DNA of 64,000 nucleotides, from NCBI GenBank assembly GCA_903918195.1, contig CAIXDS010000330.1:1-64000 (forward strand). The letters are read 5' to 3'. Within the stretch, counting starts at the first letter, position 1. Every line of letters starts with the position of its first letter. The notes under the pieces were generated by a model. It had not been told where the DNA came from and did no database searches. It was given only the letters and a program-made list of their open reading frames with translations. Of this stretch, positions 1 to 64,000 are shown piece after piece. This DNA comes from an uncultured Acetobacteraceae bacterium. Its GTDB lineage: Bacteria > Pseudomonadota > Alphaproteobacteria > Acetobacterales > Acetobacteraceae. Made by a program: the position numbers and the translations under genes.

Positions 1-102
1 CATCTCCTCACCCCCCTCTTCCCAAAGCCCTTAAATGAATGGGTTCCAAGGGCCTCTCGGCCCTTGGTGGGGTCCAGGGGCAAAGCCCCTGGCCTTCCTT
101 CA
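1..102 (-). repeat. Dispersed two-hairpin repeat, unit A (cut by window edge)
   Basis: Single unit read on the minus strand, starting on the metZ stop codon (100-102). It contains hairpin 1 (CCAGGGGC, short loop, GCCCCTGG), a spacer, hairpin 2 (CCAAGGGCC GAGA GGCCCTTGG) and a distal tail that is G-rich in unit orientation. The same modules recur at 6878-7088, 20504-20645, 31833-31905, 32503-32594 and 44383-44514. The distal end may continue beyond the window. Confidence 0.9.
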
Positions 103-1284
103 CCCTGCCGCCGCCGCCCGGGCAAAATCCTCCTTCAAATCCTCCACGTCCTCCAGCCCCACCGACAGCCGCACCACCCCGTCGGTGATGCCCAGCCGGG
201 CCCGTTCCTCGACACCGATCTTCATGTGCGTGGTGGTGGCAGGATGCGTAATCAGCGACTTGGAATCGCCGAGATTGTTGGACACCCGCACCAGCCGCAG
301 CGCGTTCAGCAGCCGGAACGCCGCGTCCTTGCCACCAGCAAGCTCGAAAGTCACCATGGTGCCGCCGGCGCTGGCCTGCGCCATCGCCAGGGCGCGCTGC
401 GGATGATCCTCGCGCGTCGGGTACCACACCCGCGCAACGCCGGACTGGGTGGCGAGAAAATCGGCGATCGCGGCCGCACTGCGGCAGGCAGCCTCGACGC
501 GCAGGGCCAGCGTCTCCAACCCCTTCAGCAGCAGCCAGGCATTGAACGGCGAGAGCACCGGCCCGGTGTTGCGAATGAAGGGCTGCAGCGTCTCCTCGAT
601 CCATTTTTTTGTGCCCAGCACCGCACCGCCCAGCACCCGGCCCTGGCCGTCGATGTGCTTGGTGCAGGAATAGACGACGACATCGGCGCCGAGCTGCAGC
701 GGCTTCTGCAGCAAGGGCGTGGCGAACACGTTGTCCACCACCACGATCGCCCCGGCCGCGTGCGCCAGATCGGCGACCGCGCGCAGATCGACGATTTCCA
801 GCATCGGGTTGGACGGCGATTCCAGCAGCACCAGCGCGGCGGGTCTCGCCAGCGCGGCGCGCCATTGGTCGATGTCGGTGCCGTCAACGAACTCGCTGGC
901 GATGCCAAAGCGCGGCAGCAGGGTGGAGATGATCCAGTGGCAGGCGCCGAACAGTGCCCGCGAGGCCACCACGCGATCGCCGGCCTTCAGATGGGCGAAC
1001 AGCGCCGCGTTGACCGCCGCCATGCCGGTGGCGGTGGCGCAACAGGCCTCCGCCCCCTCGATCAGCGCCAGCCGGCGTTCCAGCATCGCCACGGTGGGAT
1101 TGCCGAAGCGCGAATACTGGTAGTGGTCGATGCTGGCCTTGAAGGTGGCCTCGGCCTGCTCGGCATTGTCGTAGACAAAGCCGGAGGTGAGAAACAGCGC
1201 CTCGGCGGTCTCGCCGTACTGGCTGCGCTCGATGCCGCCCTGCACCAGCAGGGTGGCGAGACGATAGGCGGGGGGAATTGTCAT
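100..1284 (-). CDS. metZ: O-succinylhomoserine sulfhydrylase MetZ
   Basis: 394-residue PLP enzyme of the Cys/Met metabolism family. It makes homocysteine from O-succinylhomoserine and sulfide (direct sulfhydrylation) in the cytosol. The PLP lysine is K209 in SCTKHIDGQGRVLGG, a sequence typical of MetZ rather than cystathionine gamma-synthase. The N-terminal stretch QYGETAEALFLTSGFVYD is also family-typical. ATG at 1284 is chosen because it gives normal family length; the frame stays open upstream through the riboswitch and tRNA, but that part resembles no protein. A SAM-II riboswitch precedes the gene, so repression by S-adenosylmethionine is expected. The stop codon is the first codon of a dispersed repeat. 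Confidence 0.93.
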   Translation of the reverse strand: MTIPPAYRLATLLVQGGIERSQYGETAEALFLTSGFVYDNAEQAEATFKASIDHYQYSRFGNPTVAMLERRLALIEGAEACCATATGMAAVNAALFAHLKAGDRVVASRALFGACHWIISTLLPRFGIASEFVDGTDIDQWRAALARPAALVLLESPSNPMLEIVDLRAVADLAHAAGAIVVVDNVFATPLLQKPLQLGADVVVYSCTKHIDGQGRVLGGAVLGTKKWIEETLQPFIRNTGPVLSPFNAWLLLKGLETLALRVEAACRSAAAIADFLATQSGVARVWYPTREDHPQRALAMAQASAGGTMVTFELAGGKDAAFRLLNALRLVRVSNNLGDSKSLITHPATTTHMKIGVEERARLGITDGVVRLSVGLEDVEDLKEDFARAAAAG

Positions 1285-1378
1285 CGCAATCTGGCCCTTG
1301 CAACAGGTGGGCCGACCGTCGGAGCCGTGCTGGGATGCGCGCCAGGGTGCGTCCCTGGTCTGCGCAACGAAGCTGGGC

Positions 1379-1432
1379 CTCTTTAGCGCGCTTGTTTCAC
1401 CTCGCCGCAATCCGGCCGGACAAATCACGAGG
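1379..1432 (-). promoter_or_regulatory. SAM-II riboswitch upstream of metZ
   Basis: On the minus strand the segment holds the SAM-II core: CCTCG pairing with CGAGG (P1), TGATTTG just after the first strand, the CCGGCCGG segment, GTGAAACAAG, and the terminal GCTAAAG (plus coordinates 1381-1387) that forms the pseudoknot. SAM-II aptamers are characteristic of alphaproteobacterial methionine genes such as metA, metX and metZ. It ends about 95 nt before the metZ ATG. A 6-bp hairpin (CCAGGG ACGCA CCCTGG, 1342-1358) lies in between and could be part of the expression platform; that role is inferred. Confidence 0.87.
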
Positions 1433-1454
1433 ACCGGGCGAACCCGATTCTGTG

Positions 1455-1484
1455 CGTATGGACCCGGCGGGGGAGCGTCGTCAA
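1455..1484 (-). promoter_or_regulatory. Candidate sigma-70 promoter of metZ
   Basis: On the minus strand TTGACG (1484-1479), an 18-nt spacer, then CATACG (1460-1455). Transcription would begin about 15 nt before the riboswitch aptamer, which is the expected geometry. The -10 match is only moderate. Confidence 0.5.
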
Positions 1485-1492
1485 TGCCGCCG

Positions 1493-1521
1493 TTGCGCCC
1501 GCGCGGCGGCTTGCCTATAAA
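1493..1521 (+). promoter_or_regulatory. Candidate promoter of tRNA-Gly
   Basis: TTGCGC (1493-1498), a 17-nt spacer and TATAAA (1516-1521), ending 27 nt before the mature 5' end of the tRNA. Spacing and distance fit a sigma-70 stable-RNA promoter. Confidence 0.55.
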
Positions 1522-1548
1522 CCGGGGCACTGAGCGCCGCCGGGCGGC

Positions 1549-1622
1549 GCGGGTGTAGTTCAATGGTAGAACGGCAGCTTCCCAAGCTGCATACGAGGGT
1601 TCGATTCCCTTCACCCGCTCCA
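1549..1622 (+). tRNA. tRNA-Gly (anticodon CCC)
   Basis: Complete cloverleaf. The acceptor stem is GCGGGTG/CACCCGC, the D-arm includes GTTCAATGGTAGAAC, and the anticodon arm is GCAGC-TTCCCAA-GCTGC with anticodon CCC. The T-arm has TTCGATT in its loop, and the 3' CCA is encoded (1620-1622). It decodes GGG. Confidence 0.95.
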
Positions 1623-1636
1623 GCCGCCGCGCCTGG

Positions 1637-2074
1637 TCAGCGCTGTGGGGGATTGAACACCGCATAAAGACGCTGACTCGGCGGCCAGGCCCGCATGATC
1701 TCTGTCTGGAACTGCACCGCCGCCACCACCAGCCCGACCAGCAGCAAGACGCTGGCGATCCAGGCGACCGTGGCCCCCCGGTTGGAGGCGGGCTCGTACT
1801 CCTCATCCTCGTAATCGGGCAACGGCACCGCCAGCGGGCGCCGCGCCTCGGACATCAGCGACGGAAAGGCGGGCGGCGGCGGTTCGGACCGTGGCGGCGG
1901 CGGGGGCGGCGGAGCAGGCGGTGGCTGCAGCAAGGCCAGCGGCGGCGCGGCCGGGGGTGGCATCACCGTCCATTCGTGCGCGCAGCGCACGCAGCGCAGC
2001 CGCCGAGGTCCGGTGCCGAGCCGGGCCTCGGGGACATCGTAGGCCGCTTCGCAGGACGGGCAGACCAGTCGCAT
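1637..2074 (-). CDS. MJ0042-type zinc-ribbon membrane protein
   Basis: 145 residues. The N-terminus carries a zinc ribbon with two CxxC pairs (CPSC near residue 5 and CVRC near residue 28), the MJ0042 zinc-finger family signature. A long Pro/Ala-rich linker follows, then one transmembrane segment (AWIASVLLLVGLVVAAV) near the C-terminus, so the finger should be cytoplasmic and membrane-tethered. ATG at 2074 places the zinc ribbon at residue 1. It is divergent from ftsE-ftsX. The molecular function is unknown. Confidence 0.8.
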   Translation of the reverse strand: MRLVCPSCEAAYDVPEARLGTGPRRLRCVRCAHEWTVMPPPAAPPLALLQPPPAPPPPPPPRSEPPPPAFPSLMSEARRPLAVPLPDYEDEEYEPASNRGATVAWIASVLLLVGLVVAAVQFQTEIMRAWPPSQRLYAVFNPPQR

Positions 2075-2195
2075 CCGATTCGCTCTCAGATGACCAGGAT
2101 ACTGGGATCGGTTGTGCCCGGATGCAACCGCGGGTCGCAACTCCCTTCCGGCGTGGGCCTTCCGGCGCGAGGTGGTTCAGTGGCAAAACAGCACC

Positions 2196-2873
2196 ATGGT
2201 TCGAATGGAATGCGTGGGTCTTCACTACCGCCCGGCCGGTGGCAACCGGGCGGGGCACGAGGTGCTGCGCGACCTCAGCTTCGACATTCCCGAGGGCGGC
2301 TTCCGCTGGCTGCTCGGCCCGTCCGGCGCCGGCAAGACCAGCCTGCTGCGCCTGCTGCACCTTGCGATCCGCCCCACCAGCGGACGCCTGACGGTCATGG
2401 ACACCGAGGTGGGCGATGCCGGGCGCCGCGCGCTGCCGGCACTGCGCCGGCGTATCGGCATGGTGTTCCAGGATTTCCGCCTGCTGCCGCATCTGTCGGC
2501 CTACGACAACGTCGCCCTGCCGCTGCGCATCGCCGGCCGCCCGGAAGGCCAGATCCGGGCCGATGTCACCGAAACCATGCGCTGGGTGGCGCTGGACAAG
2601 AAGGCCAAATCCCGCCCGGCCGAACTGTCCGGCGGCGAGCAGCAACGGGTTGCCATCGCCCGTGCCGTGGTCGGCCGCCCCGTCCTGCTGCTGGCCGACG
2701 AGCCCACCGGCAACCTCGATGACATCCAGGCCGAGCGGCTGATGGTGATGTTGACGGAGCTCAACCGGCTCGGCACCACCGTCATCGTCGCCACCCACAA
2801 TGACGCGCTGGTGACGCGCCACCCCGGCCCCGCGCTGCGTCTCAACAACGGCCGTCTGCTCGCCAGTGGCTAG
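2196..2873 (+). CDS. ftsE: Cell-division ABC transporter ATPase FtsE
   Basis: 225-residue ABC ATPase. Walker A GPSGAGKT is at 41-48, the signature LSGGEQQR at 144-151, and Walker B LLLADEP at 164-170, followed by TGNLD. The sequence and the adjacent FtsX identify FtsE, which with FtsX couples divisome state to peptidoglycan hydrolase activation at the septum. ATG 2196 is chosen over longer in-frame starts because it begins just before the first beta strand; ATG 2205 is an alternative. No strong Shine-Dalgarno sequence is visible. The gene overlaps ftsX by 8 nt, indicating translational coupling. Confidence 0.9.
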
Positions 2874-3792
2874 GAACCTCCTTCGCCCGGCGCGCTTCGA
2901 CGATCTCGGCCTGCGCCGCGCGCTCGGCGACCGTATGCTGCTGCTGCTGGTGGCGGCGATGGCCTTCCTGGCCGCGCTGGCGCTGGCCGGGGTGGTGGGG
3001 GTGCGCGCGCTGGCGGCGCACTGGCAGGAAGGCGCGGGCTCGGCGCTGACCGTCCAGGTGCCGCGACCGGCGGACCAGGAGGGGGGACAGACCCGGATCG
3101 CGCGCGTGCTCGCCGTGCTGCACGACATCCCGGGCGTGGCCAGCGCGCGGAAGCTGTCGCAGACCGAGCTGGCCGAACTGCTGCGGCCCTGGCTGAGCGA
3201 CGGCGCCGAGCTGATGGCGATCCGCCTGCCGGCGGTGATCGCGGTGCGGCTGGCCGCCGGCGCGCCCAATCCGGAGCAACTCGGCGCCCGCCTCGCCGCC
3301 GCGGTGCCGGGCACACTGACGGAAAGCCACGGGATGTGGGTGCAGCGGCTCAGCCTGCTCGCCGGCAGCCTGCAGGCGTGCGCCTGGCTGGCCCTGGCGG
3401 TGGTGGCCGCGGTGGCCGCGGCGGTGGTGGCGATCGCCACCCGCGCGGGGTTGGCAGCAAGGCGGGAAGCAATCGAGATCGTGCACGGGCTGGGGGCGAC
3501 CGACGGCTACATCGCCGACCGCTTCGCCAGCCGCGCCACCGGGCTGGCGGCCATCGGCGGCGGGCTCGGCGCGCTGGCGGCGCTGCCGGTGCTGCTGGTG
3601 CTCGCCCGGCTCGCCGCCCCCTTTGCGGCCGCCCGGCCGGAGGCGGCGGCGGACGCGTCCGGGCTCGCCATGCTGGCCGCTCTGCCGCCGCCGCTGTGGC
3701 TGACGCTGCCGGTGCTGCCGCTGGCCGCGGCGGCGATCGGCTTCCTGACCGCGCAGGTCACCGTCCGGCGCTGGCTGCGGCGGTTGCCATGA
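2866..3792 (+). CDS. ftsX: Cell-division ABC permease FtsX
   Basis: 308 residues, GTG start overlapping the ftsE stop. It has a short cytoplasmic N-terminus, a first membrane helix (about 25-50), a periplasmic domain (about 55-160), then three further hydrophobic segments, matching the four-helix FtsX topology. The sequence is strongly Ala/Leu-rich. It acts with FtsE at the inner membrane. It overlaps the next gene by 4 nt (ATGA). Confidence 0.9.
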
Positions 3793-4460
3793 AACGGTGG
3801 TTCGCCCTGGTTCTGAGCCTGCCCGCCGCGCTGGCGCTCGCCTGGCTGGCCGGCTTCGCCTGGTTCCTGGACACCGCCCTGGTCAGTATCGAGCCGCCGG
3901 GCAGCGCGGACGGCATCGTTGCGCTGACCGGCGGCGCCGAACGGGTGGAAACCGCGCTGAAGCTGCTCGCTAAGGGGCGCGCGCGGGTGCTGCTGATCTC
4001 CGGCGTGGGGGGCGCCACCGATTTCGCCGCCCTCGCCCGTCGTGCCGGCGTGGACCCGGGATTGCGCGCGCGGGTGACGCTCGGCCGCACCGCCACCTCG
4101 ACCCGCGGCAACGCCAGCGAGACCGCCGACTGGGCGCGTGCCAACGGGGTGCGCTCGCTCATCGTGGTCACCGCCGGCTATCACATGCCGCGCGCCCTCG
4201 CCGAATTGTCGCGGGCGCTGCCCGGGCTGACGCTGCACCCGGTGCCGGTGCTGCCGCCGGCGATGCGCGAGCCCGGCCCCACCGCGCTACGCCTGCTGGC
4301 CGGCGAATACACCAAGTGGCTGGCGACCGAGGCCGGATTGTCGTTCCTCGGTTCGCACGGCGATACCCACGCGCCGCCGGTCCGTGAGGACCGGTCCGCG
4401 CCGGAGGAACGGCCGATGCCTGAAGAAAGGCCCATTGTTAAGGATAGGACTGACGGATGA
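3789..4460 (+). CDS. YdcF/ElyC-like DUF218 protein
   Basis: 223 residues: one N-terminal membrane anchor (about 8-30) followed by a DUF218 domain. Visible family features are DGIVALTGGAERVETAL, a glycine-rich LLISGVGG segment, STRGNASETA and VVTAGYHMPRAL. DUF218 proteins include ElyC and SanA, which affect envelope and peptidoglycan-precursor biology; the biochemical role is unsettled. It sits in an ATGA-coupled chain with ftsX and the acyltransferase gene. The C-terminal 25 residues are charged and low-complexity (repeated PEERP). Confidence 0.82.
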   Translation: MKRWFALVLSLPAALALAWLAGFAWFLDTALVSIEPPGSADGIVALTGGAERVETALKLLAKGRARVLLISGVGGATDFAALARRAGVDPGLRARVTLGRTATSTRGNASETADWARANGVRSLIVVTAGYHMPRALAELSRALPGLTLHPVPVLPPAMREPGPTALRLLAGEYTKWLATEAGLSFLGSHGDTHAPPVREDRSAPEERPMPEERPIVKDRTDG

Positions 4461-5230
4461 CCCTGCTCCGCTCGCTGGCCTTCAACGCCTGGTTCTATGG
4501 CGTGACTTTCGCCTTCAGCCTGTGGCACGGCCTGTTCACCCACGAGCGGGGTGCCGTGGTGCGGGTGGCACAAAGCTGGGCCGCCCTGGTGCTCGCCGGG
4601 CTGCGCCGGCTGTGCGGGATCGACTGGGTGGTGAACGGACGCGAGCACCTGCCCGTCTCCGGTGCGGCGCTGATCGCGCCGATGCACCAGTCTGCCTTCG
4701 ACACGATGGTGTGGCTGCTGCTGCTGCCGGATTGCGTCTATGTCCTGAAAAGCGAGCTGACGCGCATCCCGCTATTCGGCGCGCTGCTGCTGCGAGGCGG
4801 CATGATTTCGGTGGACCGGACCGGCGGCGCGGCGGCCATGCGCGACCTGATCCGGCGCGCCGCCGCCGTCGCCGCGGCGGGGCGACAGATCCTGATCTTC
4901 CCGGAAGGCACCCGCGTCGCGCCCGGCGCCGGCGTGAAGCTGCAGCCGGGGGTCGCCGCGCTCGCCGCCCGCACCGGCTTGCCGATCATCCCGGTTGCCA
5001 CCGATTCGGGCGACCATTGGGGCCGGCGGTCCTTCCGCAAGCGCCCGGGCACCATCCGGATCGTCATCCTGCCGCCGCTCCCAACCGGCCTGCCGCGCGA
5101 TGAATTGATGGCGCGGCTGGAGCAGGCTTATGCCGATGGCTATGCTGCGCTGCGAGGTGGACAACCTGTGGACAACTCTGTGGGCAGCGCGGCGCAGCGT
5201 TTACCACACCGGCCAACCGCACTTCATTAA
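4457..5230 (+). CDS. 1-acyl-sn-glycerol-3-phosphate acyltransferase (PlsC-like)
   Basis: 257 residues with the glycerolipid acyltransferase motifs: HQSAFD at 77-82 (HX4D catalytic box) and FPEGTR at 148-153 (substrate binding). A hydrophobic N-terminus anchors it to the inner membrane, where it would acylate lysophosphatidic acid. It is the last gene of the ftsE-ftsX-ydcF-plsC chain, overlapping its predecessor by 4 nt. The C-terminal 25 residues after the domain are not conserved-looking. Confidence 0.85.
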   Translation: MTLLRSLAFNAWFYGVTFAFSLWHGLFTHERGAVVRVAQSWAALVLAGLRRLCGIDWVVNGREHLPVSGAALIAPMHQSAFDTMVWLLLLPDCVYVLKSELTRIPLFGALLLRGGMISVDRTGGAAAMRDLIRRAAAVAAAGRQILIFPEGTRVAPGAGVKLQPGVAALAARTGLPIIPVATDSGDHWGRRSFRKRPGTIRIVILPPLPTGLPRDELMARLEQAYADGYAALRGGQPVDNSVGSAAQRLPHRPTALH

Positions 5231-5239
5231 CTAATTGGA

Positions 5240-5258
5240 AAACATACCTGTTATGTTT
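5240..5258. promoter_or_regulatory. Inverted repeat upstream of the DUF2125 gene
   Basis: AAACATA CCTGT TATGTTT: perfect 7-bp arms, 5-bp spacer, in a locally AT-rich pocket about 115 bp before the DUF2125 start. It could be an operator or promoter element. No regulator is assigned. Confidence 0.3.
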
Positions 5259-5374
5259 AATTCACGGTGCATTCAGGTCGGTGGAACGGACTGGGGATGA
5301 TGCTGTCCCCAGGCGGCCAGAACAGCCTGCGCCCGGTATCCCGCTGCCGCCGGATCGGCCTTTAGGCGCTGCCC

Positions 5375-6448
5375 ATGACCCCGCTCCAACGCCGTTTCAT
5401 CCGCCGATTATTGGTCGGCGCCCTGGCCGTGCTGGCCGTGCTGGCCGCTGCCGATACCGGCCTGTGGTTCTTCGCCACCACCCGGCTGGCGCACCACCTG
5501 GCCGCATGGCAGGCGCGGAGTCACACCGCCGGCTGGACGCTCTCCGCGGGACCGCCACAGCGGGCCGGCTGGCCGCTGGCGGCGGCCATCGTGCTGCCCT
5601 ATCCCGTGCTCGCCGGCGGCGCGACTGACCTGCCGGGCGGCCTGTTCTGGCAGGCCGCGCAGGCCGAGCTGTCGTTGGCGCTGCTGCCGCCCTGGCGGCT
5701 GACCCTCCGGGTGACCGGCCCGCAGCGGTTCCGCCTGGCCACCCTGGCGGAATTCGGCTTCGCTGCCGACCGGTTCGAGGTGGACGTTCCGCTCGCTCCG
5801 TTCCAACGCAACCCGGGCGCACAGGCGCACGAGGCCGAATTCTCTGCCGCCGGGCTGCGCGCCGCCCTGCCCACCGGGGAGCTCGCCATCGCCGCGATGG
5901 CCCTGCACGCCGTCACCCGGCCCGCCGACGCGTCGGGCGAGGCGGCGTTGACGCTGACCGGCAGTGCCAGGGCGATCGACCTGCCGCCCTTGCCCGGCGG
6001 GCGCCCCTGGCCGCCCGGCCCGTACATCGCCTCGGCCGCGTTCGACACCGCGATCACCGGCCCGGTGCCGCGCGGCAGCAGCCTCGCCGCGCGCGCGGCT
6101 TCGTGGCGCGACGGCGGCGGCACCCTGGTGGTGCGTCATCTGGCGCTTGCCTGGGGGCCGCTCGGCCTGACGGGCAGCGCCACCATGGCCCTGGACAAGC
6201 GGCTGCAGCCCACGGCCACCGCCATGGCATCGCTGGCCGGCTATGAAGCGCCGCTGGAAGCGCTCGCCACGTCCGGCCTGCTGGCGCCGCGGGTGGTGCA
6301 GGCGGTCAAAGGGGTCCTGGGCATCCTCGCCCGCCCACCCCAGGACGGCAGCCCCCCTCAGGTCGAGCTGCCCGTGACACTGCAGGACCGCACCCTGGCG
6401 GCCGGCCCGTTTCCGCTGCTGCGGCTGCAGGAATGGGTGTGGCGTTAG
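5375..6448 (+). CDS. DUF2125 envelope protein
   Basis: 357 residues. It has an N-terminal signal or anchor helix (about 11-33), then the tryptophan-bearing segment typical of DUF2125 (HTAGWTLSAGPPQRAGWPLA), followed by beta-strand-rich, AsmA-like sequence. The family is found almost only in alphaproteobacteria, is predicted periplasmic, and has no established function. The gene stands alone, 144 bp after plsC. Confidence 0.75.
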   Translation: MTPLQRRFIRRLLVGALAVLAVLAAADTGLWFFATTRLAHHLAAWQARSHTAGWTLSAGPPQRAGWPLAAAIVLPYPVLAGGATDLPGGLFWQAAQAELSLALLPPWRLTLRVTGPQRFRLATLAEFGFAADRFEVDVPLAPFQRNPGAQAHEAEFSAAGLRAALPTGELAIAAMALHAVTRPADASGEAALTLTGSARAIDLPPLPGGRPWPPGPYIASAAFDTAITGPVPRGSSLAARAASWRDGGGTLVVRHLALAWGPLGLTGSATMALDKRLQPTATAMASLAGYEAPLEALATSGLLAPRVVQAVKGVLGILARPPQDGSPPQVELPVTLQDRTLAAGPFPLLRLQEWVWR

Positions 6449-6510
6449 CCGGACCGGTCGTATATACGTGCGCACATGACCATCCGGACCATGATCGCGC
6501 GAATTATGTC

Positions 6511-6532
6511 CCCGGCTGCCTGAGCAGCCGGG
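6511..6532 (+). terminator. GC-rich hairpin after the DUF2125 gene
   Basis: CCCGGCTGC CTGA GCAGCCGGG, a perfect 9-bp stem with a 4-nt loop, 63 nt after the DUF2125 stop and 49 nt before the next gene. There is no T-tract, so it may act as a pause site or RNA-stability element rather than a true intrinsic terminator. Confidence 0.4.
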
Positions 6533-6580
6533 TCGGCCCGCGCCCGCGATCCTGATCTTTTCGTCCGGAGTCTGTTCCCC

Positions 6581-6880
6581 ATGTCGTTCGAGCCTTGGGC
6601 CCTGGTGGGCCAGCACGCTGCTGTTCGTTTTACCCTTGTCGCCGACGCATCACCCGGCCTGCTGCCGCGGCTGTTGCAGCCTTTCGCCAGGCGCGACCTG
6701 ACCCCCGACTCGCTGGAATCCGTCCGTCAGGGCAACGATGTGCGGGTGGAAATCGCCATGCACGCGATGCCGGCCGAAATGGTGCACCTGGTGGAAGGTA
6801 ATCTGCGCCAGGTCGTCGGGGTGCGCTCGCTCACCCGCCGCCAGGAGATCACCGGGTCGGTGCGGCGGCGGGCGGCCTGA
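6581..6880 (+). CDS. Small ACT-like domain protein
   Basis: 99 residues. The pattern (VRFTLVADASPGLLPRLLQPF, then DVRVEIAMHAM, then VEGNLRQVVGVRSL) resembles a single ACT domain as in the small regulatory subunit of acetohydroxyacid synthase (IlvM-like). No large subunit is adjacent, so the partner is unknown and the similarity is inferred by eye. The stop codon (6878-6880) is the first codon of a dispersed repeat. Confidence 0.65.
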   Translation: MSFEPWALVGQHAAVRFTLVADASPGLLPRLLQPFARRDLTPDSLESVRQGNDVRVEIAMHAMPAEMVHLVEGNLRQVVGVRSLTRRQEITGSVRRRAA

Positions 6881-7088
6881 AGGAAGGAAGACCAGGGGCT
6901 CTGCCCCTGGACCCCGCCAAGGGCCGAGAGGCCCCTGGACCCCATCACTTGAAGGGCTTTGGGAAGAGGGGGTGAGGAGGTGCATCGGCCTCTCCTCACC
7001 CCCCCCTCTTCCCAAAGCCCTTAACGAATGGGTTCCAAGGGCCTCTCGGCCCTTGGCGGGTCCAGGGCAGAGCCCTGGCCTTCCTTTA
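6878..7088. repeat. Dispersed two-hairpin repeat, head-to-head pair B
   Basis: Two units arranged as a 210-bp inverted repeat. The plus-oriented unit starts on the stop codon of the ACT-like gene; the minus-oriented unit starts near 7088. Each has hairpin 1, hairpin 2 and the distal tail AAGGGCTTTGGGAAGAGG. The tails meet near 6983-6990. The pair separates convergent genes. Confidence 0.92.
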
Positions 7089-7098
7089 ACCTTCAGGC

Positions 7099-7136
7099 AA
7101 AAAAAACCCGGCGCGCGTGCCCCATCGGCGCCGGGT
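7099..7136 (-). terminator. Intrinsic terminator of aceA
   Basis: On the minus strand: ACCCGGCGC, a 13-nt loop, GCGCCGGGT, then a run of eight T (7106-7099; the first T is also the last base of the stem). Classic rho-independent structure about 105 nt downstream of the aceA stop. Confidence 0.85.
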
Positions 7137-7240
7137 GTAGGCGATGGGCCCAGACCGCTGTTCTACGGCGGCGGCTTGGGCATGTCGGCAGCGGCCGGGT
7201 CCGGGGCGGATCGCACCGCCCTGGCCGCCGCCGGATCGGG

Positions 7241-8557
<1,317 letters not shown>

Positions 8558-8709
8558 CGTAGTCTCCTCGTGGGGGCGCCGAGGGCGGCGCGGGACGAGG
8601 TCAATTTTTCACATACCGGCGTCAAAGTTGATCCCCAAATTGCGTGACCAGCGGCAACGCGGTAATGATATTAACCGACCAGCCCGGTAAACCAGTAAAG
8701 GTTGTCAAG

Positions 8710-10107
8710 ATGTCCCGCCCCCTGATCGGTCGCACCCTGCGGCGCCTGCGCCAGGAACGGGGTTTCACCCAGCAGGCCCTGGCGGCGCGCCTGGGCATCT
8801 CGGCCAGCTACCTGAACCTGATCGAGCACGACCAGCGCACCGTCACCGCCAGCCTGCTCATCAAGCTGACCGAGACCCTGCAGATCGACCTTACCGCGCT
8901 GTCGGGCGTCGAGGAGCGCCAGCTGGAGGTGCAGCTGCGCGAGGTGTTCGCCGATCCGCTGCTGGGCGCGGAGCCGGTGCCGGACACCGAAACCACCTCG
9001 CTGGTCGGCAGCAGCCCGGCGGCGGCGCGGGCGGTGCTGGCGCTGTACCGGGCCTGGCGGGTGGCGCGCGAGGATGCCGGCGGCATCGCCCTGCCCTCCG
9101 GCCGGCGCATCCTGCTGCCCACCGAGGAGGCGCGCGATGTGTTCAACGACCGCGCCAACCATTTTGCCCCGCTGGAGGAGGCCGCCGAAGCGCTGGTGGC
9201 CGAGCTGACCCTGCGGCCCTCGGAAATGAACCACGCCATCGCCGAGCGCCTGCGCCGCCAGCACGGGCTGACCGTGACCGTGGGCCCCCTGCCCGGGGCG
9301 CTGCGCCGCTACGACCCCGCGGCGCACAGCCTGACCCTGTCCGAGGTGCTGCCGCGCGAAAGCCGCGGTTTCCAACTTGCATTCCAGCTCGCCCTGCTGG
9401 AGGCGCGCGAGCCAGTGGAGGCGCTGCTGGCCGAGGTGACGCCCAGCTCGCCCGAGGCGACGGCGCTGATCCGCATTGGCCTGCTGAATTATACCGCGGC
9501 GGCGCTGCTGATGCCGTACGTCCCGTTCGCCGCCGCCGCGCGCGAGCTGCGCCACGATGTGGAGGCTCTGGCGGCGCGGTTCGGCGTCAGTTACGAGCAG
9601 GTCTGCCAGCGCCTGTCCTCGCTGCAGCGGCCGGGCGCGCGCGGGTTGCCGTTCTTCTTCCTGCGCGTCGATCCGGCGGGCAATGTCTCGAAGCGGTTCT
9701 CGGCTGCCGGTTTTCCATTTGCCCGCTTCGGCGGGTCGTGCCCGCGTTGGGTGGTGCACGGGGCGCTGGCCACGCCCGGCCGGGTGGTGGTGCAGGTGGC
9801 GCAACTGCCGGACGGCGCCACCTTCCTGTGCTTCGCCCGCGCCATGATGGGCGCCACTGCCCGCTGGGGCGAGCCGCAGGCGGTGCGCATCGTGGCGATG
9901 GGCTGCGACGTTTCCCATGCCCCGCAGGTGGTCTATGGGGACGGCATCGACCTGGAGCGCGCGGTGGTGGGCATCGGCCTGTCGTGCCGGCTGTGCGACC
10001 GGCCGGATTGCCGCAGCCGGGCGTTTCCGCCGCTGGAGCACCGGCTGGCGCTCGATCCGCTCACCACCGGCACCAACCCCTATCGTTTCGAAGCGCGGCG
10101 AGGGTAG
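8710..10107 (+). CDS. RamB/ScfR-type XRE-family regulator
   Basis: 465 residues. An N-terminal helix-turn-helix of the XRE type (TQQALAARLGISASYLNLIE) is followed by a long domain and the C-terminal cysteine motif CRLCDRPDCRSRAFPP of the short-chain fatty-acyl regulator (DUF2083) family. Known relatives are RamB, which represses isocitrate lyase in Corynebacterium, and MccR-type regulators of acyl-CoA metabolism. ATG 8710 is preferred because AAAGG sits 8 nt upstream. It is divergent from aceA, which is the likely target. The shared intergenic region contains the related words CAAAGTTG and CAAATTGCG as possible operator halves. Confidence 0.87.
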   Translation: MSRPLIGRTLRRLRQERGFTQQALAARLGISASYLNLIEHDQRTVTASLLIKLTETLQIDLTALSGVEERQLEVQLREVFADPLLGAEPVPDTETTSLVGSSPAAARAVLALYRAWRVAREDAGGIALPSGRRILLPTEEARDVFNDRANHFAPLEEAAEALVAELTLRPSEMNHAIAERLRRQHGLTVTVGPLPGALRRYDPAAHSLTLSEVLPRESRGFQLAFQLALLEAREPVEALLAEVTPSSPEATALIRIGLLNYTAAALLMPYVPFAAAARELRHDVEALAARFGVSYEQVCQRLSSLQRPGARGLPFFFLRVDPAGNVSKRFSAAGFPFARFGGSCPRWVVHGALATPGRVVVQVAQLPDGATFLCFARAMMGATARWGEPQAVRIVAMGCDVSHAPQVVYGDGIDLERAVVGIGLSCRLCDRPDCRSRAFPPLEHRLALDPLTTGTNPYRFEARRG

Positions 10108-10176
10108 CAGTTATTCCCGTTACGGCCCGAATTACACCGAAACGGCCCTTGCGCGCCCGCCCGAACGCGGTGCTTT

Positions 10177-10752
10177 TCAGGGCGAGACAGTAATAATGCC
10201 CCTCATACCGGCCTCAAAGTGGCCGGGCATATTGCAGTCGTATTCGAAACTTCCGGGCTTGGTGAAACGCCAGGAAAGCACCTTCGCGGCGCCTGGCTGC
10301 ACGGTGATGGCGTTGCCGTCCTGGTGATGGTGGGCCTCGTGCCCCGCCTGCATGGCTTCCGCCATCTCCTTGCGGTGGGCGGATTGTGTGGCGGTGTCCC
10401 CGAGGGTGAAATCGTGGTCGATGCTGCTGGCGTTCGTCACCACGAAGCGCACGGCTTCGCCCGTTTTCACCTCCACATGGGCGGGCGCGAAGCTGGCGTC
10501 ACCCATGGTGATTTCAACCGTGCGGGCAGCCCGGCCGCCAGTGTAGGGCTGGCCGAAGCTATAGACGGTTGCCTGGTCGTGATGTTCGGCCGGCCTGGCC
10601 CCCGAATGCATGCCGCTCATGTCCATGCCCTTCATGTCCATGTCGTCGTTGCCGGCTGCGGCGGCGCAGCTTCCGACGGCAATGAGGGGCAAGGCAAAAA
10701 GCAACGCGAGCGGAAGAAGCGCGTGTCGCAGCGAAAGACGACGAGGGAACAT
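10177..10752 (-). CDS. Secreted cupredoxin (plastocyanin-like copper protein)
   Basis: 191 residues with a signal peptide (about 1-33), a Met-rich segment (DDMDMKGMDMSGMH), then a cupredoxin domain. Type-1 copper ligands are recognisable as the His in SSIDHDF and the Cys, His and Met in the YDCNMPGHFEAGM loop. A His-rich insert (HEAHHHQDG) lies in between. It should be a periplasmic electron carrier or copper chaperone. It faces away from the copper block that starts at 11028, sharing its 275-bp upstream region. Confidence 0.88.
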   Translation of the reverse strand: MFPRRLSLRHALLPLALLFALPLIAVGSCAAAAGNDDMDMKGMDMSGMHSGARPAEHHDQATVYSFGQPYTGGRAARTVEITMGDASFAPAHVEVKTGEAVRFVVTNASSIDHDFTLGDTATQSAHRKEMAEAMQAGHEAHHHQDGNAITVQPGAAKVLSWRFTKPGSFEYDCNMPGHFEAGMRGIITVSP

Positions 10753-11027
10753 GGGTCCGTTTCCTGTCAAACGTCGGCGGCTTGCTTCAGGAAATGAATG
10801 AAACAGTCGGCGGCGCGTTGCATCCGATGAAGGTTCCTGACCGCCGGCGCTATACTGCTCGCCCCGGATGTCTGCAACCGCTCCGAAAGCGCGATCCGAA
10901 CGGAAGCGCCCCATGTCCTTACCGGTCCGCGTGCAATACGCCAACCGATTTGGTACAGCAGCCTGCGCCGCCGGCAGCATTCCGGTGCGCGCCCCTGGCC
11001 CATCCCGAAAACGGAGCCTCACGTCAG

Positions 11028-11939
11028 ATGCTGCGTCTCACGCCTGCCCTCGTGCTGGCCGCCGCCAGCCTGCTCGCCAGCCAGCCGGTGCTTGCGAGCG
11101 TCGTCGCCGGCGTGCGCGTCTTCCCGGTCACCCTCACCTTCGATGACCCCGGCGTCGGCGACGAGCTGAAGATGCCGCACATCATCGTGCAGCCCGAACC
11201 CGGTACGCAGGACGGCTATCAGATGAAATGGGAATGGGACAAGCGGATCACGCCCATGACGTCGATCATCTACGACCAGGGCTACGATTGGCTTCACCCG
11301 TCTGGGTCGAAGACCCGGACCGGCTTCGAGAACGTCTTCGTCACCGGCAAATGGCAGGCCTACACCAACGCCGAACATGAGTTCGCCTTTTCGGTGGGTG
11401 TGATCCGGGAATTCGGCGGCAACACAGCGACCCAGAATATCGGCGGCGACGCCTATGGCTCGACCGCACCGGCCATCTATGCCGGCAAGGGCCTCGGTGA
11501 CCTGCCGATCGGCATGTTGCGCCCGCTCGCCGTGACCGGCCAGCTCAGCTACGCGATCCCCGACCGGCCACTGAACAGCGCACTCGACAACAGCGGCACC
11601 CCCCGATCCTGGAACGGCGGTCTGTCGGTCCAATATAGCATTCCATATCTGCAGTCGCAGGTTCACAATTTTGACCTGCCCGACTTCATCGGAGGGCTGA
11701 TCCCGCTGGTTGAAGCCACCTGGTACTCGCCCGCCAGCAAACCGGCCGGTGGGTTCCCCGCCACGCTGACCATCGCGCCGGGCGTGATCTATTTCGGTGA
11801 TGGCTTCCAGATCGGCCTTGAAGCGCTGATCCCCGCCAATCGGGCATCCGGCCGCAACGTCGGCGCGGCCCTGCAGGTTTTCTTTTTCTTTGACGACATG
11901 TTCCCGGACAATATCATCGGCAAGCCGATCTTTGAGTGA
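11028..11939 (+). CDS. Conserved exported protein, tandem paralogue 1 (possible outer-membrane beta-barrel)
   Basis: 303 residues with a signal peptide (about 1-23). The rest is strand-rich with many alternating aromatic stretches (EFAFSVGVIREFGG, LSVQYSIPYLQSQV, LQVFFFFDD), compatible with an outer-membrane barrel. It shares length and most positions with the product of 12476-13387, including VAGVRVFPVTLTFDDPG, GYDW and ALIPANR. I do not recognise the family. The copper context (cupredoxin, DUF2946-like, CopC, CopD) suggests a role in copper passage or storage, which is inference. The start was chosen so the signal peptide is at residue 1. Confidence 0.7.
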   Translation: MLRLTPALVLAAASLLASQPVLASVVAGVRVFPVTLTFDDPGVGDELKMPHIIVQPEPGTQDGYQMKWEWDKRITPMTSIIYDQGYDWLHPSGSKTRTGFENVFVTGKWQAYTNAEHEFAFSVGVIREFGGNTATQNIGGDAYGSTAPAIYAGKGLGDLPIGMLRPLAVTGQLSYAIPDRPLNSALDNSGTPRSWNGGLSVQYSIPYLQSQVHNFDLPDFIGGLIPLVEATWYSPASKPAGGFPATLTIAPGVIYFGDGFQIGLEALIPANRASGRNVGAALQVFFFFDDMFPDNIIGKPIFE

Positions 11940-12012
11940 GTGCGGGTGAGGCAAGGTTGAGGCAAAACCCCTGGCCTTGCCCTCGCCGCCGGTGTCCTGG
12001 CATTGTTGCGTG

Positions 12013-12402
12013 ATGATGTTGTACGGACTGCGCAGGGTTTCCCGCCGGCTCCTGCACCTGCCAGCCGTGCTGGCAATGGTCGGGCTGCTGGCGGCCGGCG
12101 CGCATGTGCCTGTCGGGGCGCTGGCGCAGGCTGAGCGGGCACAGCTCGCGGCGCTCGGCGTGGTCTGCCTTGCCGGCGGAACGGGCGAGCAGGCTCCCGC
12201 CATCCCCGCCGGGCACCACGCGGGGTTCTGCATTCTCTGCCTGGCCGCTTGCGTAGCGGCGCCACTGCCGGAAGCCGGCCCCGCGCTGCCGCCACCCTCG
12301 GCCGGGCCGGTCCTGCGCGCCGCCGCCCCGCCACCGGCGCGCGCCCCGCCGCCGCTGCCTGCCCGGCCGTTCCAGCCCCGCGGGCCGCCCGTTCCGGTCT
12401 GA
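12013..12402 (+). CDS. DUF2946-like cysteine/histidine membrane protein
   Basis: 129 residues: one N-terminal hydrophobic segment (about 14-38), then HHAGFCILCLAAC, resembling the His/Cys cluster of DUF2946 proteins, and a Pro/Ala-rich tail. DUF2946 genes commonly accompany copper receptors and chaperones. It lies between the two 303-residue paralogues and 71 bp before the second. ATG 12013 is chosen over ATG 12016 and an upstream TTG; the choice is uncertain. Confidence 0.55.
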   Translation: MMLYGLRRVSRRLLHLPAVLAMVGLLAAGAHVPVGALAQAERAQLAALGVVCLAGGTGEQAPAIPAGHHAGFCILCLAACVAAPLPEAGPALPPPSAGPVLRAAAPPPARAPPPLPARPFQPRGPPVPV

Positions 12403-12475
12403 CCAAGGAAACTGCGCCGCCGGCCACATGCCGGCGTGCATCCTTTTGCAGACCCGGATACCGGAGCGACCTCAG

Positions 12476-13387
12476 ATGTCCCGTCTCAAGCTTGCCGCCG
12501 CGCTGGCAGTCGCCAGCGTGCTCGGCAACCACGCCGCCTTCGCCCACGTCATTGCCGGCGTGCGCGTTTTTCCCGTCACCCTCACCTTCGATGACCCCGG
12601 CACTGCCGACGAGGCGACGCTGCCACAAATGGTCTGGCAGCGTGATGCCGGACCTCAGACCACCACTCAACTGCAATGGGAATGGGACAAGACGATCACG
12701 CCCCACACGGCGATCATCTACAACCAGGGCTATGACTGGTTTCATCAATCGGGGTCGAAGACGCAAGGCGGGTTCGAGAACGTCTTCATCACCGGCAAGT
12801 GGCAGGCCTTCACCAACGCCGAACACGAGTTCGTCGTCTCGCTCGGCGTGATCCGGGAATTCGGCGGCAACCAGGCGACCCAGAACATCGGCGGCGATGC
12901 CTATGGCGGAACCTCGCCGACGGCGTATTTCGGCAAGGGCCTCGGCGACCTGCCGGTCGGCGCGTTGCGCCCGCTCGCCGTTACCGGTGAGCTGAGCTAT
13001 AATATTCCTGACCGGCGGCTGAACAGCGCGCTGGACAATAGCGGCAATCCGAACTCCCTGAACGGCGCCCTGTCGATCCAATACAGCATTCCATATCTGG
13101 AGTCGCAGGTGAAGGATCACGGTCTGCCCGACTTCTTCGGACGGCTTGTTCCGCTGGTCGAGTCCACCTGGTTTACGCCCACCGCGGCGCCGGCCGGCGG
13201 GGTCCCCAGCACGTGGACCATCTCGCCCGGTGTGATTTACCTGGGTGATGCATTCCAGGTCGGCATTGAAGCGTTGATCCCGGCCAACAGGCAATCCGGC
13301 CACAATGTCGGCGTGATCGCGCAGGTCCACTTCTTCTTCGACGATCTGTTCCGGGGCAGCTTCCTCGGCAAGCCGATCTTCCAGTAA
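12476..13387 (+). CDS. Conserved exported protein, tandem paralogue 2
   Basis: 303 residues, a close paralogue of the product of 11028-11939 (same length; VIAGVRVFPVTLTFDDPG, IREFGGN, IGGDAYG and FFFDD regions conserved). Signal peptide MSRLKLAAALAVASVLGNHAAFA. It differs mainly in the loop after TFDDPG and in the region around 190-235. It is followed by copC after 41 bp, so the two are probably cotranscribed. Function unknown; outer-membrane location and a copper role are inferred. Confidence 0.7.
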   Translation: MSRLKLAAALAVASVLGNHAAFAHVIAGVRVFPVTLTFDDPGTADEATLPQMVWQRDAGPQTTTQLQWEWDKTITPHTAIIYNQGYDWFHQSGSKTQGGFENVFITGKWQAFTNAEHEFVVSLGVIREFGGNQATQNIGGDAYGGTSPTAYFGKGLGDLPVGALRPLAVTGELSYNIPDRRLNSALDNSGNPNSLNGALSIQYSIPYLESQVKDHGLPDFFGRLVPLVESTWFTPTAAPAGGVPSTWTISPGVIYLGDAFQVGIEALIPANRQSGHNVGVIAQVHFFFDDLFRGSFLGKPIFQ

Positions 13388-13428
13388 GGGTGTTTTCTGC
13401 CATGCCCGTCCGTGAAAGGAGCCCGCTT

Positions 13429-13791
13429 ATGCGCCTGATGACCCTCCTGCTCGCCGTCCTTGCCCTGCTGGCCGGCAGCGACACCGCCTTCGCCCACGCG
13501 CTGTTGCGTCACGCCCAGCCCCCCGTCGGCGCCACCGTGAAAGCCGCGCCGGACGAATTGCTGCTGATCTTTTCCGAATCCGTCGAACCCGGCTTCAGCA
13601 GCGTCGCCGTGACCGACCCGCACGGCGCAAGGGTGGATACCGGCACCATCCGCACCGATCCGAAGGACGCCACCCACCTGCTCGCCGGCCTGAAGACTCT
13701 CGCGCCCGGCACCTACAAGGTGATCTGGCACGCGACCTCGACCGATTCGCACAAGACCGAGGGCGCCTACCAGTTCACCGTCCAGCCCTAG
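13429..13791 (+). CDS. copC: Periplasmic copper-binding protein CopC
   Basis: 120 residues with a signal peptide ending in FAHA, so the mature protein begins with His, which is the copper(II) ligand in CopC. The body HALLRHAQPPVGATVKAAP, LIFSESVEPGFS and the final DSHKTEGAYQFTV (Asp and His ligands) are typical. It has a good Shine-Dalgarno sequence, AAAGGAG (13415-13421), 7 nt before ATG 13429. It would hand periplasmic copper to CopD, encoded 3 bp downstream. Confidence 0.9.
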   Translation: MRLMTLLLAVLALLAGSDTAFAHALLRHAQPPVGATVKAAPDELLLIFSESVEPGFSSVAVTDPHGARVDTGTIRTDPKDATHLLAGLKTLAPGTYKVIWHATSTDSHKTEGAYQFTVQP

Positions 13792-13794
13792 GCC

Positions 13795-15684
13795 ATGCCG
13801 CCTTTCGACCCGGAGGGCGGGCTTGTCCTTGCTCTCCTGCGGGCCGCGTCGGTGGCGGCCCTGTTGTCGGCGTTCGGTACTCTGGTGTTCGGCGTGGTGG
13901 TCGCGCCGCGCGCCTTCGCCGGCGCATCGGCGGAGGTCACGGCGCCGGCCTGGCGCGCGCTGACGCGGCTCTGCCGGCTCAGTCTGGTCGCGGCTTTTGC
14001 GTTCGCCCTGGTGTGGCTGGTGGCGGAATCGGGTCAGATCGCCGGTGCACCGGGGCTGCTCGGCGCATGGACCGCGACGCCAACGGTCGTGTCCGCCACC
14101 TTCTTCGGCCACGTGGTGGCGGTTCGGCTGACCGGGCTGGTCATCGCGCTCGCGGTGCTGGGACGGCACCCGTCCGTGCTGCGATGGCGCGCGACGACCG
14201 TGCTGTGCGGCGGCATCATCTGCCTGCACGCCGCCCACAGCCATGCCATGGCGATGGTCAACGGTCCCAGTGTTCTGCTGGCCTCGCAGGTTGTGCATCT
14301 GCTCGCGGCCGGCGCCTGGCTGGGCGGGCTGCTGCCGTTGCTGCTGGTGGTCCGGCTCACCCCGCCCCGAACCGGCGCCGCGGCATGCCGCTGGTTCTCG
14401 CCGCTCGGCAAATGCTGCGTCGCCGGCATCGTGCTGTCGGCGATCTGGCAGTTTTGCGTCCTGATCGGCGGACCGGTGGGGATGATCGGCACCGCGCATG
14501 GCTGGATGGACGCCGCCAAGACGCTGCTTCTCGTGGTGCTGCTGGGCTTTGCCGCCGCCAACCGATACCGCTTCGCGCCGGCGCTGCGCGGCCCCGACCC
14601 GGTGATCGCCCGGCGCGACCTGCTCCGCAGCCTCGCCCTGCAGACCGCGGCCGGGGCGACCATCGTCGGCGTCGCCGCAGTGCTGGCCAGCCTGCCGCCG
14701 GCGATGCATGTGCAGCCGGTCTGGCCGTTTGCCTGGCGGCCGAGCCTGGTCGCGCTGGAGGACCCCGATCTGCGGCGGGAAATCGGCACCGCCGCGATCG
14801 CTGTGCTGGCGGGGCTCTCACTGGCCGCGAGCGGTATTTTTCTCCGGCGTCTTCGTTTTCTTCGCATCGCCGCCGGGGTCGCGGCCATCGTCTGGGCCGC
14901 GCCGCATTTCGGGCCGCTGCTGGTCGAGGCCTATCCCACCAGCTTCTACCGCTCGCCGAGCGGTTTTTCCGCCCAGTCCATCGCGACCGGAGCCGACCTT
15001 TACCCCACCTATTGCGCGTCCTGCCACGGCGCGCATGGCCAGGGCGATGGGGAGGCCGCGAAGGCACTCGCCGTGCCGCCGGCCGACCTGACGGCGGCGC
15101 ATCTCTGGGACCACAGCGACGGCGAGCTGTTCTGGTGGCTGTCGCACGGCATGGACAATCCGGAGGGCGGCCTGGCCATGCCCGGCTTCGCCGACCGGCT
15201 GAGTGAAGAGGGGCGCTGGGCGCTGATCGACGCGATCCGGGCCAACAACGCCGGGATGTCGCTCGGGCGCGGCCGCAACTGGACGCGCCCGACACCGGCG
15301 CCGCGCTTCGAGGCCGACTGCGCCGACGGACGCAGCCTGGACCTTGCCGATCTGAAGGGGCAGGCAGCGCGCATCGTCGCCGCCGGCGGCACGGAGCCGC
15401 CCGGATTGCCCCTCGCGACCATCGTCATCGGCGCGGATGCCGCCGCTGCCGACAAAAATGCCTGCACGAGCAGCGATCCGGCCGTCCTGGTGGCCTACGC
15501 GCTGGTGGCGGGCGTGTCGCCCGATGCGCTCGCCGGCACACAATTCCTGGTCGATCCGGAGGGGTGGTTGCGTGCGTTGTGGCGGCCCGGCGACCCGCCG
15601 GGCTGGACCTCCCTGCTCCCTGATGTCACCGCCATCTGCCGCGCTCCCCTGGAAGCGCCCGCCAGCGGCCACCACCACCCATGA
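13795..15684 (+). CDS. CopD copper-import protein fused to cytochrome c and a redoxin-like tail
   Basis: 629 residues. Residues 1-300 form a CopD-type membrane domain with about eight helices and His-rich LHAAHSHAMAM. Residues 330-380 add more helices. A class I cytochrome c domain follows, with CASCH at 407-411 and a Met ligand candidate in GGLAMPGF. The last 110 residues (for example GTQFLVDPEGWLRALW) look like a degenerate redoxin or SCO-like fold ending in HHHP. CopD imports copper; the cytochrome suggests redox-coupled handling, which is inference. It is 3 bp after copC. Confidence 0.82.
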   Translation: MPPFDPEGGLVLALLRAASVAALLSAFGTLVFGVVVAPRAFAGASAEVTAPAWRALTRLCRLSLVAAFAFALVWLVAESGQIAGAPGLLGAWTATPTVVSATFFGHVVAVRLTGLVIALAVLGRHPSVLRWRATTVLCGGIICLHAAHSHAMAMVNGPSVLLASQVVHLLAAGAWLGGLLPLLLVVRLTPPRTGAAACRWFSPLGKCCVAGIVLSAIWQFCVLIGGPVGMIGTAHGWMDAAKTLLLVVLLGFAAANRYRFAPALRGPDPVIARRDLLRSLALQTAAGATIVGVAAVLASLPPAMHVQPVWPFAWRPSLVALEDPDLRREIGTAAIAVLAGLSLAASGIFLRRLRFLRIAAGVAAIVWAAPHFGPLLVEAYPTSFYRSPSGFSAQSIATGADLYPTYCASCHGAHGQGDGEAAKALAVPPADLTAAHLWDHSDGELFWWLSHGMDNPEGGLAMPGFADRLSEEGRWALIDAIRANNAGMSLGRGRNWTRPTPAPRFEADCADGRSLDLADLKGQAARIVAAGGTEPPGLPLATIVIGADAAAADKNACTSSDPAVLVAYALVAGVSPDALAGTQFLVDPEGWLRALWRPGDPPGWTSLLPDVTAICRAPLEAPASGHHHP

Positions 15685-15689
15685 CAAAA

Positions 15690-16355
15690 CTATTCCGCGG
15701 CGCTGCGCAGCCCCGCACCGGCGGCCAGCGGACATAGCGGCAACGCGCCGGCGCACAATGCCGCCAGCAGCAGCAGATGCGGCCGCGGCGACAGCCCGCC
15801 GGAGGCGGCGTCCGCCGCCGCGACGCCAAAAATCAGCACCGGCGCGGTCAGCGGCAGCACCAGCAGCGGCAGCAGCACCCCGCCGCGCCGCGCCCCCAGC
15901 ACCAGGGCGGCGCCGGCGGTGCCGAGCAGCGACAGCACGATGGTGCCGGGCAGCAGGCCGGCCAGCAGCACCGAGATGGCCTCGTCCGGCATGCGCAACA
16001 TGACCGCGAGCGGCCCCGCCGCCAGCAGCAGCGGCACGCCGGTGACCAGCCAATGCGCCACCGCCTTGGCCGCCGCGACGGCGGAGGCCGGCAGGCCGGA
16101 CAGCAGCAGCAGGTCGAGCGAGCCGTCCTCCAGATCGGCGCCGAACAACCGGTCGAGCGGCAACAGCGCGGCCAGCAGGGCGCAGACCCAGATAATGCCC
16201 GGCGCGATCCGGCCGAGCGTCTCCGGCGCCGGACCGATGGCGAGCGGGAACAGCGCCGCGGCGATGACGAAGAACAGCATGGCAGCCAGCGTGTCGCTGC
16301 CGTGCCGCAGCGACAGGCGCAGCTCGCGGGCGAGCAGGGCGAGGAAGATCGTCAT
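15690..16355 (-). CDS. ccmB: Heme exporter permease CcmB
   Basis: 221 residues with six hydrophobic segments and the CcmB N-terminus FLALLARELRLSLRHGSDTL. It forms the membrane part of the CcmAB transporter, which works with CcmC/CcmD/CcmE in cytochrome c maturation. ATG 16355 overlaps the mgtC-like stop by 4 nt. It ends convergently, 5 bp from the CopD-cytochrome c gene. ccmC, ccmD and ccmE are not in the window. Confidence 0.9.
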   Translation of the reverse strand: MTIFLALLARELRLSLRHGSDTLAAMLFFVIAAALFPLAIGPAPETLGRIAPGIIWVCALLAALLPLDRLFGADLEDGSLDLLLLSGLPASAVAAAKAVAHWLVTGVPLLLAAGPLAVMLRMPDEAISVLLAGLLPGTIVLSLLGTAGAALVLGARRGGVLLPLLVLPLTAPVLIFGVAAADAASGGLSPRPHLLLLAALCAGALPLCPLAAGAGLRSAAE

Positions 16356-17074
16356 TCGGAGGTGCTCGATTCCCAGGTGGCATGGCTCACCCCGGGCAGG
16401 CGGCTGAGGCGTTCCACCACCGCGTCCAGCTCGTCCGGCTGCACCGAGGCGCTGGTCAGGGTGGCGACCAGTTCGGCCGAGCCGTCGCCGGCCACTTCGA
16501 CCTCCATGTCGGCCACCGGGTAGCGCGCGTCCTCCAGCGCTTCGGTGACCGCCTCGCGCAGCTCCGGTGCATCGGACAGCGCGCGCACGCGCACCTCGTG
16601 GATCGCCTCGGTGGCCTGTTCGTCCAGCGGGATGCGGTTGATGGCGTTGACCAGCGGGCGCAGCAGCGTGTTGCCGGCCAGGATGAACACTGTCAGCAGC
16701 GCGCCCTGGGCCAGCCGGTCCGCCCCCGCGCAGGCGCCGACGGCGGCCGAGCTCCACAGCGTGGCGGCGGTGTTCAGGCCGCGCACGTTGGTGCCTTCCT
16801 TCATGATCACGCCGGCGCCGAGGAAGCCGATGCCGGACACCACATATGAAATCACCTGCACGGCCCGGTCATTGCCGCCCAGATTCATGGCCAGATCGAC
16901 GAACCCGGCGGCGCCGACGCACACCAGCACGTTGGTGCGCAGACCCGCCGTGCGCTGGCGATACTGGCGCTCGGCGCCGATCACGGTGCCGAGCACGAAG
17001 GCCCCGGCCAGGCTGATGGCGGTGTCCAGGAAGTCGGCGAGCACGAAAGTTTGCGTGAATTGCATGGCGTTCAC
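16352..17074 (-). CDS. MgtC/SapB family membrane protein
   Basis: 240 residues. The N-terminal 130 residues carry the MgtC signature ([48 protein letters not shown]) with four to five helices; the C-terminal 90 residues form an ACT-like cytosolic domain. MgtC proteins affect magnesium homeostasis and acid or intracellular survival. GTG 17074 overlaps the ccmA stop (GTGA); ATG 17065 is an alternative. Its place between ccmA and ccmB, overlapping both, is unusual. Confidence 0.88.
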
Positions 17075-17658
17075 CCCAGCTTCAGGTCAGCGGTGCCGTC
17101 GAGCGGCAGCGGCAGATGCGTCGCCGCCACCACGATCCCCCCGCGCGCCCGGTGCGCCGCCAGCAGATCGCCGAATCGGGTCACCGAGGCCAAGTCCAGC
17201 CCCAGCGTCGGCTCATCCAGCAGCCACAGCGCGGCCTCGGCAATCGCCAGCCGGGCGATTGCCAGCCGGCGCTTCTGCCCGGCCGAGAGCATGCGCGCCG
17301 GCAAATCGGCCAGCCGCAGCAGATCGACCGCCGCCAGCGCCCGGCTGACGGCCGCCCGGCTGCCCCAGAAGCGCAAATTCTCGGCCACCGTCAGGCCCGG
17401 CTTCACGGCATCCTGATGGCCCAGATAGCGCACCCGCGCGGCATGCGACGGCAGGTCGGCCAGCGCGTCGGCGCCGTCCCACAGCAGCCGCCCCGCCTCC
17501 GCCCGGCCGAGCCCGGCCAGCACGCGCAGCAGGGTGGACTTGCCGGAACCGTTCGGCCCGGTCAGCAGCAGCGCGCCGCCCGGCGGCACGGCGAAGGACA
17601 GGCCGGCGAACACCAGCCGTTCGCCGCGGAACGCCGCCAAACCTTCGGCCTGAAGCAC
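17071..17658 (-). CDS. ccmA: Heme exporter ATPase CcmA
   Basis: 195-residue ABC ATPase with GPNGSGKST (Walker A, about 34-42), [14 protein letters not shown] (signature) and [12 protein letters not shown] (Walker B), the CcmA pattern. It drives release of heme-loaded CcmE during cytochrome c biogenesis together with CcmB. GTG start at 17658. First gene of the ccmA-mgtC-ccmB chain. It is divergent from acnA with 160 bp between them. Confidence 0.9.
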
Positions 17659-17818
17659 GACCCCTCCTCAACGCTGCACCGCAACAATCCGGTTCGGCGG
17701 CCCGTGGACGCCCCCGCCGCGGTGTGGTTAAAGCCGCGCACCGCTAAGAAACACCCTCCGCGCGCCGCGGGGAATCCCCCCCGATGCCACGCGCGGACGA
17801 ATCAGACGGGGCCTCGGG

Positions 17819-20503
<2,685 letters not shown>

Positions 20504-20506
<3 letters not shown>

Positions 20507-20645
20507 GTAAGAAAGGCCAGGGGCTTTGCCCCTGGACCCCACCAAGGGCCGAGAGGCCCTTGGAACCCACTCGTTTTAAGTATGGGGTCCAGGGGCCTCT
20601 CGGCCCTTGGCGGGTCCAGGGCAGAGCCCTGGCCTTTCTTTCTTG
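20504..20645. repeat. Dispersed two-hairpin repeat, head-to-head pair C
   Basis: Two units facing each other between convergent acnA and rlmN. The plus unit starts on the acnA TAA stop and has both hairpins; the minus unit covers roughly 20645-20581. The long distal tails seen in pair B are missing. The rlmN reading frame continues through the minus unit and stops at 20578-20576. Confidence 0.92.
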
Positions 20646-21784
20646 CTTTCCGTCCTGAGCTGCCCGCAAGCCGCCAGAATATCCCGCCCCCGAGGCGCCC
20701 GAACAGGCGAAGAAAACCCAGCATCATTAACGATCGCGGCAAACCGCTCGATCGCCTTATGCGTGCTGGTCTCGTAAGGACTGCCCGGCCAGGGATTGAA
20801 CGGAATAAGGTTCACCTTGGCCGGAATGCCGGCGATCAGCCGGATCAGTTCGCGCGCCTCGGCCTCGCTGTCGTTGATGCCCTTCAACATGACGTATTCA
20901 AAGGTGATGCGCCTTGCGTTGCTCGCCGCAGGGTATCGGCGGCAGGCGGCGATCAGTTCGCGGAGCGGGTATTTGCGGTTGAGCGGCACGATTTCGTCGC
21001 GCAACTCGTCGCGCACCGCGTGCAGCGACACGGCGAGGTTCACGCCGAGTTCGGCACCGCACCGGTCCATCATCGGCACCACGCCGGAGGTGGAAAGGGT
21101 GATGCGCCGGCGCGACAGGCCGATGCCTTCGTTGTCCATGGCGATGACCATGGCCTTCGCCACGTTCTCGTAGTTGTACAGTGGCTCGCCCATGCCCATC
21201 AGCACGATGGTGGACAGCAGGCGCGGGGTTTCGCCTTTCGGGCTCGGCCACTCGCCATAGGCGTCGCGCGCCGCCATGAACTGGCCGACGATCTCGTCCG
21301 GCCCGAGGTTGCGCACCAGCGGCTGGGTGCCGGTGTGGCAGAACCGGCAGGACAGGGTGCAGCCGACCTGCGAGGAAATGCAGACGGCGCCGCGATCCTC
21401 GTATTTGTCGGGGATATAGACGGTCTCGGCTTCCTGCCCGTCGCGGAAGCGGAACAGCCATTTGCGGGTTTCGTCGCGGCTGGTCTGCACCGTGGCGATG
21501 CCGGGCCGGCCGATCACGAAACGCTCGGCGAGCCGGGCCTGAGAGGGCCTGGCGATCGAGGACATGCGGGCGAAATCGGTGGCGCCCTGGTAGTAAATCC
21601 AGTGCCAGACCTGCTTGGCCCGGAACGGCGCCTCGCCGGCCTCGGCCAGCACCGCGCCCAGTTCCTCGCGCGACAGACCCACCAGATCGCGGCGGCCGTC
21701 TTCGGTCTGGGCGGCGGGCGGGGCGAAGCGGGCCGTCTTGGCGAGGATGCGGGCGCGTTCCGACTCGTTGAGCGAGTCGCTCAT
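20576..21784 (-). CDS. rlmN: Dual-specificity RNA methyltransferase RlmN
   Basis: 402-residue radical SAM enzyme that methylates A2503 of 23S rRNA and A37 of certain tRNAs. Iron-sulfur cysteines C142, C146 and C149 lie in GCTLSCRFC, and the C-terminal catalytic Cys is in [14 protein letters not shown] 21784 overlaps the upstream stop (ATGA), preferred over GTG 21796. The last 19 residues, starting [15 protein letters not shown], are translated from the dispersed repeat; the normal family end is just after ACGQL. The extra tail is probably tolerated because it follows the catalytic domain. Confidence 0.93.
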
Positions 21785-22317
21785 TTCGGCGGACACGCTT
21801 TGTTGATCGCCTCGTAGGCGTGGCCGAAGCCTTTCAGGCTGAACGTGTCGGTTACGGCGACATTGCGCGGACCGGGGGAGTGCGCCGTTATCTTCGTGCC
21901 GCGGCCGAACGCGGCGGCAGCGGCATGGCCGTCGCGGGCGAAGGCGCTGCGGCCGGAGGCGTAGAATTCCAGCGCGGTCTGATCCACCTGCACCTTCACC
22001 GTGGCATTGGCCGCGTAGGCAAAGCCGGCGCTGATCGCCACCGCATCGCGGCCGCTGGGTCGCTGGGTGACGGTGAGCACCACCTCACCGCGGCCGGGCA
22101 CCGGGGGGGCGGAATGGTTCGCACGAACAAAGGCGTAGCAGGCGGGCTGCCCCGCTTCGGTGTTGGTCGCCGCGGTCCAGTCCTCGAAGCGGCCGATCTG
22201 TTTCGGCCCGTCGGCCTTGGCGGCGGGCGCCGCGGCGGCTGGCTTGTGCTGGGGGTCCGGTGCCGGGCCGGCGGCCAGCAGCGGAAGGGCGATGAACAAG
22301 AAAACAACTGGGCGCAT
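21781..22317 (-). CDS. Invasion-associated locus B (IalB) family protein
   Basis: 178 residues with a signal peptide (about 1-16) and an Ala/Pro/Lys-rich linker, then the IalB-type domain: [41 protein letters not shown] and a final Cys. The family is exported and widespread in alphaproteobacteria. The name comes from Bartonella, and no invasion role is implied here. It overlaps rlmN by 4 nt, so they are likely cotranscribed. Confidence 0.8.
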
Positions 22318-22362
22318 ACGTTAACATACGGTCGGCGCGGACGGCGAACAAGCGCGCCGATC

Positions 22363-22959
22363 TCATGTCTCCCCCTCCGGCCGGGTCTCCTCCGGGCGGC
22401 CCCGCCAGGTCGGCAGGTGGCGCCGGAACACCGGGTCGCCATGGCTGGGCGCGGGCGGCAAGGCGGCCTCGGCGCCGCCGCTGCGCACCGGCCGGGCGGC
22501 GAAGCGGCCGTGCTGCAGCAGCCGGTCGTACAGCACCAGCGCGCCGGCCACCGCCAGGTTGAGGGCGAACCGGGTGGGAATGCGCACCACATGCCGGCAG
22601 CGCGCCAGCACCGAAGGCGACAGGCCCGACCGCTCCGGCCCGAGGATATAGGCGGCGTTCAGCGGGTGACGGAAGCTGGGCAACTCGGCGGCGTCGTCCA
22701 GCAGTTCGATGCCCACCAGCACGCAGCGCTCGGGCAACAGCAGGTCGTCCGCCGAATCGAACCGCCATAGCGGCACGTGCGCCGGGGTATCGGCGGTGTC
22801 GGCCGAGCGCCCGGCGCGGGCGTCAAAGCCGGTGCCGACGAGGAAACAGAATGACGCGTCGAAGGCGTGCGCCGTGCGCAGCAGCGCGCCGACATTGGCC
22901 GATTTCGACAGGCCCTCGGCGCCGATACCGACATAGCCGCGGGTTCTGGCGGGATGCAT
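22363..22959 (-). CDS. SpoU/TrmH-family RNA methyltransferase
   Basis: 198 residues. SPOUT knot motifs: SKSANVGALLRTAHAF (motif 1), AAYILGPERSGLS (motif 2) and IPTRFALNLAVAGALVLYDRL (motif 3, with the asparagine normally near the cofactor). It would make a 2'-O-methyl nucleotide in tRNA or rRNA; the exact target is unknown. The C-terminus has an extra 45 residues, Pro/Arg-rich. ATG 22959 begins directly before the domain. Divergent from the methyltransferase gene at 23042. Confidence 0.85.
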   Translation of the reverse strand: MHPARTRGYVGIGAEGLSKSANVGALLRTAHAFDASFCFLVGTGFDARAGRSADTADTPAHVPLWRFDSADDLLLPERCVLVGIELLDDAAELPSFRHPLNAAYILGPERSGLSPSVLARCRHVVRIPTRFALNLAVAGALVLYDRLLQHGRFAARPVRSGGAEAALPPAPSHGDPVFRRHLPTWRGRPEETRPEGET

Positions 22960-23041
22960 GCGCCTGATTATCCTTTCCGTATCGAGCAGATTTGTGCCTC
23001 CGGGCGTTCCGCCCTCCGGCAATCTGCTCTATGCCCCGCCT

Positions 23042-24286
23042 ATGAGCGACGCAACCGATGCCCATTTGGCCGCCCAGTACGAAGCCTATCCGTACCCCCA
23101 GCGCGACCCGAAAGATGAGAAAAAGCGCCTCGTGGTGGGCAGCCCGAGCCATCTGCGCGAAGTCGATTGGTGGGTGTTCGGCGCCAACCGCCCGCGCGCC
23201 CGCCCGCTGCGCGCGCTGGTGGCCGGCGGCGGCACCGGGGACGCCACCATCATGCTGGCCGCCCACATGGAACGCTTCGGCCAGCCCGGCACGGTCACCT
23301 ATCTGGACCGCTCCGAGGCGGCCCTGCGCATCGCCCAGGCCCGTGCCGCCGCGCGGGGGCTGGACAATATCGTCTGGGAGCGCCGTTCTCTGCTCGATCT
23401 TCCGCAGTCCGGGCTGGAGCCGTTCGACTACATCGATTGCTGCGGCGTGCTGCACCACCTGCCCGACCCGGCCGAGGGGTTGGCGGCCCTGCTGTCGGTG
23501 CTGGCTCCGGCGGGCGGGCTGGGGCTGATGGTCTATGCACCGCATGGGCGCACCGGCGTCTACATGCTGCAGGACGCGCTGCGCCTGCTCACGCCAGCGG
23601 ATGAGATGCCGGCCCTGCGGCTGGACATGGCAAGGCGGGTGATGCGGCACCTGCCGGACAGCAACTGGCTGCGCTTCAACCGCAACTTCGCCGATCACCT
23701 GACCGGCGGCGATGCCGGACTGTATGACCTGCTGTTGAACCCGCGCGACCGCGCCTTCGATGTTCCTGCCCTGCACGCCCTGCTGCACGGCGCCGGGCTG
23801 GCGGTCACGGCGCTGATGGAGCCGATGCGCTACGACCCGGCCACCTACCTGCCGGACCCGAAGCTGCGCGCCCGCGCCGCCGCCCTGGACCCGGTCGCCC
23901 GCGCCGCCCTGGCCGAAGCGGTCACGGCCAACATGAGCACGCATGTGGCCTATTGCGTGCGCGCCGCCGAACGAACCGCGCCGGCCAACCCGATGGACGA
24001 GGCCGCCGTGCCGGTGGCGCGCGAGATGCCGGCCGGGGAGGTCGCGCGCGCCATCCGCCCGGACGGCACGCTGACCTTCCTGTTCGACGGCCTGGCGGTG
24101 AAGGTGGCGCTGCCGCCCCTGGCGGGCGCCATCCTGCGCCAGATCGACGGCGAGCGCCGCGTGGCCGACATCGCGGCGGCCCTGGTGAGTACCGGGATCG
24201 AGCGCGCCGCCTTCGACCGGGCCTGGCGCGAGACCTGGGACAAGCTGTCGGCGCTGAACCGCATCCTGCTCGCCGCCCCCCCGTGA
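23042..24286 (+). CDS. Class I SAM-dependent methyltransferase with EAYPYP N-terminus
   Basis: 414 residues. It begins with AAQYEAYPYPQRDPKDE, then a Rossmann methyltransferase core: LVAGGGTGDATIMLA (SAM loop), VTYLDRSEAAL, and YIDCCGVLHHLPDP. The C-terminal 170 residues fall outside the core and include LPPLAGAILRQIDGERRVADIAAAL, resembling a PqqD-like or winged-helix regulatory segment. The substrate is unknown; protein or small-molecule methylation are both possible. The downstream ydcF-like gene may overlap it by a GTGA. Confidence 0.78.
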   Translation: MSDATDAHLAAQYEAYPYPQRDPKDEKKRLVVGSPSHLREVDWWVFGANRPRARPLRALVAGGGTGDATIMLAAHMERFGQPGTVTYLDRSEAALRIAQARAAARGLDNIVWERRSLLDLPQSGLEPFDYIDCCGVLHHLPDPAEGLAALLSVLAPAGGLGLMVYAPHGRTGVYMLQDALRLLTPADEMPALRLDMARRVMRHLPDSNWLRFNRNFADHLTGGDAGLYDLLLNPRDRAFDVPALHALLHGAGLAVTALMEPMRYDPATYLPDPKLRARAAALDPVARAALAEAVTANMSTHVAYCVRAAERTAPANPMDEAAVPVAREMPAGEVARAIRPDGTLTFLFDGLAVKVALPPLAGAILRQIDGERRVADIAAALVSTGIERAAFDRAWRETWDKLSALNRILLAAPP

Positions 24287-24300
24287 TTGGGTCTGCCGTA

Positions 24301-24807
24301 ATGGGGCCGGCGATCGTCATCTTCGGCGCCGCCGTGCGTCCGGACGGTCAGCCCAGCGGCGCGCTGCGGCGGCGCGTCGAGGCAGCGCTCACCTTCGGTG
24401 CCCGCCATCCGGACGCGCTGTATGTGCCCACAGGTGGCCTGGGCGACCATCCGCCGGCCGAGGCCGAGGTGATGGCCGCGCTGCTGCGCGCGGCGGGGGT
24501 GGCCGATCTGCGCATCCTCGCCGAGACGAGCGGCACCGACACGGTGTCTTCAGTGCGGGCGGTGCGCCGGCTGTTGCTGGCCGCCGGGCATCGCGGCCCG
24601 GTGTTCGCGGCGACCAGCGCCTATCATGTGCCGCGTTGCGTGCTGCTGCTGCGTCTGGCCGGGCTGCCGGCCCGGGCGTGCAAGCCGCCGCCCGGGCCGG
24701 CGGCGACGCGCCGGCGCAAACGCTGGTACTGGCGCCTGCGGGAAATTCCCGCGGTGCCGTGGGACGCGGCGCTGCTGCTGTGGCTGCGGGCGACCGGGCG
24801 GCTTTGA
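24301..24807 (+). CDS. YdcF-like DUF218 protein
   Basis: 168 residues: IVIFGAAVRPDGQPSGALRRRV, YVPTGGLGDHPPAEAEVM, ETSGTDTVSSVRAV and AATSAYHVPRCVLLL are the DUF218/YdcF motifs. Unlike the paralogue at 3789 it lacks an N-terminal membrane helix. ATG 24301 is chosen; GTG 24283, overlapping the methyltransferase stop, is an equally plausible coupled start. Role unknown. Confidence 0.8.
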   Translation: MGPAIVIFGAAVRPDGQPSGALRRRVEAALTFGARHPDALYVPTGGLGDHPPAEAEVMAALLRAAGVADLRILAETSGTDTVSSVRAVRRLLLAAGHRGPVFAATSAYHVPRCVLLLRLAGLPARACKPPPGPAATRRRKRWYWRLREIPAVPWDAALLLWLRATGRL

Positions 24808-24843
24808 GGGAGACAAAAAAAGAAGCGTTTACCGCCGGCCGGC

Positions 24844-25182
24844 TCAGCGCTCTTCTTCGCCCGCCTCGGGCTCGATCTCGACATCGACCACCGCCTCGTC
24901 ACCGCCCTCGAGGTCGGAGGTGTCTTCCAGCACGTCCTCCTCCACTTCCTCCTCGACGGTCTCGACCTCGACGTCGCCGTCCTCCAGACCCGGAACGGGC
25001 AGCACTTTCGGGCGGCGCTTTTCTTCCAGCGCCACGTTGCCGCCGGTGCGCCGCAGCCGCGGCTGCTCGGCCGGCTGCTCGGTACTGCATTTCGGGCAAA
25101 TCGCCGGCTGCTTGCTCAGGTCATAGAATCGGGCGCTGCAGGACACGCAGACGCGCTTGTTGCCGAGTTCGGGCTTCGCCAT
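24844..25182 (-). CDS. FYDLN-acid domain protein (TIGR02300)
   Basis: 112 residues. The N-terminal zinc-ribbon-like part, [22 protein letters not shown] then ICPKC, is nearly invariant in this alphaproteobacterial family; the C-terminal half is almost entirely Asp/Glu with Val. It is often found beside aroA, as here (aroA diverges at 25279). No function is established. Confidence 0.93.
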
Positions 25183-25278
25183 CGTGTCGCCTCGCCAGGG
25201 ATTGCGCCGGAGGGCGCGCCCCATGCCATCCTCGCGCCCGCCTGTCAAACGAGCATTACCCGTGCTAAGCGCGCGCGC

Positions 25279-26619
25279 ATGCACGCTCCCCTCATTCTGG
25301 CCGCCAGCCGCCCCGCCACCCCCCTCGCCGGCACCATCCGGGTGCCGGGCGACAAGTCGATCAGCCATCGCGCCCTCATGTTCGGCGCCCTGGCGGTCGG
25401 CGAAACCCGCATCTCCGGCCTGCTGGAAGGCGAGGACGTACTGCGCACCGCCGCCGCCATGCGCGCGCTCGGGGCCGAAATGGTGCAGGACGGCCCGGGC
25501 GCCTGGCGCGTCGCCGGCCGCGGCGTCGGCGGCCTGGTGGAGCCGGCCGACGTGCTGGACATGGGCAATTCCGGCACCGCCGCCCGGCTGCTCACCGGCA
25601 TCCTGGCCAGCCACCCGTTCTTTTCCGTGCTGACCGGCGATGCCAGCCTGCGCAGCCGGCCGATGCAGCGGGTGACCGACCCGCTCGCCGCCTGCGGCGC
25701 CCGGTTTTCCGCCCGCGCCGGCGGCCGGCTGCCGCTGGCCGTCGAGGGCGCGCACGATCCACTGCCCTTGGAATATCGCGTGCCGATGCCCTCGGCGCAG
25801 GTGAAGTCGGCGCTGCTTCTGTGCGGCCTGAATGCCCCCGGCCTGACCCGCATCGAGGAAATCGAGGCCACCCGCGACCACAGCGAGAACATGCTGCGCC
25901 ATTTCGGCGCCAAGGTGACGGTAGAGGCGGACGGGGCCGCACGCATCATCACGCTGGTGGGCCAGCCGGATCTGCGCGCCGCCGATGTGGTGGTGCCGGG
26001 CGATCCCTCCTCGGCGGCATTTCTGGTGGTCGCCGCGCTGCTGGTGCCGGGCTCGCTGGTGCGCATCGAAGGGGTCGGTCTGAACACGCTGCGCTGCGGC
26101 CTGTTCGCCACGCTGCGCGAGATGGGTGCTGCCCTGTCGGTCGAGAACGAGCGGGTGGAGGGCGGTGAGCCGGTCGGCGATCTGGTTGCCGCTCATTCGG
26201 CGTTGCGCGCGGTGGAGGTGCCGTGGGAGCGGGCGCCGAGCATGATCGACGAATATCCCATCCTGGCCGTCGCCGCCGCCTTCGCCGAGGGAACCACGCG
26301 CATGCGCGGGCTGAAGGAGCTGCGCGTCAAGGAAAGCGACCGGCTGACCGCCACCGCCGCGCTGCTCAGCGCCAACGGGGCGCGGGTGAACATCCAGGGG
26401 GACGATCTGATCGTGGAAGGCGGCCACAAGCCGGCGGGCGGGGCGACGGTGCAAACGCATATGGACCACCGGATCGCCATGAGCGCCCTGGTCCTGGGTC
26501 TGGCCACGCCGGCGCCGGTGGCGGTGGACGATGCCGCCTTCATCGACACCAGTTTCCCCGGGTTCGTTTCACTTCTGAACGGCCTTGTCGCTGGCCCCGC
26601 CCCGATCGCCGCGCCATGA
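25279..26619 (+). CDS. aroA: 3-phosphoshikimate 1-carboxyvinyltransferase (EPSP synthase)
   Basis: 446 residues. It joins phosphoenolpyruvate and shikimate-3-phosphate in the shikimate pathway. The N-terminus [19 protein letters not shown], the [13 protein letters not shown] motif and [13 protein letters not shown] are diagnostic. The sequence looks like the class II type usual in alphaproteobacteria. It overlaps cmk by 4 nt (ATGA), the conserved aroA-cmk-rpsA arrangement. Confidence 0.95.
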
Positions 26620-27260
26620 CCACGCTGATCATCGCAATCGATGGCCCCGCCGCCGCCGGCAAGGGCACGCTCGCCCGCCGCCTCGCCGCCCATTTCGCCC
26701 TGCCCTATCTCGACACCGGCCTGCTGTACCGTGCCGTCGGCCGCCGCGTGCTGGACGACGGCGCCGACCCCTCCGACCCGGTTGCCGCCGAAGCCGCCGC
26801 CCGCACCCTGCGCCCTGAGGACCTCGACCGCGCCGATTTGCGCGGCCCCCCGGCCGACGCCGCCGCCAGTGCGGTCGCCGCCATTCCCGGTGTGCGCGCG
26901 GCCCTGCTGGACTTCCAACGCAGCTTCGGCCGCGCCCGCGGCGCCGTGCTGGACGGGCGCGACATCGGCACCGTGGTGTTCCCCGACGCGCGGGAAAAAC
27001 TCTACGTCACCGCCAGCCCCGAGGCGCGCGGCCTGCGCCGCTGGAAGGAACTGTTGGCGCGCGGCGTCGAGGCCGATCTCGCCACCGTCACCGCCGAAGT
27101 GCGCGCCCGTGATGCCGCCGACGCCGCCCGCGCCGCCGCGCCGATGAAGCCGGCCGAGGACGCGAACCTGCTCGACACCACCGATCTCGATCCCGACCAG
27201 GCTTTTGCCGCGGCGCTGGCCTTGCTGGCCGACAGGGAGACCGTCGCAGCGAAGGCGTAG
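26616..27260 (+). CDS. cmk: Cytidylate kinase
   Basis: 214 residues. It phosphorylates CMP and dCMP with ATP. The P-loop GPAAAGKGT is at 10-18, with [13 protein letters not shown] and [14 protein letters not shown] as further family motifs, and [10 protein letters not shown] near the end. ATG 26616 overlaps the aroA stop. It lies directly before rpsA, as in many proteobacteria. Confidence 0.94.
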
Positions 27261-27595
27261 GCGGATCAGCGAAACACAGGCCGCCGCTGCGCTGAACCGC
27301 CCTTGTGCAACCTGCACTGTTCACGCCTTTGCGACGCCGCAACCCCGCCGCAGCGCTTGACTCCGCGCCCGCTCCGGCTATCTGTGCGCCCACGCGCGGC
27401 CGGGAGGCTGCGCGGGCGAACGGACGGATCGTCAACTGCCCGGTCGGATAACCATATGTTGACCCAGGCCCGCGTCCGCAGGAACCACGGCGCGGGCAAG
27501 CCGTGCTTCCCGAGGTCTGACCCGCCGGGAAGGGCGCATGCACAGCCGGCGGTACGGGCACGGCCCACCGCCCTCTCAAGGACAGACCCACCCTC
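27261..27595 (+). promoter_or_regulatory. cmk-rpsA intergenic region with candidate rpsA promoter
   Basis: 335 bp without a convincing gene. TTGACT (27357-27362), a 16-nt spacer and TATCTG (27379-27384) form a reasonable sigma-70 promoter, giving a leader of about 200 nt before rpsA. The leader is GC-rich with several short self-complementary words, so S1 autoregulation is possible but not shown. AAGGA about 14 nt before the ATG is the probable ribosome-binding site. Confidence 0.5.
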
Positions 27596-29347
27596 ATGGC
27601 ATCCAGCGCCGCCGTTGCCCAGCGTCCCACCGCCCTGCGCCCGACCAGCCCTCCTCCAGAGGTCGAAGACTTCGCCACCCTCCTCGACGAGACCCTTGGC
27701 CGCGATTCCGGCTTTGACGGCTCCGTCGTCACCGGCCGCGTTGTCCGGCTGACCGAGGAATTCGCCATCGTCGATGTCGGCCTGAAAAGCGAAGGCCGCG
27801 TCGCCCTGAAGGAATTCGGCCCACCCGGCGCCAAGCCCGAGGTGAAGCCCGGCGACGTGATCGAGCTTTATGTCGAGCGCTACGAGGACCGCGACGGCAC
27901 CATCGTGCTCTCCCGCGAAAAGGCCCGCCGCGAGGAAGCCTGGACCAATCTCGAGCGCGCCTTCGAGAGCCAGCAGCGCGTCAACGGCACCATTTACGGC
28001 CGGGTCAAGGGCGGCTTCACTGTCGATCTCGGCGGCGCCGTGGCCTTCCTGCCGGGCAGCCAGGTCGATATCCGGCCGGTGCGCGATGTCGGCCCGCTGA
28101 TGGGCACCCCGCAGCCCTTCCAGATTCTCAAGATGGACCGCGCCCGCGGCAACATCGTGGTGTCGCGCCGCGCCGTGCTGGAGGAAACCCGCGCCGAGCA
28201 GCGCAGCGAGCTGATCCAGGGCCTGAAGGAAGGCCAGATCCTCGACGGCGTGGTGAAGAACATCACCGATTACGGCGCCTTCGTCGATCTCGGCGGCGTT
28301 GACGGCCTGCTGCATGTGACCGACATCGCCTGGCGCCGCATCAACCACCCCTCCGAGGCCCTGCAGATCGGCCAGGCGGTGAAGGTGCAGGTGATCCGCT
28401 TCAACCCGGACACCCAGCGCATCAGCCTCGGCATGAAGCAGCTGGAAGCCGACCCGTGGGAAGGTGTCGCCGCGAAGTACCCGCCGGGCGCCAAGTTCAC
28501 CGGCCGCGTGACCAACATCACCGACTACGGCGCCTTCGTGGAGCTGGAGCCGGGGGTCGAGGGCCTCGTTCACGTTTCCGAGATGAGCTGGACCAAGAAG
28601 AACGTCCATCCGGGCAAGATCGTCGCCACCTCGCAGGAGGTCGATGTGCTGGTGCTGGACGTGGACAGCGGCAAGCGCCGTATCTCGCTCGGCCTGAAGC
28701 AGGTGCAGCGCAACCCCTGGGAGCAGTTCGTCGACGAGCATCCGATCGGTTCGGTGGTCGAAGGCGAAATCCGCAACATCACCGAGTTCGGCCTGTTCGT
28801 CGGCCTGACCGCGGACATCGACGGCATGGTCCACATGTCCGACCTGTCCTGGGACGAGCCGGGCGAGCTGGCCATGACCAAGTTCGAGAAGGGCTCGGTC
28901 GTCAAGGCCAAGGTGCTGGACGTGGATGTCGAGAAGGAGCGCATCTCGCTCGGCATCAAGCAGCTCGCCGACGATCCCGCCGCCGCCGTGCTCGACCGGG
29001 TGCACAAGGGCAGCATCGTCACCTGCGTGGTCACTGCGGTGCAGTCCAACGGCATCGAGGTCAAGGTTGACGAGGTGCTCACCGGCTTCATCCGCCGCGC
29101 CGAACTCGCCCGCGACAAGTCCGAGCAGCGCCCGGACCGGTTCGCCGTGGGTGAAAAGGTCGACGCCAAGGTCATGTCGGTGGACCGCGCCGCCCGCAAG
29201 CTCCAGCTCACCGTCAAGGGCAAGGAGCAGGACGAGGACAAGCAGGCGATCCAGGAATACGGCAACTCGGATTCCGGCGCATCGCTGGGCGATATCCTCG
29301 GGGCCGCGATCCGTCGCCGCAACCAGCAGTCCCAGGGAGATCTGTGA
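27596..29347 (+). CDS. rpsA: 30S ribosomal protein S1
   Basis: 583 residues with six S1 RNA-binding domains, for example GAFVDLGGVDGLLHVTDIAW, GAFVELEPGVEGLVHVSEMS and GLFVGLTADIDGMVHMSDLS. It brings structured mRNAs to the ribosome. ATG 27596 is followed by an Ala/Pro-rich leader before domain 1. A long antisense frame across the gene (27266-29356, minus) is a GC-driven shadow. Confidence 0.96.
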   Translation: MASSAAVAQRPTALRPTSPPPEVEDFATLLDETLGRDSGFDGSVVTGRVVRLTEEFAIVDVGLKSEGRVALKEFGPPGAKPEVKPGDVIELYVERYEDRDGTIVLSREKARREEAWTNLERAFESQQRVNGTIYGRVKGGFTVDLGGAVAFLPGSQVDIRPVRDVGPLMGTPQPFQILKMDRARGNIVVSRRAVLEETRAEQRSELIQGLKEGQILDGVVKNITDYGAFVDLGGVDGLLHVTDIAWRRINHPSEALQIGQAVKVQVIRFNPDTQRISLGMKQLEADPWEGVAAKYPPGAKFTGRVTNITDYGAFVELEPGVEGLVHVSEMSWTKKNVHPGKIVATSQEVDVLVLDVDSGKRRISLGLKQVQRNPWEQFVDEHPIGSVVEGEIRNITEFGLFVGLTADIDGMVHMSDLSWDEPGELAMTKFEKGSVVKAKVLDVDVEKERISLGIKQLADDPAAAVLDRVHKGSIVTCVVTAVQSNGIEVKVDEVLTGFIRRAELARDKSEQRPDRFAVGEKVDAKVMSVDRAARKLQLTVKGKEQDEDKQAIQEYGNSDSGASLGDILGAAIRRRNQQSQGDL

Positions 29348-29382
29348 ACTGCGCACACGCGGTCACCTCATAGCGGACCGTC

Positions 29383-30312
29383 ATGTCCCTCGAGACTGAC
29401 CTGCTGATCGACAGGCGGCGCCTCAAGCGCCGCCTGTTCTTTTGGCGCGCCGCCGCGGTGTTCGCGGCGGCGGTTTGCGTTCTGCTGGTGGTCGCGCCCC
29501 ACCTGCCGTTGGGGGGGCGCGACCACCTTGCCCGCCTCACGGTATCCGGCCTGATCACCGAGAACCGCAAGCTCACCGAAGCGGTGACGGCACTGGCCAA
29601 GGACCGCGCCGTGCGCGGCCTGATCGTCTATGTCGACAGCCCCGGCGGCAGCGTCGCCGGCGGCGAAAGCCTGCATCAGGCGATCGCCGAGGTCGCCGCC
29701 CGCAAGCCGGTGGTCACCGTCATGGGCGGCACCGCCGCCTCGGCGGGCTACATGGTCGCGGTGCCGGCTTCCCGCATCTTCGCCCGCGAATCCACCCTGA
29801 CCGGCTCGATCGGCGTGCTGCTGCAGACCGGCGAGGTCTCCGGCCTGCTCGAGCGGATCGGCGTCACCGCCGAGGCGATCACCTCGGGTCCGCTGAAGAA
29901 CCAGCCGAGCTACACCCATCCGACCTCGCCGCAGGGCCGCGAGGTGCTGCAGGCCCTGGTCATGGACATGTACGAGCAGTTCGTCGGCATGGTCGCCGCC
30001 GGCCGCCACATGCCGGCCGAACAGGTCCGCACGCTGGCCGATGGCCGCGCCTATACCGGGCGGCAGGCGCTGGGTCTCGGCCTGATCGATGCGATCGGCG
30101 GCGAGGCGGAAGCGCGGGCTTGGCGGGCCGCCGAGAAGGGCAGTCCCGAAAGCCTGCCGGTCGAGGATGTGGAGCTTGGCAGCTTCGCCCGCCGGGCGCT
30201 CGCGGCCTCATTTTCGCCGGTCGTCGGCGAAATGATGAAAACCGTTCTGTCTCAAGGACTTACACTTGACGGCGCGTGGGCCGTCTGGCAGCCTTCCAGT
30301 GGTAGTGAGTGA
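29383..30312 (+). CDS. sppA: Signal peptide peptidase SppA
   Basis: 309-residue inner-membrane serine protease of the 36-kDa SppA type. It has an N-terminal helix (about 21-45). The catalytic Ser is S120 in GGTAASAGYMVA and the Lys is K172 in SGPLKNQ, and YVDSPGGS at 83-90 is also conserved. It removes cleaved signal peptides from the membrane. It lies 35 bp after rpsA and 25 bp before ihfB. Codons 11-21 form a terminator-like hairpin. Confidence 0.92.
   Translation: MSLETDLLIDRRRLKRRLFFWRAAAVFAAAVCVLLVVAPHLPLGGRDHLARLTVSGLITENRKLTEAVTALAKDRAVRGLIVYVDSPGGSVAGGESLHQAIAEVAARKPVVTVMGGTAASAGYMVAVPASRIFARESTLTGSIGVLLQTGEVSGLLERIGVTAEAITSGPLKNQPSYTHPTSPQGREVLQALVMDMYEQFVGMVAAGRHMPAEQVRTLADGRAYTGRQALGLGLIDAIGGEAEARAWRAAEKGSPESLPVEDVELGSFARRALAASFSPVVGEMMKTVLSQGLTLDGAWAVWQPSSGSE
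29413..29443 (+). terminator. Terminator-like hairpin inside the start of sppA
   Basis: AGGCGGCGC CTCAA GCGCCGCCT, a perfect 9-bp stem with a 5-nt loop, then GTTCTTTT. It lies 66 nt after the rpsA stop but within sppA codons 11-21 (encoding RRRLKRRLFF). It could attenuate rpsA transcription before sppA. The Arg/Leu codons may produce it by chance. Confidence 0.5.
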
Positions 30313-30337
30313 GCGTTGAATCGCTGGGGGTGGGGCC

Positions 30338-30679
30338 ATGACAAAATCGGAGCTGATTGCTGATCTATCGGCGGCGAACCCGCATTTGCGCGCGCAGGAT
30401 GTGGAGTTGATCGTCGCCACCGTGTTCAACGAAATCACCGCGGCACTGTCGCGCGGCGAGCGGGTGGAACTGCGCGGCTTCGGCGCGTTCACAGTCAAGC
30501 GACGCGAAGCCCGCACCGGCCGCAATCCGCGCACCGGCGAGGCCGTGCCGGTGGACGAGAAGGCCGTGCCGTTCTTCAAGGCCGGCAAAGAGTTGCGCGA
30601 GCGGGTCAACCGCGGCAAGCGGGACACGCGCAAGCCAACCGAGGCCAAGGGCCGCGCGAGGGCGGGGGTGGCGGCCTGA
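30338..30679 (+). CDS. ihfB: Integration host factor beta subunit
   Basis: 113 residues, HU/IHF family. It starts with [20 protein letters not shown] and has the DNA-binding arm [23 protein letters not shown], matching IhfB. It bends DNA as a heterodimer with IhfA. The C-terminal 20 residues are a basic Lys/Arg/Ala tail longer than in E. coli. The order rpsA-sppA-ihfB-lapA is common in alphaproteobacteria. Confidence 0.93.
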
Positions 30680-30728
30680 TGAAAACTGGGTTAGTTTCCG
30701 ATGCGTCCCTTTCCCGAGGTGAAATCCC

Positions 30729-31028
30729 ATGTTGCGCACTGTGATTGCCTTGCCTGTTCTTGTCGTGCTGATCCTGTTCGCGTTGTCCAACCCGCAGTCG
30801 GTCACGCTGGCATTCTGGCCGACCGACTTCACGCTGAAGTCGCCGGTCTCGGCCGCCGTCCTGGCGCCCGCAGCGGTGGCCTTCCTGCTTGGCGCCCTGT
30901 TCGTCTGGTTCCCGGCCCTTGGCGCCCGTCGCCGCGCTCGTCGCTTCGAGCGGGCAACACGCCGGCTGGAAGACCAGGTGAGCTCTCTGAAGAAGAAGAG
31001 CGGCTCCGCGGCGGCGGCGTCGAGGTGA
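30729..31028 (+). CDS. LapA family (DUF1049) membrane protein
   Basis: 99 residues with two transmembrane segments (about 5-22 and 43-66) around the conserved FALSNPQSVTLAFWP, then a charged coiled-coil-like tail (RRARRFERATRRLEDQVSSLKKK). LapA (YciS) assembles with LapB to control LpxC turnover in E. coli; whether that holds here is inferred. The Shine-Dalgarno GAGGTG lies 7 nt before the ATG. Confidence 0.85.
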   Translation: MLRTVIALPVLVVLILFALSNPQSVTLAFWPTDFTLKSPVSAAVLAPAAVAFLLGALFVWFPALGARRRARRFERATRRLEDQVSSLKKKSGSAAAASR

Positions 31029-31214
31029 CATGACGGGCCTGATCGCGGCGTTCAATTCGACCGACGCCGCGCGGGCCATCTGCCGGGCCGAAACGGTCGC
31101 ACCGTATCGCGGTATGTTCGGATTCCGGCTGGAGTACGTTCTGGCGTACGGCGTCGGCAGCCGGGTGGTTGTCGGCGCCGTCTCCTTGCCCCCGCGCACC
31201 GCCGGGCTGGCCGG

Positions 31215-31835
31215 GTGACGCGGGTCAAGATTTGCGGCATCAACGACCCGGCCGCCCGCGATGCTGCCCGCGACGCCGGCGCCGACTGGCTCGGGTTTGT
31301 CTTTTTCCCCGCCTCGCCGCGCGCGGTGACACCCGCTCTGGCGGCCACGCTGACGCATGGCGCTCCCTCGCGGGTCGGCCTGTTCGTGCACCCGACCGAC
31401 GAGGCCATCGCCACCACGCTGGCGACGGTGCGGCTGGACGTGCTGCAAATCTATGATGGCCCCGAGCGCTGTGCCGCCCTGCGCGCCCGCTTCGGCGTTC
31501 CGGTCTGGCGCGCCGTCGGCGTGGCCGAGGCGGCCGACCTGCCGACCGAAGCCGACGGCGTGGACGGCTTCGTCATCGAGGCCAAGCCACCGGAAGGCGC
31601 CACCCGGCCGGGTGGCAATGCGGCAACGTTCGACTGGCCGATCCTGCGTGGCTGGCGTGCCCCCCTGCCCTGGATGCTGGCCGGCGGGCTCACGCCCGGC
31701 AATGTGGCGGAGGCCATCCGGGGCACCGGGGCACCGGGGGTGGATGTTTCTTCCGGGGTCGAGCGGGAACGCGGGAAGAAGGATGCGGGGCTTATCCGGG
31801 CCTTTTTGGCGGCGGTCCGTGGGGCCGGGCAGTGA
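31215..31835 (+). CDS. trpF: Phosphoribosylanthranilate isomerase
   Basis: 206-residue TIM barrel for tryptophan synthesis. VKICGIND at the start, WLGFVFFPASPR, and MLAGGLTPGNVAEAI are the family motifs; the catalytic Cys is in KICGI and the Asp in GVDVSSGVE. GTG start at 31215. The stop codon is the first codon of repeat D. trpB and trpA are not in the window. Confidence 0.93.
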   Translation: MTRVKICGINDPAARDAARDAGADWLGFVFFPASPRAVTPALAATLTHGAPSRVGLFVHPTDEAIATTLATVRLDVLQIYDGPERCAALRARFGVPVWRAVGVAEAADLPTEADGVDGFVIEAKPPEGATRPGGNAATFDWPILRGWRAPLPWMLAGGLTPGNVAEAIRGTGAPGVDVSSGVERERGKKDAGLIRAFLAAVRGAGQ

Positions 31836-31905
31836 AAGAAAAGGCCAGGGGCTCTGCCCCTGGACCCCGCTAAGGGCGGAGCCCTTAGAACCCTTTCCTT
31901 ATCCT
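31833..31905 (+). repeat. Dispersed two-hairpin repeat, unit D
   Basis: Single plus-oriented unit beginning on the trp[24 protein letters not shown]. Hairpin 1 is intact. Hairpin 2 is shortened to CTAAGGGC GGA GCCCTTAG, with compensatory changes that keep it paired. Confidence 0.88.
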
Positions 31906-31997
31906 TCCTCTCGCCGCTGGGGCTGCTATCATTCGGATCGTTCCGATCCGATTCGGCGCAACTCGCTCAATGACATCATCCTGGTGATAATCGGCCG

Positions 31998-32504
31998 ATG
32001 AGCATCCGACCCGCCACGGCGGACGACGCCGCCGCCATCGCCACCGTGCACGTGCAAGCCTGGCGCGAGAGCTATCCCGGCCTGGTGCCCGACGCCGTGC
32101 TGGCGGCGCTCGACCCATGCCGCCGCACCGAGATGTGGCGCGCCGCCATTCCGCGCGGCGGCGTGTTCGTCGCCGCCGAGGACGCCGATCTTGTCGGCTT
32201 CGTCGCCTGGGGCCCGCAAAGCGACGCCACCCTGTCCTTCGCGGCCGAGGTTTCCGCCCTCTACGTCCTGCGCCGGGCGCAGTGGCGCGGTCATGGCCGC
32301 GCGCTGATGCGGGCCGCCGCGGCGGAGATGCAGAAGGCCGGTTTCGGGTCCGCCGGGCTGTGGGTGCTGGACGGTAATGCGCCGGCCCGCCGCTTCTACG
32401 AAACGCTGGGCGGCCGTGCCTGCGCCACCCGCCAGGACGAGCGCGAAGGCTGGACCGCCCACGAAACCGCCTACGGCTGGGACACCTTGGATTCGCTCAC
32501 TTAA
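31998..32504 (+). CDS. GNAT-family N-acetyltransferase
   Basis: 168 residues. GNAT fold features: IRPATADDAAAIATVHVQAW at the start, LYVLRRAQWRGHGRALM as the acetyl-CoA loop (Q/RxxGxG/A), then WVLDGNAPARRFYETLGG. The acceptor substrate is unknown. Isolated between repeats D and E, so it was probably transcribed alone. Confidence 0.85.
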   Translation: MSIRPATADDAAAIATVHVQAWRESYPGLVPDAVLAALDPCRRTEMWRAAIPRGGVFVAAEDADLVGFVAWGPQSDATLSFAAEVSALYVLRRAQWRGHGRALMRAAAAEMQKAGFGSAGLWVLDGNAPARRFYETLGGRACATRQDEREGWTAHETAYGWDTLDSLT

Positions 32505-32594
32505 AGTGAATGGGTTCTAAGGGCTCAGCCCGTCGCGCCAAGGCGCGCTGCGCGCAGGGCGAGGTCCAGGGGCAGAGCCCCTGGCCTTCCTTCA
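32503..32594 (-). repeat. Dispersed two-hairpin repeat, variant unit E
   Basis: Minus-oriented unit starting on the hslO stop codon (32594-32592). Hairpin 1 (CCAGGGGC/GCCCCTGG) is intact. Hairpin 2 is enlarged by an insert containing GCGCCAAGGCGCGCTGCGCG. The distal end reaches the stop codon of the convergent acetyltransferase gene. Confidence 0.88.
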
Positions 32595-33551
32595 CTCTTT
32601 GTCCGCCCGCCCCCCCACATCGCCGCGCGAAAACCGAAAATCGAAATTACAGAACTCGCACGTCATCACGATGTCCCCGTCCACCGCCATGTGGTCGAGG
32701 TCGTCGGTGTCGAACCCTTCCAGGATGCCTGACAGGCGCTGGCGCGAGCAGCGGCAGCCGTAGGCCAGGGCGCGCGGCCGGTCGGCGGCCACGCCCTCGC
32801 TGTGGAACAGGTTGAACAGCAGCCGGTCGGCTGCCAGCCCGTCATCCAGCAATTCGGCGTCGGTCACGGTGGCGGCAAGCAGGGTGGCGGTGCGCCAGCT
32901 TTCTTCCTGCGCCGCCGCGTCAAGGTCAGGATCGATCCCGCCGCTGCCGGCGATCTTTTCCAGCACCAGGGCGGCGGCGCGCCAGCCGGCGGGCGTGCGG
33001 GCGCAGGCCAGGCGCAGCCAGACCTGGAGTTGTTCGCTGGTGGCGAAATAGTGCAGCGCCATGTCGGCCAGGGTGTCGCCGGTGATGCTGACGATGCCCT
33101 GCTGGCGCTCCATGTCCGGACCCTGGTCCACGGTGAAGGCGAGGTAACCCTGGCCGAGCAGCCGCGCGGCTGAGGGGTCGGGGTTCTCGGCGAGCGTCTC
33201 GGCGAGGCGTTCCGGTTCGGCGCGGGCGTAGCCGCGCAGGGCGCCGTCATGGGTGCAGTCGGCCAGCAGCATGCCGACCGGCCCGTCGCCTTTGGCCTGC
33301 AGGCTGAAGCTGCCGCGAAACTTCAAAGCCGAGGCGAGTGCCGCGGCGAGCGCGAGCGCCTGGCCTTGCAGGGCGGTCAGGACGGCGTGGTTGTCATGGC
33401 GGGTCAGCAGCGCGTCGGCGAGCGGCCCCAGCCGCACCAGCCGCCCGCGCACCGGCCGGCGCGGCAGGTAGAAGGGTGTGACGCCGCGCGGCACGACAAG
33501 GTCGGGCACGTCGGGGCGTCCGGAGTCGAGGAAGGCGGGGGTGTCGGACAT
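32592..33551 (-). CDS. hslO: Redox-regulated chaperone Hsp33
   Basis: 319 residues. The C-terminal redox switch has the zinc cysteines CRC (YGCRCSRQR) and CEFC, spaced as in Hsp33. The N-terminal domain includes KFRGSFSLQAKGDGPVGMLLADC and YLAFTVDQG. It is activated by oxidation to hold unfolding proteins. The stop codon is the first codon of repeat E. A short Arg/Gly-rich tail follows the zinc site. Confidence 0.93.
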   Translation of the reverse strand: MSDTPAFLDSGRPDVPDLVVPRGVTPFYLPRRPVRGRLVRLGPLADALLTRHDNHAVLTALQGQALALAAALASALKFRGSFSLQAKGDGPVGMLLADCTHDGALRGYARAEPERLAETLAENPDPSAARLLGQGYLAFTVDQGPDMERQQGIVSITGDTLADMALHYFATSEQLQVWLRLACARTPAGWRAAALVLEKIAGSGGIDPDLDAAAQEESWRTATLLAATVTDAELLDDGLAADRLLFNLFHSEGVAADRPRALAYGCRCSRQRLSGILEGFDTDDLDHMAVDGDIVMTCEFCNFDFRFSRGDVGGRADKE

Positions 33552-33641
33552 GCGGCGGAAGATAGGGAATCAGGGCCGATCCCGCCACACCGGCGCGGCG
33601 GGGGGCCTTCCGCGCGCCCGGCAAAGCGCTACAATACCGCA

Positions 33642-34118
33642 ATGACCGCGACCGATTGGCACCTGCGCCCGCTGCGTTCCGACGACCACGAGCCCGCCGC
33701 CGCCCTGATCCGCAGCGCCTTCGGCGCCCTGAGCGTGGCTGCCGATCCGCCCCCCTCCGCCCTGCGCGAAACCGCGGCCGGCATCGCCGCCATGGATGGC
33801 GGGGCGGTCGCCGTGGCGGCGGACGGCACGCTGGCCGGTGTGGTGCTGTGGGCCGAGCGCGATGGCGGCCTTTATGTCGGCCGCCTCGCCGTCGCGCCGT
33901 CCTGGCGCCGGTGCGGCATCGCCCGTGCCCTCGTCGCCGCCGCCGAGGCGGAGGCCCGCGGGCGCCGCCTGCCCCGGGTGCATCTCGGCACCAGGCTGGT
34001 GCTGGCCGGCAACCGCCGCCTGTTCGCCGCCTGCGGGTTCGTCGAGACCGGACAGCGCGCCGCGCATGCCGGCTACGACCACCCGACCGTCGTGGACATG
34101 GAGAAACGGCTCGCCTGA
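33642..34118 (+). CDS. GNAT-family N-acetyltransferase
   Basis: 158 residues: HLRPLRSDDHEPAAALIRSAF, then YVGRLAVAPSWRRCGIARALV (acetyl-CoA loop) and RRLFAACGFVETGQ. Substrate unknown. Divergent from hslO with 90 bp between. ATG 33642 fits the domain start; the longer open frame reaching back into hslO is a shadow. Confidence 0.83.
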   Translation: MTATDWHLRPLRSDDHEPAAALIRSAFGALSVAADPPPSALRETAAGIAAMDGGAVAVAADGTLAGVVLWAERDGGLYVGRLAVAPSWRRCGIARALVAAAEAEARGRRLPRVHLGTRLVLAGNRRLFAACGFVETGQRAAHAGYDHPTVVDMEKRLA

Positions 34119-34254
34119 GGGTTGGTCAATGAATGCCAGCGGCGCTCCGGCCGCACCGGAAAAGCTCGATGATATCAGCGGGCGTTCATTCCCAGCTTCG
34201 ATTGCTTGAGACGCCCTGAGCCCAGCCAGGCAGCACCTTCCCCCTGTGTCGAGG

Positions 34255-35301
34255 TCACCGCCGCAGCCGCCGTCCGAGTGCGCGCAGCGGTTTGGTTAGC
34301 CGCCAGGAAGTCGAGTTGTACACAGCTTCAAGTTCTGCGCGCAGATGTTCCTCGGCATCGGTTGACAAGGGGGCGGATGGCCCGTCGGACACCGAAGGTA
34401 GTGGTTGGGCCTCAGTCGCCAGCTCGGCCGGCGTGGTCGCCGCCCCGATCCGTTTCGCCTCCCACACGGCGGCCCATTCAAGGCCCTGCAGCGCGTGGCG
34501 CGTGACGGACCACCCGGTGCGCGCCAATGCCTCGCGAAAATAGGATTCCTGGTAGCCGAGTTCCATCCAGCCTTGGGAACGGATCGCCCACAGCGACTCG
34601 CCGTCCATGCGCAACCCCCAGGGCAGCGGGAAGTCCGGCAGAATCGGCTCTGCGGCAAAATAGATGCGGCCGTCCGGCTTTATGGCGCTGCACAACGCCC
34701 GGAGTAGGCGCATGTGGTCGGAGCAGTGATGGAAGCATTCGAAGAAAACGGCTGCGTCGAATGGTTCCATCACTGTTTCCGCCCACATGAAATCGCCATG
34801 AATGACGGTCAGACTTATATCATGGCGCCTGGCGCGCAGGCGCAGCAATTCACAAAAATTCTCCTCGATGTCCACCGCTGTGACATCCAGTCCGGTCATT
34901 GCCATCGCCAGGGTGGTGTTCCCCCAGCCTGGCCCGAACTCAACAACCCGCGCTCCCGCCGGAAGGTCGAGCGAGTGCAGCAGGAAACCCATGCCCATGG
35001 TGAAATAGCCGGCCGTTCGGCAACTATTCGTATAGAACGGGAACGGCCGCCGGTCCGCGGCAGCCACGTCGAACGCCGACGCTTCGTTCTGCGGCGCGTA
35101 ATTCCGACCCGATATGCGCCGGTAGGCCGCCATCTGGAACTCGTGATACTCGCTGCTGAACGGGTCGGCGGGGACCTCAGTGGGGAAATCCATCCGGAAC
35201 GTGGTGAAAACCTGCCGCAACGCGTCGTCCGAGATCTGCCCCGCAGCATCGCACTCGGCGAGCTTGGCATCCAACGCATCCAGAGTCGAAATGATCTGCA
35301 T
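34255..35301 (-). CDS. SAM-dependent methyltransferase with glycosyltransferase-type C-terminal tail
   Basis: 348 residues. The methyltransferase core has VVEFGPGWGNTTLAMA (SAM loop), VTAVDIEENF, and AAVFFECFHHCSD. The C-terminus ends YNSTSWRLTKPLRALGRRL, a motif usually seen at the end of rhamnan or O-antigen glycosyltransferases and related polysaccharide enzymes, so a role in surface glycan modification is inferred. Its upstream region is strikingly AT-rich, and no polysaccharide genes are adjacent. Possibly acquired horizontally. Confidence 0.78.
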   Translation of the reverse strand: MQIISTLDALDAKLAECDAAGQISDDALRQVFTTFRMDFPTEVPADPFSSEYHEFQMAAYRRISGRNYAPQNEASAFDVAAADRRPFPFYTNSCRTAGYFTMGMGFLLHSLDLPAGARVVEFGPGWGNTTLAMAMTGLDVTAVDIEENFCELLRLRARRHDISLTVIHGDFMWAETVMEPFDAAVFFECFHHCSDHMRLLRALCSAIKPDGRIYFAAEPILPDFPLPWGLRMDGESLWAIRSQGWMELGYQESYFREALARTGWSVTRHALQGLEWAAVWEAKRIGAATTPAELATEAQPLPSVSDGPSAPLSTDAEEHLRAELEAVYNSTSWRLTKPLRALGRRLRR

Positions 35302-35818
35302 CGGGTACCTCGCATGGTTAAGGCCAACGGCCCAAATTATCTGTCAGATCCAGTTAGGACGCCAGGTTTTACTTTTTATATTCCTTTTTAGACATAGTTA
35401 TAGGAAATTTGCCCTTGGCATTTCGTTTTTGTAGCTGCTTGGGGAGGTTGTTCCGTAACATATTTTAGGGTACAGAAGTACAATTTGCGGTCACATTCGA
35501 GTGATGCTGTATTTCAAGACAAATCGCCGTCAGCGTCGTTGCACACAAAAATTTAAATTTTTCAATGTACTGCATGGCATACCACCGAACAGCCTTAGCA
35601 CTACAAGGCGCGTCAAAATCCATATTAGCAGGCAATTTCAGGGAGTTGCGCGCGCAAATTGTAAAACTCAGGCCGGCACCCGATGCCGGAGCCATGTTTC
35701 CGGTGACTGACCGAAGCGAAGCTGGCGATCCGTTCCATGCTGTGCCGCGCATCATTCCGCGCCCGTGACCGGCCGTCGGGCTTTCAGATTACGGCAGCGC
35801 GGTCGGGCATCGGACCTG
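35302..35818. other. AT-rich intergenic island
   Basis: 517 bp with no convincing gene between the methyltransferase and argF. About 35330-35690 is clearly AT-richer than anything else in the window, with runs such as TTTTTATATTCCTTTTTAG and a perfect 16-bp palindrome AAAAATTTAAATTTTT at 35547-35562. Its 5' side could hold the methyltransferase promoter (TATAAA on the minus strand near 35379-35374). A short open frame at 35465-35755 (minus) resembles nothing and is not called. No transposase or tRNA is seen. Confidence 0.6.
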
Positions 35819-36790
35819 CTAACGGGCCGCCCCGAGCGCCCAGGCCAGCACGCCCTTCTGCGCGTGCAGCCGGTTTTCCGCCTCGTCGAACACCACGCTC
35901 TGCGGGCCGTCGATGACCTCCGCGGTCACTTCCTCGCCGCGATGCGCCGGCAGGCAGTGCATGAAGATCGCATCCGGCGCGGCCTGTTTCATCAGCGCCG
36001 AGGTGACCCGGTACGGCGCCAGCAGGTTGTGCCGGCTGGTGTGCGGGTCGTCCGACATGCTCACCCAGGTATCGGTAACCACGCAGCGCGCGCCGGCCAC
36101 CGCCGCCGCGGGATCGTCGGTGAGTTCCACCTTCGCCCCTTGCGCCCGCGCCCAGGCGATCAACCCGGCCGGCGGGCGCAGGCTGTCCGGGGTCGCCAGC
36201 CGCAGCGTGAAGCCGAAGCGCGCCGCCGCCTCGATCCAGCTGCGCGCCACGTTGTTGCCGTCGCCGCACCAGGCCACCACCTGGCCGGCGATCGGGCCGC
36301 GATGCTCCTCGAAGGTCAGCACGTCGGCCATCAACTGGCAGGGGTGCGAATCGGCGGTCAGGCCGTTGATCACCGGCACGCTGGCGTGCGCCGCCATTTC
36401 CCGCAGCTTCTCGTGCGCGTCGGTGCGCATCATGATCGCATCGACGTAGCGCGACAGCACAAGCGCCGTGTCGGCGATGGTCTCGCCGCGGCCGAGCTGC
36501 ATTTCCTTGCCGGTCAGCATGATGACGTCGCCGCCGAGCTGGCGCATCGCCACCTCGAAGCTGACCCGGGTGCGGGTGCTCGGTTTCTCGAAGATCATCG
36601 CCAGGGTGCGGCCGGCGAGCGGGCGGGAGGTCACGCCGCTTGCCACCTTGAACCCGGCCGCCACGTCCAGCATTTGCCGCAGCGTGCCGATATCGTGGTC
36701 GCGCAGGTCGAGGAAGTGGCGGGGGGAAGCGGTGGGCGCCGCACCTTTGCCGTCCGTCGCCGCCGCGCGGCGGCGTGCCGCCGTGCTCAT
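35819..36790 (-). CDS. argF: Ornithine carbamoyltransferase
   Basis: 323 residues. It carbamoylates ornithine to citrulline in arginine synthesis. Carbamoyl phosphate binding is [15 protein letters not shown] and the ornithine site [15 protein letters not shown] 36790 overlaps the argD stop by 4 nt, so argD-argF are cotranslated. The N-terminal 20 residues are a basic Ala-rich extension before HFLDLRD. Confidence 0.95.
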
Positions 36791-37983
36791 TGGGCCGCAT
36801 CCTTGCCGGCGGAGGGCAGACAGCGTGCCGCCCCGCGGTACATCCGCGCCATCGCCTCGGCGATGTCGGCGTCGGTGATCACCAGCGGCGGCACCAGGCG
36901 CACCACGTTCTCGCCCGCGGTCACGCTCAGCAGCCCTTCGGCGATGAAGGCCGCCTGGACGTCGCCGGCCGGCACCGCGCATTTGAGGCCCCGGATCAGG
37001 CCAATGCCGCGCGCTTCCTCAAATACGGCGGGAAAATCCGCCACCAGATCCGCCAGTGCCGCCGCGAGCACCTCGCCCTTGCGCACCACCTCGTCGAGGA
37101 AGCCGGGCGCGAGCAGGATGTCGAGCACGGCGTTGGCGGCGGTGCAGGCCAGCGGGTTGCCGCCGAACGTGGTGCCGTGGGTGCCCGCCACCAGGTATTT
37201 CGCCATATGCTCGCGGGCCAGGATGGCACCGATCGGGAAGCCGCCGCCGAGCCCCTTGGCCGTGGTGACGACGTCCGGCACGATGCCGGCCCATTCGAAG
37301 GCGAACAGCTTGCCGGTGCGCCCCATGCCGCACTGGACCTCGTCGAGGCCGAGGGCCAGGCCGAACTCGTCGCAGGTGCCGCGCAGGCCGCGCAGGAAGT
37401 CGATGCTGCCGCGACGGATGCCGCCCTCGCCCTGCACCGCCTCGACCATGATGCCCGCGGTGTGCGGCCCGATCGCGTCGCGCACGGCGTTGAGGTTGTT
37501 GAACGGCACCTGGTCGAAGCCGTCCACCCGGGGGCCGAACCCCTTCAGATATTTCTCGTTGCCGGTGGCGGCCAGCATGCCGAGGGTGCGGCCGTGGAAG
37601 GCGCCCTCGAAGGTGATCATCCGGTAGCGGTCGGGGTGGCCGGTTTCATAAGCGGCGCGGCGGATCATCTTCACCATGCCCTCGTTCGCTTCCGCGCCCG
37701 AGTTGCAGAAGAACACGCTGTCGGCGAAGGTCGCGTCCACCAGCCGCTGCGCCAGAAGCTCGGCCTGGGGGATGCGGTACAGATTCGAAACGTGCATCAC
37801 CTTGTGCACCTGGGCGGCGATCGCGTCGGCCAGATGCTTGTTGGCGTGGCCGACGCTGGCGGTGGCAATGCCGCTGCCGAAATCGAGGAATCGTCGCCCG
37901 TCGGCCGTATACAGCCAGGCGCCCTCGCCCCGCTCGAAGGCGAGATCGGCGCGGTTGTATGTCGGCATCAGGGCGGGGATCAT
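36787..37983 (-). CDS. argD: Acetylornithine aminotransferase
   Basis: 398-residue class III PLP aminotransferase: [33 protein letters not shown] and the PLP lysine in [14 protein letters not shown]. It makes N-acetylornithine, and possibly also serves in lysine synthesis as DapC. ATG 37983 gives the standard N-terminus [14 protein letters not shown]. The open frame continues upstream into the MscS gene on the same strand but in another frame; that part is a shadow. Confidence 0.94.
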
Positions 37984-38138
37984 ATCCTCGGCAGTCCTTG
38001 GCCTTTTCCGCGGGTTGCACCGCCGTCGCGCCCGGGCGCGCGCGGTTTGCGGAAGAGCGAGAGAATGAGCCGGGCCGGACGGCGAAGTCAAACCCGCACG
38101 AGCGAAGCAGTGCCAGACAGCAAAATCCGTGCGGCCCT

Positions 38139-40514
38139 TCACGCGTGATCGCCGACGCCTTGCGGCACCGGCGACGGCGTCGGCGGCAGCTCCGGCGGCG
38201 GCACGCCCAGCACCCGATGGCTGGTCCAGGGGCTCTCGACCGCCAGTTCGTCGAAGCGCGCCTTGATGCGGCGGTTGAGCTCCCGCGCCACCGCCCAGCG
38301 CTGCGCTGGCACCGTCTTGGTACGGGTGCGCAATACCAGCGCGGTGTCGAGGAACTTCTCCACCCCCATCACATCGAGATCGTCGCGGATGGCGATTTCC
38401 CAGCGCGGTTCCTGCCGCATCTCGCGGGCCGCCGCGCGCACGAGGTCGGCGATGCGGTCGGGGTCCTCGGTCAGGCTGATGCTGACATCGACCACCGCGT
38501 AGCCGAAATCGCGCGTCTGGTTGGTGACGGTGGTGACCGCGCTGAACGGCACGATATGCACCGAGCCGTCCAGCGCGCGCAACCGGATGGTGCGGATCGA
38601 CAGCGCTTCCACCGTGCCGGACATGCCGCCGAGGCTGACCACGTCGCCCACCTGCATGGCGTTCTCCAGCAGCAGGAACAGGCCGGTGATGATGTCCTGC
38701 ACCAGTTTCTGCGAGCCGAAGCCGATCGCCAGGCCGACCACGCCAGCGCCGGCCAGCAGGGGGGCGATGTTCAGGCCGATCTCGCTGAGCACCATGAGCC
38801 CGGCGATGGTGCAGATGGTGACCAGCAGGGTGGTGCGCAGCATCGGCAGCAGGGTGCGCAGCCGTGCCGAACGGGCGGCCTGGGCCTCGCGCGTCAGCCG
38901 CGCCAGATGCAGGTGGATGGCGATATTGGTCGCCTCCCACACCGCCAGCGCCACCGCCAGCGTGGCGGCGACGCCGCCGAGCACGCTGGCGATCCGCCCG
39001 CCCAGCGCGCCGCCGGTGAACCAGGAGAGGGCGTTGAACCCCCAGGCCTGCAACAACGCCACCATCGCGACCGTGGTGATGACGGCGGTGAGCAGCGTGC
39101 GGACGACCGGCTGGTAGCCGCGCGCGCGCGCCTCCAGCCCCGGGTGGCGCGTCGCGGTTTCCGGTGAGATGCGCACGGCGCGGTCGAGCGCGCTCTCGGC
39201 GATGATGGACAGCAGCCGCGCCAGCACGACGATCACCATGGTCGCCACCACCCCGCGCACCAGCCGGGTGAACCCGTTCGGCAGCTCGAAGGCCCAGACC
39301 ATCCACACCGCGCCCAGGTAAAAGATGGCGGCGATATGCCAACTCGCGGCGCCCCGGTCGCGCAGTTTCGCCAGGATGCCGGTGTGGCCGTCGGGGGCAC
39401 GAAGGCTGGCGGCCACCGGGGCGCGAATCTGCAGCACGATGGTGATCAGGCAGGCCAGCACAAGCATTGAAAGCAGCTTGATCAGGGCGTCGTGGGCGAT
39501 GTGATAAAGGCCGAACAGCCGGCCGGTCTCGGCGATTGTGGTGCCCACTGCCACCAGCACGGCGAGCCGGCGGGTCCAGGACAGCACATAGGCGGCGCGC
39601 CGCTCCGACAGCGGCACCAGCCGCAGCCGCGGGGTGCCGGGACTTGCCAGCAGGCGCATGATGGCAATGGCCAGATAGCAGGCGCCCATCGCCTGCAGCA
39701 CGCCGACGATGACCAGCCGCGTGGTGTAGCTGTCGGCCAGCCGCGTTTGGGCCATGACGTAGCCGACCGCCAGCAGCGCCAGCACCGGCAGGAGATCGAG
39801 CAGGAAGCGGCCGAGCGCATAGGGCAGCCGGCGCAGCAGCAGCAGCGCCGGCAGCTTGCGGCGGAGCTTCTCGGTCTGGCCGGCCTCGGCTTCCGCCAGC
39901 CCGTCGGCTTCGGGCGGTGGCTCGGCCGGTGGGCCGCCCGGCGCGGCGCGTTCCAGCGCGCGCACCGGCCGACGCAGCGCGGTGCGGGTCGCCAGCTCGA
40001 CGGCCAGCCCGGTGGCGAGCACCAGCAGCAGCCGCCAGCCGGTATTGAGCAATTGCTGCTGGCGGTCGGGGCTGGTGGCCAACTGGACCAGCCAGTTGCC
40101 GAGGGTGCGAAAATCGGCGACCCCTTCGGCAGTGGTCAGGATATCGTCCGTCAGGTGCGACAGGCGCTCGGAAGCGCTGGTGAGCACCTCCGCGGTGACG
40201 CTGTCCGGGTCGAGCGGAATGGGGAGGGGTTTTTCCTCGGGCGGCGCTATCAGGCCGGCCGGGGCGGCGGCAACGGGCTCGGCCGCGGCGGGGCTTTCCG
40301 GCGGGGCGACGCGGGCGGCTGGCTGATCGGGGGTGGCGCGGACGATCGCGTCCAGCACGGTGATCAGCTGGGTGCGTTTGGCGTCGTCGCGCAGCACGTC
40401 GAGCGCGGTTTGCGCCTGGGCGCGGCTGGGCAGCGCCTGGGCAGCGGCGGGGACTGCATCCAGGCCGGGGCTGAGCATGAGGGCAAGCAACAGGACAGGC
40501 AGGAAGCGGGTCAT
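38139..40514 (-). CDS. Large MscS-family mechanosensitive channel
   Basis: 791 residues. Signal peptide, Pro/Ala-rich periplasmic region (about 20-190), then roughly ten membrane helices and the MscS pore and beta domain (GLAIGFGSQKLVQDIITGLF, then NAMQVGDVVSLGG and GTVEALSIRTIRLR). The C-terminal tail is Pro-rich. It would release solutes on hypo-osmotic shock. ATG 40514 is used; a TTG at 40535 extends the frame but lacks support. Confidence 0.88.
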   Translation of the reverse strand: MTRFLPVLLLALMLSPGLDAVPAAAQALPSRAQAQTALDVLRDDAKRTQLITVLDAIVRATPDQPAARVAPPESPAAAEPVAAAPAGLIAPPEEKPLPIPLDPDSVTAEVLTSASERLSHLTDDILTTAEGVADFRTLGNWLVQLATSPDRQQQLLNTGWRLLLVLATGLAVELATRTALRRPVRALERAAPGGPPAEPPPEADGLAEAEAGQTEKLRRKLPALLLLRRLPYALGRFLLDLLPVLALLAVGYVMAQTRLADSYTTRLVIVGVLQAMGACYLAIAIMRLLASPGTPRLRLVPLSERRAAYVLSWTRRLAVLVAVGTTIAETGRLFGLYHIAHDALIKLLSMLVLACLITIVLQIRAPVAASLRAPDGHTGILAKLRDRGAASWHIAAIFYLGAVWMVWAFELPNGFTRLVRGVVATMVIVVLARLLSIIAESALDRAVRISPETATRHPGLEARARGYQPVVRTLLTAVITTVAMVALLQAWGFNALSWFTGGALGGRIASVLGGVAATLAVALAVWEATNIAIHLHLARLTREAQAARSARLRTLLPMLRTTLLVTICTIAGLMVLSEIGLNIAPLLAGAGVVGLAIGFGSQKLVQDIITGLFLLLENAMQVGDVVSLGGMSGTVEALSIRTIRLRALDGSVHIVPFSAVTTVTNQTRDFGYAVVDVSISLTEDPDRIADLVRAAAREMRQEPRWEIAIRDDLDVMGVEKFLDTALVLRTRTKTVPAQRWAVARELNRRIKARFDELAVESPWTSHRVLGVPPPELPPTPSPVPQGVGDHA

Positions 40515-40649
40515 GCGGGAAGGCGGACCATGCAAGGGACGGCGATGTCAACCGCGCCAATCGGCGGCGTGCCAGGGGCGGCATGACGAGCTTGTCGTTC
40601 CCCCGCGCATGGCGCAGTGAAAGCGGCGTCGCAAACGGGCAGAGCCGCG

Positions 40650-41762
40650 ATGGAAGACGTTGACTGCGTGGTGATCGGGGCAGGCGTGGTGGGCATCGCC
40701 ATCGCCCGTGCCCTGGCGCTGGCCGGCCGCGAGGTGATCGTGCTGGAATCGGCAGGCGGCATCGGCACGGCAACCTCCAGCCGCAACAGCGAGGTCATCC
40801 ACGCCGGAATCTACTACCCGAAGGACAGCCTCATGGCCCGCTTCTGCGTGCAGGGCCGCCGCATGCTGTACGATTTCTGCCGCGACCGCGGCGTGCCGTT
40901 CCGCAACTGCGGCAAGCTGATCGTCGCCACCAATGCCGAGGAAGGCGAAAGGCTCGCCGGCATCAAGGCGCGCGCGGAAGCCAACGGCGTCGAGGAGATG
41001 CGCCTGCTCACCGCCGCCGAGGCGACTGCGCTGGAACCCAAGCTTTGCTGCACCGCCGCCCTGCTCTCCGGCAGCACCGGCGTGCTGGACAGTCACGCCT
41101 ATATGCTGACCCTGCAGGGCGAGGCCGAACATGCCGGCGCCGTGTTCGTGTTCCACAGCCCGATCACCGGGGGCTGCGTCACCGATGCCGGCAGCGAAAT
41201 CGCCGTGGGCGGGGCCGACCCCATGCGCCTGCGCTGCCGCCTTGTGGTCAACGCCGCCGGGCTGCACGCCCCGGCGGTGGCCCGTTGCTTCGCCGGCATG
41301 CCTCGCAGCTTCATCCCCAACGCCTATTACGCCAAGGGCAGCTACTTCACCCTCGCGGGCCGCCCGCCGTTCTCCCGGCTGATTTATCCCGTGCCGATGC
41401 CCGGCGGTCTCGGCGTGCACCTGACCATCGACCTCGGCGGCCAGGCCCGGTTCGGGCCGGATGTCGAATGGATCGACCGCATCGACTACAGCGTGGACCC
41501 GCGCCGCGCCGACGGCTTTGTCGCCGCCGTGCGCCGCTACTGGCCCGGCCTGCCGGACGGCGCCCTGCAGCCCGGCTATGCCGGCATCCGCCCGAAAATC
41601 GTGCCGCCAGGCGCCCCCAGCCAGGATTTTGTCGTGCAGGGGCCGCGGACCCACGGCATCCCCGGCCTGGTCCATTTGTTCGGCATCGAAAGCCCGGGGC
41701 TGACCGCTGCTATCGCGCTTGCGGATTATGTCGGGGAGATGGTGGGGGCGGCGGCAAGGTAA
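40650..41762 (+). CDS. FAD-dependent oxidoreductase, L-2-hydroxyglutarate oxidase-like
   Basis: 370 residues of the DAO family. FAD-binding [20 protein letters not shown] is near the N-terminus, followed by [21 protein letters not shown], a strong LhgO/L2HGDH signature, and [18 protein letters not shown]. It would oxidise L-2-hydroxyglutarate or a similar 2-hydroxy acid. ATG 40650 starts just before the FAD strand. Divergent from the MscS gene. Confidence 0.85.
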
Positions 41763-41768
41763 GCGACG

Positions 41769-42152
41769 CTACAGAACGCTTTCCAGGTCGGTGGCTGCGA
41801 AATCCTTGCCGACGAACAGCAGGCGGCAGGAATGCTCCTTGGCCACTTCATAGGAAAAACAGTCACCGAAATTCAACCCCGCCGGGTGCATGCCCTTGCC
41901 CCATCGCGCATAGGCCTGGGCAATCCGCCGCGCGGAGGCCGGCGTAACGGTCACGATTTCGAAGCCGAGCCCATCGACCAGACTCGCCAGCTCCCCGGCA
42001 ACATTCCGGCGGGCAGCTACGATCAGCGCTTCCGCCACGGTCCCGGCCGAAATCAGCACCTCGGCCTCCGCTTCAAGCGCCGCAATGCAGGCATCGGCCG
42101 CCGCCTCCCCGAGAACGATCGCCATCAGCGCCGACGTGTCGACTGCGATCAT
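41769..42152 (-). CDS. vapC: VapC-type PIN-domain toxin
   Basis: 127 residues: MIAVDTSALMAIVLGE (first acidic residue D5), then the later acidic cluster in NFGDCFSYEVAKE and LLFVGKDFAATDL. PIN toxins are Mg-dependent ribonucleases, often cutting tRNA or rRNA. The antitoxin gene ends 10 bp upstream, so the pair is an operon. Confidence 0.9.
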   Translation of the reverse strand: MIAVDTSALMAIVLGEAAADACIAALEAEAEVLISAGTVAEALIVAARRNVAGELASLVDGLGFEIVTVTPASARRIAQAYARWGKGMHPAGLNFGDCFSYEVAKEHSCRLLFVGKDFAATDLESVL

Positions 42153-42162
42153 GCGGAGGCGA

Positions 42163-42420
42163 TCATCCGGGCAAACCATCCTCGCCATAGAGGAAGTCCT
42201 GGCTGCGCGCGGCATCCGGCCCCGCGGTCGCCTTGGCGGCCCCCGCGCTTCGCGCTGCTTGCAGAACCTGCCGGCGAACCGTGCGGTCAGGCACCGATCG
42301 GACCGGAACGAGACGCACGGCAGCATGGCCGTGGCGGGTCAGGATAATCTCATCCCCCGCTTCGGCACGCCGAACCAGTTCCGTCAACTGGCCCTTGGCG
42401 TCGGTTATGGAAATCTGCAT
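42163..42420 (-). CDS. vapB: Phd/YefM-type antitoxin of the VapC toxin
   Basis: 85 residues: QISITDAKGQLTELVRRAEAGDEIILTRHG is the Phd/YefM DNA-binding fold. The C-terminal half is flexible and Ala/Arg-rich, suiting toxin binding. It should bind VapC and repress the shared promoter. First gene of the pair. The fold is Phd-like rather than classical AbrB-type VapB. Confidence 0.87.
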   Translation of the reverse strand: MQISITDAKGQLTELVRRAEAGDEIILTRHGHAAVRLVPVRSVPDRTVRRQVLQAARSAGAAKATAGPDAARSQDFLYGEDGLPG

Positions 42421-42597
42421 TCCATCACCTTATCGGAACGATAACCCGCCTGAATTGCATCACAATATGGACCAGGCAATGGTCCGTTTCAACCGCGTCA
42501 CCAGGATGCCGGGAGGATCGGCACCCCTCGGAGGGCGACCGCCAGCGCCCCGCCGGGCGGAAACGCCGCGTTCACCTTGCCATGCCAGTCTCGGGGC

Positions 42598-42975
42598 ATG
42601 GCGCTTCTCATCATGCTCCTGCTGGCCGCTCATGCTGCTGCTGGGCCGGCACTCGCCCAGCCGGCCGATTGCCCCGCCATCCCGGTCGGGCCGCCGATGG
42701 ATGTGGACATCTTCGTTGACCTCACCGGGCGCACGAAAGCCCCGGGCGCCGGCCCTGTCGTCGGGGCGCTGGGCCTAAAAGGGCTTCCCGCTTTCGGCAC
42801 GCTGTGCGCGGCACCGCCGCCGCCCACCGGCGACGCGCTGCACGGCCCCCCTGCCCCGCACGGGTTGCTGCGCGGCGACGCCGCCGGGGATGTGCTGCGC
42901 GGCCCGCCGGCGGGCGAGGTCGTTGTCGGCCCGGCGCGTCCGGCGCCGGCACGGCCGGATGTCCCGCGCCCGTAG
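42598..42975 (+). CDS. Small secreted Pro/Gly-rich protein
   Basis: 125 residues: signal peptide (MALLIMLLLAAHAAAGPALAQ, 21 residues), two cysteines (DCPAIP and GTLCAAP) that could form one disulphide, then a tail of HGPP, RGPP and PARP words. No family recognised. The start follows the signal peptide; coding status rests mainly on the convincing leader sequence. Confidence 0.5.
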   Translation: MALLIMLLLAAHAAAGPALAQPADCPAIPVGPPMDVDIFVDLTGRTKAPGAGPVVGALGLKGLPAFGTLCAAPPPPTGDALHGPPAPHGLLRGDAAGDVLRGPPAGEVVVGPARPAPARPDVPRP

Positions 42976-43008
42976 CTCCGACTGCACACGGCTGGCGAAG
43001 ACGTCCAC

Positions 43009-43020
43009 ACAAGTACTTGT
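43009..43020. promoter_or_regulatory. Perfect palindrome upstream of the cupin gene
   Basis: ACAAGTACTTGT, a 12-bp perfect palindrome about 100 bp before the cupin start, in a noncoding gap. A plausible operator; no regulator is identified. Confidence 0.3.
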
Positions 43021-43118
43021 TCGCCATGGCGGACAGCCTGTTCAGACGCCACGTGTGGTGTGTCGCGCCCGCTTCGTCGATGCGGCCGGCGCCCAGGCAT
43101 AGAAACAAGGAGGTAATA

Positions 43119-43568
43119 ATGCTGGATGTCGCAATCCGTTGGATCGAGGCGATCGCAGCCGAAACCGGCGAAGTGCTCGATGTGTTCGGCGCCACGATGA
43201 CCGTCAAGCTGGACGGTGCCACCGGCCTGTTCCTGGCCGAACACACCGCCCCGCCCGGCTACGCCGTGCCGCTGCACGTGCATGACGAAGATGACGAGGT
43301 GTTCCGGATTCTCGGCGGTACGCTCACCCTGCTGACCGCGGGCGGTGAACTCCGCGCCGGCGCGGGCACCTGCGTCCACCTGCCGCACGGCGCGGCGCAC
43401 GGGTTCCGCAACGAAAGCGGCACCACGGCGCATGCCCTGCTGATCTGCACGCCGGGCCGGCGCATCGCGGCAATGTTCCGGGCCCTGGACTACCTGACGG
43501 CCACCGGCACCCCGACCGCCGATTCGATCGGGGCGGTGTGTGCGGAATACGGCGTACACATGCTCTGA
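43119..43568 (+). CDS. Cupin-domain protein
   Basis: 149 residues, one cupin fold: motif 1 is AVPLHVHDEDDEVFRILGGTL (metal ligands His, His, Glu) and motif 2 is HLPHGAAHGFRNESG. The substrate is not predictable. It has a near-perfect Shine-Dalgarno AAGGAGGT 4 nt before ATG 43119, the best in the window, suggesting high expression. Convergent with hpnK. Confidence 0.85.
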   Translation: MLDVAIRWIEAIAAETGEVLDVFGATMTVKLDGATGLFLAEHTAPPGYAVPLHVHDEDDEVFRILGGTLTLLTAGGELRAGAGTCVHLPHGAAHGFRNESGTTAHALLICTPGRRIAAMFRALDYLTATGTPTADSIGAVCAEYGVHML

Positions 43569-43574
43569 CGCGGC

Positions 43575-44441
43575 TCAGCGCGGCGCCATTCCGTGCCGCG
43601 CCATTGCAGCCCGCACCGCCGGGCTGCAGAGCGCCGCCAGCTCGGCCGCGTGCTCGTAACCGGGCATCAGTGTGTCGACCGTGGCGTCGCGGCCGGCGGC
43701 GGGGTGGAAATAGATTTCGTTCCGCCCCGCCGGCAAATGCGGGATCAGCCTGAGCAGGTGGTCCTCGGTCAGGTGCCCGGTCCAGGCTAGGCCGAACACC
43801 GCATCGGGTGCCGCCATGCCGGCCCGCAGTACCTGCCGGCGCAGCAGCCCGGACCAGGCATACAGCGCCCGCGCGCCCAGCGTTGCCGGCACGCCGCACG
43901 CTGCCATCACCCCCGGCGGCTCGGCTGGCACGCGCACCGCCCGCAGCCCGAACGCGCGCCCGGTCCGCACCAGCATCGCGCCCACGGTCGGATGCAGGTG
44001 CATGTGCTTGTGCGCATCGGCATGACCGAGCGGCAGCCCGGTGGCGGCGAACGCCGCGAACTGCGCCCGGATTTCCGCCGCCAACTGGCGCCGCACGCGC
44101 GGACGGAAGAAATAATTCACCCCCAGGCGAAGCTGGTCCGACGGAAACCACCCGCGCGCATCCACCAGATCGGGGATATCCGAAGGCGGCAGCACCGCCG
44201 GCCCCTCGATCACCACCAGATGCAACCCCACCCGCAGCCCCGGGTTGCGTCGCGCCCGGGCCACCGCGTCGGCGGCGGCCTCGCCGGCGACCATCAGGCT
44301 GGCGGCAGTGAGAACCCCGTCGCGATACGCGCGCTCGATGCCCTCGTTGACGGCTATCGACAGGCCGAAATCGTCAGCAGTTAAGCAAGGCCAGGGCTCT
44401 GCCCTGGACCCGCCAAGGGCCGAGAGGCCCCTGGACCCCAT
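43575..44441 (-). CDS. hpnK: Hopanoid biosynthesis protein HpnK (YdjC-like deacetylase) with repeat-derived N-terminus
   Basis: 288 residues in the frame given. TADDFGLSIAVNEGIERAYRDG and GHADAHKHMHLHP are the YdjC-like metal-dependent deacetylase motifs. HpnK removes the N-acetyl group during bacteriohopanetetrol-sugar (cyclitol ether precursor) synthesis, between HpnI and HpnJ. Normal HpnK begins only a few residues before TADDFG. Here the preceding 20 residues (from [11 protein letters not shown]) come from dispersed repeat F, with ATG 44441 or GTG 44444 inside the repeat. No other in-frame start exists. The gene may be weakly translated or partly disabled. Confidence 0.85.
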   Translation of the reverse strand: MGSRGLSALGGSRAEPWPCLTADDFGLSIAVNEGIERAYRDGVLTAASLMVAGEAAADAVARARRNPGLRVGLHLVVIEGPAVLPPSDIPDLVDARGWFPSDQLRLGVNYFFRPRVRRQLAAEIRAQFAAFAATGLPLGHADAHKHMHLHPTVGAMLVRTGRAFGLRAVRVPAEPPGVMAACGVPATLGARALYAWSGLLRRQVLRAGMAAPDAVFGLAWTGHLTEDHLLRLIPHLPAGRNEIYFHPAAGRDATVDTLMPGYEHAAELAALCSPAVRAAMARHGMAPR

Positions 44442-44514
44442 CACTTAAAACGATTGGGTTCCAAGGGCCTCTCGGCCCTTGGCGGGTCCAGGGCAGAGCC
44501 CTGGCCTTCCTTCA
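44383..44514. repeat. Dispersed two-hairpin repeat, head-to-head pair F
   Basis: The minus unit starts on the hpnJ stop codon (44514-44512); the plus unit runs from about 44383, abutting the hpnK codons for TADDFG. Both have hairpin 1 and hairpin 2. Unlike the other sites it lies inside a same-strand operon (hpnJ to hpnK). Confidence 0.92.
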
Positions 44515-45948
44515 TGCCGCCGCCCGGTCCCGCTGCCGCTCGCGAAGAAACTGGAAGAACTCCACCCCTTCCCGCAGCCGCCGTTTCATCATCTGCGGGC
44601 TGCGCACCATCTCCCCCACGATCGAGGCGATCTTCGGCGCCCGGAAGTAGAAACGCCGATAGAACACCTCCACCGATTCGAAAATCTCGGTGTGCGACAA
44701 ATGCGGATAATGCAGCGGCGCGATCTGGATGCCGTGTTCGTCCACCAGATCGGCGTGGCTGGCATCCAGCCACCCGTTGTGCAGTGCCTGCCGGTGCAGG
44801 AACGTGCCCGGGTAAGGGGCGGCCAGCGATACCTGCATGGTGTGCGGGTTCACTTCGGTGGCGAAGCGGATGGTCTCCTCGATGGTCTCCCTGGTCTCGC
44901 CGGGCAGGCCAAGGATGAAGGTGCCGTGAATCTTGATGCCGAGTTCGTGGCAGTCCTTGGTGAACTGCTTCGCCACCTCGATCCGCATGCCCTTCTTGAT
45001 GTTGTGCAATATCTGCTGGTTGCCGCTCTCATAGCCCACCAGCAGCAGCCGCAACCCGTTCTCGGCCAGCACCTTCAATGTTTCACGTGGGACATTGGCC
45101 TTGGCGTTGCAGGACCAGGTGACGCCCATGCGGCCCAGCTCGCGCGCAATTGCCTCGGCGCGCGGCAGGTTGTCGGTGAAGGTGTCGTCGTCGAAGAAGA
45201 CTTCCCGCACCTGCGGAAAGGCGGATTTCAGCAGCCGGATTTCCTCGGCCACGTGGCCGGGGCTGCGCACCCGGTAGCGGTGCCCGCCGACCGTCTGCGG
45301 CCACAGGCAGAAGGTGCAATGGCTCTTGCAGCCCCGGCCCGTGTACAGCGAAACATAGGGGTGCAGCAGATAGCCGATGAAATAGTCCTCGATGCGCAGG
45401 TCGCGCTTATAGACCTCCGTCACGAACGGCAGCCGGTCCATGTCTTCGAGCACTGCGCGGTCGGGGTTGTGGACGATGGCGCCGGCCGCATTGCGCCAGG
45501 AGATGCCGTCCACCTGCGCCCAGTCGCGCCCCTCGGCGATCTCCTGGAGGGTGAAATCGAACTCGTTGCGCGCCACGAAATCAATCGGCGCGCCTTTCAG
45601 CAGGCTTTCCTCCGGCTGCACCGCCACTTTTGCGCCGACGAAGCCAATCTTCAGCCCCGGGTTGGCGTCCTTCAACGCCTGCGCCACCTTCACATCGGAC
45701 GGGAACGAGGGCGTCGAGGTGTGGATGATGCACAAATCCCGCCCGCGCGCCTCGGCCAGCACCGCGTCAAGGCCGATGCGGGCCGGCGGCGCATCGATCA
45801 GCCGGCTGCCCGGCACCAGGGCCGCGGGCTGGGCGAGCCAGGTCGGGAACCAGAAGCTCTTGATCTCGCGCTTCGCCTGATAGCGCGAACCGGCACCCCC
45901 ATCGAAACCGTCAAAGCTCGGCGGCTGCAGGAACAGGGTTTTCATCAT
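44512..45948 (-). CDS. hpnJ: Hopanoid biosynthesis radical SAM protein HpnJ
   Basis: 478 residues: a cobalamin-binding-like N-terminal domain, then the radical SAM site C207, C211, C214 in GCKSHCTFC. HpnJ contracts the hexosamine ring to the five-membered cyclitol ether of bacteriohopanetetrol cyclitol ether. ATG 45948 overlaps the hpnI stop by 4 nt. The stop codon is the first codon of repeat F. Confidence 0.93.
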   Translation of the reverse strand: MMKTLFLQPPSFDGFDGGAGSRYQAKREIKSFWFPTWLAQPAALVPGSRLIDAPPARIGLDAVLAEARGRDLCIIHTSTPSFPSDVKVAQALKDANPGLKIGFVGAKVAVQPEESLLKGAPIDFVARNEFDFTLQEIAEGRDWAQVDGISWRNAAGAIVHNPDRAVLEDMDRLPFVTEVYKRDLRIEDYFIGYLLHPYVSLYTGRGCKSHCTFCLWPQTVGGHRYRVRSPGHVAEEIRLLKSAFPQVREVFFDDDTFTDNLPRAEAIARELGRMGVTWSCNAKANVPRETLKVLAENGLRLLLVGYESGNQQILHNIKKGMRIEVAKQFTKDCHELGIKIHGTFILGLPGETRETIEETIRFATEVNPHTMQVSLAAPYPGTFLHRQALHNGWLDASHADLVDEHGIQIAPLHYPHLSHTEIFESVEVFYRRFYFRAPKIASIVGEMVRSPQMMKRRLREGVEFFQFLRERQRDRAAA

Positions 45949-47153
45949 CGGTTCGATCCCCCGAAAGTCGCGTAGCCTGTCGCCGGCCGCGGGGCGGCGC
46001 CTTCGGATGTGGCGTCGTATTCGGCCATGTCGAGCGCGGTGTGCAGCACCTGGCCGCGCCACTCGACCCGGTCGCTGACGTAGCTGGCGGCGAACACGGC
46101 CATGCTCAGCAGGTCGCGCAGCGGCAGAAGCCAGATCGGCGCCGGGGTTGCAAGCCCGCATCGCACAAGGCCGAGCCGTGCCTGAAGCCCGCGTGCCGCC
46201 GCTGCCCGCCCGGCCCAAACGAGGGAAAAACCGGCCAGCGCCCACGGTGCGCCACCCGAGAGCAGCACCGCGAGTGCCGCCCACGCGAGCGGGTGCTGGA
46301 TCAACGAGGCGGCGTATTCCGCCGGCACCAGAGCCTGAATGGTGCGCGCCCAGCGCAGTTCATGCTGGAACAGGCTGCTCAGCCCGGTCTCCGGCACGGT
46401 GGTGGCGCACACGGTGTGCGCCAGGCGCACCGCCAGCCCGTGCTCCCGCACCAACCGACCCAGCACGTTGTCGTCGGCCAGATGCTGCACCAGGGCGGCA
46501 AACCCGCCGATCGCCGCCAGCGTCTGGCGCCGCAGCGCCATGGTGGCGCCGAGGCAGTCCTGCCGCCCCAGCGCGCGCGCCAGCAGCGCGCCGGGCAGGA
46601 AGGTATGGGTGATGGCGGTGGCCCCCAGCCGCGCCGCCAGGCTGCGATTGGCCGGCAAGCCGGAATAGACCGTCGTCACCAGTCCGCTGCCGGGCAGCGC
46701 CAGCGTATCGGCAAGGCACGCCAGGTAGTCCGGCAGGGCGTGCACGTCGCTGTCGGCGATCACCAGCACATCGTACCTGGCCGCCGGCAGCATGTTCATC
46801 AGATTGCCGATCTTGCGGTTCTCGCCATGCTGCGCGCGATCGATCACCAGGGCGATGTCGCAGCCGGGAAACCGTGCCTGCAGCCGCCGTACCACGGCAA
46901 TCGCCGGGTCGGCCGGGTCCTGCACGCCGCAGACCAGCTGGTAGCAGGGGTAATCCTGCGTGCAGATGCTGGCGAGCGCCGCCTCCAGCATCGGCTCGTC
47001 GCCGTGCAGAGGCTTCAGCACGGTCATCGGCGGGCGCGGCCCGCCCGGAAGCGGCGCGGCGGCAGCAAAGCGGCGGGCCGTCCACCATCCGGCGGCGGCC
47101 TGTGCGAGTCCGGCCGCGGCGATCGCCTCGGCGGTAACAGCCAGCCACGTCAT
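45945..47153 (-). CDS. hpnI: Hopanoid biosynthesis glycosyltransferase HpnI
   Basis: 402 residues. Family 2 glycosyltransferase: MTVLKPLHGDEPMLEAALAS, VIADSDV (DxD), and the acceptor/QxxRW-like HELRWARTIQ. An N-terminal membrane helix and several C-terminal helices flank it. It attaches an N-acetylglucosamine unit to bacteriohopanetetrol. It lies 4 bp after hpnM and overlaps hpnJ. Confidence 0.93.
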   Translation of the reverse strand: MTWLAVTAEAIAAAGLAQAAAGWWTARRFAAAAPLPGGPRPPMTVLKPLHGDEPMLEAALASICTQDYPCYQLVCGVQDPADPAIAVVRRLQARFPGCDIALVIDRAQHGENRKIGNLMNMLPAARYDVLVIADSDVHALPDYLACLADTLALPGSGLVTTVYSGLPANRSLAARLGATAITHTFLPGALLARALGRQDCLGATMALRRQTLAAIGGFAALVQHLADDNVLGRLVREHGLAVRLAHTVCATTVPETGLSSLFQHELRWARTIQALVPAEYAASLIQHPLAWAALAVLLSGGAPWALAGFSLVWAGRAAAARGLQARLGLVRCGLATPAPIWLLPLRDLLSMAVFAASYVSDRVEWRGQVLHTALDMAEYDATSEGAAPRPATGYATFGGSNR

Positions 47154-47157
47154 TGCG

Positions 47158-47766
47158 CTAATCCGTCTGTCCCGCCGCGAGCCGTATCACCTTGCTGCGC
47201 AGCGAGGTGATCAGCGGCCCCGCCTCGCCACCGCCCAGCAGCGCCCGGAAATCCGAACGCTGCACCGCCACCCGGCTGATCGAGCCGTTCAACAGCACGT
47301 CGATGATCTTCCAGCTGCCGCTGTCGCGGCTGACCACGTAATCCAGCTTCAGCACATCGCCGGAAGCCTGCACCAGCCGGGTCTGCACCACCTCGTCATT
47401 GCCGACGTGCCGCGTATCCGGAAGGATGTCGAGGCGTTCGCCGTTATAATCGTCGAAATTGGCGACATAGCTGGCCACCGTGAACTGGGTGAACACGTCC
47501 AGCAGTTCGTCCTGCACCGGCGACGGAAACGCGGCAAACCGCAGCCCCACGGAGCTGCCCAGAATACGCGGCAGGTCGAAGGCCGCCTGGACCACCGCGG
47601 TCATCATCCGCATCCGCTGGGCGAAGCTGGTGCTGCGACCGGCGTGCATGACAGCCAGGATGCCCTGGTTAATCGCCTCGACCGGCGCCGAGGCGGGGCT
47701 TTGGGCGAATGCGGCGGTGGGCGCGAGCAGCACCATCAGGGCGAGCAGCCGGCGACGGGTTGTCAT
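47158..47766 (-). CDS. hpnM: HpnM (MlaC-type periplasmic lipid-binding factor)
   Basis: 202 residues with signal peptide MTTRRRLLALMVLLAPTAAFA and an MlaC/Tgt2 fold: QRMRMMTAVVQAAFDLPRILG, ELLDVFTQFTVASYVANFDDY, and WKIIDVLLNGSISRVAVQRSDF. HpnM genes occur in hopanoid clusters and are thought to act in hopanoid trafficking; direct proof is limited. First gene of the hpnM-hpnI-hpnJ-hpnK chain. The 256 bp before it contains no gene I can support. Confidence 0.88.
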   Translation of the reverse strand: MTTRRRLLALMVLLAPTAAFAQSPASAPVEAINQGILAVMHAGRSTSFAQRMRMMTAVVQAAFDLPRILGSSVGLRFAAFPSPVQDELLDVFTQFTVASYVANFDDYNGERLDILPDTRHVGNDEVVQTRLVQASGDVLKLDYVVSRDSGSWKIIDVLLNGSISRVAVQRSDFRALLGGGEAGPLITSLRSKVIRLAAGQTD

Positions 47767-48022
47767 GCTCAGGCTGCCGCGGCCCCGAAGGCCATGTCCC
47801 GGGGAATCAGCCGACGCGGGTTGAGAAGGGAGGGCGTCGTCACGGGCCAGCGGTTCCTCTCGGCAGGGACATGCTTGTTGCGAAATTGCCACAGCACTAA
47901 CAGGACACCACGCATGTCCGGGGTTGGAAGCCGAGGAACCACCATCTCGAACGCGGAAGTTTCCGGCAAACGGCGTACCGTTGCACACCTTTGCGGCGCA
48001 ATCCAGTCCAGCATTTCCCTCC

Positions 48023-48646
48023 CTAGCCGCCGAACAGGTAGGTCGCAAGCAGATGTTTGGCTTCGGTGATGATGCGGGCGCGATCGGCCGGGTTTGCCTG
48101 TTCAAACGCGAAGGCCAGCAGCCGGTCGCCGATTTCGGTGGCGATGCGCAGGCGAAAGGCAAAGCTGTCCGAGGCTTCGATGTCGAACGCCCCGGCGACG
48201 AATTCCTGGATGGTCGCGGCCACCTTGACCCCGGCATAGTCGTCGCGCGTCGGTCGGCTGACGTAGCGTCCGCCGCCGGCGGCACCAAAGGCGAGGATGC
48301 GGAAATCCGGATTCGCCTCGAGATAGGCAACGAAGGCATCGATCACCGTGCCGAGGAAGCTGGGCGCATCTTTTGGCAAGGCAGCCATGAGAATTCCGGC
48401 GAGGCGCTCCTGGAACGATTCCATGTGACGCACGGCGATGGCATCGACGATCGCCTGCTTGTCCGGAAAGAAACGATAGAGAGCGCCGACCGAGAGCCCG
48501 GCGGCCGAGGCAATCTGTGCCGTGGTCAGCGCCTCCACCGCCGCGCCACCGGCCAGCAGCGACGAGGCGGCCGACAGCACCCGCTGCACGGTGCCCTGGC
48601 TGCGTTCCTGGACGGGGCTGCGCCGCCGCGGCGCGTCGCTGTTCAT
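48023..48646 (-). CDS. TetR-family regulator next to hpnH
   Basis: 207 residues. The helix-turn-helix (TAQIASAAGLSVGALYRFFPDKQAIVDAI, split about residues 42-70) is TetR-type; the C-terminal domain, which should sense a ligand, is unassigned. It is divergent from hpnH with 115 bp between, containing a strong palindrome, so it probably controls hpnH and perhaps itself. The 256 bp downstream (47767-48022) separates it from hpnM. Confidence 0.88.
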   Translation of the reverse strand: MNSDAPRRRSPVQERSQGTVQRVLSAASSLLAGGAAVEALTTAQIASAAGLSVGALYRFFPDKQAIVDAIAVRHMESFQERLAGILMAALPKDAPSFLGTVIDAFVAYLEANPDFRILAFGAAGGGRYVSRPTRDDYAGVKVAATIQEFVAGAFDIEASDSFAFRLRIATEIGDRLLAFAFEQANPADRARIITEAKHLLATYLFGG

Positions 48647-48712
48647 GCGCCCGGTTTACTGAAGTTATGCGCACGTCACAATTGACAGGCGCGCGTGGCG
48701 TAGGGCAGAACG

Positions 48713-48732
48713 CGAACGCGACGTCGTGTTCG
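48713..48732. promoter_or_regulatory. Candidate TetR operator before hpnH
   Basis: CGAACGCGACGTCGTGTTCG: 20 bp, 18 of 20 positions symmetric, centred on GACGTC. It ends 29 nt before the hpnH start. A perfect -35-like TTGACA (48682-48687) lies upstream, but no good -10 is visible. Such a palindrome between a TetR gene and its divergent neighbour is the usual operator arrangement. Confidence 0.55.
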
Positions 48733-48761
48733 TTTGGTGCAGAGCACAAGGGAGCCGCACA

Positions 48762-49925
48762 GTGTCCGTCCCCGTGAACCAGATTGTGCGCGTCGGCGCC
48801 TATGTGGTGAAGCAGCACCTGCTCGGCCGCCGGCGCTACCCGCTGGTGCTCATGCTGGAGCCGCTGTTCCGCTGCAACCTGGCCTGTGCGGGCTGCGGCA
48901 AAATCGATTATCCGGCCGAGATCCTGAACCAGCGGCTATCGGTACAGGAATGTCTGGACGCGGTTGATTCGTGCGGCGCACCCGTGGTGGCGATCGCCGG
49001 CGGCGAACCGCTGCTGCATAAGGAATTGCCGGAAATCGTCGGGCAGATCCTGGCGCGCGGCAAGTTCGTATATCTGTGCACGAACGGGCTGCTGTTGGAA
49101 AAAAAGCTCGATCTCTACCAGCCGCACCGCAACTTCGCCTGGGACGTGCATCTCGACGGCGACCGCGAGATGCATGATCGCGCGGTCAGCCAGGACGGCA
49201 CCTATGACCGGGCGGTGTCGGCCATCACGGCGGCCAAGGCGCGCGGCTTCCGGGTGTGCATCAACACCACCCTGTTCGACGGCGCGAAGCCTGAGCGCGT
49301 GGCGGCGTTCCTGGACGATGTGACGGCGATCGGCATTGACGGGGTGATGATTTCACCGGGCTATGCCTATGAACGCGCGCCGGACCGGGCGCATTTCCTC
49401 AACCGGCAGAAATCGAAGCAGTTGTTCCGCGATGTCTTCCGGGCCGGGCGCGGACGCGGCTGGAAGTTCAACCAGTCCTCGCTGTTTTTGGATTTTCTCG
49501 CCGGGAACCAACGCTATCTGTGCACGCCCTGGGGCAAGCCGACACGTAACGTGTTCGGCTGGCAGCGCCCCTGCTATCTGCTTGGCGAGGGCTTTGCGAA
49601 GACCTATGCCGAGCTGATGGCGACCACCGACTGGGACAAATACGGCACCGGCAACTACGAGAAATGCGCCGATTGCATGGTGCATTCCGGCTACGAGGCG
49701 ACCGCGGTGGTCGATGCGGTGCGCAATCCCTGGAAGACGCTGCTGGTGGCATTGCGCGGCCCGCGCACCGAGGGGGCGATGGCGCCGGAAATCTCCCTCG
49801 AGGGTCAGCGCCCAGCCGATTACGTGTTCAGCCGCCATGTGCAGGACACTATGGCGACGCTCGCGCCCCAGCCTCCCCCCGAGGATGAGCACGCGGCAAT
49901 GCAGGTGGCGGAACTCGCCGACTGA
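48762..49925 (+). CDS. hpnH: Adenosylhopane synthase HpnH (radical SAM)
   Basis: 387 residues. The iron-sulfur site is C38, C42 and C45 in FRCNLACAGCGK. It joins the 5'-deoxyadenosyl radical to diploptene, making adenosylhopane, the first C35 step. GTG 48762 is chosen because AAGGGAG (48748-48754) is 7 nt upstream and the protein then starts SVPVNQIVRVGAYV as in relatives. Convergent with hpnG, stop codons adjacent. Confidence 0.94.
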   Translation: MSVPVNQIVRVGAYVVKQHLLGRRRYPLVLMLEPLFRCNLACAGCGKIDYPAEILNQRLSVQECLDAVDSCGAPVVAIAGGEPLLHKELPEIVGQILARGKFVYLCTNGLLLEKKLDLYQPHRNFAWDVHLDGDREMHDRAVSQDGTYDRAVSAITAAKARGFRVCINTTLFDGAKPERVAAFLDDVTAIGIDGVMISPGYAYERAPDRAHFLNRQKSKQLFRDVFRAGRGRGWKFNQSSLFLDFLAGNQRYLCTPWGKPTRNVFGWQRPCYLLGEGFAKTYAELMATTDWDKYGTGNYEKCADCMVHSGYEATAVVDAVRNPWKTLLVALRGPRTEGAMAPEISLEGQRPADYVFSRHVQDTMATLAPQPPPEDEHAAMQVAELAD

Positions 49926-50546
49926 TCAGCCGGCCTGGACGCACCGTTTCAGCGCCGCCCGCGCGGCGGCGGCGTCGCGGCCGAGGGCGATGAGGGAAGG
50001 CACCTGTCCGGGGCGCCGCGCCACCGAGGCCAGCACGCGCAACAACCCGATGGCACCGCGCCCGTCCAGCGCGACCAGGGCGGCCGGCGGCAGCGTCCGC
50101 CCGGCCGGGTCGCAAACGGCCCGCAGCACCGCGAACGGCATCCCGTGCCGGGCGGCGACGCGGGCGACGGCGCCGCTTTCCAGGTCGATGGCCCCTGCCC
50201 CCGTGCTGGCGAACAACCGCGCTTTTTCCCCCGCATCGGCCACGATCGCCGACCCCGCGAGCAAGCTGCCGGCGCGCGGACCGAACCGGGCCGACAGGTT
50301 CGGGTCGGTGGGGTAGCGGCGGTCACCCTCGAGCACCGCTTCCGCTATCACGATGTCGCCGGGGCGCAGCGCCGGGTCGAGCCCGCCGGCAAGCCCGAAA
50401 CTGACCAGCCCCTGCACGTTCTGTTGGACCAGCCATTCGGCCGCCGCTTCCGCCCCGTCCGGCATCCCGCCGCCGGCCCGCGCCAGCCCGAGCGGTTGGG
50501 CGAGCCGTGCCTCGGCGGCCAGGCCGGTGACGATACCCAGGGTCAT
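49926..50546 (-). CDS. hpnG: HpnG, nucleosidase/phosphorylase of the hopanoid side chain
   Basis: 206 residues related to MTA/SAH nucleosidases and purine phosphorylases: TLGIVTGLAAEARLA, LVSFGLAGGLDPALRPGDIVIA, AIDLESGAVARVA and AVCDPAGRTLPP. It removes adenine from adenosylhopane. ATG 50546 gives the normal start; the open frame extends upstream without similarity. It follows two tiny membrane genes on the same strand. Confidence 0.9.
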   Translation of the reverse strand: MTLGIVTGLAAEARLAQPLGLARAGGGMPDGAEAAAEWLVQQNVQGLVSFGLAGGLDPALRPGDIVIAEAVLEGDRRYPTDPNLSARFGPRAGSLLAGSAIVADAGEKARLFASTGAGAIDLESGAVARVAARHGMPFAVLRAVCDPAGRTLPPAALVALDGRGAIGLLRVLASVARRPGQVPSLIALGRDAAAARAALKRCVQAG

Positions 50547-50599
50547 GCGGCCGATCAGCCCGGACTGGGGAATGCGGACGGCATCGGGAGGGAAGACGC

Positions 50600-50725
50600 T
50601 CAGGTCTTGCTTGCGCGGTCGCGGCGATCCAGCCTTCTGACCCACCACACGGCGCACCATCCGAGACCCGCGGCGACCAGCGGGGCTGAGAGCCAATAGA
50701 TCGTGAACAATGTCGTGTCGGTCAT
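50600..50725 (-). CDS. Small membrane protein between shc and hpnG, second
   Basis: 41 residues: one transmembrane helix (FTIYWLSAPLVAAGLGWCAVWWV) followed by a basic tail RRLDRRDRASKT, so the C-terminus should be cytoplasmic. Its ATG overlaps the stop of the upstream small gene (TAATG). No family recognised. It lies 53 bp before hpnG. Confidence 0.55.
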   Translation of the reverse strand: MTDTTLFTIYWLSAPLVAAGLGWCAVWWVRRLDRRDRASKT

Positions 50726-50970
50726 TATCTCAACAGAGCAAGCGGCTGCCGGGCAGCGAGGTGGAGCGACAAAGCGCCGAGCACCCCAATGGGAGCACCG
50801 GCCAGGAACGCCCACAAGGTTCCCCCGGAATGCCCGCCAGTGTAGAGGAATGCGGCGGCTGGCGCCACCACCCAGAGGGTGAAGAAGCTCGCCGCGCACG
50901 TGTTCAACAGGTTCGCCAGCAGCTTCATCCTCTCGTTCCAGATCATGTCGCGCACGCCCGGCATTGCCAT
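50725..50970 (-). CDS. Small membrane protein between shc and hpnG, first
   Basis: 81 residues from ATG 50970: a charged N-terminus (RDMIWNERMKLLANLLNTC), then two helices (FFTLWVVAPAAAFLY and LWAFLAGAPIGVLGALSLHLA) separated by TGGHSGG. ATG 50964, ATG 50928 or TTG 50988 are alternative starts. Not recognised as a family. Position in the hpn gene order suggests membrane-lipid involvement, which is inference. Confidence 0.55.
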   Translation of the reverse strand: MAMPGVRDMIWNERMKLLANLLNTCAASFFTLWVVAPAAAFLYTGGHSGGTLWAFLAGAPIGVLGALSLHLAARQPLALLR

Positions 50971-51139
50971 CGCCCATTCACTTGTCAATCAGTTGTATGG
51001 GCGGATGTAGAGTGAAACACTGCGCTTGAGCGCCGTCTCTCTCGAGATGGTGCCGTTGAACCAGGGACTCGTTTTCCAAAAGCCTATGTAGGGTAGGCGC
51101 TTGCAACCGCAAACAAAGCAAAGGCTTCCCCCCGCCCCC

Positions 51140-53086
51140 TCAGAACCCCCAGGCCACCCGCCGCTCGTTGCTGCGTCGCAGGGTGCGGTAGCGCGCCAGC
51201 GCCATCAGCGGGAAAAACAGCTTGTACCCATGGTACCGCAGGTAGAAAACCCGAGGGAACCCCACCGCCGTGTACGGCGCCTCGTCCCACTCCCCGTCCG
51301 GCTTCTGCTGCGCCGCCAGCCAGGCGATGCCGCGCGCCACCGACGGATGGTCCGCCTCGCCCGCCGCCATCAGCGCCAGCAGCGCCCAGGCGGTCTGGCT
51401 CGGGTTGCTGCGGTGATAGCGGCCGCGCGGGGCATGGGCGTAGCTCTCGTTGTCCTCACCCCAGCCGCCATCCTCGCGCTGCGTCTCGACCAGGAAGCCC
51501 ACCGCCCGGCGAATCGCCGGGTCGTCATGCGCCACCCCGGCCGCGTTCAACGCGCCCAGTACGCTCCAGGTGCCATAGATATAGTTGGTGCCCCAGCGGC
51601 CGAACCAGGAGCCGTCCGCCTCCTGCTCCGAGCGTAGCCAGGACACCGCCCGGGCAATCACCGGATCGTCCGCCGCCATGCCGGCCTGCGCCAGGAACGC
51701 CACACAACGCGCGGTCACGTCGGCGGTCGATGGGTCCAACAGGGCGCCGTGGTCGGCGAAGGGGATGTGATTGAGGTAGTCGTGATTGTTGTCGGCGTCG
51801 AAGGCGCCCCAGCCGCCGTCGCGCCCCTGCATGCCCACCACCCAGTCGCGCGCCCGGCGCACCGCCTCGGCCAGGGCCGGGTCATCGCCCTTTTCCGCCA
51901 GATGCCGGTGCAGCAGCAGGCCCACCGCGGCGGTGTCGTCCACGTCGGGGTAGTGCGCGTTTTCGTACTGGAACGCCCAGCCCCCGGGCACGGCGTGCGG
52001 ACGCGAAACCGCCCAGTCGCCGACCACGTCGAGCACCTGTTTGCTCTGCAGCCAGGCGCTGGCGGCAGCGACCGAGGGGGTATCGCCGCCATCGGCCTCG
52101 GCCACCGCGTGCCCGGCCAGGCTGGTATCCCATACCGGCGACAGGCAGGGCTGGCAGTATGCCCTGTCTTCCTCCACCACCAGCAATTTGCGGATGGCCG
52201 CCCAGGCGATCGCCGCGTCCGGATGGTCGGGGGGATACCCCAGCGTGTCGAACATCATCACCGTGTTGGCCATCGCCGGGTAGATGCCGCCTAAGCCATC
52301 CTCGCCGTTCAGCCGCTCGGTCACGAACCGCACCGACCAGTCGATCGCCCGGCGGCGGATGGCGGGCGGAAAAAACGGCTCGGCGGTGCGCACCACGCCG
52401 TCGAGATATTTGAAGAACCGCCCCCAGGCCGAGCGGTACGGCCCGCGAATCCAGTCGCGCACCTGCGCGGGCCTGGTGCGGAACAGTTCCTGAATGTGCA
52501 CGCCGCGCGGATTGCGGGCGCGCGGCCGCAGCGCCATCAGCACCACCAGCGGCACGATGACGGTGCGCGACCAGTACGACACCTTGTCCAGGTGGAACGG
52601 AAACCAGTGCGGCAACAGCACCAGTTCCACCGGCATGCACGGCACCGCGTGCCACGGCACCTCGCCGTACAGCGCCAGTTGCGCCCGGGTAAACACGTTG
52701 GTCCGCTCCGCCCCGCCGGCGGCCAGGATGGCGTCCCGCGCCCGCACCATGTGCGGGGCGTCGGGGGAATCGCCGATCATCTTCAGGGCGAAATAGGCTT
52801 TTGTGCTGGCCGAGAGGTCGAAGGCGCCGTCATGGAACAGCGGCCAACCGCCATGCGCACCCTGAATCGAGCGCAGATACACGGCGATCTTGCCCTGCAG
52901 GTCGGCGTCCGCGCGGTCGAGAAAATGCTCCAGCAGAACGAATTCGGCCGGGATGGTGGCGTCGGCCTCGAGTTCGAACACCCAGTGCCCGTCCGGCTTC
53001 TGACGGCGCAACAAGGCGTCGCGTGCGCGGTCGACCGCGTCCGCAAGCTGCGCGGGATGGGGCGCGAGCAGAATATCTCTTGGCAA
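51140..53086 (-). CDS. shc: Squalene-hopene cyclase
   Basis: 648 residues. The catalytic acid motif DVDD is at 381-384 (YPDVDDTA). Several QW repeats are visible, such as QKPDGHW, QGRDGGWGAFD, QEADGSWFGRWG and QREDGGWGEDN. It cyclises squalene to hopene and diplopterol at the inner membrane. 21 bp after hpnE, so in the hpnA-E operon. Downstream 50989-51139 has no gene. Confidence 0.97.
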   Translation of the reverse strand: MPRDILLAPHPAQLADAVDRARDALLRRQKPDGHWVFELEADATIPAEFVLLEHFLDRADADLQGKIAVYLRSIQGAHGGWPLFHDGAFDLSASTKAYFALKMIGDSPDAPHMVRARDAILAAGGAERTNVFTRAQLALYGEVPWHAVPCMPVELVLLPHWFPFHLDKVSYWSRTVIVPLVVLMALRPRARNPRGVHIQELFRTRPAQVRDWIRGPYRSAWGRFFKYLDGVVRTAEPFFPPAIRRRAIDWSVRFVTERLNGEDGLGGIYPAMANTVMMFDTLGYPPDHPDAAIAWAAIRKLLVVEEDRAYCQPCLSPVWDTSLAGHAVAEADGGDTPSVAAASAWLQSKQVLDVVGDWAVSRPHAVPGGWAFQYENAHYPDVDDTAAVGLLLHRHLAEKGDDPALAEAVRRARDWVVGMQGRDGGWGAFDADNNHDYLNHIPFADHGALLDPSTADVTARCVAFLAQAGMAADDPVIARAVSWLRSEQEADGSWFGRWGTNYIYGTWSVLGALNAAGVAHDDPAIRRAVGFLVETQREDGGWGEDNESYAHAPRGRYHRSNPSQTAWALLALMAAGEADHPSVARGIAWLAAQQKPDGEWDEAPYTAVGFPRVFYLRYHGYKLFFPLMALARYRTLRRSNERRVAWGF

Positions 53087-53107
53087 GGCAACGGCCCCCG
53101 TCTTCGG

Positions 53108-54367
53108 TCAGGCGCCGGCCAGGATCGCGGCGGCGGCAGCGTACCCGGAGTTGATCGCACCTTCGATCGTTCCGGGCAAGCCCGTGTTGGTCCAGTCGCC
53201 GGCCAGCACGAGGTTGTGCGCGCCGCCGGTCTCCGCCGGCCAGCGCGGGCCGGGCCGCCGCCGCTCCTGCGCGGCGGTGGCGGCGAAGGTGGCGCGCCGT
53301 TCCTTCACCACCCGCATCGGCGGCATGGCGTCCCCGAGAAGCAGCGCCGCGCGCACATCCGGCCAGACACGCCCGGCCAGGTCCTCGGCCGGGAGGTCAA
53401 CGATCCGGTTGGCGGCGCTGATGGTGACCGAGACGATATTCTCCTTCACGAAGATCCACTCCGCGGTGCCGCCCAGCACGCCGATGAACCCGGCCTCGCC
53501 GGGCTCGGCATCGGTGCGGAAATGCAGGTTCACGATCGCCTGGAATTCGTCCGGGGCTAACAGGCCGGGCACCAGCGTCGCGGCGACCCAGGGCGGGGCA
53601 GCCATCACCACCGCCTCGTCCGGTCCGACCGGCATCGCGCCGTCGGCGGTCCCCAGCGCTGTCACCCGTTTTGCTTCCTGCTGCAGCGCCGCCACCCGGC
53701 AGCCCGTTCGCAGCCGGCCGCCGCGCGCCTCGAGCCACGCCACCGCCGGGTCGATGAAACTTTCGGACAGGCCCTCGCGCGGGAAGCGCGGGATACAGGC
53801 CCGCCCCCCCTTCAGCAGCGTCTGGTCCACTACGGCGCACAGCAGCCGCGCCAGCGCCGCGTCCGGCGGGGTATTCAGCGCGGCCACCGCCAGCGGCTCC
53901 AGCAGCCGCTTGTACAGCGTCCCGTTTGAATCGAGCGCCTCGGCGACGGTCATGTCCGCCCCGGCCCGGCGCAGGGCGAGCAAGGAAAAATAGTCGCGCA
54001 AACGGGTGCCGGGCACGCGGCGGCTGCGGCGGAACATCCACCACGGCACCAGACCAAGGTCGGGCGCCACCGTCCAGCGCTCACCGGTGGCGAGGTCGAT
54101 GAACGGAAAGCAGGGCACGTCCGGCCCGCCAAGCGTAGCGCGGGCGCCGATCGTGTCGAGATAGGTCATGGCGGCTTGATTGCCGGACAGCAGCAGGTGG
54201 TTGCCGTTGTCGATGCGGCAGCCCAGCGCGCGATCGAAATACGACCGGCAGCGCCCGCCGGCAGCCGGTCCGGCCTCATACAGCGTCGCCGCCACGCCCT
54301 GCCCCGCCAGCGCGACCGCGGTGGCCAGCCCGGCCAGCCCGGCGCCGACGACGTGAACGCGCCTCAC
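53108..54367 (-). CDS. hpnE: Hydroxysqualene dehydroxylase HpnE
   Basis: 419 residues. FAD-binding GAGLAGLATAVALAGQGV and GGRCRSYFDRALGCRIDNGNH near the N-terminus; C-terminal NLVLAGDWTNTGLPGTIEGA. It reduces hydroxysqualene to squalene, completing the HpnCDE route. GTG 54367 overlaps the hpnD stop (GTGA). Confidence 0.93.
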   Translation of the reverse strand: MRRVHVVGAGLAGLATAVALAGQGVAATLYEAGPAAGGRCRSYFDRALGCRIDNGNHLLLSGNQAAMTYLDTIGARATLGGPDVPCFPFIDLATGERWTVAPDLGLVPWWMFRRSRRVPGTRLRDYFSLLALRRAGADMTVAEALDSNGTLYKRLLEPLAVAALNTPPDAALARLLCAVVDQTLLKGGRACIPRFPREGLSESFIDPAVAWLEARGGRLRTGCRVAALQQEAKRVTALGTADGAMPVGPDEAVVMAAPPWVAATLVPGLLAPDEFQAIVNLHFRTDAEPGEAGFIGVLGGTAEWIFVKENIVSVTISAANRIVDLPAEDLAGRVWPDVRAALLLGDAMPPMRVVKERRATFAATAAQERRRPGPRWPAETGGAHNLVLAGDWTNTGLPGTIEGAINSGYAAAAAILAGA

Positions 54368-55218
54368 GCGATCCCGTACCGCAGCGCAATCCACAGCTTT
54401 TGCCATTTCGGCACCCTGACCGGGATTTCCGGCCGGTCCCAGCCGCGCCGTTTCAGCCGGGCGAGGATGGCGGCGTAGCTGGCGGCCATCAGCCGGGCCG
54501 GCTTCATGGCGCGCCGGTTGCAGCGCGCCATGGCGGCGGCGGCATCCCGGAAGTTTGCATCCGCCATCGCCGCGAGCCGTTCGCACACCACGGGCAGACG
54601 GGGATGATGCAGCACCGCCGAAGGATCAGCCGGCACACCGGAATCGTCGAGCAGTTCGCGCGGCAGATACAGCCGGCCGCGGGCCGCGTCCTCGGCGATG
54701 TCGCGCAGAATGTTCGTTATCTGCAGCGCCCGGCCGAGATGAAACGCCACCAGGTCGGCGGCCGGGCTGGCATCGCCGAAAGCGCGCACCGACAGCCGCC
54801 CGACGGCGGCGGCCACCCGGTCGCAGTAGAGGTCGAGATCGGCCAGCGTCGGTGCCACGATGGCGGCTTCGGCATCCATTTCCATGCCGTCGATCACTGC
54901 CTCGAAATCCGCCTGCCGCAGGGCGAAGGCGCGGACCGCCCCCAGCAGCACCCGGGTCACCGCGTCATCCGCCTCTCCACGATACAGCGCGGCCACGCGG
55001 CGGCGCCATTCGTTCAGACGGGGGCGGCGCGTCTCGAACGGCGCCGGGTCATCGGCGATGTCATCGACGATGCGGCAGAACGCGTAGATGGCGTACATGG
55101 CGTGCCGCCTTGCCGGCGGCAGCACCGCCATGCCGCGGTAGAAACTGGTACCCGCGTCGCGCACCACCGCCTCGACCGCGTCGAGGTCGGCCTGTGCCGC
55201 GCCAAGCCCCCGGCTCAC
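54364..55218 (-). CDS. hpnD: Presqualene diphosphate synthase HpnD
   Basis: 284 residues of the squalene/phytoene synthase family. The first aspartate motif DDIAD is at 52-56; the second lies in LQITNILRDIAEDAARGR. It condenses two farnesyl diphosphates. GTG start at 55218, 10 bp after hpnC. Confidence 0.92.
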   Translation of the reverse strand: MSRGLGAAQADLDAVEAVVRDAGTSFYRGMAVLPPARRHAMYAIYAFCRIVDDIADDPAPFETRRPRLNEWRRRVAALYRGEADDAVTRVLLGAVRAFALRQADFEAVIDGMEMDAEAAIVAPTLADLDLYCDRVAAAVGRLSVRAFGDASPAADLVAFHLGRALQITNILRDIAEDAARGRLYLPRELLDDSGVPADPSAVLHHPRLPVVCERLAAMADANFRDAAAAMARCNRRAMKPARLMAASYAAILARLKRRGWDRPEIPVRVPKWQKLWIALRYGIA

Positions 55219-55228
55219 GGCAAGGGGC

Positions 55229-56065
55229 TCACGGCACGAACCGCAGCGCGCCGAGCAGCGACAGCACCACGTCCGATTTGGTCAGCTTCACCCGCGTGGC
55301 CACCGGGTCGCCGCGCCGCAACCTTGCCGCCAGCCGGTGGGACAACCCCACGATCACCGCCGTCTCCAGCCGCAGCCGCCGGTCGCGGGTGCGGCGGGGC
55401 AGCGCGCGCGCCGTGCGGTTCAGCGCGTCGCACTGGTCCAGCAGCGCGTCGAACACGGCGCGCAGGCCCGGCGATGCAGCCGGCGCCCGCAAATCCTCCA
55501 CCCGGGCGCCGTGGCCCGCCAGCAGGTCGACGGGAAGATAACAGCGGTCCAGGCCGGCAAGGTCTTTCGATCCGTCCTGCAAATGGTTCAGCACCTGCAG
55601 CGCCGCGCACAGAGCGTCCGACGGCTCCCAGGTGGCACGGTCCTCGCCGTGCAGGTCCAGCACGTGGCGGCCGACCGGCATGGCGGAGAAGCGGCAATAA
55701 TCCATCAGCTCGTCCCAGCTCGCATACCGCAGCTTGGTGGCGTCGCGGCGGAAGGCCACCAGCAGGTCGGTCGCGTGGCCGGGGGTCACGCCGGTCTCGG
55801 CCAGGCTGGCGCGCAGACGCAGGGCGCTCGGGCTGCCGGCGTCGCGGCGGCCGAGCAGCACGTCCTCCATCACATCCAGCCGCGCCACCTTGTCGGCGGC
55901 CGTCAGCACCGGGCTGTCGGAGATGTCGTCGGCGTTGCGGGCGAAGGCGTAGAAGGCATGGATATGCGGGCGCATCCGGGCGCTGATCAGCACCGAGCCG
56001 ACCGGGAAATTCTCGTCGCCGCGGTCCTTGCCGGACCAGCTTTCGACCGCCGCCGCGTCGCTCAT
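55229..56065 (-). CDS. hpnC: Hydroxysqualene synthase HpnC
   Basis: 278 residues, squalene-synthase fold. DDISD at 46-50 and NHLQDGSKDLAGLDRCYLP (second motif, altered as usual in HpnC). It converts presqualene diphosphate to hydroxysqualene. ATG 56065 overlaps hpnB by 4 nt. Confidence 0.92.
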   Translation of the reverse strand: MSDAAAVESWSGKDRGDENFPVGSVLISARMRPHIHAFYAFARNADDISDSPVLTAADKVARLDVMEDVLLGRRDAGSPSALRLRASLAETGVTPGHATDLLVAFRRDATKLRYASWDELMDYCRFSAMPVGRHVLDLHGEDRATWEPSDALCAALQVLNHLQDGSKDLAGLDRCYLPVDLLAGHGARVEDLRAPAASPGLRAVFDALLDQCDALNRTARALPRRTRDRRLRLETAVIVGLSHRLAARLRRGDPVATRVKLTKSDVVLSLLGALRFVP

Positions 56066-57177
56066 GCCGTGTTTCCCGTATAGGCGCGGTGCTTCCAGAC
56101 CACGCCGCGGCCGCGATGGTGGTCGATGGCGGAGCCGATCGTAGCGGCAAGGTAAAAAAAGGCGATGGCGGGCAGCGCCGGCGCCCAGAACCACGACAGG
56201 CGGAATCGCCGCAGCGTGGGCACGAAACTGGCCGCCATAATGACCCAGGCCGCCGCCCCGCAGGCGCGCGCCGCCCCCTGCGCGAACAGGGCCGTCCCTG
56301 GCGGCACCAGGAACACCAGCCCCAGCCCCAGCGTGGTCAGCAGGAGAAACAGCGGCGAATGGCGCAACTGCACATAGGCCGAGCGCGCCACCATCCGCCA
56401 GATATCGGCAAACCCCGGGTAGGGCCGGATCGAGCGCGCCAGACGCGAATGACCGAGCCAGATCGGTCCGCCCGGCTTCACCGCGCTCGCCAGTGCCACG
56501 TCGTCGATCAGCGCGCCGCGGATCGCCACGATGCCGCCGATGCGCTCGAGGGCGCGGCGGCGGATCAGCACGGTACCGCCGGCCGCCGCCGCGGTGGCGC
56601 GCCGCGCATCGTTGACCCAGGCGAACGGGTACAGCAGCGCGAACAGGTAGACGAAGGCCGGCACCAGCGCGCGCTCGGCCAAGCTCTCGCACCGCAGCGC
56701 CACCATCTCGCTGACCATGTCAGCCCCGGTGCGTTCCGCCTGGGCGACGAGGGCGGAGAAATGCCCAGGGTCGTGCACGATATCGGCGTCGGTAAAGAGG
56801 AGAAGTTCCTCGTCGGTGACAGAAAAACCCTGCTGCACCGCCCAGAGTTTCCCCGCCCAGCCTGGCGGACGCGGGGCGCCCTCCAGCACGGTCAGGCGGT
56901 CCGCGCCCGGCAGGGCGCGGGCGGCGGCGGTGGTGCCGTCGGTGCTGCCATCGTCCACCAGCACCACCCGGAACGGGCCGGGGTAATCCTGGGCGAGCAG
57001 GCTGCCCACACTCGCCGCCACAAAACCGGCCTCGTCGCGCGCCGGCACCACAGCGGCGACCGGCGGGCAAGCGGCCGGGCGGGAGGCGGACAAGCGCTCG
57101 CCGTCGTGCCAGAAGCCGCCATGCAAGGCGACGAGATACAGCCAGGCCAGTAGCGCGACGACCGCGAGCGCCGTCAT
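56062..57177 (-). CDS. hpnB: Hopanoid-associated glycosyltransferase HpnB
   Basis: 371 residues, family 2 glycosyltransferase: VAAVVPARDEAGFVAASVGSL, VVLVDDGSTDGT, LFTDADIVH (DxD) and four C-terminal helices. Its exact hopanoid product is not established. ATGA overlap on both sides (hpnA upstream, hpnC downstream). Confidence 0.92.
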   Translation of the reverse strand: MTALAVVALLAWLYLVALHGGFWHDGERLSASRPAACPPVAAVVPARDEAGFVAASVGSLLAQDYPGPFRVVLVDDGSTDGTTAAARALPGADRLTVLEGAPRPPGWAGKLWAVQQGFSVTDEELLLFTDADIVHDPGHFSALVAQAERTGADMVSEMVALRCESLAERALVPAFVYLFALLYPFAWVNDARRATAAAAGGTVLIRRRALERIGGIVAIRGALIDDVALASAVKPGGPIWLGHSRLARSIRPYPGFADIWRMVARSAYVQLRHSPLFLLLTTLGLGLVFLVPPGTALFAQGAARACGAAAWVIMAASFVPTLRRFRLSWFWAPALPAIAFFYLAATIGSAIDHHRGRGVVWKHRAYTGNTA

Positions 57178-58190
57178 GCCGGCTTCATTCGGTCGTTGGC
57201 GCGGAACCAGTCGATGGCATCGGCGATCGCCTGCCGCGCCGGGCGGGGGTGGTAGCCAAGCTCGGACACCGCCTTGGCGGAGGAAAAGAACATGGTCTTG
57301 CGCGCCATACGCAGATGGTCGCGGGCGACGCGCGGCTCGGCGCCGGTGATCCGGGCCGCCGCCTCGCTGACCAGCGCGACCGGCCAGAGTGCCGCCACCG
57401 GCAGGCGCACCCGGCGCTGCGGGCTTCCGGTCTCCCGGTCCACCAGGTCCAGCAGCGCCGCCATGGTCAGGTTCTCGCCGCCGAGGATGTAGCGCTGGCC
57501 CACCACGCCGCGCTCCAGCGCCAGCGCATGGCCCTCGGCCACGTCGTCCACGTGCACGATGTTCAGCCCGGTATCGACATAGGCCGGCATGCGCCCGCTG
57601 GCGGCGTCGGCGATCATGCGGCCGGTCGGGGTGGGCTTGATGTCGCGCGGACCCACCGGGGCGGCCGGGTTGACGATCACCGCCTGCAACCCTTCCGTGT
57701 CCACCAGATCGAGGACAGCCCGTTCGGCGTCGAATTTTGATCGTTTATACGTTCCGACGATTTTCGCCCGGATCACCGGCGTCTGCTCGTCGGCCGGGGT
57801 GGCGTCGCCGGTCAGGCCGAGGGCGGCGACGCTGCTGCAATACACCACCCGCTCCACCCCGGCTTGCAGGGCGGCGCGCATCAGCGCCCGGGTGCCCTCG
57901 ACATTGGCGGCCAGCATGGCCTGCGGGTCGGGCACCCAGATGCGGTAATCGGCGGCGACATGCACGACGAAGCGGCAGCCGGCGACGGCGCGGACCAGCG
58001 ATTCCGGGTCGGTGAGGTCGCCCTCCACCGTCTCGGCGTCGAGCCCGGCGATGTTGCGCCGGTCGCTGCCACGGCGCGCCAGCAGGCGCAGCGCATGGCC
58101 GCGCGCGGCGAAGGCATGGGCGACGGCGGAACCGACAAAGCCGGTGCCGCCGGTGACAAGGGTGGGACCGGTCGCGGACAAGGCAAACAC
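57174..58190 (-). CDS. hpnA: Hopanoid-associated sugar epimerase HpnA
   Basis: 338 residues, extended SDR family. NAD-binding VTGGTGFVGSAVAHAF, catalytic YCSSVAALG and YKRSKFDAE (Tyr, Lys). The true reaction is uncertain. GTG 58190 is 23 bp after the hydrolase gene, linking the hpn genes to the two genes upstream. Confidence 0.91.
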   Translation of the reverse strand: MFALSATGPTLVTGGTGFVGSAVAHAFAARGHALRLLARRGSDRRNIAGLDAETVEGDLTDPESLVRAVAGCRFVVHVAADYRIWVPDPQAMLAANVEGTRALMRAALQAGVERVVYCSSVAALGLTGDATPADEQTPVIRAKIVGTYKRSKFDAERAVLDLVDTEGLQAVIVNPAAPVGPRDIKPTPTGRMIADAASGRMPAYVDTGLNIVHVDDVAEGHALALERGVVGQRYILGGENLTMAALLDLVDRETGSPQRRVRLPVAALWPVALVSEAAARITGAEPRVARDHLRMARKTMFFSSAKAVSELGYHPRPARQAIADAIDWFRANDRMKPA

Positions 58191-58213
58191 TCGAACGATT
58201 GCGGGGCCTCAGT

Positions 58214-59056
58214 CTATAGCCCGCCGCGTCCCGGGTGGCGACACTTGCCGGGGACACCGCCCGCCAGAACGAAGCCGGAAAAATCCCGGAACACCGGAGA
58301 CGTGAAGCGAAACAGCGGCGCCATCCCGATCACGATTCCGATATGTCCCACGCCCGGGTAGAGGCGCGCCTCCACGGTCCCGCCGGCCGCCCGCACCCGC
58401 GCCGCCAGCGCCAGCGTGTTGCGCGGATAGCAGGTGGTGTCGGCCGCACCATGCAGCAGCAGCATCGGCGGGTTGCGCCCGTCCACATGGGCCACCGGCT
58501 GGGTCTCGGGCAGGTCGGCGGCGGAGGAAAACACCGCGCGGACATCCTCGTCCTGGATCGGCAGGAAATCGTACGGCCCGGCGAGCCCGACCATGCCGGC
58601 CAGATGGGCGCGGTCCTCGCCGGCGGCGGCGAGCCAGCACGGGTCGAGCGCCAGCATGGCGGCGATATAGGCCCCGGCCGAGTGGCCGGTGACGATCACC
58701 CGGTCCGGATCGCCGCCCCAGCCCCGCGCCTCCCGCCGGACCGTCGCGACCGCGCGGGCGGCGTCTTCGATGAACGCCGGATAGCGCACCTGCGGGAACA
58801 CCCGGTAATCCGCCACCGCCACCACCATGCCGAGCCGCGCCAGCGGGGCGGCCACGAACGGATAATCCTGGCGCCGGCCGTTCTGCCAGGCGCCGCCATA
58901 GAAGAAGATTACCACCGGCAGCCCGGCGGCATCGCCGGCGGGACGCCAGATGTCCATGGCCTGGCGGGAGGCGGCGCCATACGCAACCCGCCGGCGTACC
59001 GACAGGCCGTCGGTGGCGATGGTGGCGTTGAGGATGTCGGCCCGCAGCAGGGTCAT
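58214..59056 (-). CDS. Alpha/beta hydrolase (esterase-like)
   Basis: 280 residues. The oxyanion region is FFYGGAWQNGRRQDYPFVA, the nucleophile elbow VTGHSAGAYIAA, and the late residues GVGHIGIV carry the His. Resembles carboxylesterases and kynurenine formamidase-like enzymes. The substrate is unknown. Spacing of 12 bp (upstream hydratase) and 23 bp (hpnA) implies cotranscription with the hopanoid genes. Confidence 0.82.
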   Translation of the reverse strand: MTLLRADILNATIATDGLSVRRRVAYGAASRQAMDIWRPAGDAAGLPVVIFFYGGAWQNGRRQDYPFVAAPLARLGMVVAVADYRVFPQVRYPAFIEDAARAVATVRREARGWGGDPDRVIVTGHSAGAYIAAMLALDPCWLAAAGEDRAHLAGMVGLAGPYDFLPIQDEDVRAVFSSAADLPETQPVAHVDGRNPPMLLLHGAADTTCYPRNTLALAARVRAAGGTVEARLYPGVGHIGIVIGMAPLFRFTSPVFRDFSGFVLAGGVPGKCRHPGRGGL

Positions 59057-59068
59057 GGGCGGGCGGCG

Positions 59069-59881
59069 CTACCCCTCCTTCGGCAGCGGCGGCACGTACC
59101 AGTCCGGGGAGCGTTTCTCGCGGAAAGCCCGCGTACCCTCCCTCCCCTCGCCGGAATTGCGCTGCGTCCAGCTCTCATGAGCCAGCATGGCCATTTCGCG
59201 GGCATTCAGCGTGAGGCCGTTGGCGGCAAGGAAGCTGTGCTTGGTCACCGCGATCGCCTGCGGCGCGCCCAGGAACACGGCGTCCAGCACATCGGCCACC
59301 CGGTCCTCGATCGCCGCCGCCGCCACCACCTCGTGCACCAGCCCGATCCGGCACGCCTCGGCGGCGCCGAAGCGCTCGCCGGTCAACGTGTAGCGCCGCG
59401 TGTGCCGCAGCCCCAGTGCGTGCGCCATGTGGATGGAAATCGGCGCCACCCCCAGCCGCACCTCGGTCAGGCCGAACAGCGCATCGGGCGTGGCGAAGGC
59501 GATGTCGGTGCAACAGACCAGACCGCAGCCGCCACCGAAGCAGGCGCCATGCACCACCGCGATGGTGGGCCGGGGAAACTCGTTCAGCAATTGCATCGCC
59601 CGGGTCGTGGCCAAGGACGCCTGAAACGCCTCCTCCGGCGCGTCTTCCGCGGTGCGGGCCAGCCAGTTGATGTCGGCGCCGGCCTGGAAATGCCGGCCGG
59701 CGCCGCGCAGCACCACCGCCCGCACCGCGGCATCGCCCTCCAGCCGGGCCAGCCCGTCAATCAGCGCCGCCAGCATGTCGGCATCGTAGGCGTTGCCCAG
59801 CTCCGGCCGGTTCAGGGTGACATGCGCCACCCCGCGGGCATCGACCTCCAGCAGAACCGGCGGGCGGGTCGGGTCGGTCAT
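59069..59881 (-). CDS. Enoyl-CoA hydratase/isomerase family protein, methylglutaconyl-CoA hydratase-like
   Basis: 270 residues. Crotonase oxyanion loops [14 protein letters not shown] and [38 protein letters not shown] resembles LiuC-type hydratases of leucine and isoprenoid degradation. First gene of a possible operon ending in shc. The LiuC assignment is by eye; other crotonases are possible. ATG 59881 begins at the domain. Confidence 0.8.
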
Positions 59882-60051
59882 GCCGTCACCAGGGGCGCGG
59901 CGATACCATGCTGAAACAACGTCATGGGGAGGAACGCTGGCACGCCGCCCCGGCCCGGACAAGGGCATTGCGGCCACGGTGTCCGGCGTTGCGAGGGGCG
60001 GCACCGGATTCGGGCTTCCGTTGCGGCGCGGGAATCTGCATGGTGCGCGCC

Positions 60052-60489
60052 ATGCAGATATACGCCAGTTGTGCAGCGCGGGACGCCGCGGGGGTGCTGC
60101 TGACAGGCCCCTCGGGTTCCGGCAAGTCGGACCTGCTGCTGCGCCTGCTTGACCGCGGCTTCATGCTGGTGGCCGACGACCGCGTGGAGGTCGAGGACGG
60201 CATGGCCAGCCCGCCGGCCGCGCTGGCCGGGCTGCTGGAAGTGCGCGGGCTGGGCCTGCTGCGCCTGCCGCATCTGCCGCGCGCCCGGCTGGCCCTGGCG
60301 ATCGAGCTGGGCCGGGCCGGCGAGCGGCTGCCCTCGCCGGCCCGTCACCAGAGTCTCGGCCTGCCGGTGATCGCGCTCGACGCCTTCGCTGCCAGCGCGG
60401 CCCAACGGGTTGCCCTGGCTCTGGACTGCGCCCAGGGGCGGGTGCGCCAGCATGCCGGAGCATTTGTCGGGGAGCCGGGCACGCCATGA
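60052..60489 (+). CDS. hprK: HPr kinase/phosphorylase, short alphaproteobacterial form
   Basis: 145 residues: only the catalytic C-terminal half of the Gram-positive enzyme. Walker A GPSGSGKS at 19-26, then [14 protein letters not shown] and the C-terminal [11 protein letters not shown]. It phosphorylates the regulatory serine of HPr. ATG 60052 is used; ATG 60040 would add four residues. It overlaps rapZ by 4 nt. Confidence 0.9.
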
Positions 60490-61508
60490 ACGGATCGGCC
60501 GGTACGCCACCCGGCGGCTCCGCCGCGGGAGCGATCGGCGGCTCCGCCGCGGGTCGCCAGCGCGTGCTGCTGGTCACCGGCCTGTCCGGCGCCGGCAAGG
60601 CTTCGATTCTGCGCGTGCTGGAAGATCTCGGCTTCGAGGCGATCGACAATCCGCCGCTCGACATGATCGAAGACCTGGTGAAGGGCAGCCCGGCGGGGGC
60701 CGGCCGGCGGATCGCCGTGGGCGTGGACGCCCGCAGCCGCGGCTTCGACGCCACCGCGGTGCTGGCCACGCTGGCGCGGCTGCGGCTGCACCCTGCGGTG
60801 GCGCCGGAACTGATCTATGCCCGGGCCGACGAGGCGGTGTTGCAGCGCCGCTACACCGAGACGCGCCGGCGCCATCCCCTCGCACCGCACGGACGGGTGG
60901 CCGACGGCATTATCGCCGAGCAGGCGCTGACCGCCCCGCTGGCCGAGGCAGCCGATATTGTCATCGACACCTCCGACCTGCCGCTGCCGGCCCTGCGGCG
61001 GCAGATCGAACGGCTGTACGGCCCGCAGGCACAATCCGACACTCATTCCGGATTGGCGGTCTGGCTGATATCATTCGCGTTCTCGGCGGGCCTGCCCCGC
61101 GAGTCGGACATGGTTTTCGACGCTCGGTTCCTGCGCAATCCGCACTATGTAGATTTGTTGAGGCCGCGCACCGGCAAGGATCCGGCAGTCGGTGCCCATA
61201 TCGAGGAGGACCCGGACTACCGGGCCTTTTTCGATGGGGTCATGAGAATGCTCGGGTTGGTCTTGCCTCGCTTCGTGCAAGAGGGCAAGAAATATGCAAC
61301 GATCGCGGTGGGATGCTCGGGCGGCCGGCACCGGTCGGTGTACATCGTCGAGCAATTGGCATCGCATCTGACCGAGGCAGGCTGGCGCGTGACAGCGACA
61401 CATCGTGAATTGCTCCGCGAGGAAACCGCGCCCGCGCAAACCCTGGCACGCGTTACGGCCGCGCCAGCCGAAACGCAGCAACCACCCGTCCGGGCGCAGG
61501 AGGCCTGA
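60486..61508 (+). CDS. rapZ: RapZ-family nucleotide-binding protein
   Basis: 340 residues. Walker A is in [20 protein letters not shown]; later [18 protein letters not shown] and [19 protein letters not shown] are RapZ hallmarks. In E. coli RapZ guides RNase E to a small RNA; the alphaproteobacterial role is unclear. The N-terminal 25 residues are Gly/Ser/Ala-rich, encoded by a direct repeat. Coupled to hprK. Confidence 0.92.
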
Positions 61509-61517
61509 CATCGTCCC

Positions 61518-62054
61518 ATGATCGGTCTTGTACTGGTCACCCATGGCCGGCTCGCTGAGGAGTTGCGGTTGGCCATGGAACACGTCGTGGGGGCTCAACG
61601 GAACGTCGCAACGGTCTGTATCGGCCCTGATGACGACATCGAGGGACGCCGCGCCGAAGTCCGCCGCTGCATCGAAACCGTCGATGCCGGCGACGGTGTG
61701 GTGCTGCTGACCGATATGTTCGGCGGCACGCCCAGCAATCTGGCCATTTCGCAGATGGACCGCCCCGGCGTCGAAGTGATCGCGGGGGTCAACCTGCCGA
61801 TGCTGGTCAAGCTGGCCAAGGTCCGCTCCATCCAGCCGCTGGCCGACGCGGTGGAATGCGCCCAGGCCGCCGGACGCAAATATATCGCCGCCGCCAGCCA
61901 CGTCCTGCCCAACGACAACCCGCCCGAAGCATCGCCGGAGTCCGGCACACGCGTGAACGGCTGCGTTGGCCTTCCGACCATGGCGGGCGGCAGCGTTGGC
62001 ACGACGGTCCAGCTTGGATCCCTTTCGGCATCCCGCGTGGACCCGGCCGGATGA
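61518..62054 (+). CDS. PTS EIIA component, mannose type
   Basis: 178 residues. Phosphorylated His is H9 in IGLVLVTHGRLAEEL; LLTDMFGGTPSNLAI and GVNLPMLVKLAKVR complete the EIIA(Man) fold. No transporter EIIB/EIIC is present, so it is probably a regulatory PTS output. About 40 residues after the usual end (from NPPEASPESG) are Gly/Ser-rich and extra. ATGA overlap with HPr. Confidence 0.92.
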   Translation: MIGLVLVTHGRLAEELRLAMEHVVGAQRNVATVCIGPDDDIEGRRAEVRRCIETVDAGDGVVLLTDMFGGTPSNLAISQMDRPGVEVIAGVNLPMLVKLAKVRSIQPLADAVECAQAAGRKYIAAASHVLPNDNPPEASPESGTRVNGCVGLPTMAGGSVGTTVQLGSLSASRVDPAG

Positions 62055-62356
62055 GCAGCGACGGGGCCGACGCCAGTGCCGCCCCCGTCCTGACCCGAAT
62101 CCTCACCATCCGCAACCGGCGCGGCCTGCATGCCCGGGCGGCCGCCAAGTTCGTCACCCTCGCCGAGCGCTTCGGCGCCGTCGTGGAGGTGGTGAAGGAC
62201 GGCCAGATCGTCCCCGCCCGCTCCATCATGGGCCTGATGATGCTGGGCGCGGGCCTGGGCGCGACCATCGAGTTGCGCGCCGAGGGATGGGACGCCAAGG
62301 AAGCGCTCGAGGCGCTGACCGACCTGATCGAGTGCGGCTTCAACGAGACCGACTAA
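62051..62356 (+). CDS. Phosphocarrier HPr
   Basis: 101 residues. Active His is H27 in RGLHARAAAKF, and the regulatory Ser is S58 in PARSIMGLMML, consistent with the HprK two genes upstream. It shuttles phosphate from EI to EIIA. An N-terminal extension of about 12 residues precedes the domain. Confidence 0.94.
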   Translation: MSSDGADASAAPVLTRILTIRNRRGLHARAAAKFVTLAERFGAVVEVVKDGQIVPARSIMGLMMLGAGLGATIELRAEGWDAKEALEALTDLIECGFNETD

Positions 62357-62433
62357 ACGGCAGCGGCCGAAATACGCGTTGATATCGGCCGGCACTCCAT
62401 CGCAAGATAATTTTCTTTACAAGCTGCGAGGCG

Positions 62434-64000
62434 ATGGCCCTACCCGAGGATGACGCTGTGCGTCCGCCGCGCCGGCCCCGTGCCGCCGCCCCCGCGCCCC
62501 CCTCCGCCGCGCCAATCGACGCCCAGGTTCTGGAGCGTCGGCTGGTTGGCATCCCGGTTTCGCCCGGCATTGCCATCGGGCCGGTGTTCGGCGCCAGCGA
62601 GCCGCGGGCCGAGGTGGTGCGCCAGAAGATCGCCGCCGCCGACATCGGCTCACAGACGGCCCGGCTGGAGGCGGCCGTGCTGCAATCGCGCAAGCAACTG
62701 CAGAAGCTGCGCGCCCGGCTGGGCGTGTTGCCGGAGGCCAGCCAGGCCGAGATCGCCCCGCTGATCGATGCCTACCTGCAGATGGTCGGTCCCTCCCGCC
62801 TGGTGCGCGGGGCGCGCCGGCGCATCGGCGAGTTGCTGGTCAGCGCCGAAACCGCGGTGATGGACGCCAGCGAGGAGATCACCACCGCCATCCTTGCCAC
62901 CCCCCCGGCCGACGAGGACCCCGCCGGGCGCGAGCGGCGCGCCGAGGAGGTGCGCGAGATCGCCCGCCGCCTGGTGCGCAACCTCACCCAGACCCCGTTC
63001 CGCAGCTTCGCCGGCGTGCCGGACGGCGCGGTGCTGGTCTGCGAGAGCCTGCGCCCGGCCGACGCCGCCCTGCTCGACCCGGCGCGGCTGGCCGGGGTGG
63101 CGACCGACGAGGGCGGCGCCGATGGCCATGCCGCCATCATGCTGCGGGCGCTGGGCATGCCGGCGGTGCTGGGGGTGGCCGGGCTGAGCCAGAACGCCCG
63201 CCCGGGCGACACCGTCGTGGTGGACGGCGCCGCCGGCGTGGTCACGGTCAACCCCACGCCGCTCACGCTCGCCGCCGCCCGCCGCAGCGTCACCGCCTTT
63301 GCCCGCGAACGGCAGAAACTCGCCCGGCTGCGCCGCCTGCCGGCGGTGACGGAGGACGGCGAGGCGATCGAACTGCAGGCCAACATGGAAATCCCGGCCG
63401 AGCTGCCGCTGATCGCCCAGGCCGGTGCCGCCGGCATCGGCCTGCTGCGCAGCGAGTTCCTGTTCATGAACCGCGAGACCTTGCCCGACGAGCAGGCCCA
63501 GCTGGAGACCTACCGCACCGTGATCGAGGCGATGGGCGGCGATCCGGTCACCATCCGGGTGCTGGACTGGGGCGGCGAGAAGGACATCGAGGCGCTGCAG
63601 AGCGAGGGCGTGGTGCCCGAGGTCGCCGACCAGAACCCGGCGCTGGGCATGCGCGGCATCCGCCTGCTGCTGCGCCGGACCGACCTGTTCGAGGTCCAGC
63701 TTGCCGCCATCCTGCGCGCCGCCGCGTCAGGCCCCACCCGCGTGCTGCTGCCCATGGTGACCAATGTCGGCGAGGTGCGCGCCGCGCGCGAGGTGTACGA
63801 TCGGGTGGTGCGTCGGCTGCGCCGCCGTGGCGACCGGCTGCCCGACCCGATTCCGCCGCTCGGCATCATGATCGAGACGCCGGGGGCGGCCTTGTCAGCC
63901 GATGCGCTGGCGCTGGAGGCGGATTTCTTCGCCATCGGCACCAACGACCTGGCGATGTACACGCTGGCGGTGGACCGCGGCGACAGCGAGGTGTCCGCGC
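62434..64000 (+). CDS. ptsI: Phosphoenolpyruvate-protein phosphotransferase EI (3' end outside window)
   Basis: 522 residues visible, continuing beyond the window. N-terminal Pro/Arg/Ala-rich leader (about 1-30), then GIPVSPGIAIGPV, the phosphorylated H232 in DEGGADGHAAIMLRALGMPA, and the PEP-binding barrel (GIGLLRSEFLFMNRE, NPALGMRGIRLLL, FAIGTNDLAMYTLAVDRG). No N-terminal GAF domain, so EI rather than PtsP. ATG 62434 is in frame; 77 bp separate it from HPr. It starts the PEP-dependent chain to HPr and EIIA. Confidence 0.92.
   Translation, partial: MALPEDDAVRPPRRPRAAAPAPPSAAPIDAQVLERRLVGIPVSPGIAIGPVFGASEPRAEVVRQKIAAADIGSQTARLEAAVLQSRKQLQKLRARLGVLPEASQAEIAPLIDAYLQMVGPSRLVRGARRRIGELLVSAETAVMDASEEITTAILATPPADEDPAGRERRAEEVREIARRLVRNLTQTPFRSFAGVPDGAVLVCESLRPADAALLDPARLAGVATDEGGADGHAAIMLRALGMPAVLGVAGLSQNARPGDTVVVDGAAGVVTVNPTPLTLAAARRSVTAFARERQKLARLRRLPAVTEDGEAIELQANMEIPAELPLIAQAGAAGIGLLRSEFLFMNRETLPDEQAQLETYRTVIEAMGGDPVTIRVLDWGGEKDIEALQSEGVVPEVADQNPALGMRGIRLLLRRTDLFEVQLAAILRAAASGPTRVLLPMVTNVGEVRAAREVYDRVVRRLRRRGDRLPDPIPPLGIMIETPGAALSADALALEADFFAIGTNDLAMYTLAVDRGDSEVSA

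Follow-up and report, generated by a model that had tools for sequence, protein, structure and literature searches.

The copper block described here (positions 10177 to 15684) lies in a window of 64,000 nucleotides, i.e., the whole stretch of DNA that was analyzed, and comprises genes for a cupredoxin, two exported paralogues (FAM1 and FAM2) separated by a DUF2946-like ORF, CopC, and a CopD fusion protein (Table 1). A preliminary description of the sequence had named each of these elements, and all of them were found, including the two paralogues of the same length, for which no significant family match was obtained. The cupredoxin matched the NCBIfam CopI models below their cut-offs (126 of 280 and 105 of 200 bits), and its pairing with a FAM-family gene recurred at a sister locus, L021. 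Promoter and terminator scans spanned positions 10700 to 12500, and the single promoter-like site in this range, TTGACG-16-TATCAT, ends at 11917, still within the final part of FAM1, ahead of the leader ORF.

Table 1. Genes, motifs, and key codons of the copper block.
Feature	Position	Strand	Basis or remark
CopI-like Met/His-rich cupredoxin, 191 aa	10177..10752	-	PF00127, E 5.6e-10; divergent from FAM1
FAM1, 303 aa, with Ser24 and Phe285 in place of the two histidines	11028..11939	+	
CruR/CutF-type (DUF2946-like) leader ORF, 129 aa	12013..12402	+	Motif spacing
Leader CILC motif	12229..12240	+	Leader residue 73
Leader RGPP arrest-like motif	12379..12390	+	Leader residue 123; 3 codons ahead of stop
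FAM2, 303 aa, predicted 12-stranded outer-membrane barrel	12476..13387	+	AlphaFold2, fold matches
FAM2 His24 codon, predicted mature first residue	12545..12547	+	A-x-A|H; His in 78/80
FAM2 His285 codon, inferred lumen face of last strand	13328..13330	+	His in 78/80; hydrophobic alternation
CopC	13429..13791	+	PF04234, E 1.3e-22
CopD-cytochrome c fusion, 629 aa	13795..15684	+	PF05425 and cytochrome c (Pfam)

The paralogues had been regarded as proteins of one kind, which agrees with their identity of 68% and the shared stretch AGVRVFPVTLTFDDPG, but the same job for both is not supported. FAM1 lacks two histidines that FAM2 and nearly all relatives have. Neither protein matched Pfam at an E value of ≤1; against NCBIfam, FAM1 gave no line and FAM2 a single one at chance level (E 0.11), and FAM2 was without a match among PDB sequences at E ≤10. 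A profile of 15 family members retrieved nothing above chance from the PDB sequences, and hmmscan of 15 members revealed no match to PF13557, CopB (PF05275), or DUF1775. Descent from COG4313 and descent from CopB were both considered and dropped, with hhalign probabilities of 0.5% (8-sequence PF13557 alignment) and 0.4% (12-sequence alignment), respectively; membership in a known non-copper porin group, raised at the outset, found no profile match in COG4313. A literature search, with most subscription journals outside its reach, retrieved no published description of the family. Relatives are encoded by alpha- and betaproteobacteria as well as by metagenome-assembled genomes of gammaproteobacteria and Verrucomicrobia; removal of duplicates from 142 hits (≥600 nt each) left 111. 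Since the search patterns impose FP[VA]T..DDP and an E.DKTIT-like stretch, conservation within either is no evidence, but neither pattern covers residue 24 or residue 285.

The link of the family to copper, supported by gene neighborhoods across phyla and by plasmid records, is strong. A copC gene within 400 nt or a copD gene within 2 kb was located downstream on the same strand of 94 of the 103 distinct relatives whose downstream DNA spans ≥700 nt (7 of the 111 relatives were too near a contig end for a call). FAM1 was set aside from this count: the coarse rule scored it as linked via copD 1856 nt downstream, and its next genes are the leader and FAM2. The start of copC was found -6 to 210 nt after the FAM gene (named set, HMM match ends), and CopC was present in 34 of 36 FAM-bearing versus 68 of 114 FAM-less genomes (150 genomes of the bacterial family; Fisher 3e-5). 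Among 93 neighboring proteins (contiguous same-strand ORFs of 110 to 900 aa, at most two per side, which leaves out proteins the size of RND permeases), the commonest families, with 25 of 48 matched families displayed, were DUF2946 (19 matches at E ≤0.001), PCuAC (9), and Sco (5); the 5 CopD matches include the operon's own copD. Sco and PCuAC neighbors are compatible with delivery and with uptake alike. Neighbors in other genomes, which might have been unrelated to copper, were mostly copper genes. Plasmid records by other annotators read DUF2946-hypothetical-CopC-CopD in one case, DUF2946-hypothetical-CopC in a second, and hypothetical-CopC-CopD in two more, and 4/4 FAM proteins of these records carry both histidines. 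On a plasmid of Nitrobacter hamburgensis, FAM genes follow an RND permease, copper-binding proteins, and DUF411 in a resistance-like setting, and no CruR/CutF-type leader was found in this cluster.

The DUF2946-like ORF resembles copper-sensing leaders of the CruR/CutF type, judged by its motifs: CILC is followed after 46 residues by RGPP and after 3 more by the stop, compared with CXXC, about 45 residues, R[AG]PP, 3 residues, and stop in CruR/CutF, which likewise precede copper genes; for CruR itself the two spacings are 45 and 3. Its initial designation stands with respect to this spacing, but the full-length similarity is weak and the Pfam DUF2946 score falls below the cut-off (E 0.027, 15.7 of 23.7 bits). 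An ORF with the spaced motif CX2-3C...[RKAG]xPP was present upstream of 42 of 79 FAM starts versus 10 of 1152 control positions, at a distance of 34 to 152 nt in 39 of the 42; the distances of 482 to 577 nt at FAM1, L043, and L095 may reflect chance. Leaders of the CutF type raise expression in response to copper. CruR has been reported to lower the expression of a copper acquisition operon when copper is present (PMC9426467).

That FAM2 is an outer-membrane barrel, one of the options initially proposed for the paralogues, is supported by structure prediction and fold matching. AlphaFold2 modeled a confident 12-stranded barrel (pLDDT 92.5, pTM 0.85), with 22 residues separating strand 1 from the predicted cleavage site and pLDDT values of 76, 93, and 96 for residues 21 to 30, 31 to 40, and 41 to 50. 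Conservation is higher in the segments assumed to face the periplasm than in the extracellular loops (1.28 versus 2.32 bits). The best fold match was FapF (5o65; Z 21.5, rmsd 2.7, 228 residues), which secretes amyloid subunits (PMC5557850), but the identity is 8%, and likeness in fold alone shows no membership. The COG4313 channel Pput2725 (PDB 4rl8; PF13557) is a 12-stranded barrel of similar size, in which strand 1 is likewise preceded by a short segment (VIA: Z 20.4, rmsd 3.1, 225 residues aligned, 10% identity), and it is reportedly plugged by its own N-terminus (PMC4493636).

New in this analysis is a predicted mature N-terminal histidine together with a second histidine, inferred to point from the last strand into the lumen. 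The original alternative of a channel or a binding protein can be sharpened accordingly to a barrel with a suggested Cu(II) site formed by these two residues. His24 is the predicted first residue of the mature protein, and the residues ahead of this predicted cleavage site are suitable in 80/80 sequences (A, V, G, S, or T at -3; A, S, or G at -1). His24 and His285, the latter lumen-facing by the hydrophobic alternation of the strand, are each present in 78 of 80 and missing only in FAM1 and L021; alignment A2 omits 2 of the 80 loci (L038 and L079), which are cut at contig ends. Both histidines were found in 94/94 members linked to copC or copD versus 4/9 unlinked members (naive Fisher 1.4e-6), and 3 of the 4 unlinked members with both have a leader of the copper type. 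A phylogeny-aware test on 61 of the 111 rows comprised 3 independent pairs, on average 2.6 concordant and none opposite (p 0.25); the unlinked members without the histidines are mostly long branches, and general divergence could explain their loss. FAM2 shares with histidine-brace copper proteins a predicted mature first-residue histidine and a second conserved one, which suggests a putative Cu(II) site. Signal-strapping metalloproteins (DUF4198, DUF6702, Ang-1, and Ang-2) are likewise exported and bind metal via a mature N-terminal histidine (PMC12537917), but their folds differ from that of FAM2, and a word search of the main text of this source retrieved no mention of outer membrane, barrel, or porin. 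His117 (72/80) was set aside as a third ligand; it is missing from 8 members with an intact His24/His285 pair and present in FAM1.

The nearest relative of FAM1 is the L021 protein (79.8% identity), which also lacks both histidines; leader, FAM2, copC, and copD are all absent from this syntenic locus. The open reading frame of FAM1 and a dN/dS of 0.285 versus L021 indicate that it is not a pseudogene, and this explanation was rejected.

We regard it as an even prospect that FAM2 provides the outer-membrane component of a CopC-CopD copper module: its barrel would carry a Cu(II) site resembling a histidine brace and pass copper to CopC, from which CopD would import it. Upon cleavage of the signal peptide FAM2 would start with His24, whose amino group and imidazole could hold one Cu(II) together with His285 at the barrel's periplasmic end. 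Copper would be handed to CopC, which has an N-terminal histidine itself, and CopD would transport it across the inner membrane, with a possible reduction of copper by the fused cytochrome c. The upstream leader would sense copper and set the expression level, and FAM1 would represent a selected, altered paralogue without the copper site. Gene linkage, leader motif, barrel prediction, the conserved histidine pair, and its absence in FAM1 are supported by the data; copper binding, the shared site, the hand-over to CopC, the inward direction, and cytochrome reduction are what we infer. The originally suggested import route from the outer membrane via CopC to CopD is plausible, as CruR-type leaders fit uptake, but the resistance-like plasmid cluster of N. 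hamburgensis speaks against it. More tentatively, the whole family may constitute a previously undescribed group of outer-membrane beta-barrels with a histidine-brace-type Cu(II) site from their own mature N-terminus that provides the outer-membrane step of CopC-CopD import in Gram-negatives and is switched by a copper-sensing leader, with FAM1 as a selectively retained natural variant that lacks the brace.

The barrel gene of the classical copABCD/pcoABCD resistance operons, CopB/PcoB, is located directly ahead of copC and copD, the position occupied here by FAM2. It is rather unlikely, albeit worth serious consideration, that FAM2 is a functional counterpart of PcoB/CopB, i.e., a copper export or tolerance barrel that helps to discharge periplasmic copper caught by CopC. 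PcoB (PF05275; 7pge) is also a 12-stranded copper-tied outer-membrane barrel (PMC12509749) and aligns with FAM2 in fold (Z 12.3), and the N. hamburgensis cluster fits this explanation. Moreover, CopB was detected in 3 of 28 FAM-bearing versus 30 of 72 FAM-less genomes, as if the two replaced each other (100 genomes of the bacterial family; Fisher 0.004, a value that ignores kinship). However, PcoB functions in efflux and resistance and shows no profile kinship to FAM, and the commonest neighbors of the FAM genes, DUF2946, PCuAC, and Sco, belong to the delivery side in a sample that omits proteins of >900 aa. Most PcoB homologues have a long disordered His/Met-rich N-terminal domain (PMC12509749), which is absent from FAM2.

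Unlikely, too, is a function of FAM2 as an outer-membrane Cu(II) buffer or regulator that exchanges copper with CopC and does not conduct it. A precedent is YcnI (DUF1775) beside YcnJ of Bacillus subtilis, an exported CopC/CopD partner; YcnI and the CopC domain of YcnJ are reported to bind Cu(II) via an N-terminal histidine and to exchange it between them (PMC12362106), and an open pore of FAM2 is doubtful because of the N-terminal plug described for Pput2725 (PMC4493636). YcnI is an anchored domain, however, whereas FAM2 is a predicted Gram-negative outer-membrane barrel and FAM lacks a DUF1775 match; a 12-stranded barrel would be a costly scaffold for a buffer, and the conserved residues E46, E229, E265, and H285, all inferred to face the lumen, suggest use of the latter. 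It is very improbable that FAM2 conducts a different ligand (for example, a hydrophobic compound or chelated copper) through the outer membrane and that its histidines only pin the N-terminal plug: the fold is close to 4rl8 of COG4313, a family implicated in the uptake of hydrophobic molecules, but profile kinship is absent, inspection by eye revealed no histidine at the probable mature N-terminus of any of 8 PF13557-type proteins, and the neighbors of FAM are copper genes.

To our knowledge, it is an open question how copper passes the outer membrane to CopC and CopD. The FAM family offers a concrete gene for this step, usually directly upstream of copC-copD and with an apparent N-terminal copper ligand; FAM2 provides two residues to mutate and FAM1 a natural negative control. 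If the proposal is true, a histidine-brace-like site would occur in a barrel fold, beyond the folds described for such sites in the literature examined.

The CopC domain of the window has an N-terminal histidine and a D-x-H motif, and residues H36, D119, and H121 of the ORF are each kept in 54 of 55 sequences. The histidines H150 and H168 are the only ones kept in 56/56 CopD sequences and were considered for a cytochrome b561-like heme binding, for which the literature search returned nothing relevant. The CopD domain exceeds the Pfam cut-off (PF05425, 59.4 of 32.1 bits) and falls below that of NCBIfam CopD (126 of 195 bits). Its fused cytochrome c has the CXXCH motif at residue 407, and a weak match to Sco/thioredoxin-like folds (best E 5e-4) indicates that the protein probably also bears such a domain at its C-terminus.

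All elements of the copper block proposed in the preliminary description were found at their coordinates in the window, which is part of a contig of 85.6 kb in a genome of 6.1 Mb. The exported family under study (FAM) is represented by two 303-residue paralogues, FAM1 and FAM2, with 68% identity, and is indeed unrecognised and unnamed: neither protein has a Pfam match, and NCBIfam yields at most one chance-level line. PDB sequences contained no match to FAM2, a 15-member FAM profile gave one chance-level line there (E 0.45), and no description of FAM was found in the literature searched. The leader, the histidine pair, its loss from FAM1 and a sister locus that lacks the cassette are additions to the earlier picture.

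Copper block of the window and features of related loci
Feature	Position	Strand	Remark
CopI-like cupredoxin	10180-10752 (ORF 10177-10752)	-	divergent from FAM1
FAM1	11028-11939	+	303 aa
Small ORF, DUF2946-like leader	12013-12402	+	
FAM2	12476-13387	+	303 aa
CopC	13429-13791	+	
CopD fusion	13795-15684	+	
L021, cupredoxin	7204-7800		sister species
L171, FAM member	5974-7050		Methylocystis rosea plasmid
L064, DUF2946-like ORFs	7537-7923, 10376-10762		Bradyrhizobium neotropicale
Other CopD-cytochrome c fusions			L025, L034, L036, L037, L039, L040, L041, L043, L044, L062, L071, L082

FAM is linked to copper genes. Among 82 FAM hits from 80 named loci and the window, 77 had at least 700 nt downstream, and 72 of these had copC no more than 400 nt or copD no more than 2 kb downstream (FAM1 by copD distance only). 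FAM and copC look cotranscribed, since the gap between HMM match ends is only -6 to 210 nt (excluding 1490 nt for FAM1). From all sources, 111 distinct members comprised 94 linked, 9 unlinked and 7 too near a contig edge, with FAM1 set aside. The commonest families in the matches listed for 93 same-strand neighbours (110-900 aa) were DUF2946 (19), PCuAC (9), Sco (5) and CopD (5); the CopD count takes in the operon's own gene wherever clustering had not caught it. CopC occurred in 34/36 genomes of the window's family with FAM vs 68/114 without it (kinship ignored); in the two FAM genomes in which CopC was not found, G074 and G094, FAM is seen solely at the end of a contig or as a fragment of 73 residues.

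Searches with FAM2 alone detected the family in 36/150 genomes of the window's family and 6/385 of a class sample, and searches with the FAM alignment A2 in 21/299 of an order sample and 6/398 of a phylum sample (window's genome counted throughout). A species-collection scan gave 212 relatives. The best 80 of these were retained and include alphaproteobacterial names (Acetobacteraceae, Rhodospirillales, Xanthobacter, Methylobacterium, Bradyrhizobium, Beijerinckia), Paraburkholderia, Trinickia and Ramlibacter, as well as one MAG from the Gammaproteobacteria and several from the Verrucomicrobia; a few others, labelled Terriglobia or Solirubrobacterales, may be misbinned. Seven plasmid records bear members, i.e., from Nitrobacter, Methylocystis, Caballeronia (3), Cupriavidus and Robbsia. 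Their existing annotation reads DUF2946-hypothetical-CopC-CopD in Robbsia, DUF2946-hypothetical-CopC in Caballeronia and hypothetical-CopC-CopD in Methylocystis and Nitrobacter; the Cupriavidus stretch bears none. The plasmid member of the methanotroph M. rosea (L171) has a His-rich stretch early in the chain, GHGGGGHGDGH, possibly an extra copper-collecting loop.

AlphaFold2 modelling of FAM2 with 80 aligned sequences confidently predicted (pLDDT 92.5, pTM 0.85) a 22-residue segment followed by 12 long strands, which Foldseek and VIA grouped with outer-membrane barrels: FapF (Z 21.5), the COG4313 channel 4rl8 (20.4), NanC and KdgM (~17), autotransporters (~16) and PcoB (12.3). The outer-membrane position originally suggested for FAM, ahead of CopC and CopD, was a good guess. 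Profile comparison detected no kinship with PF13557 (0.5%) or CopB (0.4%). Even-stranded barrels usually have both termini in the periplasm; assuming this for FAM2, the N-terminal segment, turns and C-terminal tail form the periplasmic side. Mean entropy was 1.28 bits there vs 2.32 bits in outer loops, and 21/78 vs 2/65 positions were at least 95% identical, N-terminal conservation being partly selected by the search pattern.

Two conserved histidines stand out in the alignment of 80 sequences. The predicted cleavage site had A, V, G, S or T at -3 and A, S or G at -1 in 80/80; the first residue past this canonical A-x-A-type site (residue 24 of FAM2) was His in 78/80, as was residue 285 in the last strand. 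By hydrophobic alternation, H285 would face the barrel lumen together with E46, E229 and E265. Only FAM1 and the protein of L021, a sister-species locus, lack both histidines (Ser, Phe in each), and none lacks just one. In the wider set, both were kept in 94/94 linked members and 4 of 9 unlinked ones; the five exceptions read S/F, L/K, L/R, Y/H and unread/Leu. Two contig-end members had H/L and D/N, and the plasmid members read had both histidines (4/4). The naive Fisher value for pair and linkage was 1.4e-6, but the association is only suggestive, because a tree of 61/111 rows holds only three independent contrasts, all of which are neutral or run as expected (p 0.25).

The Cu(II) ligands of the CopC family are the N-terminal His and D-x-H, and both are retained in the window's CopC. 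In Bacillus, YcnI binds Cu(II) via an N-terminal histidine, as does the CopC domain of YcnJ; the two exchange the metal, and each protein aids growth under copper limitation (PMC12362106). By analogy, FAM2 is proposed to take the equivalent role at the outer membrane, binding Cu(II) and exchanging it with CopC. Copper could then be reduced before or during import via the CopD fusion, a step made conceivable by the c-type haem motif and the Sco/thioredoxin-like fold matches of this protein, which suggest redox coupling of the transfer. The motif occurs in the window CopD and 12 others, all of 589-743 aa; a 14th CXXCH, in a CopD of ordinary length, is probably due to chance. The fusion model (pLDDT 81, pTM 0.61) gave weak matches (best E 5e-4), and a Sco/thioredoxin-like domain is probably present, placed after the cytochrome at about residues 495-616, the fold-match output giving no range. 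Gene linkage, the leader motif, the confidence of the predicted fold and the conservation of residues are direct results, and copper binding, its transfer to CopC and the direction of transport are inferred from them.

The main rival is a role of FAM2 in export. CopB stands beside copC and copD in classical copper resistance operons, the Nitrobacter FAM cluster looks resistance-like, and CopB and FAM tend to avoid each other, with CopB (PF05275) in 3/28 family genomes with FAM vs 30/72 without (Fisher 0.004, kinship ignored).

FAM1 probably serves another function next to the cupredoxin, one that does not involve the putative histidine brace. L021 occupies the same chromosomal place in the sister species, flanked by a regulator (93% identical) and an 895-residue aconitase-like protein (92%), one on each side. 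Its FAM1-type gene is a single copy, and no second FAM gene, copC or copD was found downstream on the same strand within 2.5 kb. FAM1 and the L021 protein pair in the tree (support 100/99); FAM1 is under constraint (dN/dS 0.285) and diverging faster than the flanks (79.8% identity). The CopI-like cupredoxin is also present in L021, and its divergent pairing with the His-less type is seen in two species of one genus.

The small ORF ahead of FAM2 carries a candidate leader motif, CILC, 46 residues, RGPP, three residues and stop, and its DUF2946 score is under the Pfam cut-off. In CruR of Bordetella pertussis, 45 residues separate CXXC from RAPP, and likewise three residues precede the stop; copper relieves its stalling, which lowers the downstream acquisition genes (PMC9426467), whereas CutF of Rhodobacter has the opposite sign (PMC9973294). 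A motif scan placed leader-type ORFs upstream of 42/79 FAM starts (control, 10/1152 positions); 39 end 34-152 nt ahead, and the remaining three (FAM1, L043, L095; 482-577 nt off) may be chance. Within 400 nt upstream, no leader was found for FAM1 or the His-less loci L021, L119, L120 and L017, nor for the His-bearing, copCD-linked Nitrobacter member. In the copper locus of B. neotropicale (L064), two ORFs belong to one DUF2946-like cluster, the first ahead of FAM and the second after CopD.
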